From NCBI GenBank assembly GCA_020853395.1, contig JADYYY010000007.1, forward strand, positions 1 through 64,000: 64,000 nt of DNA. The letters run 5' to 3'. The position numbers and the translations under genes are program-made. The stretch is from Acidobacteriota bacterium (lineage in GTDB: Bacteria; Acidobacteriota; Vicinamibacteria; Vicinamibacterales; SCN-69-37). The number at the start of each line of letters is the position of its first letter. The first letter of the stretch is position 1. Below the pieces are notes generated by a model. The model worked only from the letters and a program-made list of their open reading frames with translations, did no database searches and was not told the DNA's origin. Of this stretch, positions 1 to 64,000 are shown in pieces.

Positions 1-1
1 A

Positions 2-75
2 TGGAGGCGCCGCCCGGAATTGAACCGGGGATGGAGGTTTTGCAGACCTCTGCCTTACCGCTTGGCGACGGCGCC
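2..75 (-). tRNA. tRNA-Cys (anticodon GCA)
   Basis: Read on the minus strand, the sequence folds as a full cloverleaf. A 7-bp acceptor stem begins GGCGCCG and is closed by CGGCGCC, followed by a U discriminator and an encoded CCA. The anticodon stem GAGGT/ACCTC encloses loop CTGCAAA, so the anticodon is GCA, decoding UGC/UGU. A GGTTCAATTCC T-arm is present. The gene lies 127 bases downstream of a tRNA-Gly on the same strand and may be co-transcribed with it; no tRNA-like fold was seen between them. Confidence 0.95.
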
Positions 76-202
76 TCAGGACAAACTGGGAAGGGAACGC
101 TCGTCAGCGACGATCTCGAGGCTCATCTGTGTCACGTATCGGACCAACCTCGGTGCCCACTGAGAGTGCGGCCGGGATGCATGAAGGCCCCGGCGATTAG
201 AT

Positions 203-277
203 TGGAGCGGGAAACGGGATTCGAACCCGCGACTTCGACCTTGGCAAGGTCGCACTCTACCACTGAGTTATTCCCGC
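203..277 (-). tRNA. tRNA-Gly (anticodon GCC)
   Basis: On the minus strand, acceptor stem GCGGGAA pairs with TTCCCGC, followed by U and an encoded CCA. The D-arm carries AGTGGTAGAGT, the anticodon stem CGACC/GGTCG encloses TTGCCAA (anticodon GCC), and the T-loop is GGTTCGAATCC. All cloverleaf parts are intact. It is the upstream member of a two-tRNA cluster with tRNA-Cys(GCA). The next coding gene upstream on this strand, yraN, ends about 50 bases away. Confidence 0.95.
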
Positions 278-330
278 CCCTGCCAGCACTTGAGTCTACA
301 GGAAACGCTTCGCACGCGGCAAGGCAACCA

Positions 331-711
331 TCACCATCGGCCAGCGCTGAAGGCGTTCTCGATCACGCGCACCATCGGCCGCGCGCTGCCCGCATCGTCA
401 ATCGCGACGACATCGAAGCGGCACGCGACGTCGCCCCGGCCCGCTCTCCGCAAGTACTCGACGGCCATCGTCTCGAGACGCCGGCGCTTCCAGCCCGGCA
501 CCGACTCCACCGCCTCTCCGAACAGCCCGGTCGTCCTCGTCTTGACCTCGACGAAGACGACCGTGCCGCGATGGTCGGCGACGATGTCGATTTCTCCAAA
601 GCGTGTGCGGAAGCGCCTGGCAAGAACTGCGTACCCGCGGTGGGTCAACTCGCGGCACGCGAGGTCTTCGCCGGCTTTCCCGAGGCGTTGTCGGCCGGAG
701 ACGACAGGCAC
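331..711 (-). CDS. yraN: YraN/UPF0102 family nuclease-fold protein
   Basis: The 126-residue product matches the UPF0102 (YraN) family in length and motif order: GKAGEDLA near residue 11, RFRTRFGEIDIVA around residue 34, then VVFVEVKTRT near residue 51. This is the E...D...ExK arrangement of a restriction-endonuclease-like (PD-D/ExK) fold. The family is widespread, usually cytoplasmic, and often sits near rnhB or DNA-processing genes; its exact substrate is not settled. The start is GTG at 711 with no clear ribosome binding site. The NYN-LOTUS gene lies directly upstream on the same strand, so the two may be transcribed together. Confidence 0.88.
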   Translation of the reverse strand: MPVVSGRQRLGKAGEDLACRELTHRGYAVLARRFRTRFGEIDIVADHRGTVVFVEVKTRTTGLFGEAVESVPGWKRRRLETMAVEYLRRAGRGDVACRFDVVAIDDAGSARPMVRVIENAFSAGRW

Positions 712-820
712 AGCCGATCGCAGAGCAAGCCCGCTGCCAAGCAGGGCCGCAAGGTGCCGGTCGCCGCCAAGCTCCGAAGCACGGGGAGCCGCCGCTCAGA
801 CTTCTCGCGCCGCGGAGCGC

Positions 821-2341
821 CTATTTTCTCGCTCGCGACTTCGGGGCTCTGGCCGTCGTCCGGCCGCTCCCACCTGCCGGGCGGGTGCGAGGACGACGCT
901 TGCGCCCAGAGCTAGCGGCGCCCGACTCTCGGCCGCCAGAGGGCTCGGCGCGATTGCCATCGACGTCGCCCGGCAACCGATCCTCGCTCGCCTCGTAGGG
1001 CGTGACGTCGATCTCGGGAAGCGACACGGCCTCTTCGATGTACGCGACGTCGAACACGGGGACGTCGATCTCCGTCACGACGACCCGCTCCACGATCTCC
1101 TGCTCCCGCGCTTCGGGCGCCTCTTCGGTTTCCACGTCGAACACCGCGGGTTCCGGCGTCGCCTCCTCCTGGGACGAGGGCACCGGCGTGCTGCCCTGGA
1201 ACACGCGGATGACCCCCTGCCGGTCGCGATCGACGCGCACGATGTTCTCGCGATGGGCGGCGCGCAGCAGATCGGTCAGGTTGGCGAACCCGTAGGAGCG
1301 TTCGTCGAACTCCGGGCTCGTCTGCCGGATGACCTGTTTGACGTTTCGCAAGTACATCGGCCACCGCCGGACGGCGGCGCGCGCAAGCAGATCACGGAAG
1401 GCGCGGAGGCCGTCCGCCGCCGTGCCGATCACCTCGGGCGGTGCCTGGCGTGAGCCAGCCTGCTCCGCCGCGGGCGCACCCGCGGCGAGCGGTGGGGCCG
1501 CTGCCGCCTCGCTCTCTTCGGCCGGCGCAGCGGCACGTTCGGCCGGCGGCTGCGGCGTTTGGACACCTTCCGCCAGCTCCACGAGCAGCCCGCCCTTGCC
1601 GTGGTGGACCTTCACGACGCCCACCTTCTCGAGCTTCTGGACGAAGTCACGGAACGAGCCCGCGCCGTAATTGCGCTCGGAGAAGGTCGAATCGAGCTGC
1701 AGCAACGTGCTCTTCAGCAGCCCCAACTGCGGCGACACCTCGCGCTCCGACAGCACTTTCAGCGCGCGGGACACCAGCGGGATCGCCTGTTCGATCGGCG
1801 ACCGTTCGACCCGCACTTCTCGCCCGCCGCCGTGCCGTCGATCCGCCGCCGGCTGGCTCACGCCGGAGCTGGCCAGCAGGTTCTCGTAGGCGACGAACTC
1901 GTGGCAGTTGCGCTGCATGATCACGCTCGTGAACTGCCGGCCGCCCACGATGAACACCTTCTTGTCGTACTGCTTCAGCTTCTCCACCAGGCTGATGAAG
2001 TCGCTGTCGCCGCCGACGATGACGAACGCGTTGATGTGCGGATGGGTGAACGCCATCTCGAGGGCATCGAGCGCCAGGTTGATGTCGGCGCCGTTCTTGT
2101 CGCCGCCGGGCGTCATGTTGCGCTGCACCATCCGGATGGCGTGCTGGGTCAGCGCGCGGCTGTAGCCGCCGGCCCGCTGCCAGTCGCTGTAGGCGGTCTT
2201 CGAGACGACCTCCCCACGTTCCTTCAGCGCCTCGAGCACCAGCCCGGCGTCGAACGAGGCGCCGAGCGTGTTCTTGACGCCAATCTCGATGTTGTCGAAA
2301 TCGATGAATACAGCTATGCGGAGACGGTCTGACTCAGCCAC
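821..2341 (-). CDS. NYN domain protein with two OST-HTH/LOTUS domains
   Basis: This 506-residue protein is probably a nucleic-acid-acting cytoplasmic factor. Residues about 7-156 form a NYN (PIN-like, DUF88/LabA) domain with its acidic residues visible: AVFIDFDN (D14, D16), GADINLALDAL, and GGDSDF (D112, D114). Two OST-HTH/LOTUS modules follow at about 183-255 and 311-382, each with the pattern of a helical bundle ending in a short strand pair (GSFRDFVQKLEKVGVV and ANLTDLLRAAHRENIV). An Ala/Pro/Glu-rich linker separates them and the C-terminus is Arg/Lys-rich. LOTUS domains bind RNA, including G-quadruplex RNA, and NYN domains are often RNases; the target here is unknown. I chose GTG at 2341 because AAGGA lies just upstream; a TTG at 2401 would add 20 residues. 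Confidence 0.85.
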   Translation of the reverse strand: MAESDRLRIAVFIDFDNIEIGVKNTLGASFDAGLVLEALKERGEVVSKTAYSDWQRAGGYSRALTQHAIRMVQRNMTPGGDKNGADINLALDALEMAFTHPHINAFVIVGGDSDFISLVEKLKQYDKKVFIVGGRQFTSVIMQRNCHEFVAYENLLASSGVSQPAADRRHGGGREVRVERSPIEQAIPLVSRALKVLSEREVSPQLGLLKSTLLQLDSTFSERNYGAGSFRDFVQKLEKVGVVKVHHGKGGLLVELAEGVQTPQPPAERAAAPAEESEAAAAPPLAAGAPAAEQAGSRQAPPEVIGTAADGLRAFRDLLARAAVRRWPMYLRNVKQVIRQTSPEFDERSYGFANLTDLLRAAHRENIVRVDRDRQGVIRVFQGSTPVPSSQEEATPEPAVFDVETEEAPEAREQEIVERVVVTEIDVPVFDVAYIEEAVSLPEIDVTPYEASEDRLPGDVDGNRAEPSGGRESGAASSGRKRRPRTRPAGGSGRTTARAPKSRARK

Positions 2342-2422
2342 GCGGTCCTTCTGGAATCCCGGCGGGAGCGAACGAGCCGGAGAGGTCGGTAAGTGCAGCA
2401 AGCACGGTCGGTTACGACAGTT

Positions 2423-2923
2423 TCAGTATAGCGCCTTCGCCATCAGGATGAAATGACAGGGACGGCGGACCGGCCGATCGACGTAGGGCGCCTCGCCGAC
2501 CGGGGCGTATCCCAGGCGCGCGTAGCGCGGCAGCAGATCGGCTCGCAGGTTCACGACGCGGATCTCCATCGTGGCGGCGCCGGCCTCGCGCGCGCAGCGC
2601 TCGGCGGCGTCCACGAGCCGGCGGCCGACGCCCTCGCCCTGCCGGGCGGGCTCCACCGCGAGCATCCCGAACGACGCGCTGCGTCCGGTCACGTCGACCA
2701 GCACGGCGCCGACGAGGCCGCCCGACTCGTCCACCGCCGTGAGGAACGTGCCGCGCGCCATCGCGGTGCGCACCTCGTCCAGGCTCGTGCGATCGCCGTC
2801 GACGAAAAACCGTTCGACTTCGTAGGCGCGGTTCACGAGGTCCGCAATCCTGGCCGCGGCGTCAGGGCGAGCTGGCGTGATCTGCATGTCGGCGATGCCG
2901 GATGTGCGCTTGACGCCCGTCAT
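2423..2923 (-). CDS. GNAT family N-acetyltransferase
   Basis: The 166-residue product has the GNAT acetyl-CoA-binding motif A, FGMLAVEPARQGEGVGRRL (the Q/RxxGxG/A signature), followed by a helix and the motif B strand MEIRVVNLRADLLPRYARLG that ends in the family's typical Y/R-LGY element. It probably transfers an acetyl group from acetyl-CoA to a small molecule or protein amine; the substrate cannot be read from the sequence. ATG 2923 is preferred, with an AGGG element about 8 bases upstream; ATG 2887 is a shorter alternative. It diverges from the Ser/Thr kinase gene at 2959, leaving about 35 bases for both promoters. Confidence 0.85.
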   Translation of the reverse strand: MTGVKRTSGIADMQITPARPDAAARIADLVNRAYEVERFFVDGDRTSLDEVRTAMARGTFLTAVDESGGLVGAVLVDVTGRSASFGMLAVEPARQGEGVGRRLVDAAERCAREAGAATMEIRVVNLRADLLPRYARLGYAPVGEAPYVDRPVRRPCHFILMAKALY

Positions 2924-2958
2924 GCGCACACCCTACCATCCGGGTTTCTGGTGCGGAC

Positions 2959-5556
2959 ATGATCGGCGAAGTCGTCACCCATTACCGCATCGTCGATCGG
3001 ATCGGCGAAGGCGGCATGGGCGTCGTGTATCGGGCCGAAGACACGCGCCTCGGCCGGCAGGTCGCCGTCAAGTTCCTCTCCGAGAAGCTGCTCGCGGATC
3101 CGCTCGCGATCGAGCGGTTCCAGCGCGAAGCGCGCGCGGCCTCGTCGCTCAACCATCCGAACATCTGCGCCATCTACGACATCGGCAGCCACAACGGCCT
3201 GCCGTTCCTCGTGATGGAGCTGCTCTCGGGCACGACGCTGCGCCGGCGGGTCGCCACCGGACCGCTTCCGCTCGATCTGCTGCTCGATCTCGGCGCGCAA
3301 GCGGCCGACGCGTTGAGCGTGGCGCACGCGGCCGGCATCATCCACCGCGACATCAAGTCCGCGAACATCTTCGTCACCGAGCGGGGACAAATCAAGATCC
3401 TCGACTTCGGGCTCGCGAAGCTGGCGCGGACGCACACCACGGACCAGTTCGCCGCCACGACGCTCGTGCCGCCCGAGCCGCAAGCGACCGAGACCGGCCA
3501 GACGATCGGCACGCTCACGTGCATGTCGCCTGAGCAGGCCCGCGGCGACGACCTCGATCACCGTACCGATCTCTTCTCCTTCGGCGTGGTGCTGTACGAG
3601 ATGGCCACGGGCCGCGAACCCTTCTCGGGCAAGACGCCCGCGCTGATCTTCGACGCGATCCTGCGGCAGCACCCGACGCGTCCGACCGATGTCAACCCGA
3701 CGCTGCCGGCCGAGCTCGACCACATCATCTACAAGGCGCTGGAGAAGGATCGCGAGCTGCGCTACCAGACGGCGGCCGAGCTCCGCGCGGATCTCCGCCG
3801 CCTGAAGCGCGAGTCCGACGGCGCCCGTGCCTCGATCGGCCGGCCGGCGAGCGGGCCGTCGGCGACGGCCGGCGTCAGCCCGGCGGTGCCGACGCCGGCC
3901 GAGAACTTCGACGAGACGCATCTGGCGATGCCGGGCACGCCGGCCGCTGCGCCCGCGGCACGCGGCATCGCGTCCGGCGCGCCGCTACCCGCGCCGCCGG
4001 CATCCGGCCGGGCTGGCACCGGCCTCGACGCGCGTACGCCAGGCACGGGCGGCTGGCACGAACCGAGCGGCGCCGGCACCGCGACGCCGCCGGCCGCCGC
4101 GCGCCGATGGCTGCTCGGCGCCGTCTCGGCCGTCGTCGTGTTGACCGTCGCCGGCGTCCTCTACCTCGGCCGCGGCGTGACGGCCGCCGACTCGGTGGCG
4201 GTCCTGCCCTTCTCGGCGACCGGCGGCACGGCCGGCGACACCGAGTACCTGACGGACGGCATCACCGAAACGCTGATCAACGGCCTCGCGCAACTGCCCG
4301 ATCTGCGCGTGAGCGCCCGCAGCGTCGTGTTCCGCTACAAGGGCAAGAACGTGGACGCCCAGCAGGTCGGCCGGGAGCTGAACGTCAACACCGTGGTGAC
4401 CGGACACGTCACGGTGCGCGGCGATCGGCTGATCATCCAGTCGGAGCTCGTGAACGTCGCCGACGGCACGCAGCTCTGGGGCCAGCTCTACAACCGGCCG
4501 CAAGCCGATCTGCTCGCCGTGCAGGACGAGATCGCGCAGGAGATTCTCGACAAGGTGCAGCCGCGGCTGTCGGGCGAAGACCGCCGGCGCGTGACGAAGC
4601 GCTACACCGACAACGCCGACGCGTATCAGGCGTACCTGCAGGGGCGCTTCTTCTGGAACAAGGGCACGATCGACGGCTACAAGCAGTCGATCAACTACTA
4701 CCAGCAGGCGATCGGCCGCGATCCGAAGTACGCGCTCGCGTACACGGGCCTCGCCGACTCGTACCTCCTGCTGGGATCGTACTGGGTGGAGATGCTGCCG
4801 GAGGCCAAGAGCGCGGCACTCCAGGCGCTCGCCCTCGACGCTTCGCTCGCCGAGGCCCACGTCGCGCTGGGACACATCCGGCTGCTGCTCGACTGGGATT
4901 GGATCGCGGCCGACGCCGCGTTCACGCAGGGCCTCGCGCTCAACGGCAATTCCGCGCTCGCGCACAGCCAGTACGCGAAGTACCTCATGACCGTCGGCCG
5001 GACGGCCGACGCGGTCGCGGAAGGACGACGGGCGCTCGCGCTCGATCCGATGTCGCCGCTCGTGAACAGCGATCTCGGGTGGTACCTGCTGTTCGCCGGC
5101 GACACGGCGGAGGCGATCGCCCAGCTTCGAAAGACGCTCGACCTCGACGCGAACTCACTCGCCGCCCATCGCAGCCTGGGGCTCGCCTACAGCGAAGGCG
5201 GCCAGCACGGCGAGGCGATCGCCGAGCTGAAGCAGGCGCTCACGCTCTCGGAGAACAGCCCCGTGGTGCTCGGCTATCTGGGACTGGCCTACGCCCGCGC
5301 GCACGATCGCGCGCAGGCCGAGGGCGTGCTCCGCGATCTGGGCGCGCTTGCCGCGAGGACGTACGTCCCCTCGTCCGCCGTGGCGCTCGTCCACACCGGC
5401 CTCGGCGACAGCACGCGCGCCCTGGACGCGCTCGAAAAGGCCTACGAGGAACACGACTTCGGCATCACGCAGATCCGCACGGCGCCGTGGTATGGCGCGT
5501 TGAGAAACGATCCGCGCTTCACCGCGCTGCTCGCGAGGCTCGGCTTGAGCCAGTGA
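2959..5556 (+). CDS. Ser/Thr protein kinase with FlgO-like and TPR domains
   Basis: This 865-residue protein is a membrane-anchored Hanks-type kinase with a sensory or scaffolding C-terminus. The kinase domain (about 9-270) is intact: glycine loop GEGGMGVVY (16-24), ATP lysine K38 in VAVKF, catalytic loop HRDIKSAN (H129, D131, K133), DFG at 149-151 and a downstream MSPEQ element. A Pro/Ala-rich linker leads to one transmembrane helix near 383-404. Beyond it lies a domain beginning SVAVLPFSATGG that resembles the FlgO/TolB-like domain common in acidobacterial kinases, then roughly eight TPR-like repeats to the C-terminus. Topology predicts a cytoplasmic kinase and an exported TPR region. It stands alone, convergent with the PstS-like gene downstream. 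Confidence 0.93.
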   Translation: MIGEVVTHYRIVDRIGEGGMGVVYRAEDTRLGRQVAVKFLSEKLLADPLAIERFQREARAASSLNHPNICAIYDIGSHNGLPFLVMELLSGTTLRRRVATGPLPLDLLLDLGAQAADALSVAHAAGIIHRDIKSANIFVTERGQIKILDFGLAKLARTHTTDQFAATTLVPPEPQATETGQTIGTLTCMSPEQARGDDLDHRTDLFSFGVVLYEMATGREPFSGKTPALIFDAILRQHPTRPTDVNPTLPAELDHIIYKALEKDRELRYQTAAELRADLRRLKRESDGARASIGRPASGPSATAGVSPAVPTPAENFDETHLAMPGTPAAAPAARGIASGAPLPAPPASGRAGTGLDARTPGTGGWHEPSGAGTATPPAAARRWLLGAVSAVVVLTVAGVLYLGRGVTAADSVAVLPFSATGGTAGDTEYLTDGITETLINGLAQLPDLRVSARSVVFRYKGKNVDAQQVGRELNVNTVVTGHVTVRGDRLIIQSELVNVADGTQLWGQLYNRPQADLLAVQDEIAQEILDKVQPRLSGEDRRRVTKRYTDNADAYQAYLQGRFFWNKGTIDGYKQSINYYQQAIGRDPKYALAYTGLADSYLLLGSYWVEMLPEAKSAALQALALDASLAEAHVALGHIRLLLDWDWIAADAAFTQGLALNGNSALAHSQYAKYLMTVGRTADAVAEGRRALALDPMSPLVNSDLGWYLLFAGDTAEAIAQLRKTLDLDANSLAAHRSLGLAYSEGGQHGEAIAELKQALTLSENSPVVLGYLGLAYARAHDRAQAEGVLRDLGALAARTYVPSSAVALVHTGLGDSTRALDALEKAYEEHDFGITQIRTAPWYGALRNDPRFTALLARLGLSQ

Positions 5557-5584
5557 GACGGCCGAGCCGAGCCCCCGCCAGCGT

Positions 5585-6085
5585 CTACTTGAGCCCGTAC
5601 CCCTGCTGGCCCGGCAGGCGGCCATCCACTCGCAGCAGCTTCACGGCACGGCTGGCGACCGGCGCCTGCACGAACGCGAGCGCGCCGGGCGTGCGGCCGA
5701 CCTGCTCGATCGCCATCTCGTTCGAGTAGACGAGCTTCGGCCCATTGGCCGTGTCGGCGCGAAACACTTTCGCGATCCAGTGCTGGCGGAACTGGGCTTC
5801 GGTCATCTGGCAGATCGTCTGGACGACGGCGTCGCGCTCGCGCGCGATGGGCGCGCGGATGAGCAGCGTGACGCGGACGCCCGACGGCCAGAAGTCGCGA
5901 TCCCCGAGCCACAGGCGGCGAAGCTCGGCCGTCGTCAGGTTGTCGATCGGCACGGCCGGGTGCACGATCACCGCGATCTCCGGCGTCTGGGCGCCGAGTG
6001 ACCGCGGCGCCGCCAGCGCCGCGACGCCGAGCCACAGCACGACGAGCGCGAACCTCCACGACGGACGAGCAGGGCGGCCGCGCAT
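5585..6085 (-). CDS. PstS-like periplasmic phosphate-binding-domain protein
   Basis: The 166-residue product has an N-terminal signal peptide (LVVLWLGVAALAA, cleaved near LGAQ) and one short PBP-like domain: PAVPIDNLTTAELRRLWLGD and SNEMAIEQVGRTPGALAFV are typical of the small PstS-like group. These bind phosphate-type anions or serve as periplasmic partners of outer-membrane porins; they are shorter than true PstS (about 320 residues). Its ATG shares a base with the TGA of the upstream porin gene (TGATG), implying translational coupling. No ABC permease or ATPase gene is adjacent, so a transporter role is unproven. Confidence 0.8.
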   Translation of the reverse strand: MRGRPARPSWRFALVVLWLGVAALAAPRSLGAQTPEIAVIVHPAVPIDNLTTAELRRLWLGDRDFWPSGVRVTLLIRAPIARERDAVVQTICQMTEAQFRQHWIAKVFRADTANGPKLVYSNEMAIEQVGRTPGALAFVQAPVASRAVKLLRVDGRLPGQQGYGLK

Positions 6086-7212
6086 CAGAACGTGAAGCAG
6101 ACCTGGAAGAAGCCGCCGTGGTTGCGCACGCTGTCCGCGCCGCGCGTCCACGTGCGGTACTCGCCTTTGATCGCGGCGAGCGACGAGGCGTCGTATCGCA
6201 CGCCGAGCGTCAGGCCATCGAGCCGCGGGACGGTCGCGAAGACGGCATCGGCCGCGTCGATGCCGACGTGTTCGAATCGCGCGTACGGCTTCCACAGCCG
6301 CTCGAACTGCGGCAGCCGATAGGCCCCCTGCACGTAGTAGGCGTGGTTCCACGTGGACGAGGCGCCGCCGACGGCCGTGTGGCGGACGCTCGCAATCTCG
6401 GCGATGAGCTCGGGTTCTTCCTTCTGCCAGGCGACGTGCGCGGCGACGATCTGCTCCGAGAACTCGCGGGCATCGGCGAGCGTGATGCGGTCGCCGTAGG
6501 CGGCCGCGCCGACTTCGAGGCCGTAGAAGCGATCGGGCTTGGAGAACACGTTCACGAGCCAGGCGCGCTGCCCGTTGACGTCGCCGGCGTCGCCGCCCCG
6601 GCTGATGGCGCTGGCGCGCCCGTTGCCGACGCCCCCCTTGTAGCTGAGATTCATCCCGCGCGCCGGCACGGCGCCTTCGACGAGCGCACCGATGAAGTGC
6701 ACCGGAAGGAATCGGCCGCCGAACTGCACCATCTCGGGCCGGGCGATCGTCGTCTGGAGCCACTGCCCGTGGTGGAAGGCGGTGTTCCAGTAGTTGATCG
6801 GCGTGTGATAGCGGCCGAACGACACCTTCAGCCGGTCGCTCTGGTCGAAGCGGAGGATCATGCGCTCGACCTCGGTGTTGAAGCCCGTGGCGGCCGGGCT
6901 CCCGGTGCCGGCGTCGGCCCGGGCCGTGAAGCTCAGCTCGCCGAAGAACGTCACGCGCGGCGACAGCTCCGACGCCATGTGCAGCGCGAGCTGCCCGAGC
7001 GAGAACCCGCGGGCGCCCTCGGTGCGGCGCATGCCCGAGAGGTTCACGTCGCCGAATCCGGAGAAGCGCAGCGAGGGATATTGGCGCTCCGCGGTCTCGG
7101 GCGCCGTCATCTCGTGCGGCTGCGACTGCGCCGCGGCCTCGGCCGCGCCCAGCGTCAGGCCGGCCAGCAGGAGGACCGTCCGCCACGTCGTGCCGCGTGT
7201 CGGGTCGAGCAC
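6085..7212 (-). CDS. Outer-membrane porin-like beta-barrel protein
   Basis: The 375-residue product starts with a signal peptide (VLLLAGLTLGAAEAAAQS) and continues with alternating amphipathic strands rich in aromatic and charged residues. Motifs such as FSGFGDVNLSG, GFSLGQLALHM and KVSFGRYHTPINYWNTAFH resemble phosphate-selective-type or carbohydrate porin families. The protein ends in FQVCFTF, a terminal Phe as required for barrel assembly. GTG at 7212 follows the glgC stop by one base, and the stop overlaps the ATG of the PstS-like gene, so glgC, porin and binding protein probably form one transcript. The solute is unknown. Confidence 0.83.
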   Translation of the reverse strand: MLDPTRGTTWRTVLLLAGLTLGAAEAAAQSQPHEMTAPETAERQYPSLRFSGFGDVNLSGMRRTEGARGFSLGQLALHMASELSPRVTFFGELSFTARADAGTGSPAATGFNTEVERMILRFDQSDRLKVSFGRYHTPINYWNTAFHHGQWLQTTIARPEMVQFGGRFLPVHFIGALVEGAVPARGMNLSYKGGVGNGRASAISRGGDAGDVNGQRAWLVNVFSKPDRFYGLEVGAAAYGDRITLADAREFSEQIVAAHVAWQKEEPELIAEIASVRHTAVGGASSTWNHAYYVQGAYRLPQFERLWKPYARFEHVGIDAADAVFATVPRLDGLTLGVRYDASSLAAIKGEYRTWTRGADSVRNHGGFFQVCFTF

Positions 7213-7213
7213 C

Positions 7214-8506
7214 TCAGATCACCGTCCCGTGCGGCACGATGCCGTTCTTCGGGATGATCACGATGCCGTCGCGCACGTAGTACAGCGGATGATCCATCGT
7301 CTCGGGCTTGCCGTGCGGCGAGATGGTCACGTCGTTGCCGATGCGCGCGTTCTTGTCGATGATGGCGTTCTCGATCTGCGTGTTCGCGCCGATGCCGATC
7401 CGGGGCTGGCCGACGGCCTCGTGCTCGGTGATCGACGTGGCCGATTCGTAGAAGTCGCTGCCCAGCACGATCGTGCGGTGCAGCCGCGCGCCCGGCTGAA
7501 TCACGCTCCGGATGCCGACGATCGACTGGTGAATCTGCGCGTAGGCGATGATGCAGCCGTCCGAGATGACGGCGTGATCGACTTGCGCGCCGTTGATCTT
7601 GGAGGCCGGCAGGAAGCGCGGACGCGTGAAGATCGGCGCGGCCATGTCGAAGAAGTTGAACCGGGGCAGCTCGGCGGTCAAGTCCAGGTTGGCCTCGAAG
7701 AAGGCTCGGATCGTCCCGATGTCCTCCCAGTAGCCCTGGAACACGTAGGAGTACACGCGGCGCTCGCCGATCGCGTCCGGAATGACGTGCTTGCCGAAAT
7801 CGGCCTTGTCGTTGTCGAGCACGGCGAGGAGCACGTCGCGGTTGAACACGTAGATGCCCATCGACGCGAGCAGCAGGTCCTCGTGATCGCCGGTCAGGCC
7901 GAGCGATCCGTACTGGTCGCGCGGGATCGCCAAGCCCTCGAGCGCCTCGGGCGTCTTTGGCTTCTCGACGAACCGCGTGATCCGGTTGTCGCGATCGATC
8001 TGCATGATCCCGAGCGCCGACGCCTCCCGTTCGTGCACCGGCATCGTCGCCACCGTCAGCTCGGCGCCCGACTGGATGTGCTGCGCGATGAGCGGCCGGA
8101 AGTCCATGCGGTAGAGCTGGTCGCCGCTCAGGATGAGCACGTACTCGAAGTCGTGGTTGAGGAAGTGGACGAGGTTCTTGCGGACCGCGTCGGCCGTGCC
8201 CTGGTACCACGACGTGTCGGTCGGCGTCTGCTCGGCGGCGAGGATCTCGACGAAGCCGTTGGCGAAGTGATCGAACTTGTAGGACTGCGCGATGTGGCGG
8301 TGGAGCGACGCCGAGTTGAACTGGGTGAGCAGGTAGACGCGCCGCAGCTCCGAGTTGATGCAGTTCGAGATCGGGATGTCGACGAGGCGATACTTGCCGC
8401 CGAGCGGCACCGCCGGCTTCGCGCGCTCCTTGGTGAGCGGAAACAACCGCGTCCCCGCGCCCCCGCCCATGATGACCGCCAGCACGTTGCTCGTGTTCGC
8501 GGTCAT
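7214..8506 (-). CDS. glgC: Glucose-1-phosphate adenylyltransferase
   Basis: GlgC makes ADP-glucose from ATP and glucose-1-phosphate, the committed step of bacterial glycogen synthesis. The 430-residue length fits the family. The nucleotidyltransferase domain shows [18 protein letters not shown] near residue 14, the substrate-lysine motif [14 protein letters not shown], and YWEDIGT; the C-terminal third is a left-handed beta-helix with hexapeptide repeats ([20 protein letters not shown]). I used the ATG at 8506, preceded by AAGGGG; ATG 8532 with GGAGG four bases upstream would add nine residues. It is the first gene of a run with the porin and the PstS-like protein. No other glycogen gene is nearby. 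Confidence 0.96.
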
Positions 8507-8664
8507 TCGCACGGCCCCTTGTGTCGCCGGCATAGCGCCTCCATCCCGGACATCATTCTGCCTCAAGAACCGCCGCGGCTTTCGGCGATCGGCCATCGGC
8601 TCGGGTCGCCGGCTCCGCCCCCGCGTGCCGCGGCACGACGCTCCCTCGCCGGGCGAGGCGTCCC

Positions 8665-9036
8665 TCAGCGATCTCGCCGCCCCGGCGGCCGCCCGATCGG
8701 ATCGAGAAGGAGGCCGTTCAGCATCCAGCTCACGATGCTGACGAGCAGCGCGCCGACGAGCGCCGACCAGAAGCCGGCGATGTCGAACCCAGGGACGACC
8801 GCGGCCGTGAGCCCGAGACAGATCGCGTTGACGACGAACAGGAAGAGACCCAGGGTGACGAGCGTGAACGGCAGCGTCAGAAGAATCAGGACGGGCTTGA
8901 CGAGCACGTTCACCACGCCGAGCACGGCACCGGCCACGAGCGCGGTGCCGGGGCCGGCCAGCCGCAGGCCCGGGGTGAGCCAGGCCGCCACGAGCAGGGC
9001 CACGCCGTTGAGGAGGAGACGGGCGAGCAGGCGCAT
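8665..9036 (-). CDS. Four-TM holin superfamily IV-like membrane protein
   Basis: This 123-residue protein is almost all membrane: four hydrophobic segments around residues 5-22, 32-50, 56-78 and 88-110, the last ending in the MLNG...IG tail typical of the phage holin superfamily IV/YvlD group. Despite that name, chromosomal members are common and no phage genes are nearby, so a lytic role should not be assumed. The motif [20 protein letters not shown] is highly characteristic of the family. The ATG at 9036 is the only good start. It diverges from the secreted-protein gene at 9109. Confidence 0.85.
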
Positions 9037-9108
9037 TTCCACAGCGTACTCCGCCGGTGGCTTCGGTTGTATAGTGATGCGTCGCCACCTTTTCAGCGAG
9101 GTCACACT

Positions 9109-9825
9109 ATGCGTTTGGTCTACGGGTCTGCGCTCGCGTTCGTCATCGCACTCTCTCTTCCGCTGCAGGGCGCCCAGCCGCAAGGCGCGATGGCCCAGGG
9201 GGACGCATCGAAGGGCGTGGCCGGCGGCGGCATCTTCGCGCAGGGCTGGCAGGGCAAGGTCGATCCCAACGAGGCCAAGGCCGGCCTGACCGTCGAGAGC
9301 GCCAAGCTGGCGCAGCAGGGCAACGTGCTGTCGGTCACGACCGGTCCGGCCATCACCTACTGGAATCCGAACAACCGGGCGACGGGCAACTACACGGTCA
9401 AAGCGACGTTCCACGAGCCCAAGTACATGAACCTGAACAATCACCCCCACCCGTACGGGATCGTGATCGCAGGCAACGACATGGGCACCGACAGCCAGAG
9501 CTACCTCTACTGCGCCGCCTACGGTGACGGCCGCTTCATCGTGCGCGGCTTCGGGCCGGCGCCCTTCCAGATGAACGGGCGTGGCGCGCCCGCGCCGTCG
9601 GTCAACAAGGCGGCAGGACAGGGTCAGCCGGTCAGCCAGGAAATCGCGATGTCCGTGAAGGGCGACACCGTCGAGTGCGCGATCAACGGCCAGGTCGTCG
9701 GCACCTACAGCAAGGCGGACCTCGTGACCGCGGGCAAGCTCAAGTCCACCGACGGCGTCTACGGCGTCCGCTTCGCCCACAACACCGAAGGCACGGTGAC
9801 GGGCCTGACGATGACCAAGAACTGA
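9109..9825 (+). CDS. Secreted protein of unknown function
   Basis: The 238-residue product has a clear signal peptide (ALAFVIALSLPLQGAQPQGAMA) and a mature part rich in Gly, Asn and aromatic residues. Segments such as ITYWNPNNRATGNYTVKATF, YGIVIAGND and GVYGVRFAHNTEGTVTGLTM look like a jelly-roll or concanavalin-like beta-sandwich, as in DUF1080-type carbohydrate-binding proteins, but I do not recognise the family. Only one cysteine (LYCAAY) and a second (VECAI) are present, possibly a disulfide. A TATAGT -10-like hexamer sits at 9070-9075. It is monocistronic, followed by a long hairpin. Confidence 0.75.
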   Translation: MRLVYGSALAFVIALSLPLQGAQPQGAMAQGDASKGVAGGGIFAQGWQGKVDPNEAKAGLTVESAKLAQQGNVLSVTTGPAITYWNPNNRATGNYTVKATFHEPKYMNLNNHPHPYGIVIAGNDMGTDSQSYLYCAAYGDGRFIVRGFGPAPFQMNGRGAPAPSVNKAAGQGQPVSQEIAMSVKGDTVECAINGQVVGTYSKADLVTAGKLKSTDGVYGVRFAHNTEGTVTGLTMTKN

Positions 9826-9832
9826 TCCGGCC

Positions 9833-9904
9833 ATTGGGCATTTGGGGATTCGTTGTTCGAATCGAGTCGGCTGTCTCCAAACAACGAATCACCAGATGCC
9901 CAAT
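9833..9904. repeat. 25-bp imperfect inverted repeat between convergent genes
   Basis: Arms at 9833-9857 and 9880-9904 are reverse complements at 23 of 25 positions, separated by a 22-base loop. The element fills most of the 85-base gap between the 3' ends of the secreted-protein gene (plus) and the MFS gene (minus). A stable stem of this length could act as a bidirectional transcription terminator or mRNA-end stabiliser. It lacks a clear U-tract, so factor-independent termination is not certain. A small palindromic repeat family is the alternative; I found no second copy in the window. Confidence 0.8.
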
Positions 9905-9910
9905 CGGTGC

Positions 9911-11101
9911 TCAGCGCTCCCTTCTCGCCATCGCCCAGATCGTCACCAGCAGCAGCAGCCCCGCCCCCAGCAGTCCTGACACCGCCAGCGCGCTCGCGCG
10001 CGCGTAGCCGGGAAACAGGTAGAGCGACGCCGACCCCAGGGCCGGGCCGGCGAAGATCCCGACGCCGATCGCGGCTTCGTGGAAACCGCCGTGCTCGGCT
10101 TTCGCCTCCCCCACGTCCATCGAGTAGAAGAGGGACGAGTAGTACATCAGCCCGCACGACAGCCCGAAGGTGATCTGCGCCACGACGAGCATCCAGACCG
10201 CGGGTGCGAGCAGGATCGTCACGAAGCTCACGGCGAGCGTCGCGAAGCCGCCGACGAGGAAGCGGAAGCGATAGTGCCAGCCGGTCCAGTTCCAGAGCGC
10301 GACGAAGGCGACGAGCCGGCCGAACAGCCACACGGAGCAGACGAGCCCGGCGCGCGCGGGCGACAAGCCGAACCGCTCCGCGATGCTCGGCATCGTCGCG
10401 AGCAGCGTGTAGATCGCGACGTAGGAGAACGGGTTCGCGACCCAGCCGAGTTTGAGGAAGACGGCCGGCGGCACCGGCTGCCGGTAGGCGCGCGGATCGG
10501 GATGCGGCGTCGGATCGGGCGCGGCCGCCGCCGGCACCACGACGTGCTGGGCCTGCCGATCGAGCCAGATCGTCGCCCCCAGTTGCGCCGTGAACACCGC
10601 GGCTGGAATGCCGAAGAGCGCGCCCTTGCCCAGCCAGTCGTAGAGACCACCGCCCGTGAAGTAGGCGACGGCCGACGCCGTCGACCAGGTGCAGTTGTAC
10701 AGCCCGACCATGTGCGGGACACGCGCGGGCGGCTCGTGCTCCGTGATCAGCGCCTCGATCGCCGGCCACAGAAAGCACACCGACGTGGAGTAGCACGCCA
10801 GCAGGGCGATCTCGAGCCACGCCCGGGTCACGAACGGCCCGATCAGCATGCAGACCAGCAGCCCGGTGAACCCGATCCGCAGGCTGAGATGAAACCCGCG
10901 CCGTTCGGCGAAGCGGCCGGCCTGCCACGACGCAACGATGTAGATGGCGCCGTGGAGGGCGGCGACGGCAAGGTTCTCCCGGTTCTCGAATCCGAACCGG
11001 TCGTGCAGGAAGAAGAACAGGTAGTTGAAGTAGTAGGACGTGGCGATCGCCGCCGCGGCCACGAGCGCCAGGTATCCGGCCTTGAGCCGGTGCAAACTCA
11101 T
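9911..11101 (-). CDS. MFS transporter
   Basis: The 396-residue product has twelve predicted membrane segments in two sets of six with a cytoplasmic linker near residues 190-220 (rich in Pro, Asp and His). The loop 2-3 motif is degenerate (WQAGRFAERRGFH), as in many MFS members. Short repeats include GLYNCTWSTASAVAYFTGGG. It moves a small solute by a secondary mechanism; the substrate and direction are not visible. I used ATG 11101; a TTG two codons upstream is possible. It diverges from the SGNH hydrolase gene and converges on the secreted-protein gene through the 9833-9904 hairpin. Confidence 0.86.
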   Translation of the reverse strand: MSLHRLKAGYLALVAAAAIATSYYFNYLFFFLHDRFGFENRENLAVAALHGAIYIVASWQAGRFAERRGFHLSLRIGFTGLLVCMLIGPFVTRAWLEIALLACYSTSVCFLWPAIEALITEHEPPARVPHMVGLYNCTWSTASAVAYFTGGGLYDWLGKGALFGIPAAVFTAQLGATIWLDRQAQHVVVPAAAAPDPTPHPDPRAYRQPVPPAVFLKLGWVANPFSYVAIYTLLATMPSIAERFGLSPARAGLVCSVWLFGRLVAFVALWNWTGWHYRFRFLVGGFATLAVSFVTILLAPAVWMLVVAQITFGLSCGLMYYSSLFYSMDVGEAKAEHGGFHEAAIGVGIFAGPALGSASLYLFPGYARASALAVSGLLGAGLLLLVTIWAMARRER

Positions 11102-11175
11102 CGTCAATCGGTGGTTCCTCGCCTTGCCGCCCTGGCGATACTATGCCGCATCCACGCTTCCGCCGGGAGGATCCC

Positions 11176-12003
11176 ATGCATGCACGTCAGGTCGTGTTCG
11201 GCACTGCTACGCTCGTGCTCGTCACCCTTTCCCTCAGCGCCGGACGTCCCGTGCGCGCGCAGCAGCCCGCCGCGCCGGCGCCTGCTGCGTCGGCCGGCCA
11301 GACGCTGCCGGTCGGGCAACTCGGCTGCGTCGAGCTGTCCGCGGCGCTTCGTGGCGTCATGACGAACGACGTCCGCCTGCGCGACTGGGCGCAACTGGCG
11401 CGCTACCGTGACGCCAATCGCGCCGCCGGCCCCGTGGACGTCGTCTTCATGGGCGACTCGATCACCGACTCGTGGCCGCAGGAGCGGTTCGGCCCCTGGT
11501 TTCCTGGCCGCCGCTACGCCGGCCGCGGCATCAGCGGCCAGACCACCCCGCAGATGCTCGTCCGCTTCCGGCCGGACGTCATCACCCTGAAACCGAAAGC
11601 CGTCGTCATTCTCGCCGGCACGAACGACATCGCCGGCAACACCGGTCCGATGACCGACGAGGAGATCGAAGGCAACCTCGCGTCGATGAGCGAACTGGCG
11701 GTCGCCTCCGGCATCAAAGTCGTGTTGTCGAGCATCACGCCGACGAGCGCCTACCACGTCGGCCCGAGCGGCCTCCCCCAGACGACGACGAGGCCGATGG
11801 CGAGGATTCAGGCGATCAACGCGTGGATGCGCGACTACGCGGCGGCCCATGGCCACGTCTATCTCGATTACTTCTCGGCGATGGTGGATGCGTCAGGGGT
11901 CATGCGCAGCGAGCTGACGGGCGACGACCTGCACCCGAATGCGGCTGGCTACGCCATCATGGCGCCCCTGGCGCAGGCCGCGATCGACCGCGCGCTGCGG
12001 TAG
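11176..12003 (+). CDS. Secreted SGNH/GDSL hydrolase
   Basis: The 275-residue product has a signal peptide (residues about 5-28, ending near VRAQQ) followed by an SGNH hydrolase domain. All four blocks are visible: GDSIT (catalytic Ser), GRGISGQT (Gly), GTNDIAGN (Asn) and DDLHPN (Asp/His of the triad). The family hydrolyses esters, such as acetylated sugars or lysophospholipids; the export signal suggests an envelope or environmental substrate. ATG 11176 is set by GGGAGG five bases upstream, removing eleven residues from the longest frame. It converges on the SRPBCC gene, leaving 8 bases between them. Confidence 0.92.
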   Translation: MHARQVVFGTATLVLVTLSLSAGRPVRAQQPAAPAPAASAGQTLPVGQLGCVELSAALRGVMTNDVRLRDWAQLARYRDANRAAGPVDVVFMGDSITDSWPQERFGPWFPGRRYAGRGISGQTTPQMLVRFRPDVITLKPKAVVILAGTNDIAGNTGPMTDEEIEGNLASMSELAVASGIKVVLSSITPTSAYHVGPSGLPQTTTRPMARIQAINAWMRDYAAAHGHVYLDYFSAMVDASGVMRSELTGDDLHPNAAGYAIMAPLAQAAIDRALR

Positions 12004-12011
12004 CGGTCCGA

Positions 12012-12440
12012 TCAGCCTTCGACGAGCGCCTTCAGGCGCTCGAGGTCCGACTGCATCGCGCTCTTGAGGGGGCCGGCCAGCATCGAAGCCGGCACCGGCA
12101 GCTCGTCGGATTGCCCGACGTTGCGCACACGCACGCGCGACCCCGCGCCCGACCGTTGCACGTCGTAGCGGATGATGCCGCTGAACGGCCCGTCGGTGAC
12201 CTTCAGGATCAGCAGGTGCGGGAAGTGGACCGACTCCACTTCCGTCGTCCAACTGAACTCGTAGCCCATGAGCGTGCCGGTGCGACGCACGCGAGCGCCG
12301 GGCTCGAGCGCCTGGTCGAGCAGGTCGACCTGCTTGATCACCTTGATCCACTCGTGCTCGCGCTGGGGATCGAACATGATGCCGGCGATGTCGGCAGGGG
12401 ATGCGGCGATCTCGATCTCTGCAGAGACGTCGAGGGTCAT
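12012..12440 (-). CDS. SRPBCC (START-like) family protein
   Basis: This 142-residue protein has the fold signature of the polyketide-cyclase/START superfamily: an N-terminal strand EIEIAASPADIAGIMFD, a Trp-containing segment near HEWIKVIKQVD, then an antiparallel sheet and a long C-terminal helix (SAMQSDLERLKALVEG). Members bind hydrophobic ligands or act as coenzyme Q-binding or toxin-like proteins; no specific role can be assigned. ATG 12440 is the natural start. It lies 22 bases downstream of cysS on the same strand and may share its transcript. Confidence 0.8.
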   Translation of the reverse strand: MTLDVSAEIEIAASPADIAGIMFDPQREHEWIKVIKQVDLLDQALEPGARVRRTGTLMGYEFSWTTEVESVHFPHLLILKVTDGPFSGIIRYDVQRSGAGSRVRVRNVGQSDELPVPASMLAGPLKSAMQSDLERLKALVEG

Positions 12441-12462
12441 GGCCCGATGATACTGCGCGAGC

Positions 12463-13878
12463 TCACTTCCGCTTCCATCGGGTGCCCGCGGCCGAGTCCT
12501 CGAGGAGGATCCCGCGGGCGTCGAGGTCGCGGCGAATCTCGTCGGCGCGGGCGAACTGGCGCGCGGCGCGAGCCTCGCGGCGTTCGGCGATCAGCCGCTC
12601 GATCTCCTCGACCGGCACCGGCGGGCGCTCGTCCTCGCGGCGGCGCAGCGTGAGCACGCCGAGCAGCCGGTCCCAGTCGTCGAACTGCGCCCGCACGGCC
12701 GCCGCGCCGGCGCGAGTCAGCCGGCCCTCGTCGATCGCGGCGTTCATCTCGCGCACGAGATCGAAGATCACGCCGAGCGCCGCCGGCACGTTCAGGTCGT
12801 CCGCGAAACAGGCGCGGGCGTCGGTTCGCGCGCGCTCGAGCCGCGACGTCACGTCGGGCGCGGCATCGCCGCCGCCGCTCACGGCATCCAGCCGGGCCAG
12901 GAAGTCCGACAGCCGCGTCAGCGCGGCGTCGGCCTGATCGAGCACGTCCCAGTTGAACGTGAGCTGCTTGCGGTAGTGGACCGAGAGCAGCAGGTAACGG
13001 AGCGCCGAGGCCCGGTAGCCTCGATCGAGGATGTCGCGCACGGTGAACACGTTGCCGAGCGACTTCGACATCTTCTCGTTGTCGATGTTCAGGAACTCGA
13101 CGTGGACCCAGAACCGGACGAACGGTGTGCCGGTGGCGCCCTCGGCCTGGGCGATCTCGTTCTCGTGGTGCGGGAACGTCAGATCGATGCCGCCGCCGTG
13201 GATGTCGATCGGCGGCTCACCGAGGAGCCGCAGCGCCATCGCCGAACACTCGATGTGCCAGCCCGGCCGGCCGGGGCCGCACCCGTAGTCCCAGCTCGGC
13301 TCGCCGGGCTTCGATGCCTTCCAGAGCACGAAGTCGCGCGCGTCCTGCTTGCCGTAGGAATCGGAGTCGACGCGCGCGCCAGCCTGGATGCCCTCGGCGT
13401 CGAGCCGCGAGAGACGGCCGTACGCCGGAAACGACGCGATGCGGAAGTAGACCGAGCCGTCGGACGTGTAGGTGTGGCCGCGTGCGTCGAGCGCCCGCAC
13501 CATGTCGGCCATGGCGCGCAGGTTCGCGGCGTCGGTGGCGCGCGGGTACTCCTCGGCCGGCTCGAGGCCCATGGCCGCCGCGTCCTCGTGGAACGCCGCG
13601 ATGTAGGTGGCGGTGTAGTCGGCAAGCGACCTGCCTGCCTGCTGCGAGGCGTTGATGGTCTTGTCGTCGACGTCCGTGAAGTTGCTGACCTGGCGGATCG
13701 CGTAGCCTTCCTGATACTTCAGGACGCGCCGCAGCACGTCGAGGCTCACGAACGTGCGGAAGTTGCCGATGTGCCCGCGGGCGTAGACGGTGAGCCCGCA
13801 GGTGTACATGCGCACGGTCTTGCCGTCGGCGGGAGCGAACTCTTCTTCGGATCGCGTGAGGGTGTTGTACAAGCGCAT
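12463..13878 (-). CDS. cysS: Cysteinyl-tRNA synthetase
   Basis: CysRS charges tRNA-Cys, and the matching tRNA gene is itself in this window at 2-75. The 471-residue protein is a class I synthetase with the HIGH variant GHIGNFRTF near residue 35, zinc ligands in [18 protein letters not shown] and PHHENEIAQ, and KMSKSLGN near residue 270. The C-terminal helical DALR-like region ends in a basic tail. ATG 13878 fits the family N-terminus ([12 protein letters not shown]). Nothing is truncated. Confidence 0.97.
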
Positions 13879-13916
13879 GGGCTGGACGGAACGGCTGGGC
13901 GGCTTCAATCTCGACG

Positions 13917-14210
13917 CTAGCGCGCCGCCTGTGGACGTGGGTTCTCGTACCGGACGACCGCCGATCGGCCGCCACAGCGAAGCTGGAGCTCGCCGCCGGC
14001 CTTGCCGCCGACGCACGAGACCTCGATGGTGCCCGGCGTACCGGTCGCGCCGACGAGCTCGTCCAGCGCGCGGCCGAACGCGGCCGCCAGCGCCTGCCGT
14101 TCCGACTCGGCGCCACCGATGAGGTCGAAATAGCGCGCGACCACGTCGACGGCGAGCGACCGATAGTCGGCACCGGCCGGCACGCGCAGGTTGAACACCG
14201 CGTCGGGCAT
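13917..14210 (-). CDS. Conserved-looking small protein of unknown function
   Basis: The 97-residue product is soluble with no signal or membrane segment. Its start, FNLRVPAGADYRSLAVDVV, and a central helix AALAAAFGRALDEL loosely recall the N-terminal part of RsbW-type anti-sigma ATPases, but the ATP-binding motifs are absent, so this is only a weak resemblance. The C-terminal half (TIEVSC, ELQLRCGG, AVVRYEN) looks like three beta strands. It lies 38 bases upstream of cysS on the same strand and just downstream of a GGTCCYG repeat tract. ATG 14210 has no obvious ribosome binding site. Confidence 0.6.
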   Translation of the reverse strand: MPDAVFNLRVPAGADYRSLAVDVVARYFDLIGGAESERQALAAAFGRALDELVGATGTPGTIEVSCVGGKAGGELQLRCGGRSAVVRYENPRPQAAR

Positions 14211-14230
14211 CTCGGGGAGAGATTCTAACA

Positions 14231-14264
14231 GTCCCGGGTCCCGGGTCCCGGGTCCGGGGTCCTG
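14231..14264. repeat. GGTCCYG heptamer tandem repeat, about five copies
   Basis: Five successive 7-base units, mostly GGTCCCG and then GGTCCGG and GGTCCTG, occupy this stretch; the first copy has AG for GG. The array sits about 20 bases upstream of the 97-residue gene on the minus strand. The same unit forms a nine-copy array at 60942-61004 in the same position relative to a minus-strand gene. It is followed on its high-coordinate side by three longer repeats. Confidence 0.9.
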
Positions 14265-14268
14265 GGTT

Positions 14269-14376
14269 CGCCGCTTCGGACCGATGGTCCGTCGGTCCTG
14301 GGTCCGCGGCTTCGGTCCGGTGGTCCTCGGTCCGGGGTTCGCCGCTTCGGTCCGACGGTCCGTCGGTCCCTGGTCC
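14269..14376. repeat. Three imperfect 36-bp direct repeats
   Basis: Units begin at 14269, 14305 and 14340, each opening with CGCCGCTTCGG or CGCGGCTTCGG and containing GGTCCGTCGGTCC or a close variant. Spacing is 36 and 35 bases. They continue the adjacent heptamer tract and together fill most of the 226 bases between ribF and the 97-residue gene. No open reading frame of believable composition runs through them. They look like tandem expansion of a GGTCC-rich intergenic element. Confidence 0.8.
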
Positions 14377-14436
14377 GGGGCGAGTCCTCCGGTCCATCGG
14401 TGCAGGGTTCGCGACCCGGCGGTGGGTCGATCCGGC

Positions 14437-15372
14437 TCAAAGGCCCATGCGGCGGAACAGGTCGAGTGCGGTGGCGCAGTCTTGGCGGATTTGGATGGTC
14501 AGGGCGTCGGTGTCGGCGAACCTGAGCTCCGGGCGGAGCCACTTGACGAACGCCAGGCGGAGGCGTCGGCCGTAGAGGTCGTACTCGCCGTCGAGGATGT
14601 GCGTTTCGAGCGTGGCGGGCCCCGCCTCGCCGAAGGTCGGGCGCACGCCGAGGCTCGTGACGGCAGGGTGCGCCGTTGCGCCGATCATCGCCAGCGTGGC
14701 GTAGATGCCGTGCGCCGGCAGCAGCTCGTTCTCGGTCCGGAGGTTCGCCGTCGGAAAACCGAGCGTGCGGCCGCGCGCGTCCCCGCGCACGACCTCCCCG
14801 TCGACGAAGTAGTGATGGCCGAGCAGCGATCCGGCCTCGTCCACGCGCCCTTCCGCGACGAGGTGCCGGATGCGCGTGCTCGACACGACGAAGTCCTTGT
14901 ACCGGACCGGATCGATCTTCTCGACGCGGAAGCCGCGGTCCTCGCCGAGCGCCCGCAGGAGCGTGAACGTGCCCGATCGGTCGCGGCCGAAGAGGAAGTT
15001 CGCGCCCACCCAGACGTCGGCTGCGCGCAGCCAGTCGACGAGCACCGTCTCGACGAACACCTCGGGCTCCCAACGCGACAGCTCCGGCGTGAAGCGCACG
15101 ATCGCCACGGCGTCCATCCCGGCGCGCTCGAACGCCTCGAGCTTCTGGTCCAGCGTCATCAGGAGCGGCGGGGCCTTGTCGGGACGCAGCACGCGTGGCG
15201 GGTGCGGATCGAAGATCATCGCCACCGACGTGCCCGCCCGCTCATGGGCGTGCCGCCGGACCTCGTCGATGAGCTGCTGATGGCCACGGTGCACGCCGTC
15301 GAAGTTGCCGAGCGCGACGACGGGATGCGGCCAGTTGGGCCGCTGATCGTCGGGAAACGCGATCACCTCCAT
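14437..15372 (-). CDS. ribF: Bifunctional riboflavin kinase/FAD synthetase
   Basis: RibF phosphorylates riboflavin to FMN and adenylates FMN to FAD. The 311-residue product has the N-terminal FAD-synthetase nucleotidyl-transfer motif GNFDGVHRGHQ near residue 22 and STRIRHLV near residue 165; the C-terminal riboflavin-kinase domain has GRTLGFPTANL and THILD. Length is normal. ATG 15372 is preferred because AGGA lies 8 bases upstream; ATG 15381 would add three residues and start one base after the upstream stop. It follows the PhnP-like hydrolase on the same strand. Confidence 0.96.
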   Translation of the reverse strand: MEVIAFPDDQRPNWPHPVVALGNFDGVHRGHQQLIDEVRRHAHERAGTSVAMIFDPHPPRVLRPDKAPPLLMTLDQKLEAFERAGMDAVAIVRFTPELSRWEPEVFVETVLVDWLRAADVWVGANFLFGRDRSGTFTLLRALGEDRGFRVEKIDPVRYKDFVVSSTRIRHLVAEGRVDEAGSLLGHHYFVDGEVVRGDARGRTLGFPTANLRTENELLPAHGIYATLAMIGATAHPAVTSLGVRPTFGEAGPATLETHILDGEYDLYGRRLRLAFVKWLRPELRFADTDALTIQIRQDCATALDLFRRMGL

Positions 15373-15382
15373 GGCCGGCATC

Positions 15383-16150
15383 CTAGCGGGGCTCGATCGT
15401 CAGCCCGTCGTATGCCAGGGCCATTCCGTCGGGCAGCTCGCTGTTCGTGGCCGCGTGGCCCAGCTCGTGCGAGATGTGGGTGAAGTACGTCAGGCGCGGG
15501 GCGATCCGCCGGGCGGCCTGCACGGCCTCCTCGAGCGTGAAGTGCGTGGGGTGCTTCCGCTTGCGCAGGGCGTCGATCACGAGCACGTCGAGACCCAAGA
15601 GCAGCGGCATCGACGACTCGGGAATGCGGTTCGTGTCCGTCAGGTACGCGAACGCCCCGAACCGGAAGCCGAGCACGCCCCATCGGCCGTGCTGGACCGG
15701 CACCGGCACGATGGCCTGCGCCCCCACCTGGAACGGCCCGGTGATCGGCACGAGGTCCAGGTGCGGTACGCCGCCGCCGCGCGGCGCGTCGGGTGCGAAA
15801 GCATAGGCAAAGATGCGCGCCACGCTCTCGAGCGTTTCGGCATCGCCGTGAATCGGCATCGCGCGGCCGCTGATCGCGTTGAACCGGCGGACCTCGTCGA
15901 GGCCCATCACGTGGTCGGCGTGGGCGTGCGTGAGCACGACCGCGTCCACCTTCCGCAGGTCGTGGACCAGGGCCTGCGTGCGCAGGTCCGGCGTGGTATC
16001 CACCAGCACGCACGACCCATCGTCGCATTCGACGTAGATGGACGGCCGGAATCGCTTGTCCCGAGGATCCGGCGATCGGCAGACGTCGCAGTCGCACCCG
16101 ATCATCGGGACGCCGTGGGACGTGCCGGTGCCGAGAAACAGCACGCGCAC
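15383..16150 (-). CDS. PhnP-like metallo-beta-lactamase fold hydrolase
   Basis: The 255-residue protein is a metallo-beta-lactamase-fold phosphodiesterase of the PhnP type. It begins FLGTGTSHGVP, carries the CDCDVC zinc-site motif seen in PhnP relatives, and has the metal-binding HxHxDH motif in LTHAHADHVMG near residue 76, with later His ligands in VPVQHGRWG, DTNRIPE and FTHISHELGH. PhnP itself cleaves a cyclic ribose phosphate in phosphonate breakdown, but no phn genes are nearby, so the substrate is open. GTG 16150 starts it, divergent from mazG with under 20 bases between. Confidence 0.88.
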   Translation of the reverse strand: MRVLFLGTGTSHGVPMIGCDCDVCRSPDPRDKRFRPSIYVECDDGSCVLVDTTPDLRTQALVHDLRKVDAVVLTHAHADHVMGLDEVRRFNAISGRAMPIHGDAETLESVARIFAYAFAPDAPRGGGVPHLDLVPITGPFQVGAQAIVPVPVQHGRWGVLGFRFGAFAYLTDTNRIPESSMPLLLGLDVLVIDALRKRKHPTHFTLEEAVQAARRIAPRLTYFTHISHELGHAATNSELPDGMALAYDGLTIEPR

Positions 16151-16167
16151 GAAGAGTGAATGCTAGC

Positions 16168-17106
16168 ATGGCGGTCGTGCCCTCCCCCGCCCGGCGCGGG
16201 CGCGGCCGCTCGCCGCGCCGCGCCACACCGGCCGCCGCCTTCGCCCGGCTGGTCGCCGTCATGCACACGCTGCGCGCCCCTGGCGGCTGCCCGTGGGATC
16301 GAAAGCAGACGCATCGTTCGCTGCGCTCGTATCTGCTCGAGGAGACCTACGAGGCGCTCGAGGCCATCGACGGCGACGATCTCGACGCTCTCGCGGGAGA
16401 GCTGGGCGACGTGCTGCTGCAGGTGGTCTTCCACGCCGAGATTGCCGCGGAGGCCCATCGCTTCGATGTCGTCGACGTCATCAGCCTTCTGACCGCCAAG
16501 CTCATCCGCCGCCATCCTCACGTGTTCACGCCGACGGGGCGGCCGCTCCGCAAGCGGACCGGCCGGTCGGTTCGCAGCCCGCGGCAAGTCGTCGAGCAAT
16601 GGCAGGAGCTGAAGGCCGGCGAGCAGAAAGCGGCCGGCCGCCAGGCGGGGCTGCTGTCGGGCGTGCCTCGCGGCCTGCCTGCCCTGCTGCGCGCTCACAA
16701 GATCGGCGGGCGCGTGGCCGCGGTCGGCTTCGACTGGCCGAACCCCGAGGCGGTCGTGGACAAGATCGACGAGGAGGTCCGCGAGCTCAGGGGCGCGCTG
16801 GCCGAGGGCCACGCGCGCGTGGCCGAGGAGCTCGGCGATCTGCTCTTCACGCTGGCCAACCTCGCGCGGCATCTCGGCGTAGAGCCCGAATCGGCGCTGC
16901 GCGAGGCCAACGACAAGTTCACGCGCCGCTTCGGCGCCCTCGAAGCCACGCTTGCCGCCGGCGGCCGGTCCGTGGGGGCAACGCCACCCGACACGCTCGA
17001 CGCCGTCTGGAACCTCGTCAAGCGCCGCTCGGCCACACGCGGACGGTCCGGCCCGGCCCGCGCATCGGGCGCACGCGCACCACGTGCCCATCGGTCTCGA
17101 CGATGA
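16168..17106 (+). CDS. mazG: Nucleoside triphosphate pyrophosphohydrolase
   Basis: MazG hydrolyses (d)NTPs to monophosphates and pyrophosphate and so controls nucleotide pools. The 312-residue product has two tandem MazG domains. The first has WDRKQTHRSLRSYLLEE, with EETYEALEA and GELGDVLLQVVFHAE as metal ligands; the second has EEVRELRGAL and EELGDLLFTLANLARH. A Ser/Arg/Pro-rich tail follows and its last 89 bases overlap the 3' end of comEC on the other strand. ATG 16168 is used; an in-frame GTG at 16156 is possible. Start-to-start distance to the divergent hydrolase gene is only 17 bases. Confidence 0.94.
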   Translation: MAVVPSPARRGRGRSPRRATPAAAFARLVAVMHTLRAPGGCPWDRKQTHRSLRSYLLEETYEALEAIDGDDLDALAGELGDVLLQVVFHAEIAAEAHRFDVVDVISLLTAKLIRRHPHVFTPTGRPLRKRTGRSVRSPRQVVEQWQELKAGEQKAAGRQAGLLSGVPRGLPALLRAHKIGGRVAAVGFDWPNPEAVVDKIDEEVRELRGALAEGHARVAEELGDLLFTLANLARHLGVEPESALREANDKFTRRFGALEATLAAGGRSVGATPPDTLDAVWNLVKRRSATRGRSGPARASGARAPRAHRSRR

Positions 17107-19462
17107 TCGCGCCGTCGCGATCGGTGCGATAGACGCGAGCCCCCGCGTGCTCGAGGCGGCGGAGCACGTCCGCCGACGGGTGCCCGAACGGATTGCCGCG
17201 GCCGGCGCTGATGAGCGCGACATCCGGCTCGTACCGCTCCACGAGCTCACGGGTCGTCGACGAACGGCTGCCGTGATGCCCGACCTTCAGCACCCGGAGC
17301 GGCGCCGCGTCCGCGAGATCGAGCGCCTGCTCCACCTCGGCGCCGACGTCGCCGGTGAGCAGCATCTCCACGTCGCCGTATCGAACGCGCAGCACGAGCG
17401 AGTCGTCGTTCCGGACCCGTTGGCGCTCCCAGTCTGCCAACGGCGGGTGCAACACCGTGAGCGACACGCTCCCGACGCGCAGGCCGTCGCCGCGCTGGAG
17501 CGTACGCCACGTGCTCCGCCGCTCGTCCGCGGCCGCCACGAGCGCCGCGCGCTCGCGGTGAGGCGGGACCGGGACGCCTTCCCAGATTTCGGCCGGGCCG
17601 AACTGGCGCGTCATCGCCTCCGCCCCGCCGATGTGATCGAGATCCGCGTGGCTGAACGCCAGCGCGCGAAGACGGCGTTCGCCGCTGGCCCAGACGCCGG
17701 GCATGAGAATCCGCTCGCCGCTGTCGAACCGCGTCGTCCGCCCGCCCGCATCGATCAGGAACGCGAGGCCGCCCGGCACCTGCAGGAGCATGGCCTCGCC
17801 CTGCCCCACGTCGAACATCGTCAGCCGCAGCCATCCGTCCGGCGGCCGCGCGCACGAGGTCAACGGCGCGGAGACGATGAACACGATCGCGACGAGAAAC
17901 GCCGCCGCCGCAGCGCGCCGGCGTGCGATGCGCGCCGTGGCGTGCAGCCAGCCCGCGCCGCCGAGATAGAACAGCAGCACGATGGCGAGTGGCGGCGGGG
18001 GCACGCGCCACGACAGCCACGGCACGAGGTCCACCAGGCGCGCCGATTCCAGGATGGCGTACGCCGCGACGGCCGCCACGGACGCGGCCGTGCGCCCGAC
18101 CATCGGCAGCACGCCGCCGGAGGTGACGGCAACGGCGGCGCTCGCCTGCACGACGGTCATCATCGGCACGGCGACGAAGTTCAGGCCCAGACCGGCGACG
18201 CTGACGCGCGCGAAGAGGGCCGCCCCGACGGGCAGCAGCGCCAGCTCGGCCGCTATCGTCGCCCGCCACACATCGCGCACGGCCCGCCCCAGCACGCCTC
18301 GCCGCGTCTCACCGTGCGGGGGCGGGCGTCCGGCGACGAGCACGATGGCGAGCGTCGCGCCGAACGTGAGCCATTGCCCCGCGTTCAGCACGGCGAGCGG
18401 ATCGGCAATCGCGATGGCCAGCGCCACCAGGGCGACGACCGTCATCGGCGCCAACGCCAACCCGGCCATGACCGACACGAGGTAGAGACACGCCGCCGCC
18501 ACGGCCCGGGTCACGGAGGGATCCCCGCCAACGATCCAGCCGTACGTCACCACGAGCACCAGCGCCGCTGCCGCGCGCCAGCGGTGCGAACGAACGACCA
18601 GACGAAGCGCCAGGTACGCGGCGGCCGTGAGCAGCGCGACATTCCCTCCCGAGATCGCGACGACGTGATAGGTGCCCGCACGCTGCAGACGCTCCTCCAC
18701 AGCCTCGTCGATTCCCGCGCGGTCGCCGATGAGCACGGCCGTGACGATGGCGGCGACGTCGGGCGGGTAGGGTGCGAACCAGCGCGCCACGCCGCGCCTG
18801 ACGGCCGCTCGCACGCGAGCCGCCGCTTCGTCCCAGAGCGGCGCGCGTGCGACCTCGATCAGCAGCGCGCTCTTGATCGTGCCGGTTGCAACGACGCGCC
18901 GGGTCAACGCCTGCCAGCGCGCCGACGGGCCGCCCGGGTTGAGCAGCACGGGCACGGGCCGCAAACGGACGGGCGCGCGGATGCGCCGGCCGGCCGTCCA
19001 CTCACGTACGATGTCGTGGCCGAACTGGCCGGCGACGAAGACATGGATGCGGCCGGTCATCGGCTGCCAGGCCGCCTCGTGACGCACCCGCGCCACGTCC
19101 ATCGTGAGCCGCACCTCCGCTTCACCGGGCGACGCGTCTTCGGTGAGCGTGCCGTCGACCTCGATGGGTGCGGCGTCGCGCGCCGGCTGGCGGTCGAGCC
19201 AGGCGGCCAGCGGCGGCGCGAGCGCGCTGTCGCGGGCGCCGGCGGCGTGCCCGGCCGCCGCCGCGAACAGCGCCGCCAGCAGGCAGCCTCGCCGCGCGCG
19301 GCGTTCGAGGAGCAACGCCCACGACGCGCTCGCGATCGCGGCCGCCCACGCCGTTCTGGGCGACATCGTCGCAAGCGCCCCGCTCGCGGTTCCGGCGAGC
19401 ACGATCGCGACGACCAGCAGATTCGCAGGCACCCATCCGGGCAGTGCAAGACCCGGGCACAA
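17018..19462 (-). CDS. comEC: ComEC/Rec2 DNA-uptake channel
   Basis: ComEC imports single-stranded DNA across the inner membrane in natural transformation. The 814-residue protein has the full layout: membrane segments and a DUF4131 region to about 190, the polytopic Competence domain with VVAISGGNVALLTAA and GGDPSVTRA, then a C-terminal metallo-beta-lactamase domain from about 560 with HADLDHIGG and KVGHHGSRSSTT. The assigned start is a TTG at 19462, which is weak; an internal GTG or ATG is possible. It is convergent and overlapping with mazG by 89 bases. pilT at 39770 is the only other uptake-related gene in the window. Confidence 0.93.
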   Translation of the reverse strand: MCPGLALPGWVPANLLVVAIVLAGTASGALATMSPRTAWAAAIASASWALLLERRARRGCLLAALFAAAAGHAAGARDSALAPPLAAWLDRQPARDAAPIEVDGTLTEDASPGEAEVRLTMDVARVRHEAAWQPMTGRIHVFVAGQFGHDIVREWTAGRRIRAPVRLRPVPVLLNPGGPSARWQALTRRVVATGTIKSALLIEVARAPLWDEAAARVRAAVRRGVARWFAPYPPDVAAIVTAVLIGDRAGIDEAVEERLQRAGTYHVVAISGGNVALLTAAAYLALRLVVRSHRWRAAAALVLVVTYGWIVGGDPSVTRAVAAACLYLVSVMAGLALAPMTVVALVALAIAIADPLAVLNAGQWLTFGATLAIVLVAGRPPPHGETRRGVLGRAVRDVWRATIAAELALLPVGAALFARVSVAGLGLNFVAVPMMTVVQASAAVAVTSGGVLPMVGRTAASVAAVAAYAILESARLVDLVPWLSWRVPPPPLAIVLLFYLGGAGWLHATARIARRRAAAAAFLVAIVFIVSAPLTSCARPPDGWLRLTMFDVGQGEAMLLQVPGGLAFLIDAGGRTTRFDSGERILMPGVWASGERRLRALAFSHADLDHIGGAEAMTRQFGPAEIWEGVPVPPHRERAALVAAADERRSTWRTLQRGDGLRVGSVSLTVLHPPLADWERQRVRNDDSLVLRVRYGDVEMLLTGDVGAEVEQALDLADAAPLRVLKVGHHGSRSSTTRELVERYEPDVALISAGRGNPFGHPSADVLRRLEHAGARVYRTDRDGAIIVETDGHVVRVRPMRGPGRTVRVWPSGA

Positions 19463-19665
19463 CGTGCGCCAGCGTCATCGCGTGAGAAATTGCGGGACGT
19501 CGTGTGCAGATCGAGGATTCAGCCATCGCGATCGAACGTGGACGATCAAAATCTGCGAGGTGCCTCGTTTGCCGGCTCGGCCCGGCGGATCGTTGAGGTA
19601 TCCTGATCGAGTTATCGATGCAGGCGAGTTTCTACTCTGTCGCCTGTTTTCCCCAAGGAGAAGCT

Positions 19666-20394
19666 ATGCGTTCGAGTGTCAGGAATTTCCTGGGTGGAAG
19701 TGTGGCGGTGGCAGCCCTTCTCATCGGCGGTGCCACGTCTGCGCTCGCCCAGTCGGCGGATGAAACGACGCGCGTCGATTTCGACGCCACGCGCGCGGTG
19801 GCTCCAGCGGCCGCCGCGTTCACGCCGAAGCTGCGCGCCAACTTCCGGGCGCAGCAGCCCCAGCTCGGGCCGAGCGCGGAGGACCAGGGCATTTCGATCG
19901 GTGTCCTCGGCATGATCACTCGCACGTCGTTCAACACGGATGACGTGGGCGAGAACTTCGATCTGGACAGCAAGAGCGGATGGGGGGTTGGCCTGTGGGT
20001 CGGCGGCAACCGCAACGGCCGCGTGGGGTTCACCGGTGAGTTCATCTACCTCAAGCGCGGCGACGACGAGGGGCTCGAGACGACGGCGTTCCAGATTCCG
20101 GCGGTCTTCCACGTGAACTTCGGGTCGCGGAGCCGCAACAGCATCGGTGGCTACGTGGTGGTCGGGCCGAGCTTCACGCTCATCATGAACCAGAAGCTCT
20201 TCGGCGTGGACGTCGAAGACGATCAGTTCCGCGGCGCCGACATCGGCATCATCGGCGGCGCGGGCGTCGAGGTCTTCCGCATCGGCATCGAGGCGCGCGG
20301 CAATTGGGGCCTACGCAGCATCAGCAGCGCAGGCGACGTGGCCGACACGAAGACATTCACCTTCGAGCTGCTCGGCAAGTTCGCGTTCAACTAG
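19666..20394 (+). CDS. Small outer-membrane beta-barrel protein
   Basis: The 242-residue product has a signal peptide (VAVAALLIGGATSALAQS) and a barrel-like mature region of short alternating strands (GVGLWVGGNRNGRVGFTGEF, NSIGGYVVVGPSF) ending FELLGKFAFN. This matches the PorT/OmpW-like outer-membrane families in general form, without a family-specific motif that I recognise. ATG 19666 is set by AAGGAG five bases upstream. It is a single-gene unit divergent from comEC, and a strong stem-loop follows 28 bases after its stop. Confidence 0.8.
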   Translation: MRSSVRNFLGGSVAVAALLIGGATSALAQSADETTRVDFDATRAVAPAAAAFTPKLRANFRAQQPQLGPSAEDQGISIGVLGMITRTSFNTDDVGENFDLDSKSGWGVGLWVGGNRNGRVGFTGEFIYLKRGDDEGLETTAFQIPAVFHVNFGSRSRNSIGGYVVVGPSFTLIMNQKLFGVDVEDDQFRGADIGIIGGAGVEVFRIGIEARGNWGLRSISSAGDVADTKTFTFELLGKFAFN

Positions 20395-20422
20395 GCTCAC
20401 GGCTCAGGCTTACGCTTACGGG

Positions 20423-20445
20423 GCGGCGGGACGTTCTCCCGCCGC
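20423..20445 (+). terminator. Stem-loop after outer-membrane barrel gene
   Basis: A perfect 9-bp stem GCGGCGGGA/TCCCGCCGC (20423-20431 with 20437-20445) closes a 5-base loop, 28 bases beyond the stop codon at 20394. The stem is very stable, but it is followed by TTCTC rather than a T-tract, so it may act with Rho or as an mRNA-end stabiliser. Confidence 0.6.
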
Positions 20446-20448
20446 TTC

Positions 20449-20616
20449 TCACGTACGGTCCGCGATCGCACTCCCGGCGTCCCCCAACGACAGCCGCGCG
20501 CACACTGCGTTTCCAAGCTCGACGAGCGCGGGTCCTGTCGCCGGACCGCCCCACGTGGTGCTCGGCTCGACGCGCGTGATCACGCGCGTTGCCTGCGCGC
20601 CAAAGGGCACCTCCAT
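20449..20616 (-). CDS. Candidate 55-codon reading frame, unknown
   Basis: On the minus strand, ATG 20616 opens 55 codons to a TGA at 20449. Its codons end mainly in G or C like the surrounding genes, and the composition is protein-like (WGGPATGPALVELGNAV, ARLSLGDAGSAIADRT). The frame remains open further upstream into the arfB coding region, so the true start, if any, is uncertain. It could be a small protein or the surviving C-terminal end of a decayed gene. I do not recognise the family and there is no ribosome binding site. Confidence 0.35.
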   Translation of the reverse strand: MEVPFGAQATRVITRVEPSTTWGGPATGPALVELGNAVCARLSLGDAGSAIADRT

Positions 20617-20653
20617 CCGGCACCATTCCAGCCGCGGGAGTTCGAACGCAGTC

Positions 20654-21079
20654 TCAGTCCTCGGCTTTGATCTTCACGCGCGTGCGTTTCACTCCAGCGC
20701 GCTCGCGCTTCTTCTCGATGCGCCGTTCGCGCGAGGCCGCGGAGGGCTTCGTCGCGCGGCGCCGTTTCGGGGCGCGCGACGCCCGCTCGATCAGCGCCAT
20801 GAGCCGCTCGCGCGCCGCCTCCCGATTCTTCGCCTGCGTCCGATGCTCATGCGCCTCGATCCGCACCTCATCGTCGGCAGTCAGCCGCGACCCCGCCAGC
20901 GTGCGCAGCCGCGCCTTCACCGCCTCTGGCAGATCGGCCGCTCCCACGCGGAAGCGCAGCTCGACCGCGGTCGCGACCTTGTTGACGTTCTGCCCGCCGG
21001 GGCCTGGGCTGCGGACGAACGATTCGTCGATGGCATTCGAGAATCTGAGAATTCGTTGCTTGGGCATCGCTTGAGACAT
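20654..21079 (-). CDS. arfB: Alternative ribosome-rescue factor (class I RF-like hydrolase)
   Basis: ArfB releases peptides from ribosomes stalled on mRNAs without a stop codon. The 141-residue protein has the catalytic GGQ motif in RSPGPGGQNVNKV near residue 29 and a long Lys/Arg-rich C-terminal tail (RERRIEKKRERAG) that enters the empty mRNA channel. It has no codon-recognition domain, which separates it from PrfA/PrfB and places it with YaeJ-type proteins of about 140 residues. ATG 21079 or ATG 21067 is the start. It is downstream of carB on the same strand, with 157 bases between. Confidence 0.9.
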   Translation of the reverse strand: MSQAMPKQRILRFSNAIDESFVRSPGPGGQNVNKVATAVELRFRVGAADLPEAVKARLRTLAGSRLTADDEVRIEAHEHRTQAKNREAARERLMALIERASRAPKRRRATKPSAASRERRIEKKRERAGVKRTRVKIKAED

Positions 21080-21236
21080 CCGGCAACCCGATGGATTCGA
21101 CGAGTGGCGCCGAACGCAGCATCGCACGAGTCGCGATGTCGTCGCCTCGCACGATCTCAGATCGTGCACCGAGTGGGAAGGGCCGGCGCAGATCCAGGAA
21201 GGCGCTGAGCGCGGCCCCCCGCCGCGCAGTGCCCAA

Positions 21237-24482
<3,246 letters not shown>

Positions 24483-24497
24483 GGTCGATCGGAGCGG

Positions 24498-25619
24498 TTA
24501 GGCCCGCTTCTCCATCACGTCGATGAACTCGGCGAACAGGTAGTCGGCGTCGTGCGGCCCGGGCGCCGCTTCCGGATGGTACTGCACGCAGAACACGGGC
24601 CGCGACGTGTGCCGCAGGCCCTCGATCGTGCCGTCGTACAGGTTGAGGTGCGTGACCTCGACGTCGTGCGGGAGCGAGGCCGGGTCGACGGCGAAGCCAT
24701 GGTTCTGCGACGTGATCTCCACCTGGCCGGTGCGCAGCTCCTTCACCGGGTGATTGCCGCCGCGATGCCCGAACTTCAGCTTGAACGTGCGTGCGCCCAT
24801 GGCCAGCCCGAGGATCTGGTGGCCGAGGCAGATGCCGAACGTCGGCACCGACCGGTCCACGGCTTCGCGCGCGTTGGCAATCGCGTAATCGAGCACCGAC
24901 GGATCTCCCGGACCGTTGCTGAAGAAGATCCCGTCCGGCCCCCACGCGAGCAGATCGCTCAGCGGCGCGGCGGCCGGAAACACGCGCACATCGCAGCCGT
25001 GCGCCGCGAACCGGCGCAGGATGTTCCATTTCATCCCGAGGTCGTAGGCCGCCACGCGCAGCCGCCGCTTGCCCCGGCGGCTCGGGACGACGGTGAACTC
25101 GCCTTCCTCCGGCGGCACGTAGTCGAACGGCTCGACGCAGCTCACGCCTTGGACCAGGTCGGCGCCCTCCATCTTCGGCAGCGCACGGGCACGCTCGACC
25201 AGCTCGTCCACGTCGCGCCGGCCGGTCGCGATGACGCCGCGCATCACGCCCGACGAGCGCAGCAGCCGCGTGAGCGCCCGCGTGTCGATGTCCGAGATCG
25301 CCACCACGCCGTTGCGCGTGAGGTACTCGCGCAGCGTGTGCTCGGATCGCCAGTTGCTCGCCACGGGCGATTCCGATCGCACGATGAATCCCGCCACCTG
25401 GATGCCGCGCGACTCCTCGTCCTCCTGCGTGATGCCGTAGTTGCCGATCTCGACCGACGTCATCGCGACGATCTGGCCGGCATAGGACGGATCGGTGAGC
25501 ACTTCCTGATAGCCGGTCATGCTCGTGTTGAACACGACCTCGCCCCCGGTCTCGCCGGAGGCGCCGGCAGCGCGGCCGCGGTAGTGCGTGCCGTTTTCGA
25601 GCGCGAGAATGGCGTCCAC
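24498..25619 (-). CDS. carA: Carbamoyl-phosphate synthase small subunit
   Basis: CarA releases ammonia from glutamine and passes it to CarB. The 373-residue protein has an N-terminal CPSase domain ([33 protein letters not shown]) and a C-terminal class I glutamine amidotransferase with the triad in [13 protein letters not shown] (Cys) and [12 protein letters not shown] (His, Glu). The start is a GTG at 25619; AGGAG lies upstream but at long spacing. It is 15 bases downstream of the pseudokinase gene and 15 bases upstream of carB, so the three genes look like one operon. Confidence 0.97.
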
Positions 25620-25634
25620 GAACCCTGTGATCTC

Positions 25635-27344
25635 CTAGCGGGAAGTCGAACGGAGCATCGGCCTGAGCGAGGTCAGCGTCCCGGCGCTGACGCTCGCCTG
25701 ACCCGTGTACGGCTGATAGCCTGCCAGTTCGAGTGTAACGGTGTAGGTGCCCGGCTTGAGCTGGGGGACGCGGAGCGGCGCGCGACCGAGGAACCGGCCG
25801 TCCACCAGCACACGCGCGCCGCGTGGCCGCGATCCGATGTCGAGGCCGCCGACCGTCGTCGACGCTGCCGGAACGCCCGGGCGCAGCGAGAACGACAGCT
25901 CCTGTTCCGGCGTCTCGGCCCCGAGCGTCACCTGCGCCACGCGCGGTGTGTAGCCGGACCGCGCCACCTGGACGAGATGCGTACCGAAGCCCGCGCTGAC
26001 GAGCGCCGGCGTCTGGCCCGATCGGCGGCCGTCGATCGTCACGAGCGCACCGGACGGCACCGATCGGATCCACAAGCGGCCGGCCGACGCCGCCGAGACG
26101 ACCTGCACATCGCCCGCCGGCGCAATCGGGGACCCGGACGCGTCGGCGACAACGACATCGGTCTGATCCACGCCAGCGTCCGGCGCCGGCACGGCGGCCA
26201 CGCTCGACGCTCCGGACCGTACTGCGGGAAGCGGTCGTAGCGCGCGGACGGCGAGATGACCGCCCAGCGCACCGAGCAGCCCGAAGGCCGCGAGACCAGC
26301 CACGCTCGACCATCGGCGCGTCCGTCTCGGCGTGGCTGTCGGCGCCGCCACTGGCGGGATGATCCAGTCCGGCAACGCCTCCTCCACCGCACCGCGCGGC
26401 GCGGGCTCGGACGACGGTCTCGTCTCGACGGGCTCGCCCGGCGCCTCGTCCGGGCGATCGTGATGGGCGGCCCAGAAGTCGCCGGAGGCGTCGGCTGGCG
26501 CGTCTGCGATCGTCGAGAGCCGGGCTGCCGAGCCGAGACCGGCATGCTCGAGCGCCGCGACGAACGCGCGCGCCGTCGGATACCGGTCCGCCGGCGAGCC
26601 GGCGAGCACGTCCGCCAGCGCGCGCCGCAGCCTGACCCGGCGCTCGGGCGCGAGATCGGCGGCGAACTCGCCATCCTGCTCGCCTGGACCGAGCGGCCGG
26701 CGGCCCGTCAGGAACTCATGAGCGATGACGCCGAACGAGTAGAGATCGGCACGCCGATCCCACGCGCCGGTTGCGCGTTCGGGCGCGCTGTAGGGACGGC
26801 GCATCGGCGTCTCGACGCCGGCGGCCTCCAACGCGCGCACGACGCCGAACCCGACCACGGCGACCTGGCCGTCGGTGACGAAGACGTCGCGCGGGTGCAA
26901 CGCGCCGTGCTCGAGACCCGCCGCGGCCGCCGCATCCAGCGCGTCGGCCAGCCGCGCGAGGATCGGCAGGACGTGCTCGGGCGGCGCGGGCGCCAGGAGG
27001 CGGATGACGACGTCGAGCGTGTCACCCGGCTGGTGTGCCATCACGATGAACGGCGTCGTGCCTTCGATGCCCGCGTCGAACGGCAGCACGACGGCCGAAT
27101 CGGGCGCAACGCCCGCCGACAGCCGGCGCAACGCGTCGGCGACGCTGGTGATCCGGTCGGCCACCGGCGAGAGCTCGAAGGCTTTGACCGCGACGACGCG
27201 GTCGTGGCGAAGATCGAAAGCGCGAAAGACTGGTCCAAGAACGCCGCTGCCCGACTGGTGCAGCACGCGGTAGATGCCGAAGGTGGTCGGCGTGCTGGGG
27301 CTGGACGATTCTTCTATGGGCAGCGCGAAGCCTCCTGGAACCAC
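25635..27344 (-). CDS. Membrane-anchored pseudokinase with two PEGA domains
   Basis: This protein of about 569 residues has a Hanks-kinase fold (about 23-275) that keeps VAVK (K54), SAPER and DLYSFGV. It has lost the catalytic core: the HRDLKPEN loop reads HGALHPRDV (residues 146-154, catalytic Asp to Ala and Lys to His), DFG reads GFG (165-167), and the glycine loop is degenerate (SGSGVLGPV). A transmembrane helix near 346-368 follows, then two PEGA domains (about 420-485 and 498-560) with IRSVPSGALVTIDGR and IGSRPRGARVLVDG. Topology predicts a cytoplasmic pseudokinase with exported PEGA modules. It directly precedes carA with a 15-base gap. The start is GTG 27344 without a clear ribosome binding site. 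Confidence 0.88.
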   Translation of the reverse strand: MVPGGFALPIEESSSPSTPTTFGIYRVLHQSGSGVLGPVFRAFDLRHDRVVAVKAFELSPVADRITSVADALRRLSAGVAPDSAVVLPFDAGIEGTTPFIVMAHQPGDTLDVVIRLLAPAPPEHVLPILARLADALDAAAAAGLEHGALHPRDVFVTDGQVAVVGFGVVRALEAAGVETPMRRPYSAPERATGAWDRRADLYSFGVIAHEFLTGRRPLGPGEQDGEFAADLAPERRVRLRRALADVLAGSPADRYPTARAFVAALEHAGLGSAARLSTIADAPADASGDFWAAHHDRPDEAPGEPVETRPSSEPAPRGAVEEALPDWIIPPVAAPTATPRRTRRWSSVAGLAAFGLLGALGGHLAVRALRPLPAVRSGASSVAAVPAPDAGVDQTDVVVADASGSPIAPAGDVQVVSAASAGRLWIRSVPSGALVTIDGRRSGQTPALVSAGFGTHLVQVARSGYTPRVAQVTLGAETPEQELSFSLRPGVPAASTTVGGLDIGSRPRGARVLVDGRFLGRAPLRVPQLKPGTYTVTLELAGYQPYTGQASVSAGTLTSLRPMLRSTSR

Positions 27345-27447
27345 TCAGGACCAGGCACATCCTAACATGCCGGTTCGAGCCGGCGGCCGGCGCCGCGGTC
27401 GCGTGTGGCGGGTGGAGCCGATGGTGGCTGTAGTAGATTCTGGCGTG

Positions 27448-29112
27448 ATGTCCTCGGGATCAGACGCGGCAGCCACAGCGAACGCGATTCGCGCTTCGAT
27501 CGATCTCCGGCGCTTTCCGTGGGTGCGGCCCCTCGTCAGCGTCTACGCGACCGAGTTCGAACGCGTCGCGCCGTTGTTCGCCGGCGATCCTGCGCAGCCC
27601 GCCGCCTGGCGCGACAGGATCGCGCGCGTCGCGCCCGCGGCACGCCATCGTGCCCTCATGGCCGACGTCCTCTCGCGCCAGCTCGGCCACCGTGACGCGC
27701 CGCGAGCGGCGAGAGCGCAGGTGGACGTCCTCGCCTCGCCGCAGTCGGTCGCCATCGTCACCGGCCAGCAGGCGGGGCTGTTCGGCGGACCGCTCTACAC
27801 GGTGCTCAAGGCCGTCACCGCCATCCAGCTCGCCCGCAGGATCCAGCAGGAGCATGGCGTGCCGACGGTGCCGGTCTTCTGGGTCGACGCCGAAGACCAC
27901 GACTGGGACGAGATCCGGAGCGCCGCGCTCCTCGATCGCGAGCTGAACCCGGCCTCCGTCTCGCTCGAGAGCCTCACCGGCGCCGGATCGCAGCCGGTGG
28001 CCGCCCTTCGCCTCGACCATCGCATCCAAAGCACGATCGACGCGCTGACCGAAGCCCTGCCACCATCGGAGTTCACGGCCGACGTCGTCGCGATCCTCGG
28101 CCGGCGCTATCGCGCGGGCGTCAGCGTATCGACGGCGTTCGCAGGCTTGCTGGACGACCTGCTCGGCCATCACGGCCTGGTCGTGTACGAGTCCGCCGAT
28201 CCGTTGGCGAAACCGGCGGTCGCGGACCTCTTCGCGTCCGAGCTGTCGGCACCGGGCCGGACGTCGGAGCTCGTCCGTGCCGCGGGCGATCGCCTGCGCG
28301 CGCTCGGACACGAGCCGCAGGTGGAGCCCGCGCCCGACGGTGTGAACCTCTTCTACCTCGGCGCCGACGGCCGCGCGGCGATTCGCCGCCGCGACGGCCA
28401 GTACTTCGTGGGCGACGGGCTTGCGCGGTCCGCCGACGAGCTCGCCGCGGAAGCGAAGGCGCACCCCGAGCGTTTCAGCCCGAACGTCATCCTGCGCCCG
28501 CTCGTGCAGGACCGGCTGTTTCCGACCATCTGTTACGTCGCAGGCCCGGCCGAGCTGGCCTACCAAGCGCAGCTCGGCGACGTGTACCGGACGTTCGGCA
28601 TCGAAGCTCCTCTTCTACATTCCCGCGCCACGGCCACGCTGCTCGACTCGGCGGCGGCCAAGTTCCTCGACCGCTACGACGTGCCGTTCGAGGCCTTCCA
28701 GGTGCAGGACGACCTGGCCCTCAACCGCCTGCTCGAACGGCAGTTGCCGCCGGAGATCGAGCGCATCTTCGCCGAAACCGAGCAGCAGCTCGACGAACGC
28801 GTCGGAGCGCTCAGAGCGATCGTGCCTGCGGTGGACCCCACGCTGACGGGCGCGGCGGACACGACGCTCGAGAAGATCAGGGACACGCTCCGCCACCTGC
28901 AGACGAAGATCGTGCAGGCGAGCAAGCGGAAGGACGACACGCTCCGGCGGCAGTTCACGCGGACGCGCGCGCTGCTCTTCCCCGGCGGCCACCCGCAGGA
29001 GCGCGTGCTCAACGTGGCGTTCTTCGCGAACCGCTACGGGCTCAGGTTCGCCGACCGGCTGGTCGACGTCGTGCCCGCCGACACGAGCCGGCATCACCTC
29101 ATCGTCTTGTAG
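27448..29112 (+). CDS. bshC: Bacillithiol biosynthesis cysteine-adding enzyme
   Basis: BshC adds cysteine to glucosaminyl-malate in the last step of bacillithiol synthesis. The 554-residue protein (family about 540) shows the family's conserved stretches: IVTGQQAGLFGGPLYTVLKA, VPVFWVDAEDHDWDEI, PTICYVAGPAELAYQAQL and a C-terminal coiled coil leading to ERVLNVAFFANRYG. This suggests bacillithiol as the low-molecular-weight thiol. ATG 27448 is used; ATG 27421 with GGTGGAG three bases upstream would add nine residues. It diverges from the pseudokinase gene and its stop is 3 bases from the argH stop, a convergent pair. bshA and bshB are not in the window. Confidence 0.94.
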   Translation: MSSGSDAAATANAIRASIDLRRFPWVRPLVSVYATEFERVAPLFAGDPAQPAAWRDRIARVAPAARHRALMADVLSRQLGHRDAPRAARAQVDVLASPQSVAIVTGQQAGLFGGPLYTVLKAVTAIQLARRIQQEHGVPTVPVFWVDAEDHDWDEIRSAALLDRELNPASVSLESLTGAGSQPVAALRLDHRIQSTIDALTEALPPSEFTADVVAILGRRYRAGVSVSTAFAGLLDDLLGHHGLVVYESADPLAKPAVADLFASELSAPGRTSELVRAAGDRLRALGHEPQVEPAPDGVNLFYLGADGRAAIRRRDGQYFVGDGLARSADELAAEAKAHPERFSPNVILRPLVQDRLFPTICYVAGPAELAYQAQLGDVYRTFGIEAPLLHSRATATLLDSAAAKFLDRYDVPFEAFQVQDDLALNRLLERQLPPEIERIFAETEQQLDERVGALRAIVPAVDPTLTGAADTTLEKIRDTLRHLQTKIVQASKRKDDTLRRQFTRTRALLFPGGHPQERVLNVAFFANRYGLRFADRLVDVVPADTSRHHLIVL

Positions 29113-29115
29113 CGA

Positions 29116-30567
29116 TCACAGCGTCGCCGCGGCGTCACGGCGCTGCCGCTCGGCCTCGGCGAGCGCCTGGCGCGAGCCGCGCACCACGGCCTCGTCGCGT
29201 TCGGCCAGATCCCGGCTCGCCGCGAGCGCCGTCGTCACGACGTCGGGCGCCGGGCCGCCGAGCGTCCTCCGCACGCCGACGAATCGGACGGGACTCAGGA
29301 TCTCGGTGAGCTCGGCGTCGCTGATGGCGATCGCGTGCCCCAGCTCGCGCGCGATGTGCGCGAGTAGCCTCGCGTCGGGCGTGGCGCCGGCGTCGCGGAC
29401 CGCCTGGACGTAGCGGCTCACGATCCGGTGCGCGTCGCCGAACGGCAGGCCGTGGTCGCGCACGAGCGCGTCGGCCAGCTCCGTGACCGTGATCCATCCC
29501 TGACCGGCGCGCTCGCGCAGCATCCCGACGTCGACGGTGACGCGAGGCGTCGTCACCGCCACGAGCTCGACGGCCCGGAGCGCATCCCGAAATGCGCCGG
29601 CCACGAGCGGCTGCAGATCGTCTTCGGTGTCCACGATGTCGCCGAACGGCGTGTTGTGAACGACCTGTGCGACGGCCGCGAGCTGGCCGAGCGCCTTCGA
29701 CGACAACGCGCGCGCGTGCTCGAAGGCCACGGGATTCCGCTTCTGCGGCATGATGCTGCTGATCTGCACGAACTCGTCCGGCAGCCGGAGGTAGCCGAAC
29801 TCGGCCGTGGACCAGAGCAGCAGGTCCTGCACGAACCGGCCGAGCCCGACGAGCAGCACGGATGCGGCCGCCGTGCTCTCGATCACGTAGTCGATGCTCG
29901 CGATGCTGCCGTAGGTGTTGCCGGTCGGGCCGGCGAACCCGAGCAGCTCGCTCGTGCGATGCCGATCGATCGGAAACCCCGTGCCCGTGATCGCGCAGGC
30001 GCCGAGCGGGTTCCGATTGACGGTGTCGTAGGCCGCGGTCAGGCGCCGGCCATCACGCTCGAGCTGCTCCACCACCGCCAAGAGGTAGTGCGCGAGGGTG
30101 GTCGCTTGCGCCGGTTGCGTGTGAGTGTGAGCCGGCATCACGGTCGCCACGTGCGGCTGGGCGAGCGTCAGCAACGCCTTGCGCAGCGCGATCGCGGCAT
30201 CGGCCAGATCGAGCAGCCACTCGCGCAATCGCATGCGGTAGAGCGTCATGTCGACGTCGTTGCGGCTGCGCGCCGTGTGGAGCCGGCCGCCGGCCGCCTC
30301 GCCGGCGCCACCGACGATCAGGCGATTGACGTAGAAGAAGAGGTCCTCGCAGGTGCCGTCGTACGCGGCGCGCCCCAGCGCGTCGGCATCGATCGCGTCG
30401 AGCGCGCCACGGATCGCCCTCGCGTCACCCGTCGAGACCAGCCCCTGCTCGTGCAGCATGATCAGATGGGCGTAGTGAATGGCAAGGAGCGGGCGGATGA
30501 ACAGCGCCTTGGCGTCCTCGAAGTTCTCGTTCAGGACCAGGCGGACGTAATCCGGCGAAAACGGCAC
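29116..30567 (-). CDS. argH: Argininosuccinate lyase (atypical N-terminus)
   Basis: ArgH splits argininosuccinate into arginine and fumarate. The 483-residue product has all three lyase-superfamily signatures: HTARSRNDVDMTLYRMRL, AHTHTQPAQATTLAHYL and SSIMPQKRNPVAFEHARA, the last being the flexible catalytic loop. The N-terminus (FSPDYVRLVLNENFEDAKAL) lacks the usual LWGGRF motif, so it belongs to a divergent branch; a related lyase activity cannot be excluded. The start is GTG 30567 with GGGGA five bases upstream. It is divergent from the penicillin-binding protein gene and tail-to-tail with bshC. Confidence 0.86.
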   Translation of the reverse strand: MPFSPDYVRLVLNENFEDAKALFIRPLLAIHYAHLIMLHEQGLVSTGDARAIRGALDAIDADALGRAAYDGTCEDLFFYVNRLIVGGAGEAAGGRLHTARSRNDVDMTLYRMRLREWLLDLADAAIALRKALLTLAQPHVATVMPAHTHTQPAQATTLAHYLLAVVEQLERDGRRLTAAYDTVNRNPLGACAITGTGFPIDRHRTSELLGFAGPTGNTYGSIASIDYVIESTAAASVLLVGLGRFVQDLLLWSTAEFGYLRLPDEFVQISSIMPQKRNPVAFEHARALSSKALGQLAAVAQVVHNTPFGDIVDTEDDLQPLVAGAFRDALRAVELVAVTTPRVTVDVGMLRERAGQGWITVTELADALVRDHGLPFGDAHRIVSRYVQAVRDAGATPDARLLAHIARELGHAIAISDAELTEILSPVRFVGVRRTLGGPAPDVVTTALAASRDLAERDEAVVRGSRQALAEAERQRRDAAATL

Positions 30568-30641
30568 GGGAATCCCCGGCGAACGGTATGCGGCGTCACC
30601 CCGGCTGTCAAGGCGGGGCTCTTGCCTTACACTGGCCTGTC

Positions 30642-33020
30642 GTGCCCTCGCCTTCTCCCCGCCGCGCCGCGACCCGACGGAGGACGCCGTCCGCTCGCGC
30701 GCGCGTGCGCCTGCTCCTCACGCCGCCCTTCCAGCCTCGGGTGAAATGGGCGCTCGTCGGGATTGGCGCGGTCGGCCTCGTCGCCGTCTCCGTGCTTGGC
30801 TATCTCTGGTACTCGTACGGCCACCAGATCGACGCCAGGCTCGCCGGCGAGCAACGGCCCGTCCCGCGCATCTTCGGGCGGCCGCTCGAGCTCAGTCCTG
30901 GGCAGAGCCTGTCGCAGGCCCAGCTCGTCCAGCGGCTGAACGACCTCGGCTACGCGCAGCGCGCCAAGGCCGCCGCGCCGGGCGAGTTCGAGGTCGCGGC
31001 GGCGTCCGTCGTCATCGCTCCGCTCGCGCCCGAGACGACGAGCTCCCGGCTGCTGCGTGCGGACTTCGGGCGGGCGACGTCGCCGGTCCTGTCGCGTCTG
31101 TCGATCGTCGGCGGGCGGGCGGTCGATCGCGTGACGCTGGACGCGCCGCTCATCGCGGCCCTCGCGCCAGGTGAGCGCCGGCGCTACGTGCCGCTCGCCA
31201 GCATCCCGCGCCACATGATCGACGCCGTGCTGGCGATCGAGGATCACCGGTTCTACGACCATCCGGGCGTCGATCCGATCGGCGCGCTCGGCGCGGTGTG
31301 GACGAACCTTCGGGGCAACCGGCCGTATCTGGTCGGCGGCAGCACGATCACGCAGCAGGTCATCAAGAACACGCTGCTCACGCCCGCCAAGACGTACCGC
31401 CGGAAGCTGCAAGAGCAGTTCATGGCGCTCGTCCTCGAGTCGCGCTTCACCAAGGACCAGATTCTCGAGCTGTACCTCAACGACGTCGTCCTCGGCCAGC
31501 GTGGGCCGTTCGAGATTCGCGGCGTGTCCGAGGCCGCCCGCGTCTTCTTCGCGAAGGACATCCGGAACGTCACGCTGGCCGAGGCGGCGACCATCGCCGG
31601 GATCATCCAGTCGCCGAGCCGGCTGTCGCCGTCGCGCAACCCCGATCGCGCCCGCGAGCGGCGCAACGTCGTGCTCCAGCAGATGCAGGAGTTCGGCGTG
31701 GCGACCGAGGCGGAAGTCGAGCGGGCGCGCAAGGAGCCGCTCGTCGTCTGGAACCGCGGCTTCGAGAACGAAGCGCCCTACTTCGTGGACTACGTGAGCA
31801 AGCTCGTCGACGAGAAGTACGCCGGGCTGCTCAAGAAGGACGCCGCGGTGGACGTGTACACGACGCTCGACCTGCAGTTGCAGCGCATCGCGCAGGAAGC
31901 CGTCGGCGCCGGCCTGACGCAGGTGGACAAGATGCTCGCCGGCCGCAAGCGGCAAGGCAAGGCGCAAGCCGCTCTCGTGGCCGTCGACCCGCGCACCGGC
32001 GAGATCCTCGCCTTCGTCGGCGGCCGGTCCTACACCGAGTCGCAGTACAACCGCGTCGTCGCGGCGCGCCGCCAGCCGGGCTCGATCTTCAAGCCGTTCG
32101 TCTACCTCGCGGCATTCGAACATGCCGCGGCGGAGGGGCGCAGCGACGTGACGCCTGCAACCGTCGTGGTGGACGAGCCGACGACGTTCAAGGACGGCGA
32201 CAACGAGTACACGCCCGGCAACTTCCAGGGCGAGTACGACGGGCCGACCACGCTGCGGCATGCGCTCGCGCACTCGCGGAACATCGTGGCGATCAAGGTC
32301 GCCGAGGCCGCCGGCTACGATCAGGTGGCGAACCTCTGGAACCGGACGAAGGTCGGCGGCGACGCGAAGCCCTATCCGTCGATTGCGCTCGGCGTGTTCG
32401 AGGCCACGCCGCTCGAGATGGCCGAGGCCTACACGCTCTTCACGAACGGCGGACAGGTGCGGCCGCTCCGCGCCGTGAGCCGGATCCTCGAGAACGGCAG
32501 CACTCGGCGGATTCCGCCGGCGGCGGCGCGCGAGGTCGCGCGGCCGGACACGACCTACCTCGTCGTGAACATGATGCGCAGCGTCCTCAACGAGGGCACG
32601 GGCGCTGGCGCGCGCAGCGCCGGCTTCACGGCCGACGCGGCGGGCAAGACCGGCACGACCAACGATCTGCGCGATGCGTGGTTCATCGGCTTCACGCCGG
32701 AGCTGCTCACGGCGGTCTGGGTGGGGTTCGACAACAACCAACCGATCGGCCTCGGCGGCGCGCAGGCCGCGCTGCCGATCTGGACCGCGTTCATGAAACG
32801 GGCCCTCGCCGGCCGCGAGGGGCCGGCGTTCGACGTCCCGCCGGGGGTCGAGTTCGTCTCGGTCGACGCCAGCACCGGCCAGCTCGCCACCCCCGCATGT
32901 CCCAAGGTCATCCAGGAAGCCTTCCTTGCCGGCACCGCGCCCACCAAGAGCTGCGAGCTGCACGGCGAGCACGGGATCGCGGGCTTCTTCTCCCGCCTCG
33001 GCGCGCTCTTCGGCCGCTGA
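30642..33020 (+). CDS. Class A penicillin-binding protein (PBP1 type)
   Basis: This 792-residue protein polymerises and cross-links peptidoglycan. After a basic cytoplasmic tail and a transmembrane helix (WALVGIGAVGLVAVSVLGYL, about 36-57) come a UvrB-like/UB2H-type domain, the GT51 transglycosylase (IEDHRFYDHPG, GGSTITQQVIKN, RKLQEQFMALVLE) and the transpeptidase with SxxK in PGSIFKPFVYLA, SRN, and KTG in GKTGTTNDLRDAWF. The UB2H-type region points to PBP1b rather than PBP1a. GTG 30642 is the chosen start; ATG 30588 is longer. It diverges from argH. Confidence 0.93.
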   Translation: MPSPSPRRAATRRRTPSARARVRLLLTPPFQPRVKWALVGIGAVGLVAVSVLGYLWYSYGHQIDARLAGEQRPVPRIFGRPLELSPGQSLSQAQLVQRLNDLGYAQRAKAAAPGEFEVAAASVVIAPLAPETTSSRLLRADFGRATSPVLSRLSIVGGRAVDRVTLDAPLIAALAPGERRRYVPLASIPRHMIDAVLAIEDHRFYDHPGVDPIGALGAVWTNLRGNRPYLVGGSTITQQVIKNTLLTPAKTYRRKLQEQFMALVLESRFTKDQILELYLNDVVLGQRGPFEIRGVSEAARVFFAKDIRNVTLAEAATIAGIIQSPSRLSPSRNPDRARERRNVVLQQMQEFGVATEAEVERARKEPLVVWNRGFENEAPYFVDYVSKLVDEKYAGLLKKDAAVDVYTTLDLQLQRIAQEAVGAGLTQVDKMLAGRKRQGKAQAALVAVDPRTGEILAFVGGRSYTESQYNRVVAARRQPGSIFKPFVYLAAFEHAAAEGRSDVTPATVVVDEPTTFKDGDNEYTPGNFQGEYDGPTTLRHALAHSRNIVAIKVAEAAGYDQVANLWNRTKVGGDAKPYPSIALGVFEATPLEMAEAYTLFTNGGQVRPLRAVSRILENGSTRRIPPAAAREVARPDTTYLVVNMMRSVLNEGTGAGARSAGFTADAAGKTGTTNDLRDAWFIGFTPELLTAVWVGFDNNQPIGLGGAQAALPIWTAFMKRALAGREGPAFDVPPGVEFVSVDASTGQLATPACPKVIQEAFLAGTAPTKSCELHGEHGIAGFFSRLGALFGR

Positions 33021-33061
33021 AGGTGCGCCGGCAGGACCGGCCTGGGCCGCGCGACGCCTTT

Positions 33062-33107
33062 TGCTATACTCTTTCGTCAGTTAGCAGTCTCGCCTGGAGA
33101 GTGCTAA
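33062..33107 (+). promoter_or_regulatory. hrcA promoter with CIRCE operator
   Basis: A CIRCE element, TTAGCAGTC-N9-GAGTGCTAA, spans 33081-33107 and matches the consensus inverted repeat except one base in the left arm. Just upstream is an extended -10, TGC-TATACT (TATACT 33065-33070), with no good -35. The operator therefore overlaps the likely transcription start, so HrcA binding would block the operon. The hrcA ATG follows 4 bases after the right arm. Confidence 0.9.
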
Positions 33108-33111
33108 GCCT

Positions 33112-34146
33112 ATGACCACGCGGCAGTTTCGGATTCTCGCGACGCTCGTGAACGCCTACGTCGAGGACGGCGAGCCCGTGTCGTCGGGGTGGGTCGCCGA
33201 ACATTGTGCGTTGGGCCTGTCGCCCGCCACGGTCCGCAGCATCCTCGCCGGTCTCGAAGAGCAGGGGCTCGTCCGGCAGCCTCACACCTCCGCCGGACGC
33301 ATTCCGACCGATCTCGGGTATCGCCTGTACGTGGACTCGCTGCTCGAGTCGCGGCGCCGCGCGCGGCCGGCCAGCGACGTCGAAGCCAGGCTGCGGCGCT
33401 CAGGAACCGTCAGCGACCTGCTCGAGACCGCCTCGCAGGAGCTGTCGCGCGCCTCGCATCAGATCGGTTTCGCGCTGGCGCCGGCCAACGCCGGCGCGCG
33501 GCTCCAGCATCTCGACTTCGTGCCGCTCGACGGCACGCGCGTGCTCGTGATCATCGTGGCGGTCGGCGGCGTCATCACCCAGAAAGTCATCGACACCGAG
33601 GAGCGATATTCGTCGACGACGCTCTCGCAGGCAGCCAACTACGTCAACAGCGAGTTCGCCGGCCGCACCCTGCACGAAGTGCGGGAAGCGATCCTGCAGC
33701 GCCTGCGCGAAGAGCGGCAGCTCTACGACGAGCTCGTCCGCCGGGCGCTGACGCTCGCGCGGTCTGGCCTCGACCAGGTGGAACCGCCCGAGCTGCTGTA
33801 CGTGCAGGGCGCCTCCTACCTCGTGGACGGCCTGGCGGGCGATGGCGAGGATCGCCAGCGGACGCTCGAGACGCTGCGGCTCTTGCTGCACATGATCGAG
33901 GAGAAACACCAGCTCGTCGATCTCTTGACGCGATCGATCGACGCGGGCGGCATCACGGTCGTGATCGGATCCGAGCACCGCTCACCCGATCTGCGGCCGT
34001 TCAGCCTCGTCGCGTCCACGTTCCAGGACGGCGATCGCCTCGGGACCGTCGGCGTCATCGGGCCGACGCGCATGCGCTATCAACGCGCGATCTCGGTGGT
34101 CGACGTCATTTCCCGGGCTGTCGAGCGTGTGCTCGAAGGCCCCTAG
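33112..34146 (+). CDS. hrcA: Heat-inducible transcription repressor HrcA
   Basis: HrcA represses class I heat-shock genes by binding CIRCE. The 344-residue protein has an N-terminal winged helix (residues about 1-75) with SPATVRSILAGLEEQGLVRQ and the family motif PHTSAGRIPTDLGYR, then a GAF-like and dimerisation region ending IGPTRMRYQRAISVVD. It starts at ATG 33112, four bases after the CIRCE element that controls it, so it is autoregulated. grpE begins 12 bases downstream. Confidence 0.97.
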   Translation: MTTRQFRILATLVNAYVEDGEPVSSGWVAEHCALGLSPATVRSILAGLEEQGLVRQPHTSAGRIPTDLGYRLYVDSLLESRRRARPASDVEARLRRSGTVSDLLETASQELSRASHQIGFALAPANAGARLQHLDFVPLDGTRVLVIIVAVGGVITQKVIDTEERYSSTTLSQAANYVNSEFAGRTLHEVREAILQRLREERQLYDELVRRALTLARSGLDQVEPPELLYVQGASYLVDGLAGDGEDRQRTLETLRLLLHMIEEKHQLVDLLTRSIDAGGITVVIGSEHRSPDLRPFSLVASTFQDGDRLGTVGVIGPTRMRYQRAISVVDVISRAVERVLEGP

Positions 34147-34157
34147 CACCATCCATC

Positions 34158-34646
34158 ATGTCCAGTGAAGAATTTGCCGGGAGCAACGGCGCCGCGGCGT
34201 CGTCGGACGACACGCTGCGCCGCGAGCGCGACGATCTCTACGATCGGCTGCTCCGCACGTCGGCGGAGTTCGACAACTACCGCAAGCGCACGGACCGCGA
34301 GCGTCGAGAGCTCGCCGAAACGGCGGGCCAGGACGTCATCCGCGATCTGCTGCCGATCGTCGACGACCTCGAGCGCGCGCTCGCCGTGCCGCCCGAACCC
34401 GGCGCCGAACGCTATCGTGAGGGCGTCGAGCTGATTCGCCGTCAGCTCCTGGACCTCATGCGCCGTCGCGGCGTCGAGCCGCTCGACGTCGTCGGCAAGC
34501 CGTTCGATCCGGCATGGCACGAAGCGCTCGCGAGCGAGCCGGCCGGCGGCCGGCCCGACGGCGAAGTCACGGCGGAAGTCCGGCGCGGCTACCGGATGGG
34601 ATCGCGCCTCCTCCGGCCGGCGATGGTGAAGGTGGCGAAAGCGTGA
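34158..34646 (+). CDS. grpE: Nucleotide exchange factor GrpE
   Basis: GrpE drives ADP release from DnaK. The 162-residue protein has an N-terminal acidic region, the long coiled coil (LLRTSAEFDNYRKRTDRERR, about 35-60) and a C-terminal beta domain with FDPAWHEALASEPAGG, EVRRGYRMGSRLLRPAMV. It lies 12 bases after hrcA and its TGA overlaps the GTG start of dnaJ by four bases (GTGA), so translation is coupled. dnaK, the usual neighbour, is absent from this operon. Confidence 0.96.
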   Translation: MSSEEFAGSNGAAASSDDTLRRERDDLYDRLLRTSAEFDNYRKRTDRERRELAETAGQDVIRDLLPIVDDLERALAVPPEPGAERYREGVELIRRQLLDLMRRRGVEPLDVVGKPFDPAWHEALASEPAGGRPDGEVTAEVRRGYRMGSRLLRPAMVKVAKA

Positions 34647-35770
34647 GCCGGCGCGACTACTACGAAATCCTCGGGGTCGCACGGGACGCGTCGGAGCAGG
34701 AGATCAAGAGCGCCTACCGGAAGCTGGCGCTCAAGAACCATCCCGACCGCAACCCCGGCGACAAGCAGGCCGAGGAGCGATTCAAGGAAGCGGCCGAAGC
34801 GTACGCCGTCCTGGGCGACCGGGAGAAGCGCGCGCGCTACGACCAGTTCGGCCACGCCGGCGTGTCCGGTTCCGGCCCTCAGGGCCCGGGGTTCAATCCC
34901 GACATCTTCGCGGACTTCTCCGACATCCTCGGCGACTTCTTCGGGTTCGGCGCGGGCGGGCGGCGGGCGGGTCCGGCTCGCGGCGCCGATTTGCGCTTCG
35001 ATCTCGAGATCTCGTTCGAGGAGTCGTTCAGCGGAACCGAGACGACGATTCAGATTCCGCGCGACGAGCCGTGCGATCAGTGCCACGGCACGCGTGCGGC
35101 GAAGGGTACGACGCCCGAAACCTGTCCGCACTGCCGCGGCACCGGCCAGCTCCGCTTCCAGCAGGGGTTTCTCGTCGTCGCCCGGCCGTGCGCGGCCTGC
35201 GGCGCGACCGGACAGATCGTCAAGCAACCGTGCCCGGGATGCCGCGGCACCGGGCAGATCGCTCGCGAGCGCCGCGTGACGGTGCGGATTCCGGCCGGCA
35301 TCGACGATGGCCAGCGGTTGCGCCTGCACGGCGAGGGCGAACACGGCGCGCTCGGCGGTCCGACCGGCGACCTCTACGTCGTCGTGCACGTGCGGCCGCA
35401 CGCGGTGTTCAGGCGTGACGGCGATGACCTCTACGTCGAGGTCCCCGTGCCCTATCCGACCATGGCGCTCGGCGGATCGTTCAAGGTGGACGGTCCGGCC
35501 GGGCCGCTGACCGTCGACATCCCGGCCGGCACGCCGAGCGGCGCGATGATCAGCTTCCGCGGCAAGGGCATGCCGAGCGTGACCGGCCGCGGCAAGGGCA
35601 CGTTCCACGTCCGCGCGGTGGTCGAGGTTCCGAGGCGGCTCACCAAAGAGCAGAAGAAGCTCGTCGATCAACTCGGCCAGACGATGACGGTCGAGCAGAT
35701 CGCCGCGACGCCGCCAGGCGGCGACACCGAGAAACCGTTCTTCGAGAAGGTCAAGGATCTCTTCGGGTGA
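34643..35770 (+). CDS. dnaJ: Chaperone DnaJ
   Basis: DnaJ delivers substrates to DnaK and stimulates its ATPase. The 375-residue protein has a J domain (residues about 4-68) with the HPD motif in LALKNHPDRNPGD, a Gly/Phe-rich linker, and a zinc domain with CDQCHGTRA, CPHCRGTGQ, CAACGATGQ and CPGCRGTGQ (four CxxC pairs; the first and third are variants of CxGxG), then two beta-sandwich domains. GTG 34643 overlaps grpE, and its stop overlaps the GTG of prmA (GTGA again). Confidence 0.97.
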   Translation: MSRRDYYEILGVARDASEQEIKSAYRKLALKNHPDRNPGDKQAEERFKEAAEAYAVLGDREKRARYDQFGHAGVSGSGPQGPGFNPDIFADFSDILGDFFGFGAGGRRAGPARGADLRFDLEISFEESFSGTETTIQIPRDEPCDQCHGTRAAKGTTPETCPHCRGTGQLRFQQGFLVVARPCAACGATGQIVKQPCPGCRGTGQIARERRVTVRIPAGIDDGQRLRLHGEGEHGALGGPTGDLYVVVHVRPHAVFRRDGDDLYVEVPVPYPTMALGGSFKVDGPAGPLTVDIPAGTPSGAMISFRGKGMPSVTGRGKGTFHVRAVVEVPRRLTKEQKKLVDQLGQTMTVEQIAATPPGGDTEKPFFEKVKDLFG

Positions 35771-36633
35771 GCCGGGATCATCCCGCCTTGGAGGTGCGCT
35801 GGCCGGCGCATCCCGATCCGGAGATCGTGGAGTGCCTGCTCGCCGACGTCGACGAAGCGATGCCGACGGCGATCGAAGAGCTGACCGACGGCATCCGCCT
35901 CTTCTTCGCGGAGCCGTCGCACCGCGATCGCGCCGCGGCGCTCGTCGCCGACGCGCACCCGGCGCTGACCTGCGGCGTCGTGACGGTCAACGACGAGGAC
36001 TGGGCGGCGCGCAGCCAGTCGGCGCTCGGCGCCGTCCAGGTCGGCAGTCTCGTCGTCGCGCCGCCGTGGGCGCGTGAAGCGGCGGAACGCGACCGCGACG
36101 ATCGGATCGTGATCGTCATCCAGCCCTCGATGGGATTCGGCACCGGCCACCACGCATCGACCCGCCTCGTCCTCGCGCTGTTGCAGCGGATGACCCTCGC
36201 CGGAAGGGCCATGCTCGACGTCGGTACCGGCTCCGGGGTCCTGGCGATCGCCGGATGGAAGTGCGGCGCTCGGCCCGTTACGGGGATCGATTACGACGAC
36301 GATGCGTTGACGTCGGCGCGGGAGAACCTCGCGCTCAACGATGCGGAGGCGATCCAGCTCGAACGCGTCGACCTCGCGACCGCACACGATCTCGACGCCT
36401 TCGACGTCGTCACCGCCAACCTGACCGGCGCGATGATCCAACGACACGCGCCCCGGCTCGCGCGCTGGCTCACCCCGGGCGGCACGCTCCTCGCGAGCGG
36501 ATTCCAGGCCGACGAGGAGATGCAGGTCTCGGCCGGCCTCGCCCGGGCGGGCCTGGCCGTCGTTCATCGCGCGGAGGAAGAGGGCTGGGTGGCCGTCGAG
36601 GCCGTGCGCGCTGCAGCGCCGGCGATTCTCTGA
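35767..36633 (+). CDS. prmA: Ribosomal protein L11 methyltransferase
   Basis: PrmA trimethylates L11 using SAM. The 288-residue protein has the N-terminal substrate-binding domain and a SAM-binding domain with GFGTGHHASTRL, the AdoMet motif DVGTGSGVLAIAG near residue 160, and NLTGAMIQRHAPRL. GTG 35767 overlaps the dnaJ stop, so it is the last gene of the hrcA operon. In Firmicutes the same order continues with rsmE on the same strand; here rsmE is inverted. Confidence 0.95.
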   Translation: MSRDHPALEVRWPAHPDPEIVECLLADVDEAMPTAIEELTDGIRLFFAEPSHRDRAAALVADAHPALTCGVVTVNDEDWAARSQSALGAVQVGSLVVAPPWAREAAERDRDDRIVIVIQPSMGFGTGHHASTRLVLALLQRMTLAGRAMLDVGTGSGVLAIAGWKCGARPVTGIDYDDDALTSARENLALNDAEAIQLERVDLATAHDLDAFDVVTANLTGAMIQRHAPRLARWLTPGGTLLASGFQADEEMQVSAGLARAGLAVVHRAEEEGWVAVEAVRAAAPAIL

Positions 36634-36739
36634 ACCAGCCCGCGGCGCCACGGTGACGGGCATGCACCGCGGCGACGCTCCTTCGAGCGCAGGATTCGAC
36701 CCGCTCACCACGTTGACGTGATGACGCGGGCCGCGCCGC

Positions 36740-37465
36740 TCAGCGCCAACCCCACGCAGACCACAGCAGGCTGAGCGCGACCGTGGGCGCGAGCTCGGCT
36801 CGGAGCGTGCGCGGTCCGAGATCGAGCAGCGTCGCGCCGACGCCGCGGCACTGCTCCACTTCCTCTTCGGACCATCCGCCTTCAGGGCCGGTGAGCAGGA
36901 GCGCGCTCGACGGACGATCCGTCGTCGCGAGCGGCGCGCCGCCGCCGCGCGCCGGTTCGACGCAGCAGATCACCCTGCGCGCGTCTGCCACGGTGCGTCT
37001 GACGAGCGCGGCCAGTTCGACGGGCGGTTCGATCGACGGCACGACGGCGCGCCCACACTGCTTCGCAGCGGCGATGGCGACACGCTGCCAGCGCTCCACC
37101 GACCGCTGCTCGCGGGCGCGGGGCGGCAGCGCCACGTGCGACGAGACCACCGGCACGATCGCCGACACGCCGAGCGCCGTCGCATCGCGGACGACGGCGT
37201 CCATCCGATCGCCCTTGAGCAGGCCGCTGCCAAGCGTCACCGTGACCGGCGGCTCGGCCACCGCGGCACGCTCGGCCTCGAGGGCCACGCTCGCGCCGCC
37301 CCGCGCGACCGACGCGAGATGGCCGGCCCACTCGCGTCCTCGTCCGTCGAAGACCAGCACGGGATCACCGGGCTGCAGCCGCAGCACGCGCGTCACGTGA
37401 TGCGCCTCGCCCGCCGGCAACGACACGATCGGCGGCGCGGCCTCCGGCACGTACAGGCGAATCAT
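36740..37465 (-). CDS. rsmE: 16S rRNA m3U1498 methyltransferase
   Basis: RsmE methylates U1498 of 16S rRNA in the 30S P-site region. The 241-residue protein has an N-terminal PUA-like part (AGEAHHVTRVLRLQPGDPV) and a SPOUT knot with LLLTGPEGGWSEEEVE and LGPRTLRAELAPTVALSLL. It starts at ATG 37465 and is convergent with prmA, separated by 106 bases without a recognisable hairpin. Its start faces the promoter region of the downstream plus-strand kinase gene. In Bacillus-type genomes rsmE follows prmA in the same direction, so this is a local inversion. Confidence 0.95.
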   Translation of the reverse strand: MIRLYVPEAAPPIVSLPAGEAHHVTRVLRLQPGDPVLVFDGRGREWAGHLASVARGGASVALEAERAAVAEPPVTVTLGSGLLKGDRMDAVVRDATALGVSAIVPVVSSHVALPPRAREQRSVERWQRVAIAAAKQCGRAVVPSIEPPVELAALVRRTVADARRVICCVEPARGGGAPLATTDRPSSALLLTGPEGGWSEEEVEQCRGVGATLLDLGPRTLRAELAPTVALSLLWSAWGWR

Positions 37466-37488
37466 GGGCAGATTCTGAATCAAGTCGG

Positions 37489-37494
37489 TATACT
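37489..37494 (+). promoter_or_regulatory. Putative -10 element of zinc-ribbon kinase gene
   Basis: TATACT at 37489-37494 lies 8 bases before the kinase ATG at 37503. A start about 7 bases after the hexamer would place transcription at or near the ATG, giving a leaderless or nearly leaderless mRNA. No Shine-Dalgarno sequence is visible, and no convincing -35 was seen. Confidence 0.45.
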
Positions 37495-37502
37495 TTGCCG
37501 CG

Positions 37503-38492
37503 ATGTTCCGCGGGCAGTCGCTCGGCAAGTACCGACTGATCGAGCCGCTCGGCAGCGGCGGCTTCGGCACCGTCTATCTCGCGGAAGACACCTGGATCGA
37601 CAAACGCGTCGCCATCAAGGTGCCGCACAAGCAGAACCTGGACTTCGGCGAGCTGCTGCGCGAGCCGCGCCTGCTCGCCTCGCTCAGCCATCCCAACATC
37701 GTGAGCGTCACGACGGCCGAGAAGCAGGAGGGCGTGTTCTTCATCGTCATGGAGTACGTCCCCGGCGAGACGCTGGAGACGATGATCCTCGAGCAGGGCG
37801 CGCTCGAACTGGGCACGGCGCTCGACTACACGTGCCAGATCCTCAACGCCGTCGAGCACGCGCATGCCCAGGGGGTGATCCATCGCGATCTCCGCCCTGC
37901 GAACGTGTTCGTGACCGAGCGCGGGCTCCTGAAGGTCGGCGACTTCGGCACGTCGCGGTTCCTCGAGATCGCCGCGCACGGGACGACCGTGATCGGCAGC
38001 CCGCCGTACATGGCGCCCGAGCAGTTCGAGGGACGGGCCGTGTTCGCCTCCGACCTCTACTCGCTCGGCGTGACGATGTATCAGATGCTGACGGGCGTGC
38101 TGCCGTACGACACGCCCGCGCCGGGCGATCTCGAGAAGCTGCGCCGGGGCGAGCTCGTCAGCCGGCCGCGCACGATCGTGCCCTCGATTCCGCAGGCGAT
38201 CGAAGACATCGTCATGCGCGCGCTCGAGGGGGCCGTGTCCCAGCGCTACCAGCGCGCGGAGGAACTGCTCCACGACATCCTCGCCGCGCGGCGCGACGTC
38301 AGCCGTCCGACCCCTCGACAGACGCCGGTCGCCGCCGGTGGCAGGGTCGCTGCGCCGCGGCCGGTGATGGCGCGCCCCGTCACACCGCGCCACCGTACGC
38401 GTGAGCTGGCGGTCGGCCGCTTCTGCTGGCAGTGCCGCAAGCCGCTGCCGGTGCGCGGCGGCCGCTGCCCGTTCTGCGGGGAAACGCAGTAA
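37503..38492 (+). CDS. Ser/Thr protein kinase with C-terminal zinc ribbon
   Basis: The 329-residue soluble kinase has an intact catalytic domain (about 8-265): [13 protein letters not shown] glycine loop, VAIKV lysine, HRDLRPANV (catalytic Asp kept, but Arg in place of the usual Lys), DFGTS and MAPEQF. A Pro/Arg-rich linker leads to a short C-terminal zinc ribbon with two CxxC pairs, [15 protein letters not shown] and CPFCG. No membrane segment is present, unlike the kinase at 2959. The zinc ribbon suggests a nucleic-acid or protein contact. It sits alone between rsmE and ilvE. Confidence 0.92.
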
Positions 38493-38495
38493 GGC

Positions 38496-38504
38496 TGATA
38501 AGAT
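38496..38504 (+). promoter_or_regulatory. Putative extended -10 element upstream of ilvE
   Basis: TGA-TAAGAT (38496-38504) fits an extended -10 (TGn followed by TAnnAT) right after the kinase stop at 38492. It would leave an ilvE leader of about 80 bases. No -35 is clear, so this is a suggestion only. Confidence 0.35.
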
Positions 38505-38589
38505 CGCCTTTTCCGGCACGCGCACGCCATCCGGATGCCCGGCGCCCGGACATGGCGGCACAGCGCGACGACTTCTTCAGGAGACAGCG

Positions 38590-39531
38590 ATGGCCTTCGA
38601 TGGCACCGGCAAGGTGTGGATGAACGGGAAGCTCGTGGAGTGGGCGAACGCCACCATTCACGTCGCCTCCCACGTCGTCCACTACGGCTCGGCCGTCTTC
38701 GAAGGCGCACGCTGCTACAGAACTCCGAGAGGATCGGCGTTCTTCCGCCTCGACGCGCACATGCGCCGGCTGTACGACTCCGCGAAGATCTATCGGATGG
38801 ACTACGGCATCGATCGCGAGGCGATGACCCAGGGGGTCGTCGACGTCGTCCAGGCCAACGCGCTCGAAGCCTGCTACATCCGGCCGATCATCTATCGCGG
38901 CTACAAAGAGCTCGGCGTGAATCCGCGCAACTGTCCGGTGGACGGCGCGGTTCTCGTGTGGGAGTGGGGCGCCTATCTCGGTCCGGAGGCGCTCGAGCAG
39001 GGCGTGGACGTGTGCGTCAGCTCCTGGGCGCGCAGCGCGCCGAACACCTTCCCCGCGATGGCCAAGTCCGCCGCCAACTACGCGAACTCGCAGCTCATCA
39101 AGATGGAGGCCATGCTCGGCGGGTTCTCCGAGGGCATCGCGCTCGATCCGGAGGGTCACGTGAGCGAAGGCAGCGGGCAGAACCTGTTCCTCGTCCGCGA
39201 CGAGATCGTGTACACGCCGCCCGTGTCGGCGTCCGTGCTGCCCGGGATCACGCGCGACAGCGTCATCACGCTGGCGCAGGATGCGGGGTTCGAGGTGCGC
39301 GAGCAGGATCTGCCCCGCGAGATGCTGTACATCGCCGACGAGCTGTTCTTCACCGGCACCGCGGCGGAGATCACGCCCATCCGAACGGTCGACCGGATCC
39401 AGATCGGCAGCGGCCGGCGCGGCCCCGTCACCACGGTGCTGCAGAACGCCTTCTTCGACTACGTGAACGGCGCCGTGCCTGACACCCACGACTGGCTCCA
39501 GTTGGTCGAGATCCCGACGCGGCAGCGATAG
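38590..39531 (+). CDS. ilvE: Branched-chain amino acid aminotransferase
   Basis: IlvE performs the last transamination of valine, leucine and isoleucine synthesis with PLP. The 313-residue fold type IV enzyme has [33 protein letters not shown], the PLP-lysine region [14 protein letters not shown], and the signature [13 protein letters not shown] through [15 protein letters not shown]. Length is typical of the bacterial IlvE. ATG 38590 is the start, and no other amino-acid genes adjoin it. A small inverted repeat (CTGTCA-N5-TGACAG at 39557-39573) follows the stop. Confidence 0.95.
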
Positions 39532-39769
39532 ATCGGCGCGGCGCCGGCGGCGAATTCTGTCAGCCGATGACAGGATCGTTACGGGCTGAGCGCGGCGGGA
39601 CTCCGGTGACCAGTGCGTTGAGGCGCCGCGCTGCCGCCGGGCTTCGACGCCGCCTTCTCCGGAATCAGGCCGCGCGCGCCGGCGCGCGACGTCGACGCCG
39701 CTCGCGCCAACGGCAGGCAGGCAACTTGCAGGAGTGCAGTCGCGCCCGGACCACGGGCCCTCGTACGCC

Positions 39770-40903
39770 ATGACTTTCGATCAGCTCATCGCCGCCGCCA
39801 GCGCCAGCCGCGCTTCCGACATCCACCTGCGCGCCGGGCACGCCCCGCTCGTCCGGCTGAACGGCGTGCTGCAGCGCTGGTCGTCGGTCGCGCCGCTGAC
39901 GCCCGGCCACCTCGAGGCGATCGCCTCCCGTTTGCTGCCGCCCATCCACCAGGAGCGGCTCCAGACCAAGCTCGAAGTCGACGTGGCGTGGCAGGCCCCG
40001 GGCAACGTGCGCGTCCGGGCGAGCGTCTTCCGGCAGCGCGGCACGATCGCCGTGTCGATGCGTCTCATCCCCGAGAAGATCCCGCCGATCGAACAGCTCG
40101 GTCTGCCCTCGGCCGTCGTCAAGCTCGCGCAAGAGACGCGGGGACTCGTGCTCGTGACCGGCGTCACGGGCAGCGGCAAGAGCACGACGCTCGCCGCGCT
40201 CATCGATCTCATCAACCGCACGCGTGCCGAGCACGTGCTGACGATCGAAGATCCCATCGAGTTCGTCCACAAGGACGCCAGAGCGGTCGTGACGCAGCGC
40301 GAGATCGGCTTCGACACGCCGTCCTACGCGTCGGGCCTCCGGGCCGCCCTGCGGCAGGATCCCGACGTCATCCTCATCGGTGAAATGCGAGATCAGGAGA
40401 CGATCGAGACGGCGCTCGTCGCGGCCGAGACCGGCCACCTCGTGTTCTCGACGCTCCACACGCTCGACGCCCCCGAAACGATCAACCGCATCGTCGCGGT
40501 CTTCCCGCCGCACCAGCAGGATCAGATCCGCACCCAGCTCGCCCGCGTGCTGCGCGCGGCCGTCTCGCAGCGTCTGCTGCCCCGTGCCGACGGGCAGGGC
40601 CGGGTGCTGGCCGCCGAGGTGCTCGTGTCCACGCCCTACATCCGCGACTGCATCGTGGATCGCGACAAGACGTCGCTCATCGCCGACGCGATCGTCGCCG
40701 GCGGCTCCGAGTACGGCATGCAGAGCTTCGATCAGGCAATCCTGGGCCTCTGTCAGCAGCAGCTCGTGACCGTCGAGGAAGCCGAACGCTGGGTGACGAA
40801 CGTTGAAGAGTTCCGCATGCGGCTCCGGGGCATCACGCCGGGCACGGCGGCTGCCGTCGCCATGGGCAGCATGACCGGCAGCCTGCAGCGCTTCGGGGCC
40901 TGA
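39770..40903 (+). CDS. PilT/PilU-type twitching motility ATPase
   Basis: PilT-family ATPases retract type IV pili. The 377-residue protein has an N-terminal PAS-like domain and a RecA-like core with Walker A GVTGSGKSTTLA near residue 130, Walker B LIGEMRDQETIETAL and the HTLDA/His-box region STLHTLDAPETINRI. It most resembles the PilT/PilU group rather than PilB. No other pilus genes are in the window, although comEC at 17018 could use the same machinery. ATG 39770 is used; a GTG at 39734 is possible. Its TGA shares a base with the recX ATG. Confidence 0.92.
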   Translation: MTFDQLIAAASASRASDIHLRAGHAPLVRLNGVLQRWSSVAPLTPGHLEAIASRLLPPIHQERLQTKLEVDVAWQAPGNVRVRASVFRQRGTIAVSMRLIPEKIPPIEQLGLPSAVVKLAQETRGLVLVTGVTGSGKSTTLAALIDLINRTRAEHVLTIEDPIEFVHKDARAVVTQREIGFDTPSYASGLRAALRQDPDVILIGEMRDQETIETALVAAETGHLVFSTLHTLDAPETINRIVAVFPPHQQDQIRTQLARVLRAAVSQRLLPRADGQGRVLAAEVLVSTPYIRDCIVDRDKTSLIADAIVAGGSEYGMQSFDQAILGLCQQQLVTVEEAERWVTNVEEFRMRLRGITPGTAAAVAMGSMTGSLQRFGA

Positions 40904-41436
40904 TGCTGACGCGCTCGCGGCGCCGGGCAACGCGCGCTCGCGCGACGGGCGCACACGAACCGCCGTCCTCCCTCACGCCATTGGACAACCCGCGGCTCTC
41001 CGCCTTGCGGCTCTTGGGCCGCCGTGACCTAACGGCCGCGGAGCTGACCGCGAAGCTGACGGACCAGGGCTATGCGCCCTCCGACGTCACGGACGTCGTC
41101 CAGCGGCTGATCGACGAGCACGCCGTCGACGATCGGCGCACTGCCGCGGCGTATGCGGAAACGGCCGCGCGTATCAAAGGGCGGGGCCGGCTGCGCATCC
41201 GTCGCGAGTTGGAGGCGCGCGGCATCAGTCGAAGCGTGATCGAGGATGTCCTCCGTCAGGCGGCGCCGGCCGACGATGAGCTCGCCGCCATCAGGCAGTA
41301 CCTCACCCGGAAGCGCTTGACCGAGCGCTCGTCGCCCGCCGAGCGCCGGCGCGTCTTCCAGCAATTGCTCCGCCGTGGGTTCCCTCCAGAGACCATTCGC
41401 AAGGTGCTTCGCGACGAGCCCGACGCCGACGACTGA
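40903..41436 (+). CDS. recX: RecX regulatory protein
   Basis: RecX inhibits RecA filament growth and activity. The 177-residue protein has the three-helix RecX repeats: PRLSALRLLGRRDLTAAELT, then IDEHAVDDRRTAAAYAETAA, with GRLRIRRELEARGIS and the C-terminal RKRLTERSSPAERRRVFQQL followed by RGF. A 20-residue Arg-rich extension precedes the core, so the true start may lie later. ATG 40903 overlaps the pilT stop by one base (TGATG), giving a pilT-recX pair. recA is not in the window. Confidence 0.88.
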   Translation: MLTRSRRRATRARATGAHEPPSSLTPLDNPRLSALRLLGRRDLTAAELTAKLTDQGYAPSDVTDVVQRLIDEHAVDDRRTAAAYAETAARIKGRGRLRIRRELEARGISRSVIEDVLRQAAPADDELAAIRQYLTRKRLTERSSPAERRRVFQQLLRRGFPPETIRKVLRDEPDADD

Positions 41437-41460
41437 GCCCGGCCGCATCCGCGCTTTCGC

Positions 41461-41466
41461 TAAAAT
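41461..41466 (+). promoter_or_regulatory. Putative -10 element of alaS
   Basis: TAAAAT at 41461-41466 lies 9 bases before the alaS ATG (41476). Initiation about 7 bases after it would give a leader of only a few bases, so alaS may be nearly leaderless. It follows recX by 24 bases and has no visible Shine-Dalgarno sequence. Confidence 0.4.
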
Positions 41467-41475
41467 GGTCAGTTC

Positions 41476-44165
<2,690 letters not shown>

Positions 44166-44169
<4 letters not shown>

Positions 44170-44573
44170 CCGACGTCGCTGCGCCGCGGCTTCGTCTGGA
44201 CGTCTGGCTCGACGTCGCGTGCCTCTTCCCGACGCGCACGGCCGCGCAGCAGGCCTGCAAAGGCGGCAAGGTGGACGTGAACGGCCAGGCAGCCAAGCCG
44301 CACCGCGAAATCGGTGCGGGAGACGTCGTCGAGATCACGCGGGCTCTCGGACGCCGCCAGCGCGTCGTCGTCAAGGCCGTGGCGACACGACACATCCCGA
44401 AAGCGCAGGCTCGGCTGCTGTACGAGGACACGACGCCGCCGCCCTCGCCGGAAGCCCAGGCGATGCTCGATCTGCTCCGGCTGGCGGGCCCGAAGCGGCG
44501 CCCGGCCAGCGATGGCGCGCCGGACCGCCGCGAACGGCGGCGCCTCCGCCAGGCCAAAGAAGGCGGCGCGTAG
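44166..44573 (+). CDS. S4 RNA-binding domain protein (Hsp15-like)
   Basis: The 135-residue protein has an N-terminal S4 domain (residues about 8-55: RLDVWLDVACLFPTRTAAQQ, then GKVDVNGQAAKPHREIGAGD), followed by a basic C-terminal tail rich in Arg. This fits Hsp15/HslR-type proteins, which bind stalled 50S-tRNA complexes, and also other short S4 proteins. It starts at ATG 44166, overlapping the alaS stop (ATGA), so it is co-translated with alaS. Confidence 0.87.
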
Positions 44574-44580
44574 GCCGCAG

Positions 44581-44589
44581 TGCTATACT
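44581..44589 (+). promoter_or_regulatory. rpsT extended -10 promoter element
   Basis: TGC-TATACT at 44581-44589 matches the extended -10 found upstream of hrcA (33062-33070) exactly. It sits 8 bases after the S4-gene stop and would give an rpsT leader of about 95-100 bases, long enough for regulation. A -35 is not obvious. Confidence 0.6.
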
Positions 44590-44693
44590 TCCAGGTTTGA
44601 ACGTCAACGGGCGCTCGCGTCCGTGCACGTTCACAACGGGTATTCGTCGGCCAGCGGACGTCGGTCCCTGGCCCAGGACGCAAGGAGACAGAG

Positions 44694-44966
44694 TTGGCGA
44701 CTCGACATGCATCGGCGGTGAAAGCGCACCGCCAGACGATCAAGCGCACGGCGCACAATCGCGAACTGCGCTCGAAGCTGCGCACCGGTCTCAAGAACAT
44801 TCGGACGGCGCTCGCCTCCGGCCAGGCCGATCAGGCGAAGGCGGCGCTCAGCGGCACGTTCTCGCTGATCGACAAGATGTCGGCCAAGGGCATCATCCAC
44901 GACAACGCTGCGGCGCGTTACAAGTCGCGGCTGGCGAAGCGGCTGCGCGCGTCGGCCGCGAAGTAG
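44694..44966 (+). CDS. rpsT: 30S ribosomal protein S20
   Basis: S20 is a primary 16S rRNA-binding protein of the 30S body. The 90-residue product is rich in Lys/Arg/Ala helices (AVKAHRQTIKRTAHNREL, HDNAAARYKSRLAKRLRA). It starts with TTG at 44694, with AAGGAG six bases upstream; E. coli rpsT also uses UUG and is autoregulated at translation. The 95-100-base leader could host such control. It converges on holA. Confidence 0.95.
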   Translation: MATRHASAVKAHRQTIKRTAHNRELRSKLRTGLKNIRTALASGQADQAKAALSGTFSLIDKMSAKGIIHDNAAARYKSRLAKRLRASAAK

Positions 44967-44994
44967 CCGCTCTCCGTCTCGCGTCTCGCGCGCG

Positions 44995-46029
44995 TCAGCG
45001 CCGGCCGCTCCAGCCCCGCTGCGGCAGCGGCCGGCCGGTCAGTTCCACCACCAGCCGTTCCATCAACACGCGGTCGTCTCCGCCCGAGCTCTTCAAGGCG
45101 AGGTCGGCTCGAAGCAGCGCCTCGAGCGCGCCGCGCACCCGCGACGGATCGCCTTCGGCCAGCCGGGACGACACCCACCAGCGCAACTGCCCGACGAGCG
45201 CGTGCGGGGAATCCCCGCGATCCATTCGTCGGCCGACTTCGTCCAGCGCGCGCGCCGCGTTCCCTTCCGCGATGGCGTTGACCACGGCCCATTCATCGTC
45301 GACCGCATGCTCTTCCGCCGACACCTCCATCACGTCGTCCGACGTGATGCGCGCCCTTCCCTGCGTGAACAGCAGCAGGCGCTCGACGTCGCCGCGAAGC
45401 TTCGAGATGTCGTTGGCAGCCCGATCGGCGAGCAGTCTGGCCGCGTCCGGCTCGATGGGGCGTCCGGCACGCTTCAGCTCGTCCTGCAGCCATTCCGCGG
45501 CGGTCCGCCGGCCCTCACGCCGGGCGGCCGCCCCATCGGCGGCGAGCCCGCGGAACTCGACGACGGCCGCCTGCTCGAGCAGCTTCTTCGTGAACCGTCG
45601 CGTGCGGTCGACGTCGAGGGCGACGAACACCAGCGTCGTGGAAGGCGAGGGCGACGCGAGGTAGTCCTCGAGCGCCTGCACGTCCACGACCTCGTCGCCG
45701 CCCTCCTCGCTGTCGTCGTCGGAGAGCGGCGCTCTGGCGGCCCGTTTCGGCTTCAGCAGACGTTCGGCTCTTCTGACGATGACGATGCGGCGTGCGCCGA
45801 GCATCGGCAGGCTGCGGGCCGCGGCAGCCACGTCGGCTGGCGCGCCTCCCGGTTCACCGGCATAGAGATGTTCGACGGCGAACGGCCGATCCGCCGGATC
45901 GATCACGGCCTCCACTGCGTCGACCATCCGATCGACGAGCTTCACGTCCTCGCCCACGAAGAGGTACACCGGCGCGAGGCGCGCGAGCTGAAGCTGCTGC
46001 TTCAGTGCCGCGAGGTCGAGCGCAGGCAT
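44995..46029 (-). CDS. holA: DNA polymerase III subunit delta
   Basis: The delta subunit opens the sliding clamp in the clamp loader. The 344-residue protein has an AAA-like N-terminal region (LAPVYLFVGEDVKLVDRMVD, SLPMLGARRIVIVRRAERL), a middle part with NDISKLRGDVERLLLF, and a C-terminal helical collar domain (EWAVVNAIAEGNAARALDEV). The P-loop is absent, as normal for delta. An acidic insert (DDDSEEGGDE) lies near residue 105. It is third in leuS-lptE-holA, the same order as in E. coli, with a 7-base gap to lptE. Confidence 0.93.
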   Translation of the reverse strand: MPALDLAALKQQLQLARLAPVYLFVGEDVKLVDRMVDAVEAVIDPADRPFAVEHLYAGEPGGAPADVAAAARSLPMLGARRIVIVRRAERLLKPKRAARAPLSDDDSEEGGDEVVDVQALEDYLASPSPSTTLVFVALDVDRTRRFTKKLLEQAAVVEFRGLAADGAAARREGRRTAAEWLQDELKRAGRPIEPDAARLLADRAANDISKLRGDVERLLLFTQGRARITSDDVMEVSAEEHAVDDEWAVVNAIAEGNAARALDEVGRRMDRGDSPHALVGQLRWWVSSRLAEGDPSRVRGALEALLRADLALKSSGGDDRVLMERLVVELTGRPLPQRGWSGRR

Positions 46030-46036
46030 CGATCGA

Positions 46037-46588
46037 TCAGAACGCCTCGAAGATCGACGTCACGACCTCGCGCGCGAACTTCCGCGCGAGGCGATCGAGC
46101 GCCTGTGTGTTCTGGCTGAAGAGCGCGGAGGGATCGACGTCACCCGACGAGCCGGAGGCGAGCTGGTAGTCGTCGGTCACGCGAAACACGGGGTTCGCCC
46201 AGAGCACGCGATTGTCGTCGGTCACGTGCTTGAACTCGACGTTGGCGAGCACGACGACGGCGAACGCCGTGGGACGCCGATCGTCGCTGAACGCCGTCGG
46301 CTGCAGCGTGACGGAGGAGATCGTCGCCGTCAGCAGGCCGTCGACGCCCGCCGCGTCGGGGCGGACCTGGTACCGCCCCTTCGTCTGGAATTCCTCGCGG
46401 ACGGCGGTCGCGACCACGCGGTCGACGTCGCCGATCGACGAGTGGTTGACGAACGGCGGCACGCCGATCGTCGTGATGGACGCGGGCAGCGCGTTGCCGC
46501 GGCCCGCGAGCGCGTAACCGCAGGCGGCCGACACGACGGCCGCAACCATCATCGCCGCCAGCCAGCCGATTGGCCGCCGTGCGATCAT
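46037..46588 (-). CDS. lptE: LPS-assembly lipoprotein LptE
   Basis: LptE is the outer-membrane lipoprotein plug that works with LptD to insert lipopolysaccharide. The 183-residue precursor has a lipoprotein signal ending in the lipobox VSAAC-G (Cys23), then the LptE fold with [13 protein letters not shown] and [14 protein letters not shown] near the end. It implies a lipopolysaccharide-bearing outer membrane. ATG 46588 overlaps the leuS stop by four bases (ATGA), so it is translationally coupled to leuS. Confidence 0.88.
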
Positions 46589-49137
46589 CCTCGCGCCCTT
46601 GGCTTGACGACGAAGTTGATGAGCCGCCCTTTGGCCACGACGACCTTGACGACGTCCGTGGACTCCAACTGCGACGCGATCGCCGGGCTGGATCGGGCGG
46701 CCGCTTCGATCTCACCTTCCGCGGCCTCGCGCCCGACGAGCACGCGCCCACGCAGCTTGCCGTTGATCTGCACCGGCACCTCGACCGCGTCTTCGCGGGC
46801 CACGTCGGCGTCGAACGCGGGCCAGCCGGCCGCGCTGGTCCCGTTGGCGTGCCCGAGCCGCTCCCACAGCTCTTCCGACAGGTGCGGCGTGAACGGCGAG
46901 ATCAGCAGCACCAGCGCCTCGATCGCCTCGCGCAGCGCCGCGGCCGTCTCCCGCCGTTCGACCACCGCCGCCGGCTCGTCCTCCCGGCCGATCGGCCGCA
47001 GTCCTCGCGGCTCGCAGAACGCGTAGATCTCGTTGACGAGCTCCATCAGCGCCGAGATGGCCGTGTTGAGGTGCATGCGCGGGTCGATGTCGCGCGTGAC
47101 GCGCTCGATCGTCACGTGCGTCTTCCGCCGGAGGGCGCGCTCGTCATCGTCGAACGCCAAGTCTCCAGGCGGCGGCGCGCCGGCCACCGCCGGTCCGAGG
47201 TGGTCCGTGATCCGCCACACCCGGCCGAGAAAGCGGAACGCGCCCTCCAACCCGGCGTCCGACCACTCGATCTCCTTCTCCGGCGGCGCGACGAACATGA
47301 TGTACAGGCGCAGCGCATCGGCGCCGTACCTCTGCATCATCTCGTCGGGATCGACGACGTTGCCCTTCGATTTGGACATGACGGCGCCGTCTTTCAGGAC
47401 CATGCCCTGCGTGAGCAGCCGGACGAACGGCTCGCTGTGATCCACGAGGCCGAGATCGCGGAACACGCGCGCGAAGAACCGCGAGTAGATCAAATGGAGG
47501 ATCGCGTGTTCGACCCCGCCGACGTAGAAGTCGACGGGCAGCCAGTACCGGATCGCCGATGGATCCACGGGCCGGTCGCCGTTGCGCGGATCGGCGAAGC
47601 GATAGAAGTACCAGGAGGAGTCGACGAACGTGTCCATCGTGTCGGTCTCCCGCCGGGCGGGGCCGCCGCACGTCGGGCACGCGACGTTCACGAACGAGGC
47701 GATCTGGGCGAGCGGCGAGTCGCCGCGGCCGGTGAACTGCGCGACGCGCGGCAATGCAACCGGCAGATCCGCATCCGGCACCGGCACGGTGCCGTCGACC
47801 GGGCAGTAGATCATCGGGATCGGCGTGCCCCAGTAGCGCTGCCGGGAGATCCCCCAGTCCTTGAGGCGATACTGCACGGTCGCCTCGCCGATGCCCAAGA
47901 CCGTCGCCTCCTCGGTCAGGCGTCGCCGCGCGTCGGCCGACGTCACGCCGGAGAACTGCGCCGATCGCGCGAGGGTGCCGTCTTCTTCGTACGCGGCCTC
48001 GAGCGCGTCGTCGGCGAGCGGCGACCCCTCGGGCTGGACGACGACGCGGATCGGGAGCCCGTGCTTGCGGGCGAACTCGAAGTCGCGCTGATCGTGCGCC
48101 GGCACGCCCATGACGGCGCCGGTGCCGTACTCGCCGAGCACGAAGTTGGCGATCCACAACGGGACCGTCGCTCCCGTGAAGGGGTTGAGCACGAGACGCC
48201 CGGTGTCGACGCCTTCCTTCTCGACGCCGCCGCTCATCCGCGCCAGCCGATCCTGCGCGCGAAATCGCGCGGCGGCGCCGCGCAGCGCCGCAGGATCCGC
48301 CGACTCGGCCGCGAGCCGCTCGACCAGCGGATGCTCGGGCGCGAGCGTCACGAACGTGACGCCGAAGATCGTGTCGATGCGCGTCGTGAAGACCTCGACG
48401 ACGTCGGCCGACGGCGTGCCGCTGGCGTCGACGAGCGGGAACCGGATGCGCGCGCCCTCCGATCGCCCGATCCAGTTGCGCTGCATCGTCAGCACCTTCT
48501 CGGGCCACTCGGTGAGGCCGGCGATGGCGTCGATCAGCTCGTCGGCGTACGCCGTGATGCGAAAGAACCACTGCTCGAGCTCGCGCGTCTCGACGGGCGT
48601 GCCGCAGCGCCAGCAGCCGCCCTCGACGACCTGCTCGTTGGCCAGCACGGTGTGGTCCTTCGGGCACCAGTTCACCGACGATCGGCGCCGGTACGCGAGC
48701 CCCCGCTCGTACATCCGGAGGAAGAGCCACTGGTTCCAGTGGTAGTACTCGGCATCGCACGTGGCGAGCTCTCGCTCCCAGGCATAGCTGATGCCGAGCC
48801 GCTGGAGCTGCCCCTTCATGTGCGCGATGTTCCCGCGGGTGGAGTCCTCCGGGTGGACGCCGTGCTTGATGGCGGCGTTCTCCGCCGGGAGGCCGAACGC
48901 GTCCCACCCGAACGGGTGCAGCACGTTGAAGCCGCGCATGCGCTTCATGCGCGCGAGCGCGTCGCCGATGCTGTAGTTGCGCACGTGGCCCATGTGCGCG
49001 TGCCCCGAGGGATAGGCGAACATCTCGAGGCCGTAGAACTTCGGGCGCGACGGATCGACGGCCACCTCGAAGGCGCGGGTGTCGTCCCAGCGCCGCTGCC
49101 ACTTCGGTTCGATGGTCTGCGGGGTGTACTCGGCCAA
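46585..49137 (-). CDS. leuS: Leucyl-tRNA synthetase
   Basis: LeuRS charges tRNA-Leu and edits norvaline and isoleucine. The 850-residue class I enzyme has HIGH as [13 protein letters not shown] near residue 45, the CP1 editing domain with [19 protein letters not shown], zinc motifs [14 protein letters not shown] and CPTCGGPA, and KMSKS as VMSKSKGN near residue 580. It starts with TTG 49137, supported by the conserved [17 protein letters not shown]-type N-terminus. It heads the leuS-lptE-holA cluster; upstream is a decayed region. Confidence 0.97.
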
Positions 49138-49274
49138 GGGAGTCTCGGGTCGTGTCGGACGTCGTGAATGTCCGGTCGTCAGCTTTCAGGGTGCGGCAAC
49201 CCGGACCGGCGACTGAGCACTGAACGCTCCTCTAACTTAGCACGCGGATCGCGGCGGCCAGACACTTCCCAGCG

Positions 49275-49453
49275 CGGCCGAATCTTCACGGCACCCTCGA
49301 CATGCTCGTGCTCACGGTGCTCGACACGGCCCACTGCACGGGCACGGCTTCGCCGTACGGCTGCGGCGTCCGTCGCGCGACGTGCTCACCGTGGAGAAAG
49401 GTTCGCTGTATCCGGCGCTGTACCGGGCCTGTGCGATTCTGGAGTCGCGTGGA
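49275..49453 (+). pseudogene. Frameshifted remnant of a PadR-family regulator
   Basis: Two reading frames together reconstruct the PadR DNA-binding start. Frame one (ATG 49302 context) gives NLHGTLDMLVLTVLDTAHC; the second, shifted by one base near 49335-49345, continues HGFAVRLRRPSRDVLTVEKG and then SLYPALYRACAILESRG, matching the conserved HGY...EGSLYPAL helix-turn-helix. Beyond about 49453 the sequence no longer fits PadR, so the gene is also truncated. In Acidobacteria intact PadR genes usually precede ABC permease genes, none of which is here. The rest of the 341-base gap 49138-49478 holds no other gene I can see. Confidence 0.8.
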
Positions 49454-49478
49454 CCGCCGCGCCCGCCGGCGCGCTGCC

Positions 49479-50393
49479 CTAGCGGAGCACGCCGATCGTC
49501 GCCTCCAGACACTCGCGGAGCGCACCGAGATGGTAGCCACCCTCGAGCACCCATGCCGTGCGGCCGCCGCAGATCGACTGAGCCGTGGCGCGGATCGTCC
49601 GCGCGATCTCGGCGTAGCCGTCCGTCGTCATACGCATGCCGCCCAGCGGATCGCGCGCGTGCGCGTCGAAGCCCGCCGATACGAGGATGACGTCAGGCTG
49701 GAACCGCTCGACCGCGGGAAGGATCTGCATCTCGTACGCGCGCCGATAAACGTCATCGGTGGCACCGGCGGACAGCGGCACGTTCAACGTGAAGCCGGTG
49801 CCCTCCTCCGCCCCGGTCTCGGATGCCGCGCCGGTGCCGGGGTAATAGGGATGCTGATGCGTCGACGCGTAGAACACCGTGGGATCGCGATAGAACGCCG
49901 CCTGCGTACCGTTCCCGTGGTGCACGTCGATGTCCACGATCGCGACGCGGCTGACGCCGTCCGCCCGGAGCGCCGCGGCGGCGACGGCGACGTTGTTGTA
50001 CAGACAGAAGCCCATCGCGCGATCGGGCTCTGCGTGATGGCCGGGCGGCCGGATCAGCGCAAACGCAGGCTCGCCGGCCATCGACAGCCGAGCCGCGTCG
50101 ATGGCCGCTCCGGAGGCGAGCCGCGCCACGTCGTCGGACATCGGGCTCGTGAAGGTGTCCGGATCGAGCATCGTGGGGCGACCGCCCGCCGTCGATCCGA
50201 TCCGATCCAGGTACTCTGGCGTGTGAATCCGGCCCAGTTCCTCGCGCGTCGCGGGTCTCGGCTCACGCACGGCGCCGCCAGCACCGCGAAAGGCCTCGGC
50301 GGCCTGATCGCAGACCTCGGCGCGCTCGATGCGCTCCGGGTGACCCGGCGGGGTCACGTGGTCGGCGAAGCGGGGGGACGAATAGACAATCAC
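49479..50393 (-). CDS. Histone deacetylase family (HDAC-like) deacylase
   Basis: The 304-residue protein belongs to the arginase/deacetylase superfamily that contains AcuC and acetylpolyamine amidohydrolases. It has the zinc-binding and catalytic motifs RPPGHHAEPDRAMGFCLYN, VAIVDIDVHHGNGTQ, HPYYPGTG and LVSAGFDAHARDPLGG, so it should deacylate lysine, polyamine or another acyl-amine. GTG 50393 is set by AAAGGAG eight bases upstream. It lies 25 bases downstream of the DUF374 acyltransferase, probably co-transcribed. Confidence 0.93.
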   Translation of the reverse strand: MIVYSSPRFADHVTPPGHPERIERAEVCDQAAEAFRGAGGAVREPRPATREELGRIHTPEYLDRIGSTAGGRPTMLDPDTFTSPMSDDVARLASGAAIDAARLSMAGEPAFALIRPPGHHAEPDRAMGFCLYNNVAVAAAALRADGVSRVAIVDIDVHHGNGTQAAFYRDPTVFYASTHQHPYYPGTGAASETGAEEGTGFTLNVPLSAGATDDVYRRAYEMQILPAVERFQPDVILVSAGFDAHARDPLGGMRMTTDGYAEIARTIRATAQSICGGRTAWVLEGGYHLGALRECLEATIGVLR

Positions 50394-50418
50394 GCGGGCG
50401 CTCCTTTCGCTCGACGCC

Positions 50419-51093
50419 TCAATGACCGTCGCTGGTGCCGAGCATCGCGATCGTCTGATGCTCGAGGCGCCCGAGGGCGCGTTCGAGGGCCTGCCGGCCC
50501 TCCTCGATGTCCGTTTCGCTGGCCCTCGCGGCGACCTCGATGGGATCGCCGATCGCGATCGCGAGATCGCTGCCCGGCTTGGGCACCTGGTGGCGATCCC
50601 AGCTCTTGACCGTCCAGAACGATCCGGCCTCGATGTGAAACGGCACGATGGGACTGCCGGTGGCGCTGGCGAGCCAGACGGCGCCAGGCTGCGCGATGCG
50701 CGCGGGGCCTCGCGGGCCGTCCACCGTGAACGCCGTGGGACAGCCCGCCCGCATGTCGCGGCGCATCTGGACCAGCGCGCGCGCGCCGCCGCGCGAGCTC
50801 GAGCCCCGCGCGGTGTCGTACCCGAACCGGCGGATGACCCGCGAGATCCACTCGCCGTCGAAGTTCTCGCTCGTGATCACGACGATGCCGCGGTCGCGGA
50901 AGTACAGCGTGGCGGCGAGGATCCGGCCGTGCCAGAACGCGAAGATCGGCTGGCGGCCGTCGCGCGCGAGCCGCTCCAGGGTGCGCATGCCGGCCTCACG
51001 CCAACGGTAGGTCGCGCCCAGAGCCTCGAGGATCGGCGTGCCAATCGCGGCGATTGCGGCGGCCTGCAGCCGCTGGCGGCGCGAGAGCGTCAC
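50419..51093 (-). CDS. Lysophospholipid acyltransferase family (DUF374) protein
   Basis: The 224-residue protein is a DUF374-type acyltransferase related to LpxL/PlsC. It has IFAFWHGRILAA (the family's HGR/HxxxxD-type block), VVITSENFDGEWI, ARGSSSRGGARAL and FTVDGPRGPARIAQPG, where the last two bind the acyl-acceptor phosphate. GTG 51093 overlaps the ETF-QO stop by four bases (GTGA). It probably adds an acyl chain to a lipid, perhaps lipid A or phospholipid; this is inference from family. Confidence 0.87.
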   Translation of the reverse strand: MTLSRRQRLQAAAIAAIGTPILEALGATYRWREAGMRTLERLARDGRQPIFAFWHGRILAATLYFRDRGIVVITSENFDGEWISRVIRRFGYDTARGSSSRGGARALVQMRRDMRAGCPTAFTVDGPRGPARIAQPGAVWLASATGSPIVPFHIEAGSFWTVKSWDRHQVPKPGSDLAIAIGDPIEVAARASETDIEEGRQALERALGRLEHQTIAMLGTSDGH

Positions 51094-52748
51094 ATGCCCT
51101 CGTAGTTCGGACCGTCGCCGCCCTCTGGCGCCACCCAGTCGATGATCTGATACGGGTCCATGATGTCGCAGGCCTTGCAGTGTACGCAGTTCGATGGATT
51201 CAGGTGCAGCCGCCGGCCACCCTGCCCATCCTCCACCATCTCGTACACGCTGGCGGGGCAGAATCGCGTGCACGGGTTGCCGAACTCGGCGACGCATCGG
51301 GTACGGCAGATCTCGGTGTCGTGCACGATGAGGTGCGCCGGCTGTCCCTCGCGGTGCCGCGTCCCGGAGTGATGGACGCTCGTCAGCCGATCGAACGTGC
51401 GCGTGCGATCGATGAACGCGTCGGGAGCGGCCGGACGGCGCGCCGCATCCCCGAAGCTTTCGAGCGTACGCATCCGCGCGTGTCCGGCGCGCGACGGCAG
51501 CGGATCGCGAAACCAGCCGCCGCCGGTGATCGTCGACAGCGCGCCGAACGCGGCGCCCGCCAGCAGCCCTCGCTCGAACGCCTGATGCACGTTGCGCACG
51601 GGGTACAGCTCCCGGCGAACGTCGCTGCCATCGACGAGATCCTGATAGCGGTGCAGCCGGGCGGCCGATGTGTCATCGGCGCGCACCGCCTCGAACGCCG
51701 CCTCCGCGGCCAGCATGCCGGTGCGCATGGCGAGGTGAATCCCCTTGAGCCGCAGGGAGTTCACGAACGCGCCCGCGTCGCCGGCGATGACCGCGCCATC
51801 CATGTAGAGACGCGGCACGGTCCACCAGCCGCCCTCCGGGATGGCCTTCGCACCGTATTGCCGCATGCGTCCTCCCTCGAGCAGGCGGGCGACGAACGGA
51901 TGCTGCTTGAATCGCTGGAATGCCAAGAAGGGATCGAACAGCGGATCGTCGTAATCGAGCCCGGACACGAGGCCAACCGAGAGCTGACCGGATGGCCCGC
52001 CGTAGATGAAGCCGCCGCCGAACTGCATGGCGCCGAGCGGCGCGCCCACCGTGTGAATGACGGTGCCGGCGAGCAGCCGATCCGGCGGCACTTCCCAGCG
52101 CTCCTTGATGCCGAGCGCGTACAGTTGCGGCTGACGGCCGGCGTCGAGGCCGAACGTCCGCGTCACGATCTTCGTCAGGTGGCCGCGCACGCCGTCGCAG
52201 AGAATCGTCACACGCGCCCGGATGTCGGCGCCCGGCTCGAACGCCGCGGCAGGGTGGCCGTCGCGATCGAGACCGCGATCCACGAGCCTCACGCCGGTCA
52301 CGCGCCCGTCCTCGATCGAAGGCGCCGCCGCGGCGAAGCCGGCGAACAGATCGACGCCCGCCGCTTCGACTTCGCGCGCCAGCCACCTGACGAGCTCGCC
52401 GAGCGAGACGATGACGTGCCCGCGATTCGCGAGCGGCGGCGGCGTGAACGGCACGCGCCAGGCCCGCTCCGCCGTCAGCACGTACAGACGATCCTCGACC
52501 ACCGGGACGCCGAGCGGCGCTCCCCGCTCGACACCATCGGGCAGGAGCTGCCGCAGCGCCGACGGATCGAGCACGGCGCCTGACAGGCTGTGAGCGCCCG
52601 GCGTCCGCCCTTTCTCCAGCACGGCCACGCGCAACGGCGGCCCGCCGCGTTCACGTTGAAGCTTCGCGAGCTGCAGCGCCGCCGACAGGCCCGCTGGACC
52701 GCCGCCGACGATGAGCACGTCCACGTCGAGCGTTTCCCGGCCAGGCAT
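51090..52748 (-). CDS. Electron transfer flavoprotein:quinone oxidoreductase
   Basis: ETF-QO moves electrons from reduced ETF into the quinone pool. The 552-residue protein has an N-terminal FAD Rossmann motif VDVLIVGGGPAGLSAALQL near residue 9, ILCDGVRGHLTK and VIAGDAGAFVNSLRLKGI, then a C-terminal 4Fe-4S cluster domain with Cys in CRTRC, PCTRFCP and CVHCKACDIMDP, all typical of ETF-QO. The ETF genes etfBA lie at 59199-60934 on the same strand, separated by the plus-strand lhr gene. Start ATG 52748. Confidence 0.95.
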   Translation of the reverse strand: MPGRETLDVDVLIVGGGPAGLSAALQLAKLQRERGGPPLRVAVLEKGRTPGAHSLSGAVLDPSALRQLLPDGVERGAPLGVPVVEDRLYVLTAERAWRVPFTPPPLANRGHVIVSLGELVRWLAREVEAAGVDLFAGFAAAAPSIEDGRVTGVRLVDRGLDRDGHPAAAFEPGADIRARVTILCDGVRGHLTKIVTRTFGLDAGRQPQLYALGIKERWEVPPDRLLAGTVIHTVGAPLGAMQFGGGFIYGGPSGQLSVGLVSGLDYDDPLFDPFLAFQRFKQHPFVARLLEGGRMRQYGAKAIPEGGWWTVPRLYMDGAVIAGDAGAFVNSLRLKGIHLAMRTGMLAAEAAFEAVRADDTSAARLHRYQDLVDGSDVRRELYPVRNVHQAFERGLLAGAAFGALSTITGGGWFRDPLPSRAGHARMRTLESFGDAARRPAAPDAFIDRTRTFDRLTSVHHSGTRHREGQPAHLIVHDTEICRTRCVAEFGNPCTRFCPASVYEMVEDGQGGRRLHLNPSNCVHCKACDIMDPYQIIDWVAPEGGDGPNYEGM

Positions 52749-52788
52749 GCCCGGATGATATCGAAGCCGCTGTGCTATTAGTGGAGTC

Positions 52789-55700
52789 TTGGCTCGTCCA
52801 TCGGACCTCTCGTCGCCGGCGCTCGAGGCGCTCGGCTGGGCGCATCCGGTCGTCCAGGAATGGTTCGCCGGCAAGTTCGGCTCGCCCACCGAGCCGCAGG
52901 CACTCGGCTGGCCGGAGATCGTGGCCGGGCGGGACGTGCTGATCTCGGCACCCACCGGATCCGGCAAGACGCTGGCCGCGTTTCTCGCGTGCATCGATCG
53001 GCTCGTACGCGACGCCATCGCGGGCGCGCTGGCCGACCGCACGCAGGTGCTCTACGTGTCGCCGCTCAAGGCGCTCGGCAACGACATCCAGCGCAACCTC
53101 GACGGCCCGCTCGCCGAGATCGTCGCGCTCGCGCGTCAACGCGGCTACGAGATGCCCGACATCCGCACCGCCGTGCGATCGGGCGACACGCTCATGCCGG
53201 CCCGCCGCCAGATGCTCACGCGGCCGCCGCACATCCTGGTGACGACGCCCGAGTCGCTCTTCATCCTGCTGACGTCGGCGCGCAGCCGCGAGATCCTGCG
53301 GGCGGTCGGCACCGTGATCGTGGACGAGATTCACGCCGTGGCCGACGACAAGCGCGGCGCGCACCTCGCGCTGTCGCTCGAGCGGCTCGACGCGCTCGTC
53401 GGCCGACCCGTGCCCCGGATCGGTCTGTCGGCGACGCAGAAACCGATCGAAACCGTCGGCGCATTCCTCTGCGGCGCCGCCCGTCCGGCGCCGCACCTCG
53501 TGGTCGTACCTCCCCGCCGTGGCCCCGACCTGGCGATCGAGGTGCCGGGCAGCGAGATCGGGCCCATCGCCTCGAACGAGTTCTGGACCGAGGTCTACGA
53601 TCGGCTGGCCGCCCTGGTTCACGAGCACCGCTCGACGCTGATCTTCGTGAACACGCGCCGCCTCGCCGAACGGCTCGCGCACCAGCTCGCCGCCCGGCTC
53701 GGCGAGACCGCCGTGGCGGCGCACCACGGCAGCCTGTCGCGGAAGATCCGGCTCGACGCGGAACGCCGGCTCAAGGCCGGCGAGCTCCGGGCGCTCGTCG
53801 CCACGGCGTCGCTCGAGCTCGGCATCGACATCGGCACGGTCGACCTCGTCTGCCTGATCGGCTCGCCGCGGTCGATCGCGGCGGCCGTCCAGCGGATCGG
53901 ACGCGCGGGTCACTGGCGCGGCGCGATCCCCAAGGGGCGGTTCTTCGCGACCACGCGAGACGAGCTCGTCGAGTGCGCGGCGCTCGTGCGCGCCATCCGC
54001 GCCGGGGAGCTGGACCGCCTGATCGTGCCGGAAGCCCCGCTCGACATCCTTGCCCAGCAAATCGTCGCCATGTGCGCCGCCGACGACTGGAGCGAGAACG
54101 AGCTGTTCGAGACCGTGCGCCGGGCGTATCCGTATCGCGGCCTCACGCGCGGCGAGTTCGACGAGGTCGTCGCCATGTTGTCGGAGGGCATCGCGGCACG
54201 GCGCGGCCGGTTCGCCGCCTACCTCCACCACGACCGCGTGAACGGCCGGCTGCGCGGCCGTCGCGGCGCGCGGCTCGCCGCGATCACGAGCGGCGGCGCG
54301 ATTCCCGACACCGCGCTCTACACCGTCGTCGCCGAGCCCGACGGGACGACCGTCGGCACCGTGGACGAGGACTTCGCGATCGAGAGCCATGCCGGCGACG
54401 TCATGCTCCTCGGCAACACGTCGTGGCGGATCCGCCGCGTCAGCAGCGCCGGACGCGTCATCGTCGAGGACGCGAGGGGTGCGGCGCCGACGATTCCGTT
54501 CTGGCTGGGCGAGGCGCCAGCGCGCACGCGCGAGCTGTCGCTGGCGGTGAGCGACGTCCGGCAGCAGGTGGACCGGCTCGCGCGCGATGCCGCGCCGGGC
54601 GACGCGTCCGCGCGGCGTCCAGCGGCCGCCGCCGCGATCGAGTGGCTCGTGACCGAGTGCGGCCTCGACGAGGCCGGCGCCGAGCAGCTCGTCGAGTACG
54701 TCGTGACGGGCCGCGCGGTCCTCGGCGCGGTCCCGACGCACACGACCGTCGTCGCCGAACGGTTCTTCGACGAAGGCGGCGGGATGCAGCTCGTCATCCA
54801 CGCGCCGTTCGGCGCTCGCATCAACAAGGCGTGGGGGCTGGCGCTCCGGAAGCGGTTCTGTCGATCGTTCAATTTCGAGCTGCAAGCGGCCGCAACCGAC
54901 AACGGCATCAACATCTCGCTCGCCGAACAGCACAGCTTCCCGCTCATCGACGTGTTCGGGTTCCTGCGGACGCCGACCGTGCGCGAGGTCCTCGAGCAGG
55001 CGGCCCTGGCGTCGCCGATCTTCGGCACGCGGTGGCGATGGGACGCCGGACGGGCCCTCGCGCTCCTCCGGTTCCGCCAGGGGCGCAAGACGCCGATCCA
55101 TCTGCTGCGGCTCCAATCCGACGACCTGCTGGCCTCGGTGTTTCCCGACGTCGCGGCGTGCCAGGAGAACATCGAAGGCGACATCCAGATTCCCGACCAC
55201 CCGCTCGTCCGCGAGGTGATGAAGGACGTCATGACCGAGGCGATGGACATCGACGGCCTGCGCGACGTGCTGACGGGCCTCGCCGACGGCCGAATCGCCT
55301 GCCGTGCCGTGGACACGCCGGTGCCTTCGGTCTTCTCACACGAGATCCTGAACGCCAACCCGTACGCGTTTCTCGACGATGCGCCGCTCGAGGAACGGCG
55401 CGCGCGCGCGGTCGAGATGCGGCGCGTGCTGCCGCCGTCGGTGCTGGCCGAGGTCGGTGGCCTCGACGAGGACGCGATCGACGAGGTGCGCCGCCAGGCC
55501 TGGCCCGACGTGCGGAGCGCCGACGACCTGCACGATGCGCTACTCACGTTCGTCGCGATGCCGGAGGACGATCGCGGGAGCGAGGATGGGACGGCGCGCC
55601 GGCTCTCGGCGTCGGTCGACGCATGGGGCGCGTGGTTCGCCGAGCTGGAACGCCACGGCCGCGCGAGCCGGGCGACGGCCGGCGGACGCCGTTACTGGGT

Positions 55701-57105
55701 GGCAGCCGAACGCGTCGCGGCGTTCCGCGCGGCCTACGGCGACGTCGCCTTCGCCCAGCCGCTCGCCGACGTGAGCCGGCCCGTCGCGTCCGAGAGCGAG
55801 GCCGACGTCGCGATCGTCCAGGGATGGCTGAGCCATCGCGGCCCGATCGCGGCGGATGCGCTCGCCGGCATGCTCGACCTGCCAGCGGAGCGCGTGGAAG
55901 CGGCCGCGCTCCGGCTCGAAGCGACCGGCTGGGCCCTGCGGGGCCGATTCACGCGCGCCGCGCGCGATCCGGACGCGCACGAGTGGTGCGAGCGCCGGCT
56001 GCTCGCCCGCATCCATCGGATGACGCTCGGCGCGCTGCGCCGCGAGATCGAGCCCGTCACCGCCGCCGACTTCATGCGCTGGCTCCTCGATTGGCAGCAC
56101 GTGCGGCCTGGCACCCAGGTGCGCGAGGAGCCGGGGACCCGCGAGGTGCTCCGGCAGCTCCAGGGATTCGAGGCCCCGGCGAACGCCTGGGAGGCGCAGA
56201 TCCTCGCGCGCCGGATCGTCGGCTACACGCCGGAGATCCTCGATCGCCTGTCGCTGACGGGGATCGTCGGCTGGGGACGGCTGTCGCCCCATACCGCCCT
56301 CGTCGACGGCACGGCAGGACGGCGGATCGTGCCGACGAGCGTCGCGCCGATCACGTTCTTCGTGCGCGAGGACGCCGACTGGATGGCGCCGCGCGCCGCG
56401 GCGATCGCGCCCGAGACGCTGAGCGCCAACGCGCGCGACGTGCTCGAGTGGCTCCGCCGCGCCGGCGCGTCGTTCTTTCCGGACGTCGTCCGCGGCACAC
56501 GCCACCTGCCGTCGGAAGTGGAAACCGCGCTCTGGGAGCTCGTGGCCGCCGGCCTGGTCACCGCCGACGGCTTCGACAGCCTTCGCGCGCTCATCGATCC
56601 GCGGCGCCGCGCCGGCCAGGGATCGGCCCGCCACGCACGCCCTCGCCACGGCGCGGGCCGCTGGGCGCTGCTCCACGCCGAGGCGCACGCCGAGCGCGCG
56701 CGCATCATCGAGTCGGCGTGCTGGATGCTGCTCCGCCGCTACGGCGTCGTGTTCAGGGAGATGCTGACGCGCGAATCGAACGTGCCGACCTGGCGCGATC
56801 TCGTGCTCGCGCTGCGACGGCTCGAAGATCGCGGCGAGGTCCGCGGCGGCCGCTTCGTCTCTGGGCTCGCCGGCGAGCAGTTCGCGCTCCCGATCGCGCT
56901 CGAATCGCTGCGCGCGCTGCGGCATCGGCCGCCGTCGGGCCAGACGGTGTCGGTGTGGGCCTCGGACCCGTTGAACCTCGTCGGCATCCTCGTCCCAGGC
57001 GCGCGCGTGCCGGCCAACGCCAACCGAACCGTCACGTTTCGCGACGGCGCCGCCGTCGACGAGCCCGAGCCGCCCATCCGCGTGCCGCAGCTCGCGGCAC
57101 GATGA
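52789..57105 (+). CDS. lhr: Large ATP-dependent helicase Lhr
   Basis: Lhr is a superfamily 2 helicase acting in DNA repair and recombination. The 1438-residue length matches the long bacterial form. Motifs are intact: Walker A SAPTGSGKT (K60), DEIH at 179-182, SAT at 214-216 and QRIGRAGH from 368. The C-terminal half holds the winged-helix and Lhr-specific domains with W-rich segments such as RMTLGALRREIEPVTAADFM. It starts at TTG 52789 with GGAG three bases upstream. It is convergent with the VWFA gene and divergent from ETF-QO. Confidence 0.95.
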   Translation: MARPSDLSSPALEALGWAHPVVQEWFAGKFGSPTEPQALGWPEIVAGRDVLISAPTGSGKTLAAFLACIDRLVRDAIAGALADRTQVLYVSPLKALGNDIQRNLDGPLAEIVALARQRGYEMPDIRTAVRSGDTLMPARRQMLTRPPHILVTTPESLFILLTSARSREILRAVGTVIVDEIHAVADDKRGAHLALSLERLDALVGRPVPRIGLSATQKPIETVGAFLCGAARPAPHLVVVPPRRGPDLAIEVPGSEIGPIASNEFWTEVYDRLAALVHEHRSTLIFVNTRRLAERLAHQLAARLGETAVAAHHGSLSRKIRLDAERRLKAGELRALVATASLELGIDIGTVDLVCLIGSPRSIAAAVQRIGRAGHWRGAIPKGRFFATTRDELVECAALVRAIRAGELDRLIVPEAPLDILAQQIVAMCAADDWSENELFETVRRAYPYRGLTRGEFDEVVAMLSEGIAARRGRFAAYLHHDRVNGRLRGRRGARLAAITSGGAIPDTALYTVVAEPDGTTVGTVDEDFAIESHAGDVMLLGNTSWRIRRVSSAGRVIVEDARGAAPTIPFWLGEAPARTRELSLAVSDVRQQVDRLARDAAPGDASARRPAAAAAIEWLVTECGLDEAGAEQLVEYVVTGRAVLGAVPTHTTVVAERFFDEGGGMQLVIHAPFGARINKAWGLALRKRFCRSFNFELQAAATDNGINISLAEQHSFPLIDVFGFLRTPTVREVLEQAALASPIFGTRWRWDAGRALALLRFRQGRKTPIHLLRLQSDDLLASVFPDVAACQENIEGDIQIPDHPLVREVMKDVMTEAMDIDGLRDVLTGLADGRIACRAVDTPVPSVFSHEILNANPYAFLDDAPLEERRARAVEMRRVLPPSVLAEVGGLDEDAIDEVRRQAWPDVRSADDLHDALLTFVAMPEDDRGSEDGTARRLSASVDAWGAWFAELERHGRASRATAGGRRYWVAAERVAAFRAAYGDVAFAQPLADVSRPVASESEADVAIVQGWLSHRGPIAADALAGMLDLPAERVEAAALRLEATGWALRGRFTRAARDPDAHEWCERRLLARIHRMTLGALRREIEPVTAADFMRWLLDWQHVRPGTQVREEPGTREVLRQLQGFEAPANAWEAQILARRIVGYTPEILDRLSLTGIVGWGRLSPHTALVDGTAGRRIVPTSVAPITFFVREDADWMAPRAAAIAPETLSANARDVLEWLRRAGASFFPDVVRGTRHLPSEVETALWELVAAGLVTADGFDSLRALIDPRRRAGQGSARHARPRHGAGRWALLHAEAHAERARIIESACWMLLRRYGVVFREMLTRESNVPTWRDLVLALRRLEDRGEVRGGRFVSGLAGEQFALPIALESLRALRHRPPSGQTVSVWASDPLNLVGILVPGARVPANANRTVTFRDGAAVDEPEPPIRVPQLAAR

Positions 57106-57127
57106 CCGGCGCCGCAGGAACGACGCG

Positions 57128-58051
57128 TCAGTTCGCGAAGTAGCCCTGCCGCGCGCGGATCTCGAACGTGCCCGGTCTCTGCACGGTGACCCGCAACGTG
57201 TGCCAGCCGTCCTTCGGGACACCCGCCGGCGAAAAGTACAGCACGTAGCTGCCGCGGAACGATTCGATCGCGCGCTGAAACGCGGGGACGAGGTCGCGCT
57301 CGCGCGGCGCCGGCGGCGAGAGCGCGCCGCCCGTTCGCTCGGCCGCTTCGGCCAGGAGCGCGAGGTGCGCGCCGACGCCGGGATCGGGCGCGTCGTTCGA
57401 TCCCACGAGCGCGACGTGCAGCAGCGCATCGGCCCGGCTCGCGATCGACAGCAAGGCGCCCGAGTCGAGCACGCTGGACGTGTCGCGGCCATCGGTGAAC
57501 ACGAAGACGAGATGGCGGCGGTCGTGGCGCCGCGCACGCGCGAGCGCGAACAGCAGCCCGTCGTTGAGCGAGGTGTCGTCGCCCAGCCGGATCGCCTCGA
57601 GCGGCACGCGCGCGTCCGCCGGCTGCATCGGCGCGATCTGACGGACGCGGCTGTCGAACGTGATCAGCCGCACCTGCTCCTCCGGCTGCAGCAGCTTCGA
57701 GATGCGCACGATGTCGCTCTTGAAGACCTCCAGGCTCTGGACGACGCTGCTGCTCGTGTCGACGAGCAGCGTCACGTCGATCGGCACCCGCTCCGACGAG
57801 AGATCGTCGATCTGCTGCGGAACGCCGTTGTCGAGCAGCCCGAAGTCCTTGGCCGAGAGCCCGCGCACGATGTCGCCGCTGGCTCGCACCGACACGTAGA
57901 CCGGCACGAGGTCCACGCGCGATTGGAAGACCGATTGGCGGGGTGAGGCCGCGACCAGCCCGCCGGCCACGCCCACCGATCCGAGGATCGCCGCGACGCC
58001 GCGCCAGACGCCCGGCGCGTCGGCCCTGCGCGGACCCAAGCGCGCCGGCAT
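57128..58051 (-). CDS. VWFA-related secreted protein
   Basis: The 307-residue product has a hydrophobic N-terminal export segment and a von Willebrand factor A domain with the MIDAS motif DTSSS in DVTLLVDTSSSVVQSL, preceded by the LVPVYVSVRASGD and GLSAKDFGLLDNG introduction characteristic of acidobacterial VWFA-related proteins. It ends with a short beta domain, RVTVQRPGTFEIRARQGYFA. These are thought to be exported adhesion-like or complex-forming proteins; role unknown. Its ATG shares a base with the TGA of the TPR gene, so they are co-translated. Confidence 0.88.
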   Translation of the reverse strand: MPARLGPRRADAPGVWRGVAAILGSVGVAGGLVAASPRQSVFQSRVDLVPVYVSVRASGDIVRGLSAKDFGLLDNGVPQQIDDLSSERVPIDVTLLVDTSSSVVQSLEVFKSDIVRISKLLQPEEQVRLITFDSRVRQIAPMQPADARVPLEAIRLGDDTSLNDGLLFALARARRHDRRHLVFVFTDGRDTSSVLDSGALLSIASRADALLHVALVGSNDAPDPGVGAHLALLAEAAERTGGALSPPAPRERDLVPAFQRAIESFRGSYVLYFSPAGVPKDGWHTLRVTVQRPGTFEIRARQGYFAN

Positions 58052-59202
58052 CACCGCGCCATCTCCCGCAGCCTCGCGATCAGCCCGCGGACGTGCGGGT
58101 AGTCGCCGAGGAAGTACGTCCGCCAGGGATCGTCCGCCAGCGTCTTGGCCTCCATGAACTCCACGGCCATCGCCTCGGCGTCGTCGAGCCGTCCGGCACG
58201 GACGAGCAGCGCCGTCAGCAGCGTCGCCGCCGTGCGCGCGCCAGGGACGATCGCGAGCGCCGCGCGGTACATCGCGGCGGCCTCGTCCACGCGGCTCAGT
58301 CGATCGAGGGCGAGCGCGGTGTACAGACGCCCGAGATAGCGCAGGTCGCGGTCGGCCGTGCGTTCGTCGACACGCTGGAAGCTCGCGAGCGCGGCGTCGG
58401 TGTCGCCGAGCCTGAGCTTCAGGTATCCGAGCCGCACCTGCGCTTCGCCGCTGAGCGGCGGCACCGCCGTGAGCCGCTCGGCGGCGGCCGCTGCTGCCCG
58501 CAGGAGCGGGATGGCGCCCGCGGCGTCGATCGCCGCGCGATCGGCCTCGTCGGCGCCGAGCCGGTCGCCGCTCGGCGCGCGGTTCCGGATACGCGCGGCC
58601 GATCCGACGATCGCCGGCGACGTGACGAACTCGGCGCCGACGACCTCGGCCATCGCCACGTAGGGATCGTCGCCAAGGCGCTGGCGCGCGTACCGGAGGT
58701 GCGCGATCGGACGAGCCGGGGGCGCCGTTTGGGCGCGCCCTCGCGGCGCGGCCGCCTGCGGCGGCACCGGGGCGTCCTCCAAGAGGAACGGCCACGAGCC
58801 GAAGCCCTCGGCGATGCCGATCGACGCGCGCAGCCAGATCGCCTCGAGCGGCCCCGGCTCGCCCTCAGCCACCAGCTCCCGCGCCCAAGACGCCAAGCGC
58901 GGCAGGAGGAACGGACGCACCGACGCGACGTCGAGCGCGCAGACCGCCGCGGCGCGCCGCCGCGCGTCCCGCGACGCGCGCGGCGCCGCCGCGATCCACC
59001 CTTCCGCCTGCACGGGATCGAATCCCACGCGGAGCGCCCTCGCCACGGCCGCGTCGAAGTCCCCCTTCACGTAGAGATCGAGCGCTTCCCAAAGCGCGCG
59101 GCGGTTCGCGGCGGCATCGCGCGGCGCCGGCACGGGCCGGCCCGCTTGCGGCCCGGCCAGCAGCAGCGTCGCGAAGAGCGGCAGCCAGGCGAGCACGCTC
59201 AC
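58051..59202 (-). CDS. Secreted TPR-like repeat protein
   Basis: The 383-residue product has an N-terminal signal-like segment (LAWLPLFATLLLAG) and helical repeats that fit TPR spacing, best seen at LRLGDTDAALASFQRV, YLGRLYTALALDRLSRVDEA and AMYRAALAIVPGARTA. It probably scaffolds a periplasmic or surface complex. Its GTG start overlaps the etfA stop by four bases (GTGA) and its TGA overlaps the ATG of the VWFA gene, so it is the coupling link in a tight etfB-etfA-TPR-VWFA run. Confidence 0.8.
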   Translation of the reverse strand: MSVLAWLPLFATLLLAGPQAGRPVPAPRDAAANRRALWEALDLYVKGDFDAAVARALRVGFDPVQAEGWIAAAPRASRDARRRAAAVCALDVASVRPFLLPRLASWARELVAEGEPGPLEAIWLRASIGIAEGFGSWPFLLEDAPVPPQAAAPRGRAQTAPPARPIAHLRYARQRLGDDPYVAMAEVVGAEFVTSPAIVGSAARIRNRAPSGDRLGADEADRAAIDAAGAIPLLRAAAAAAERLTAVPPLSGEAQVRLGYLKLRLGDTDAALASFQRVDERTADRDLRYLGRLYTALALDRLSRVDEAAAMYRAALAIVPGARTAATLLTALLVRAGRLDDAEAMAVEFMEAKTLADDPWRTYFLGDYPHVRGLIARLREMAR

Positions 59203-60161
59203 GCCGGCGTCAGCGCCCGCACGATCGCGGGCACGACCTCGAAGAGATCGCCGACGATGCCGTAGTCGGCGACCTCGAAGATGGGCGCCTGAGGATCCTT
59301 GTTGATGGCGACGACCGTCCTCGCGCCGCGCATGCCCACGATGTGCTGGATGGCGCCCGAGATGCCCACCGCGACGTACAGCCGCGGCGCGACGGTCTGG
59401 CCCGAGCTGCCGACCTGACGATCCATCGGCAGCCAGCCGGCGTCGCAGATCGGTCGCGAGGCGGCCATCTCGGCGCCGAGCGCGGCGGCGAGCTTCTCCA
59501 CGACCTCGAGCTGCTCCCGGGCTTTGATCCCACGCCCCACCGCCACGATCCGATCGGCCCGCGACAGGTCGACCGCCGACGTCGCTTCCCTGAATCGTGG
59601 TTCCGGGCGCTGGCGCACCTGCTGGACGTCGACCGCCGCCATTTCACGCCGCACCGGAACCGGATGCAGCGCCCGCCCCACGTCGTCTCGGCTGAAGGCG
59701 CCGAGCTGCACGGTCGCGAAGTACGGCGGATCACCGGCGATCACGATCTCAGCAGCGAGCTTCCCGCCGAACACGGGGCGCGACAGCACCACGCGGTCGC
59801 CCTCCCGCCCGATCGCCGTGCAGCCCGTCGCCAGCCCCCGGCGCAGGCGCGCGGCGAGCGCCGGCACGTAATCGCGCGCCTGGTACGTGTGGGCCGCGAC
59901 GACCCAGACGGGACGTTGGGTCGCGACGAACGCCGCCAGCGCCGCGACGTGGGCGTCCGGCGTGTAGGAGACGAGCGCGTCGTGCTCGAGCGCGACGAGC
60001 TCGGCGACGTCGGCGTTGGCGAGCGGTTCGAGCGCGCCGACCACGTCGGCGCCTGGCAGGACGACCGTCACGGGCTGACGCATCTGCCGCGCTGCCACGA
60101 CCGCCTCCAGCGACGCCGGGGCCAATCCCGACGGCCCGAGCTCCGCAATCGCGAGCACCAT
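59199..60161 (-). CDS. etfA: Electron transfer flavoprotein alpha subunit
   Basis: EtfA binds the FAD of ETF and hands electrons to ETF-QO. The 320-residue protein has an N-terminal ETF domain ([18 protein letters not shown]) and the C-terminal FAD-binding signature [20 protein letters not shown] with [20 protein letters not shown]. It follows etfB by 11 bases and its stop overlaps the GTG of the TPR gene. The ETF-QO gene at 51090-52748 is its expected redox partner. Confidence 0.95.
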
Positions 60162-60172
60162 GCCCAGGGCCC

Positions 60173-60934
60173 TCAGAGGACGCCGGCCTCGTCGCGCAGC
60201 CGCTGCACCAGCTCTGAAGCGATCTGGTCGGGCGCCCCCTGCAGCATGGCGGTGCGGCGGCGCGCGGGCGGCGGCACCAGACGGCGAATCTGCACGACGG
60301 GCGGGTTGCCGGCCGCTTCGTACGTGTGCAACGGTTTGGCGCGCGCCGCCATGATGCCTTTCAGCGTCGCGTAGCGCAGTTGGTTGATGCCGCTCTGCAT
60401 CGTCAACACCGCCGGGCGCGGCAGCGCCGTCCACTGGAACCAGCCGCCTTCGAGCTCGCGTTTCGCGCGCAGGCCGCCGTCGGGCACGAGGTCGACCGCC
60501 ACGACGATGGTCGCGTGCGGCAGACCGAGGAGCTCGGCGAGCACGACGCCGACCTGCCCGGACTCCTGATCGTGCGACTGCAGGCCCGTCAGCACGAGAT
60601 CGACGGGCTCGTCGCGGAGCGCGCCGGCGAGCGCGGTGGCGGTCTCGAGGGCGTCAGCTTGCGCCAGATGGTCGCCGGCGACGTGAATCGCACGATCCGC
60701 GCCGCGGGCGAGCGCCTCACGCAGGACTTGCACGACCCTGGCCGGACCTGCCGAGACGGCCACGACCTCGCCGCCCGTTCGATCGCGCAGCCGCAGCGCT
60801 TCCTCGAGCGCGTACGCGTCGGGCTCGTTCAGCTCCCAGGCGGCCTGATCCTCGCGAATCCATGTCTCCGCTTCGTTCACGCGGACGGGCCACTCGCGGG
60901 TCACGACCTGTTTGAGGCAGACGGCGATATGCAT
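60173..60934 (-). CDS. etfB: Electron transfer flavoprotein beta subunit
   Basis: EtfB pairs with EtfA and holds AMP or a second FAD in the ETF heterodimer. The 253-residue protein begins MHIAVCLKQVVTREW and shows the Etf-beta hallmarks LNEPDAYALEEALRLRD and LTGLQSHDQESGQVGVVLAE. It is first in the etfB-etfA-TPR-VWFA run. Its ATG follows a nine-copy GGTCCYG array by seven bases and has no Shine-Dalgarno sequence. Confidence 0.95.
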   Translation of the reverse strand: MHIAVCLKQVVTREWPVRVNEAETWIREDQAAWELNEPDAYALEEALRLRDRTGGEVVAVSAGPARVVQVLREALARGADRAIHVAGDHLAQADALETATALAGALRDEPVDLVLTGLQSHDQESGQVGVVLAELLGLPHATIVVAVDLVPDGGLRAKRELEGGWFQWTALPRPAVLTMQSGINQLRYATLKGIMAARAKPLHTYEAAGNPPVVQIRRLVPPPARRRTAMLQGAPDQIASELVQRLRDEAGVL

Positions 60935-60941
60935 AAGAGAC

Positions 60942-61004
60942 GGTCCCGGGTCCCGGGTCCCGGGTCCTGGGTCCCGGGTCCTGGGTCCTGGGTCCTGGGT
61001 CCTT
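60942..61004. repeat. GGTCCYG heptamer tandem repeat, nine copies
   Basis: Nine contiguous 7-base units fill this stretch: GGTCCCG three times, then GGTCCTG and GGTCCCG alternating, then GGTCCTG three times and a final GGTCCTT. The array occupies most of the 94 bases between fabF and etfB. It is the same unit as at 14231-14264, and both arrays sit immediately upstream of a minus-strand gene. The block next to etfB is nearly uniform GGTCCCG and decays away from the gene. Confidence 0.95.
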
Positions 61005-61028
61005 GTGAGGCCGGCGGTGGCCTGACGC

Positions 61029-62276
61029 CTACTGGCCGTCCTCGTACCGTTTCAGCAACAGTGTGCCATTGGTGCCGCCGAAGCCGAACGAGTTCGACAA
61101 GGCGTACCGGATGGCCATCGTGCGACTGACGTGGGGGGCGTAGTCGAGATCGCACGCAGGATCTGGCTCGTCGAGGTTGATCGTCGGCGGAGCGATCTGG
61201 TGTTTGACGGCGAGCGCCGTGATGCCGGCTTCGAGGCCGCCGGCCGCGCCGAGCAGATGGCCGGTCATCGACTTGGTCGACGACATGACGAGCCGGTACG
61301 CGTGCTCGCCGAACGTCGTCTTGACCGCCAGCGTCTCGGTCGGATCGTTGATGGGCGTGGAGGTGCCGTGCGCGTTGATGTAGTCGATCTCGTCCGGCTG
61401 GACGCCGGCCTTGCGGAGCGCCATCCGCATCGACCGCACGGCGCCGTTGGCGTCTGGCGGCTGACCGGTGAGGTGGAACGCGTCGGCCGAGAGCCCGTAG
61501 CCCGCGATCTCGGCATAGATGGGCGCGCCGCGGCGGCGCGCGGTCTCCAGCTCCTCGAGCACGAGCATGCCGGCGCCCTCGCCGATGATGAAGCCGTCGC
61601 GGTCCTTGTCGAACGGCCGGCTCGCCCTCGCGGGCTCGTCGTTGCGCGTGGAGAGCGCCCGCATCGAGGCGAACCCACCGACCCCCATCGGGGTGATCGA
61701 CGCCTCGGATCCGCCGGCGATCATGATGTCGGCGTCGCCGCGGCGGATGATCTCGAACGACTCGCCGATCGCGTGCGCCGACGCCGTGCAGGCCGTGCAG
61801 GTCGCGAGGTTCGGCCCGCGCGCGCCGAGACGAATCGACACCTGACCGGCGGCCAGGTTGATGATCGACGCCGGGATGAAGAACGGCGAGATCCGGCGGG
61901 GCCCGCCCTTCAGCAGCTCGCTGTGCTCGCGCTCGATGGTGCTGAACCCGCCGATGCCCGAGGCGATGAACACCCCGACCTCGTCGGCGATGTCCGGCGT
62001 CACCCGCAGCCGCGCGTCGGCGACGGCGAAGTCCGCCGCCGCGATCGCGAACTGGATGAAGACGTCCATCTTCTTGACGTCCTTGCGATCCACGAACTGC
62101 AGCGGATCGAAGCCCTTGACTTCGCCCGCGATCCGCGCCGAGAAGTCCGACGCGTCGAAATGGGTGATCGGCCCGATGCCGCTCCGGCCCGCGCAGAGCG
62201 CGTCCCAGGTTGCCTGCGTTCCGAGGCCGACGGACGACAGCAGTCCGACCCCGGTCACCACCACTCGGCGCGACAC
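61029..62276 (-). CDS. fabF: 3-oxoacyl-ACP synthase II
   Basis: FabF condenses acyl-ACP with malonyl-ACP in chain elongation. The 415-residue thiolase-fold enzyme has the catalytic Cys in NLATCTACTASAHAIG, His in INAHGTSTPINDPTE, Lys in SSTKSMTGH, and the second His in GHLLGAAGGLEA. It starts with GTG 62276 thirteen bases after acpP. It is the last gene of the plsX-fabG-acpP-fabF cluster, with no fabD or fabH beside it. Confidence 0.97.
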   Translation of the reverse strand: MSRRVVVTGVGLLSSVGLGTQATWDALCAGRSGIGPITHFDASDFSARIAGEVKGFDPLQFVDRKDVKKMDVFIQFAIAAADFAVADARLRVTPDIADEVGVFIASGIGGFSTIEREHSELLKGGPRRISPFFIPASIINLAAGQVSIRLGARGPNLATCTACTASAHAIGESFEIIRRGDADIMIAGGSEASITPMGVGGFASMRALSTRNDEPARASRPFDKDRDGFIIGEGAGMLVLEELETARRRGAPIYAEIAGYGLSADAFHLTGQPPDANGAVRSMRMALRKAGVQPDEIDYINAHGTSTPINDPTETLAVKTTFGEHAYRLVMSSTKSMTGHLLGAAGGLEAGITALAVKHQIAPPTINLDEPDPACDLDYAPHVSRTMAIRYALSNSFGFGGTNGTLLLKRYEDGQ

Positions 62277-62289
62277 GTCGTCCGTATCC

Positions 62290-62529
62290 CTACTTCTTCT
62301 TGGCGTGGCCTTCGATGTACTCGATGGCTTCCTTCACGCGGGTGATCTTCTCGGCGTCCTCGTCGGGGATCTCGATCCCGAATTCCTCCTCGAACGCCAT
62401 GACGAGCTCCACGGTGTCGAGCGAGTCGGCCCCCAGATCGTCGACGAAGGACGCGTCCGGCGTCACTTCCTCCTCGTCCACTCCGAGCTGTTCGACGATG
62501 ATCTTCTTCACCTGATCCGCAACCGCCAT
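62290..62529 (-). CDS. acpP: Acyl carrier protein
   Basis: AcpP carries growing acyl chains on a 4'-phosphopantetheine arm. The 79-residue acidic protein has the attachment Ser in the conserved [23 protein letters not shown] 62529 has a strong GGAGG five bases upstream, the best ribosome binding site in this area, consistent with a highly expressed protein. It sits between fabG and fabF in the fatty-acid cluster. Confidence 0.98.
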
Positions 62530-62612
62530 TCAATCCTCCTGCATCGGCGCAGCCGAGGGCCCCGCCGTGGCTTCAGCCCGCTCGTCACGTGCGGGTCCGG
62601 CGCGCCGCCGCG

Positions 62613-63353
62613 CTACATGTACATGCCACCGTTGACCGCGAGCACGTGCCCCGTAATATACGCCGCCTCGTCCGAGGCAAGGAACACCACGGCGGCCGCG
62701 ACCTCTTCGGGCGTGCCCAGCCGCCTCGCGGGAATCCGCGACGCCCAGTCGGCCTGGGCCGCGCCGGAGATCGCCTTCGTCATGTCGGTGTCGATCAGTC
62801 CCGGAGCGACCGCGTTCACGGTGATATTACGCGACGCGACCTCCTGCGCCATCGCCTTGGTCAGGCCGATCAGGCCGGCTTTCGACGCGGCGTAGTTCGC
62901 CTGTCCGGCATTGCCGGACTGCCCCACGACCGACGTCACGTTGACGATGCGCCCGTAGCGCTGCTTGACCATCGGCTTCAGGACGGCCTGCGAGCACGCG
63001 AACGCGGCCGTCAGGTTGGTCGCCAGCACCGCGTCCCAGTCGTCGCGCTTCATCCGCAGCATCAGTTGGTCGCGCGTGATGCCGGCGTTGTTGACGAGCA
63101 CGTCGATCCGTTCGTGCCGGCTCACGATGTCGGCCACCAGGCGGCCGACGGCGTCGTCGTCGGTCACGTCGAGCGCCGCCGCGTCGGCGAGGCCGCCGGC
63201 CTCGCCGATCTCGGCGGCCACGGCGGCCGCGTGATCGCCGCGCGCCGCGGCGATCACGCGCGCCCCGCGCGCGGCGAACGCCCGCGCGATCGCGCGGCCG
63301 ATCCCGCGAGAGGCGCCGGTGACCAGCGCCACGCGTCCCGTCATCGTGCCCAT
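62613..63353 (-). CDS. fabG: 3-oxoacyl-ACP reductase
   Basis: FabG reduces 3-oxoacyl-ACP with NADPH. The 246-residue short-chain dehydrogenase has the Rossmann motif VALVTGASRGIGRAIARAF, NNAG at the core and the catalytic Ser-Tyr-Lys triad in NVTSVVGQSGNAGQ and ANYAASKAG. It ends HVLAVNGGMYM, typical for FabG. ATG 63353 is the likely start (a GTG precedes it). It follows plsX by 50 bases and precedes acpP by 83. Confidence 0.97.
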   Translation of the reverse strand: MGTMTGRVALVTGASRGIGRAIARAFAARGARVIAAARGDHAAAVAAEIGEAGGLADAAALDVTDDDAVGRLVADIVSRHERIDVLVNNAGITRDQLMLRMKRDDWDAVLATNLTAAFACSQAVLKPMVKQRYGRIVNVTSVVGQSGNAGQANYAASKAGLIGLTKAMAQEVASRNITVNAVAPGLIDTDMTKAISGAAQADWASRIPARRLGTPEEVAAAVVFLASDEAAYITGHVLAVNGGMYM

Positions 63354-63403
63354 CACAACCTGCCTACTTCAGCACACGGCGGCGACGCCGCGCAACCGCG
63401 CGC

Positions 63404-64000
63404 TCATCGCGCGCGCGCCGCCAGGTCGTCGCGCACGCGCGGCAGCACCCGCCCGGCGATCAGCCGCGCCGCCGTCGCGATCCCGCTCTCCACGGCGCGC
63501 GACGACGACCGGCCGTGTCCGATGAGCGTCAGCTCGCCGACGCCGAGCAGCAGCGCCGCGCCGTGCTCCGCGTAGTCGACGCGCTGGCGGAACCGCTGGA
63601 AGGCGCGCCGCGTGAGCAGCGCGCCGATCTGCGAGACGAGCGCGGCGCCCAGCTCTTCGCGCAGCATGACCTCCAGCGCCTCGACCAGGCCCTCGCCGAC
63701 CTTCAGCGTGATGTTGCCGGTGAAGCCATCGCAGACGGCGACGTCGGCCCGCCCCGTGAAGAGCTCCCGCGCTTCGAGGTTGCCGATGAAGTTGAGATCG
63801 GCCTCCTGCAGGCGCGCGTGCGCTTCGCGGATGAGGTCGTTGCCCTTGCCGGCCTCCTCGCCGATCGACAGCAGTCCGACGCGGGGCCGATCGGCCGTGA
63901 GCGTCACGGCGGCGTACGCCGCGCCGAGCCGGGCGAACGACACCAGGTGCTCGGGCCGGCACTCGAGGTTCGCGCCGGCGTCGAGCAGCACCGCCGCGCC
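63404..64000 (-). CDS. plsX: Phosphate acyltransferase PlsX (N-terminus outside window)
   Basis: PlsX makes acyl-phosphate from acyl-ACP for phospholipid synthesis. Only the C-terminal part, just under 200 residues, lies in the window, and the reading frame runs off the end at 64000. It includes LLDAGANLECRPEHLV, VGLLSIGEEAGKGND, FIGNLEARELF, and DVAVCDGFTGNITLKVGEG, all characteristic of PlsX. It is upstream of fabG with a 50-base gap, the first known gene of this fatty-acid cluster. Its start is not visible. Confidence 0.96.
   Translation of the reverse strand, partial: GAAVLLDAGANLECRPEHLVSFARLGAAYAAVTLTADRPRVGLLSIGEEAGKGNDLIREAHARLQEADLNFIGNLEARELFTGRADVAVCDGFTGNITLKVGEGLVEALEVMLREELGAALVSQIGALLTRRAFQRFRQRVDYAEHGAALLLGVGELTLIGHGRSSSRAVESGIATAARLIAGRVLPRVRDDLAARAR

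Follow-up and report, generated by a model that had tools for sequence, protein, structure and literature searches.

The window analysed here, a stretch of DNA of 64,000 nucleotides, carries on its minus strand a gene for a protein with a kinase-fold domain, one predicted membrane helix and two PEGA domains, and this gene is followed on the same strand by carA and then carB (Table 1). The preliminary description had placed carA 15 bases downstream, and the coordinates together with the NCBIfam matches confirm it: the carA start at 25619 lies 15 bases past the pseudokinase stop, with carB next. It had also read the kinase as catalytically dead, with one membrane helix and two PEGA domains, and the presence of a dead PEGA kinase before carAB is confirmed; the protein has a single hydrophobic segment, and Pfam PF08308 matches it in two stretches. 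As for the extent of the gene, the open reading frame and its stop stand as first described and the start does not, since a CTG codon very probably replaces the GTG at 27344. Residue numbers (K54, H146, D153 and so on) are counted from that GTG and not from the CTG. The plus strand has a long spurious open frame (21258-26240, 1660 codons) lying across from carAB and the pseudokinase; it is a consequence of high GC and not a gene. In a scan with one consensus type, no sigma-70-type promoter or terminator was seen near the pseudokinase gene.

Table 1. Features of the pseudokinase gene and its neighbours in the window
Feature	Position	Strand	Remarks
carB	21237..24482	minus	NCBIfam NF003671, 1662 bits
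carA	24498..25619	minus	NCBIfam TIGR01368, 484 bits; next gene of putative operon
Pseudokinase gene, corrected extent (very probable)	25635..27323	minus	CTG start 27323-27321 to TAG stop; 562 aa
ORF as first read	27344..25635	minus	569 codons counted from GTG 27344
PEGA domain 2	25656..25850	minus	Residues 499-563; Pfam PF08308
PEGA domain 1	25878..26081	minus	About residues 422-489; Pfam PF08308; boundaries by eye
Predicted membrane helix	26241..26309	minus	Residues 346-368; hydropathy, single hydrophobic segment
Kinase-fold domain	26541..27290	minus	Residues 19-268; profile match, AlphaFold, fold search against PknA/PknB/PknI
GFG replacing DFG	26844..26852	minus	Residues 165-167
HGALHPRD replacing HRDxKPxN	26886..26909	minus	Residues 146-153
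K54, beta3 Lys (VAVK)	27183..27185	minus	Invariant, 68/68
Shine-Dalgarno AGGAGG	27331..27336	minus	7 nt before CTG
bshC ORF	27274..29112	plus	TIGR03998, 463 bits; divergently oriented neighbour; actual start probably lies further in

The protein belongs to the protein kinase fold: the Pfam profile (Pkinase, PF00069) matches residues 25-231 with 44.1 bits, above its curated cut-off of 31.7, and the AlphaFold model of the domain (pLDDT 92.7, pTM 0.91) is a confident, two-lobed kinase fold. The nearest solved folds are those of PknA, PknB and PknI, with Z of 24-25 and 25-30% identity. When the protein is aligned with the Hanks kinase PknA, HRDVKPGN pairs with HGALHPRD and TDFG with VGFG, just as had been claimed. 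The glycine loop is kept, as is K54, the ATP-binding lysine that had been reported as retained; the catalytic Asp, the catalytic-loop Lys, the DFG Asp and the alphaC Glu are gone. With HGALHPRD and GFG fixed among its orthologues, the protein is not an active Hanks kinase, and with the HRD Asp and the DFG Asp both absent it would, by its sequence, be classed as a pseudokinase. It shares with PknA, PknB and PknI the fold and the membrane kinase layout, but differs from them in having no HRD Asp, catalytic-loop Lys, DFG Asp or conserved alphaC Glu, in a model with no evident helix where alphaG is expected, and in carrying PEGA in place of PASTA domains; the model for PASTA kinases, NF033483, scores it at 94.3 bits against 450, which leaves it outside that family. 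PADLOC matches to PD-T4-6 and similar entries were rejected as an identity for the protein, since they stem from the common kinase fold.

Searches of 60 relatives and of a genome collection, together with the carA neighbourhood where there was no clear match, gave 96 distinct loci across which the dead-site signature, the layout and the position recur; the dead site is therefore not a matter of chance. We infer that the order concerned, one of bacteria living in soil and water, is Vicinamibacterales, the name borne by 12 of the collection matches; the collection matches are labelled Acidobacteria, except for three titled Acidimicrobiia or Bifidobacterium, which look mislabelled. The replacement residues, too, are fixed order-wide, which strengthens the reading of a dead kinase: those of the 96 loci in which the segment is complete all keep the pattern HGx[LI]Hx[R/G]D, and among 68 aligned domains K54, H146, G147, L149, H150, D153 and G167 are invariant and R152 is found in 67. 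G165, which makes GxG of DFG, is likewise found in 67 of the 68, and the odd one out, the sole sequence with an Asp at that position, is still without the catalytic Asp. The alphaC positions of the same 68 domains vary freely, with no conserved Glu. One hydrophobic transmembrane (TM) segment is present in 91 of the 96 loci, and PEGA was detected in all 21 orthologues scanned. In close pairs, dN/dS is 0.07-0.39 for the kinase domain and 0.23-0.95 for the rest of the protein, the latter being higher in every close pair with a scorable tail; by these ratios, purifying selection acts on the kinase domain. Partial or full loss has occurred in several genomes, chiefly of family f2 and genus g5. G014 retains the TM segment and PEGA alone, and G027 and G037 are without the N-lobe; erosion of the kinase lobe in family f2 shows that some lineages can do without the domain.

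A DNA motif scan of 396 genomes of the phylum gave three matches beyond the order, at which a tblastn search with the protein of the window turned up no pseudokinase; the 1.5 kb before carA, read in relatives from other classes, likewise showed no dead-site motif. At one locus of another class (L224, G064), about 290 bases separate carA from the end of an upstream frame that has the active-kinase motif HRDIKPGN and a hydrophobic stretch at its C-terminus. A different pseudokinase, with HGGLEPAR, TGFG and VAVE, adjoins a hemC-like gene in another class (L281, G261:C132, kinase at 5634-7295); in trees it tends to group with the pseudokinases of the order, through kinship or convergence.

Dead active sites, often with a C-terminal TM segment, are likewise described for the ActPs1-3, GLW, CP1, DYD and DLHK families (PMC12599244), among which ActPs1 is often without the G-helix and a DLHK example has GFG. 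The present protein differs from these reviewed families in its invariant beta3 Lys, in the loss of both HRD and DFG, in its PEGA domains and in its confinement to one order. By the descriptions and Table 1 of that review, K54, kept in 68 of 68, sets it apart from ActPs1-3, GLW, DYD and DLHK, while its TM segment and PEGA domains set it apart from CP1, which is COG3899-linked and has no TM segment. The combination of a kept Lys, lost HRD and DFG, and PEGA appears to be absent from the seven families reviewed in PMC12599244, which are perhaps not all families; Acidobacteria and PEGA go unmentioned in that review. Our literature search found no paper on PEGA pseudokinases or on a link between a kinase and carAB.

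At the matching locus, the sister orders of the class have, one after another, divergent bshC, an active PEGA kinase, an FHA/RDD protein, LepB, carA and carB. The kinases there have HRDI[KR]P[SA]N and DFG in 18 of 18 cases, and most carry PEGA domains; the neighbour of the kinase is an FHA/double-zinc-ribbon/RDD membrane protein, LepB follows, and carA-carB is seen after LepB in families f16 and f17, where the contig reaches. In G121, G255, G367 and G409, where 21-42 kinases match, the one at the bshC locus matches best. Matches to the FHA-RDD protein reach E <= 1e-35 in 20 genomes of the sister orders, whereas those in the order are at best 1e-14 and mostly cover the FHA domain alone; the protein was not found in the order at useful similarity, and other classes gave only weak matches to it. 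LepB is encoded elsewhere in the genome in the order. At one locus of another class (L211, G231), a LepB-like gene lies directly upstream of carA, hinting that the lepB-carA linkage is older than the class.

By its locus, with bshC divergent and carAB downstream, the pseudokinase would be the orthologue of the sister-order PEGA kinase. The two have in common the bshC-side position, the TM segment, PEGA and, in most, the N-terminal length, although the sister-order kinase differs in its intact active site, an ATG start in most, a TonB_C-like tail and an FHA partner. In the tree, the pseudokinases and the syntenic active kinases each form a well supported group; their union is mildly rejected (p-AU 0.016 and 0.038), and is not rejected after removal of other pseudokinase-like rows (p-AU 0.357) or without the active-site columns (0.181), these variants having been chosen after the first tree result was seen. 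Probably the FHA reader and LepB disappeared from the locus in the order and its kinase became inactive in place, a descent for which the tree gives no proof; a possible alternative is that a paralogue took the place of the earlier kinase. The preliminary description had held that a homologue with intact HRD and DFG would speak against a dead kinase. Such homologues do exist at the sister-order locus, and they show the likely ancestry without refuting the dead state here.

Judged from the sequences, the pseudokinase very probably starts at CTG 27323-27321 and not at GTG 27344. Over 94 loci, the start position holds CTG in 82, GTG in five, TTG in four and ATG in none; 80 of the CTG codons were anchored automatically, and two more (L181 and L188), where the anchor was misplaced, were re-read by eye. 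The CTG sits at a constant distance, 13-14 codons upstream of the fold, and follows a Shine-Dalgarno (SD) sequence, which precedes it at proper spacing in 75 loci, and in 27 loci there is no ATG, GTG or TTG at all between the upstream stop and the fold. Differences by codon position number 49/55/46 before the CTG and 39/25/84 after it (29 close pairs, not independent), a periodicity that is expected if coding begins there. CTG starts occur in the same loci in 0 of 85 carA genes and 0 of 79 carB genes. The start was read in 14 sister kinases: it is ATG at -14 in ten of them and ATG at -21 in two, and the remaining two offer GTG candidates at -10/-12; their usual ATG, 14 codons before the fold, stands at the usual place of the CTG. 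To our knowledge, it is very unusual for one gene to keep a CTG start over at least a dozen families and never to have ATG. The base at -2 before the CTG is C in 71 of 75 loci, although the region evolves like non-coding DNA. CUG makes up 0.024% of bacterial starts and has 0.86% of the efficiency of AUG (PMC11497404). Because CUG starts poorly, the pseudokinase would be made in small amounts, an effect that the SD sequence would offset to some degree.

The preliminary description had raised a regulatory or localising device linked to carbamoyl-phosphate synthesis. Such a device might work by binding of the pseudokinase to CarA or to CarB at the membrane, or by a stop-start overlap through which translation of the pseudokinase gates carA. 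The adjacency is indeed kept in relatives: carA lies downstream on the same strand in 85 of the 85 loci whose contig reaches it, with a 4-base overlap in 42 and a 1-base overlap in seven (together 49 of 85) and a spacing within 30 bases in 73, and no clear SD precedes carA in 50 of the 85, as expected under translational coupling. However, some 30 kb around the gene is broadly syntenic in the order; bshC is divergent in 94 of 94 loci where it is visible, and in a control with ten relatives of nine families most neighbouring pairs at about 12-44 kb keep their order. Conserved adjacency is therefore expected and is weak evidence for a shared function, and after this control we rejected it as proof of one. 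In addition, in sister orders the kinase is separated from carA by FHA and LepB, carAB persists intact without the pseudokinase in G004, G007 and G046, and most of the 14 sister kinases with the start read also have no SD, so the missing SD of carA says little. A regulator or localiser of carbamoyl-phosphate synthase (CPS) is thus unlikely; the neighbourhood is probably inherited, and the place before carAB would mainly reflect inherited gene order. We also doubt, a little more strongly, that the CUG is an inefficient, initiation-fidelity-sensitive start on the operon's first gene, offset by a strong SD and coupled to carA by the stop-start overlap, through which translation of the pseudokinase would sense the state of the cell and tune CPS output.

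Three further explanations concern the protein itself. It might be an active enzyme of another chemistry, using K54 and D153 for AMPylation as SelO does or for metal-independent transfer, of which CASK is an example. The invariance of K54, D153, H146 and H150 in 68 sequences fits this, as does the precedent of SelO and SidJ, which show that pseudokinase-type domains can gain new activities (PMC12599244), but with the HRD Asp and the DFG Asp both gone, no alphaC Glu conserved and an eroded N-lobe tolerated in f2, we hold it very improbable. Somewhat less improbable, but still doubtful, is an allosteric partner of an active kinase in the same cell. The candidate is a soluble kinase at 37503-38492 (plus strand), with HRDLRPAN, DFG and a C-terminal zinc ribbon, which lies in the same syntenic block in nine of ten genomes compared and keeps HRD and DFG, with 61-72% identity in nine relatives; however, the cell has several other active kinases. 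Elsewhere in the same genome (G000:C16:151378-152160; L256:528-1592), an unusual kinase with VIR for VAIK, HQDLKPTN, and GGFG for DFG adjoins two active kinases. Finally, the pseudokinase might be a relic carried along by the operon and heading to loss, as the partial and full losses in f2 and g5 would suggest; with dN/dS well below 1 and pseudo-active-site residues invariant over at least a dozen families, this has hardly any prospect of being right.

The explanation that we prefer, and to which we give slightly better than an even chance, is a selected, order-wide pseudokinase: a single-pass membrane protein that arose in place, is scarce, serves as a non-catalytic scaffold or sensor, and owes its gene order to inheritance. 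An active PEGA kinase would have stood at the locus, the FHA reader and LepB would have left, and the kinase would have died in place. The kinase-fold domain, unable to carry out canonical phosphotransfer, would lie inside the cell and the PEGA domains outside, where they may contact the envelope; the inefficient CUG start would keep the amount of protein low, and the dead kinase pocket may bind a partner protein or a nucleotide. Most likely, we infer, the product is a scarce, non-catalytic membrane scaffold or sensor. A comparable case is MviN of M. tuberculosis, likewise a membrane protein, whose cytoplasmic dead kinase is a scaffold (PMC12599244), although there the beta3 Lys is lost, the link is to peptidoglycan synthesis and the layout is another.

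For annotation, the CTG start means that pipelines allowing only ATG, GTG or TTG will misplace the N-terminus of the pseudokinase. For biology, the locus offers a natural experiment, with an active kinase and its FHA reader in the sister orders and a dead but conserved kinase without the reader here, so that the role of a bacterial pseudokinase becomes testable by comparison at one and the same locus.
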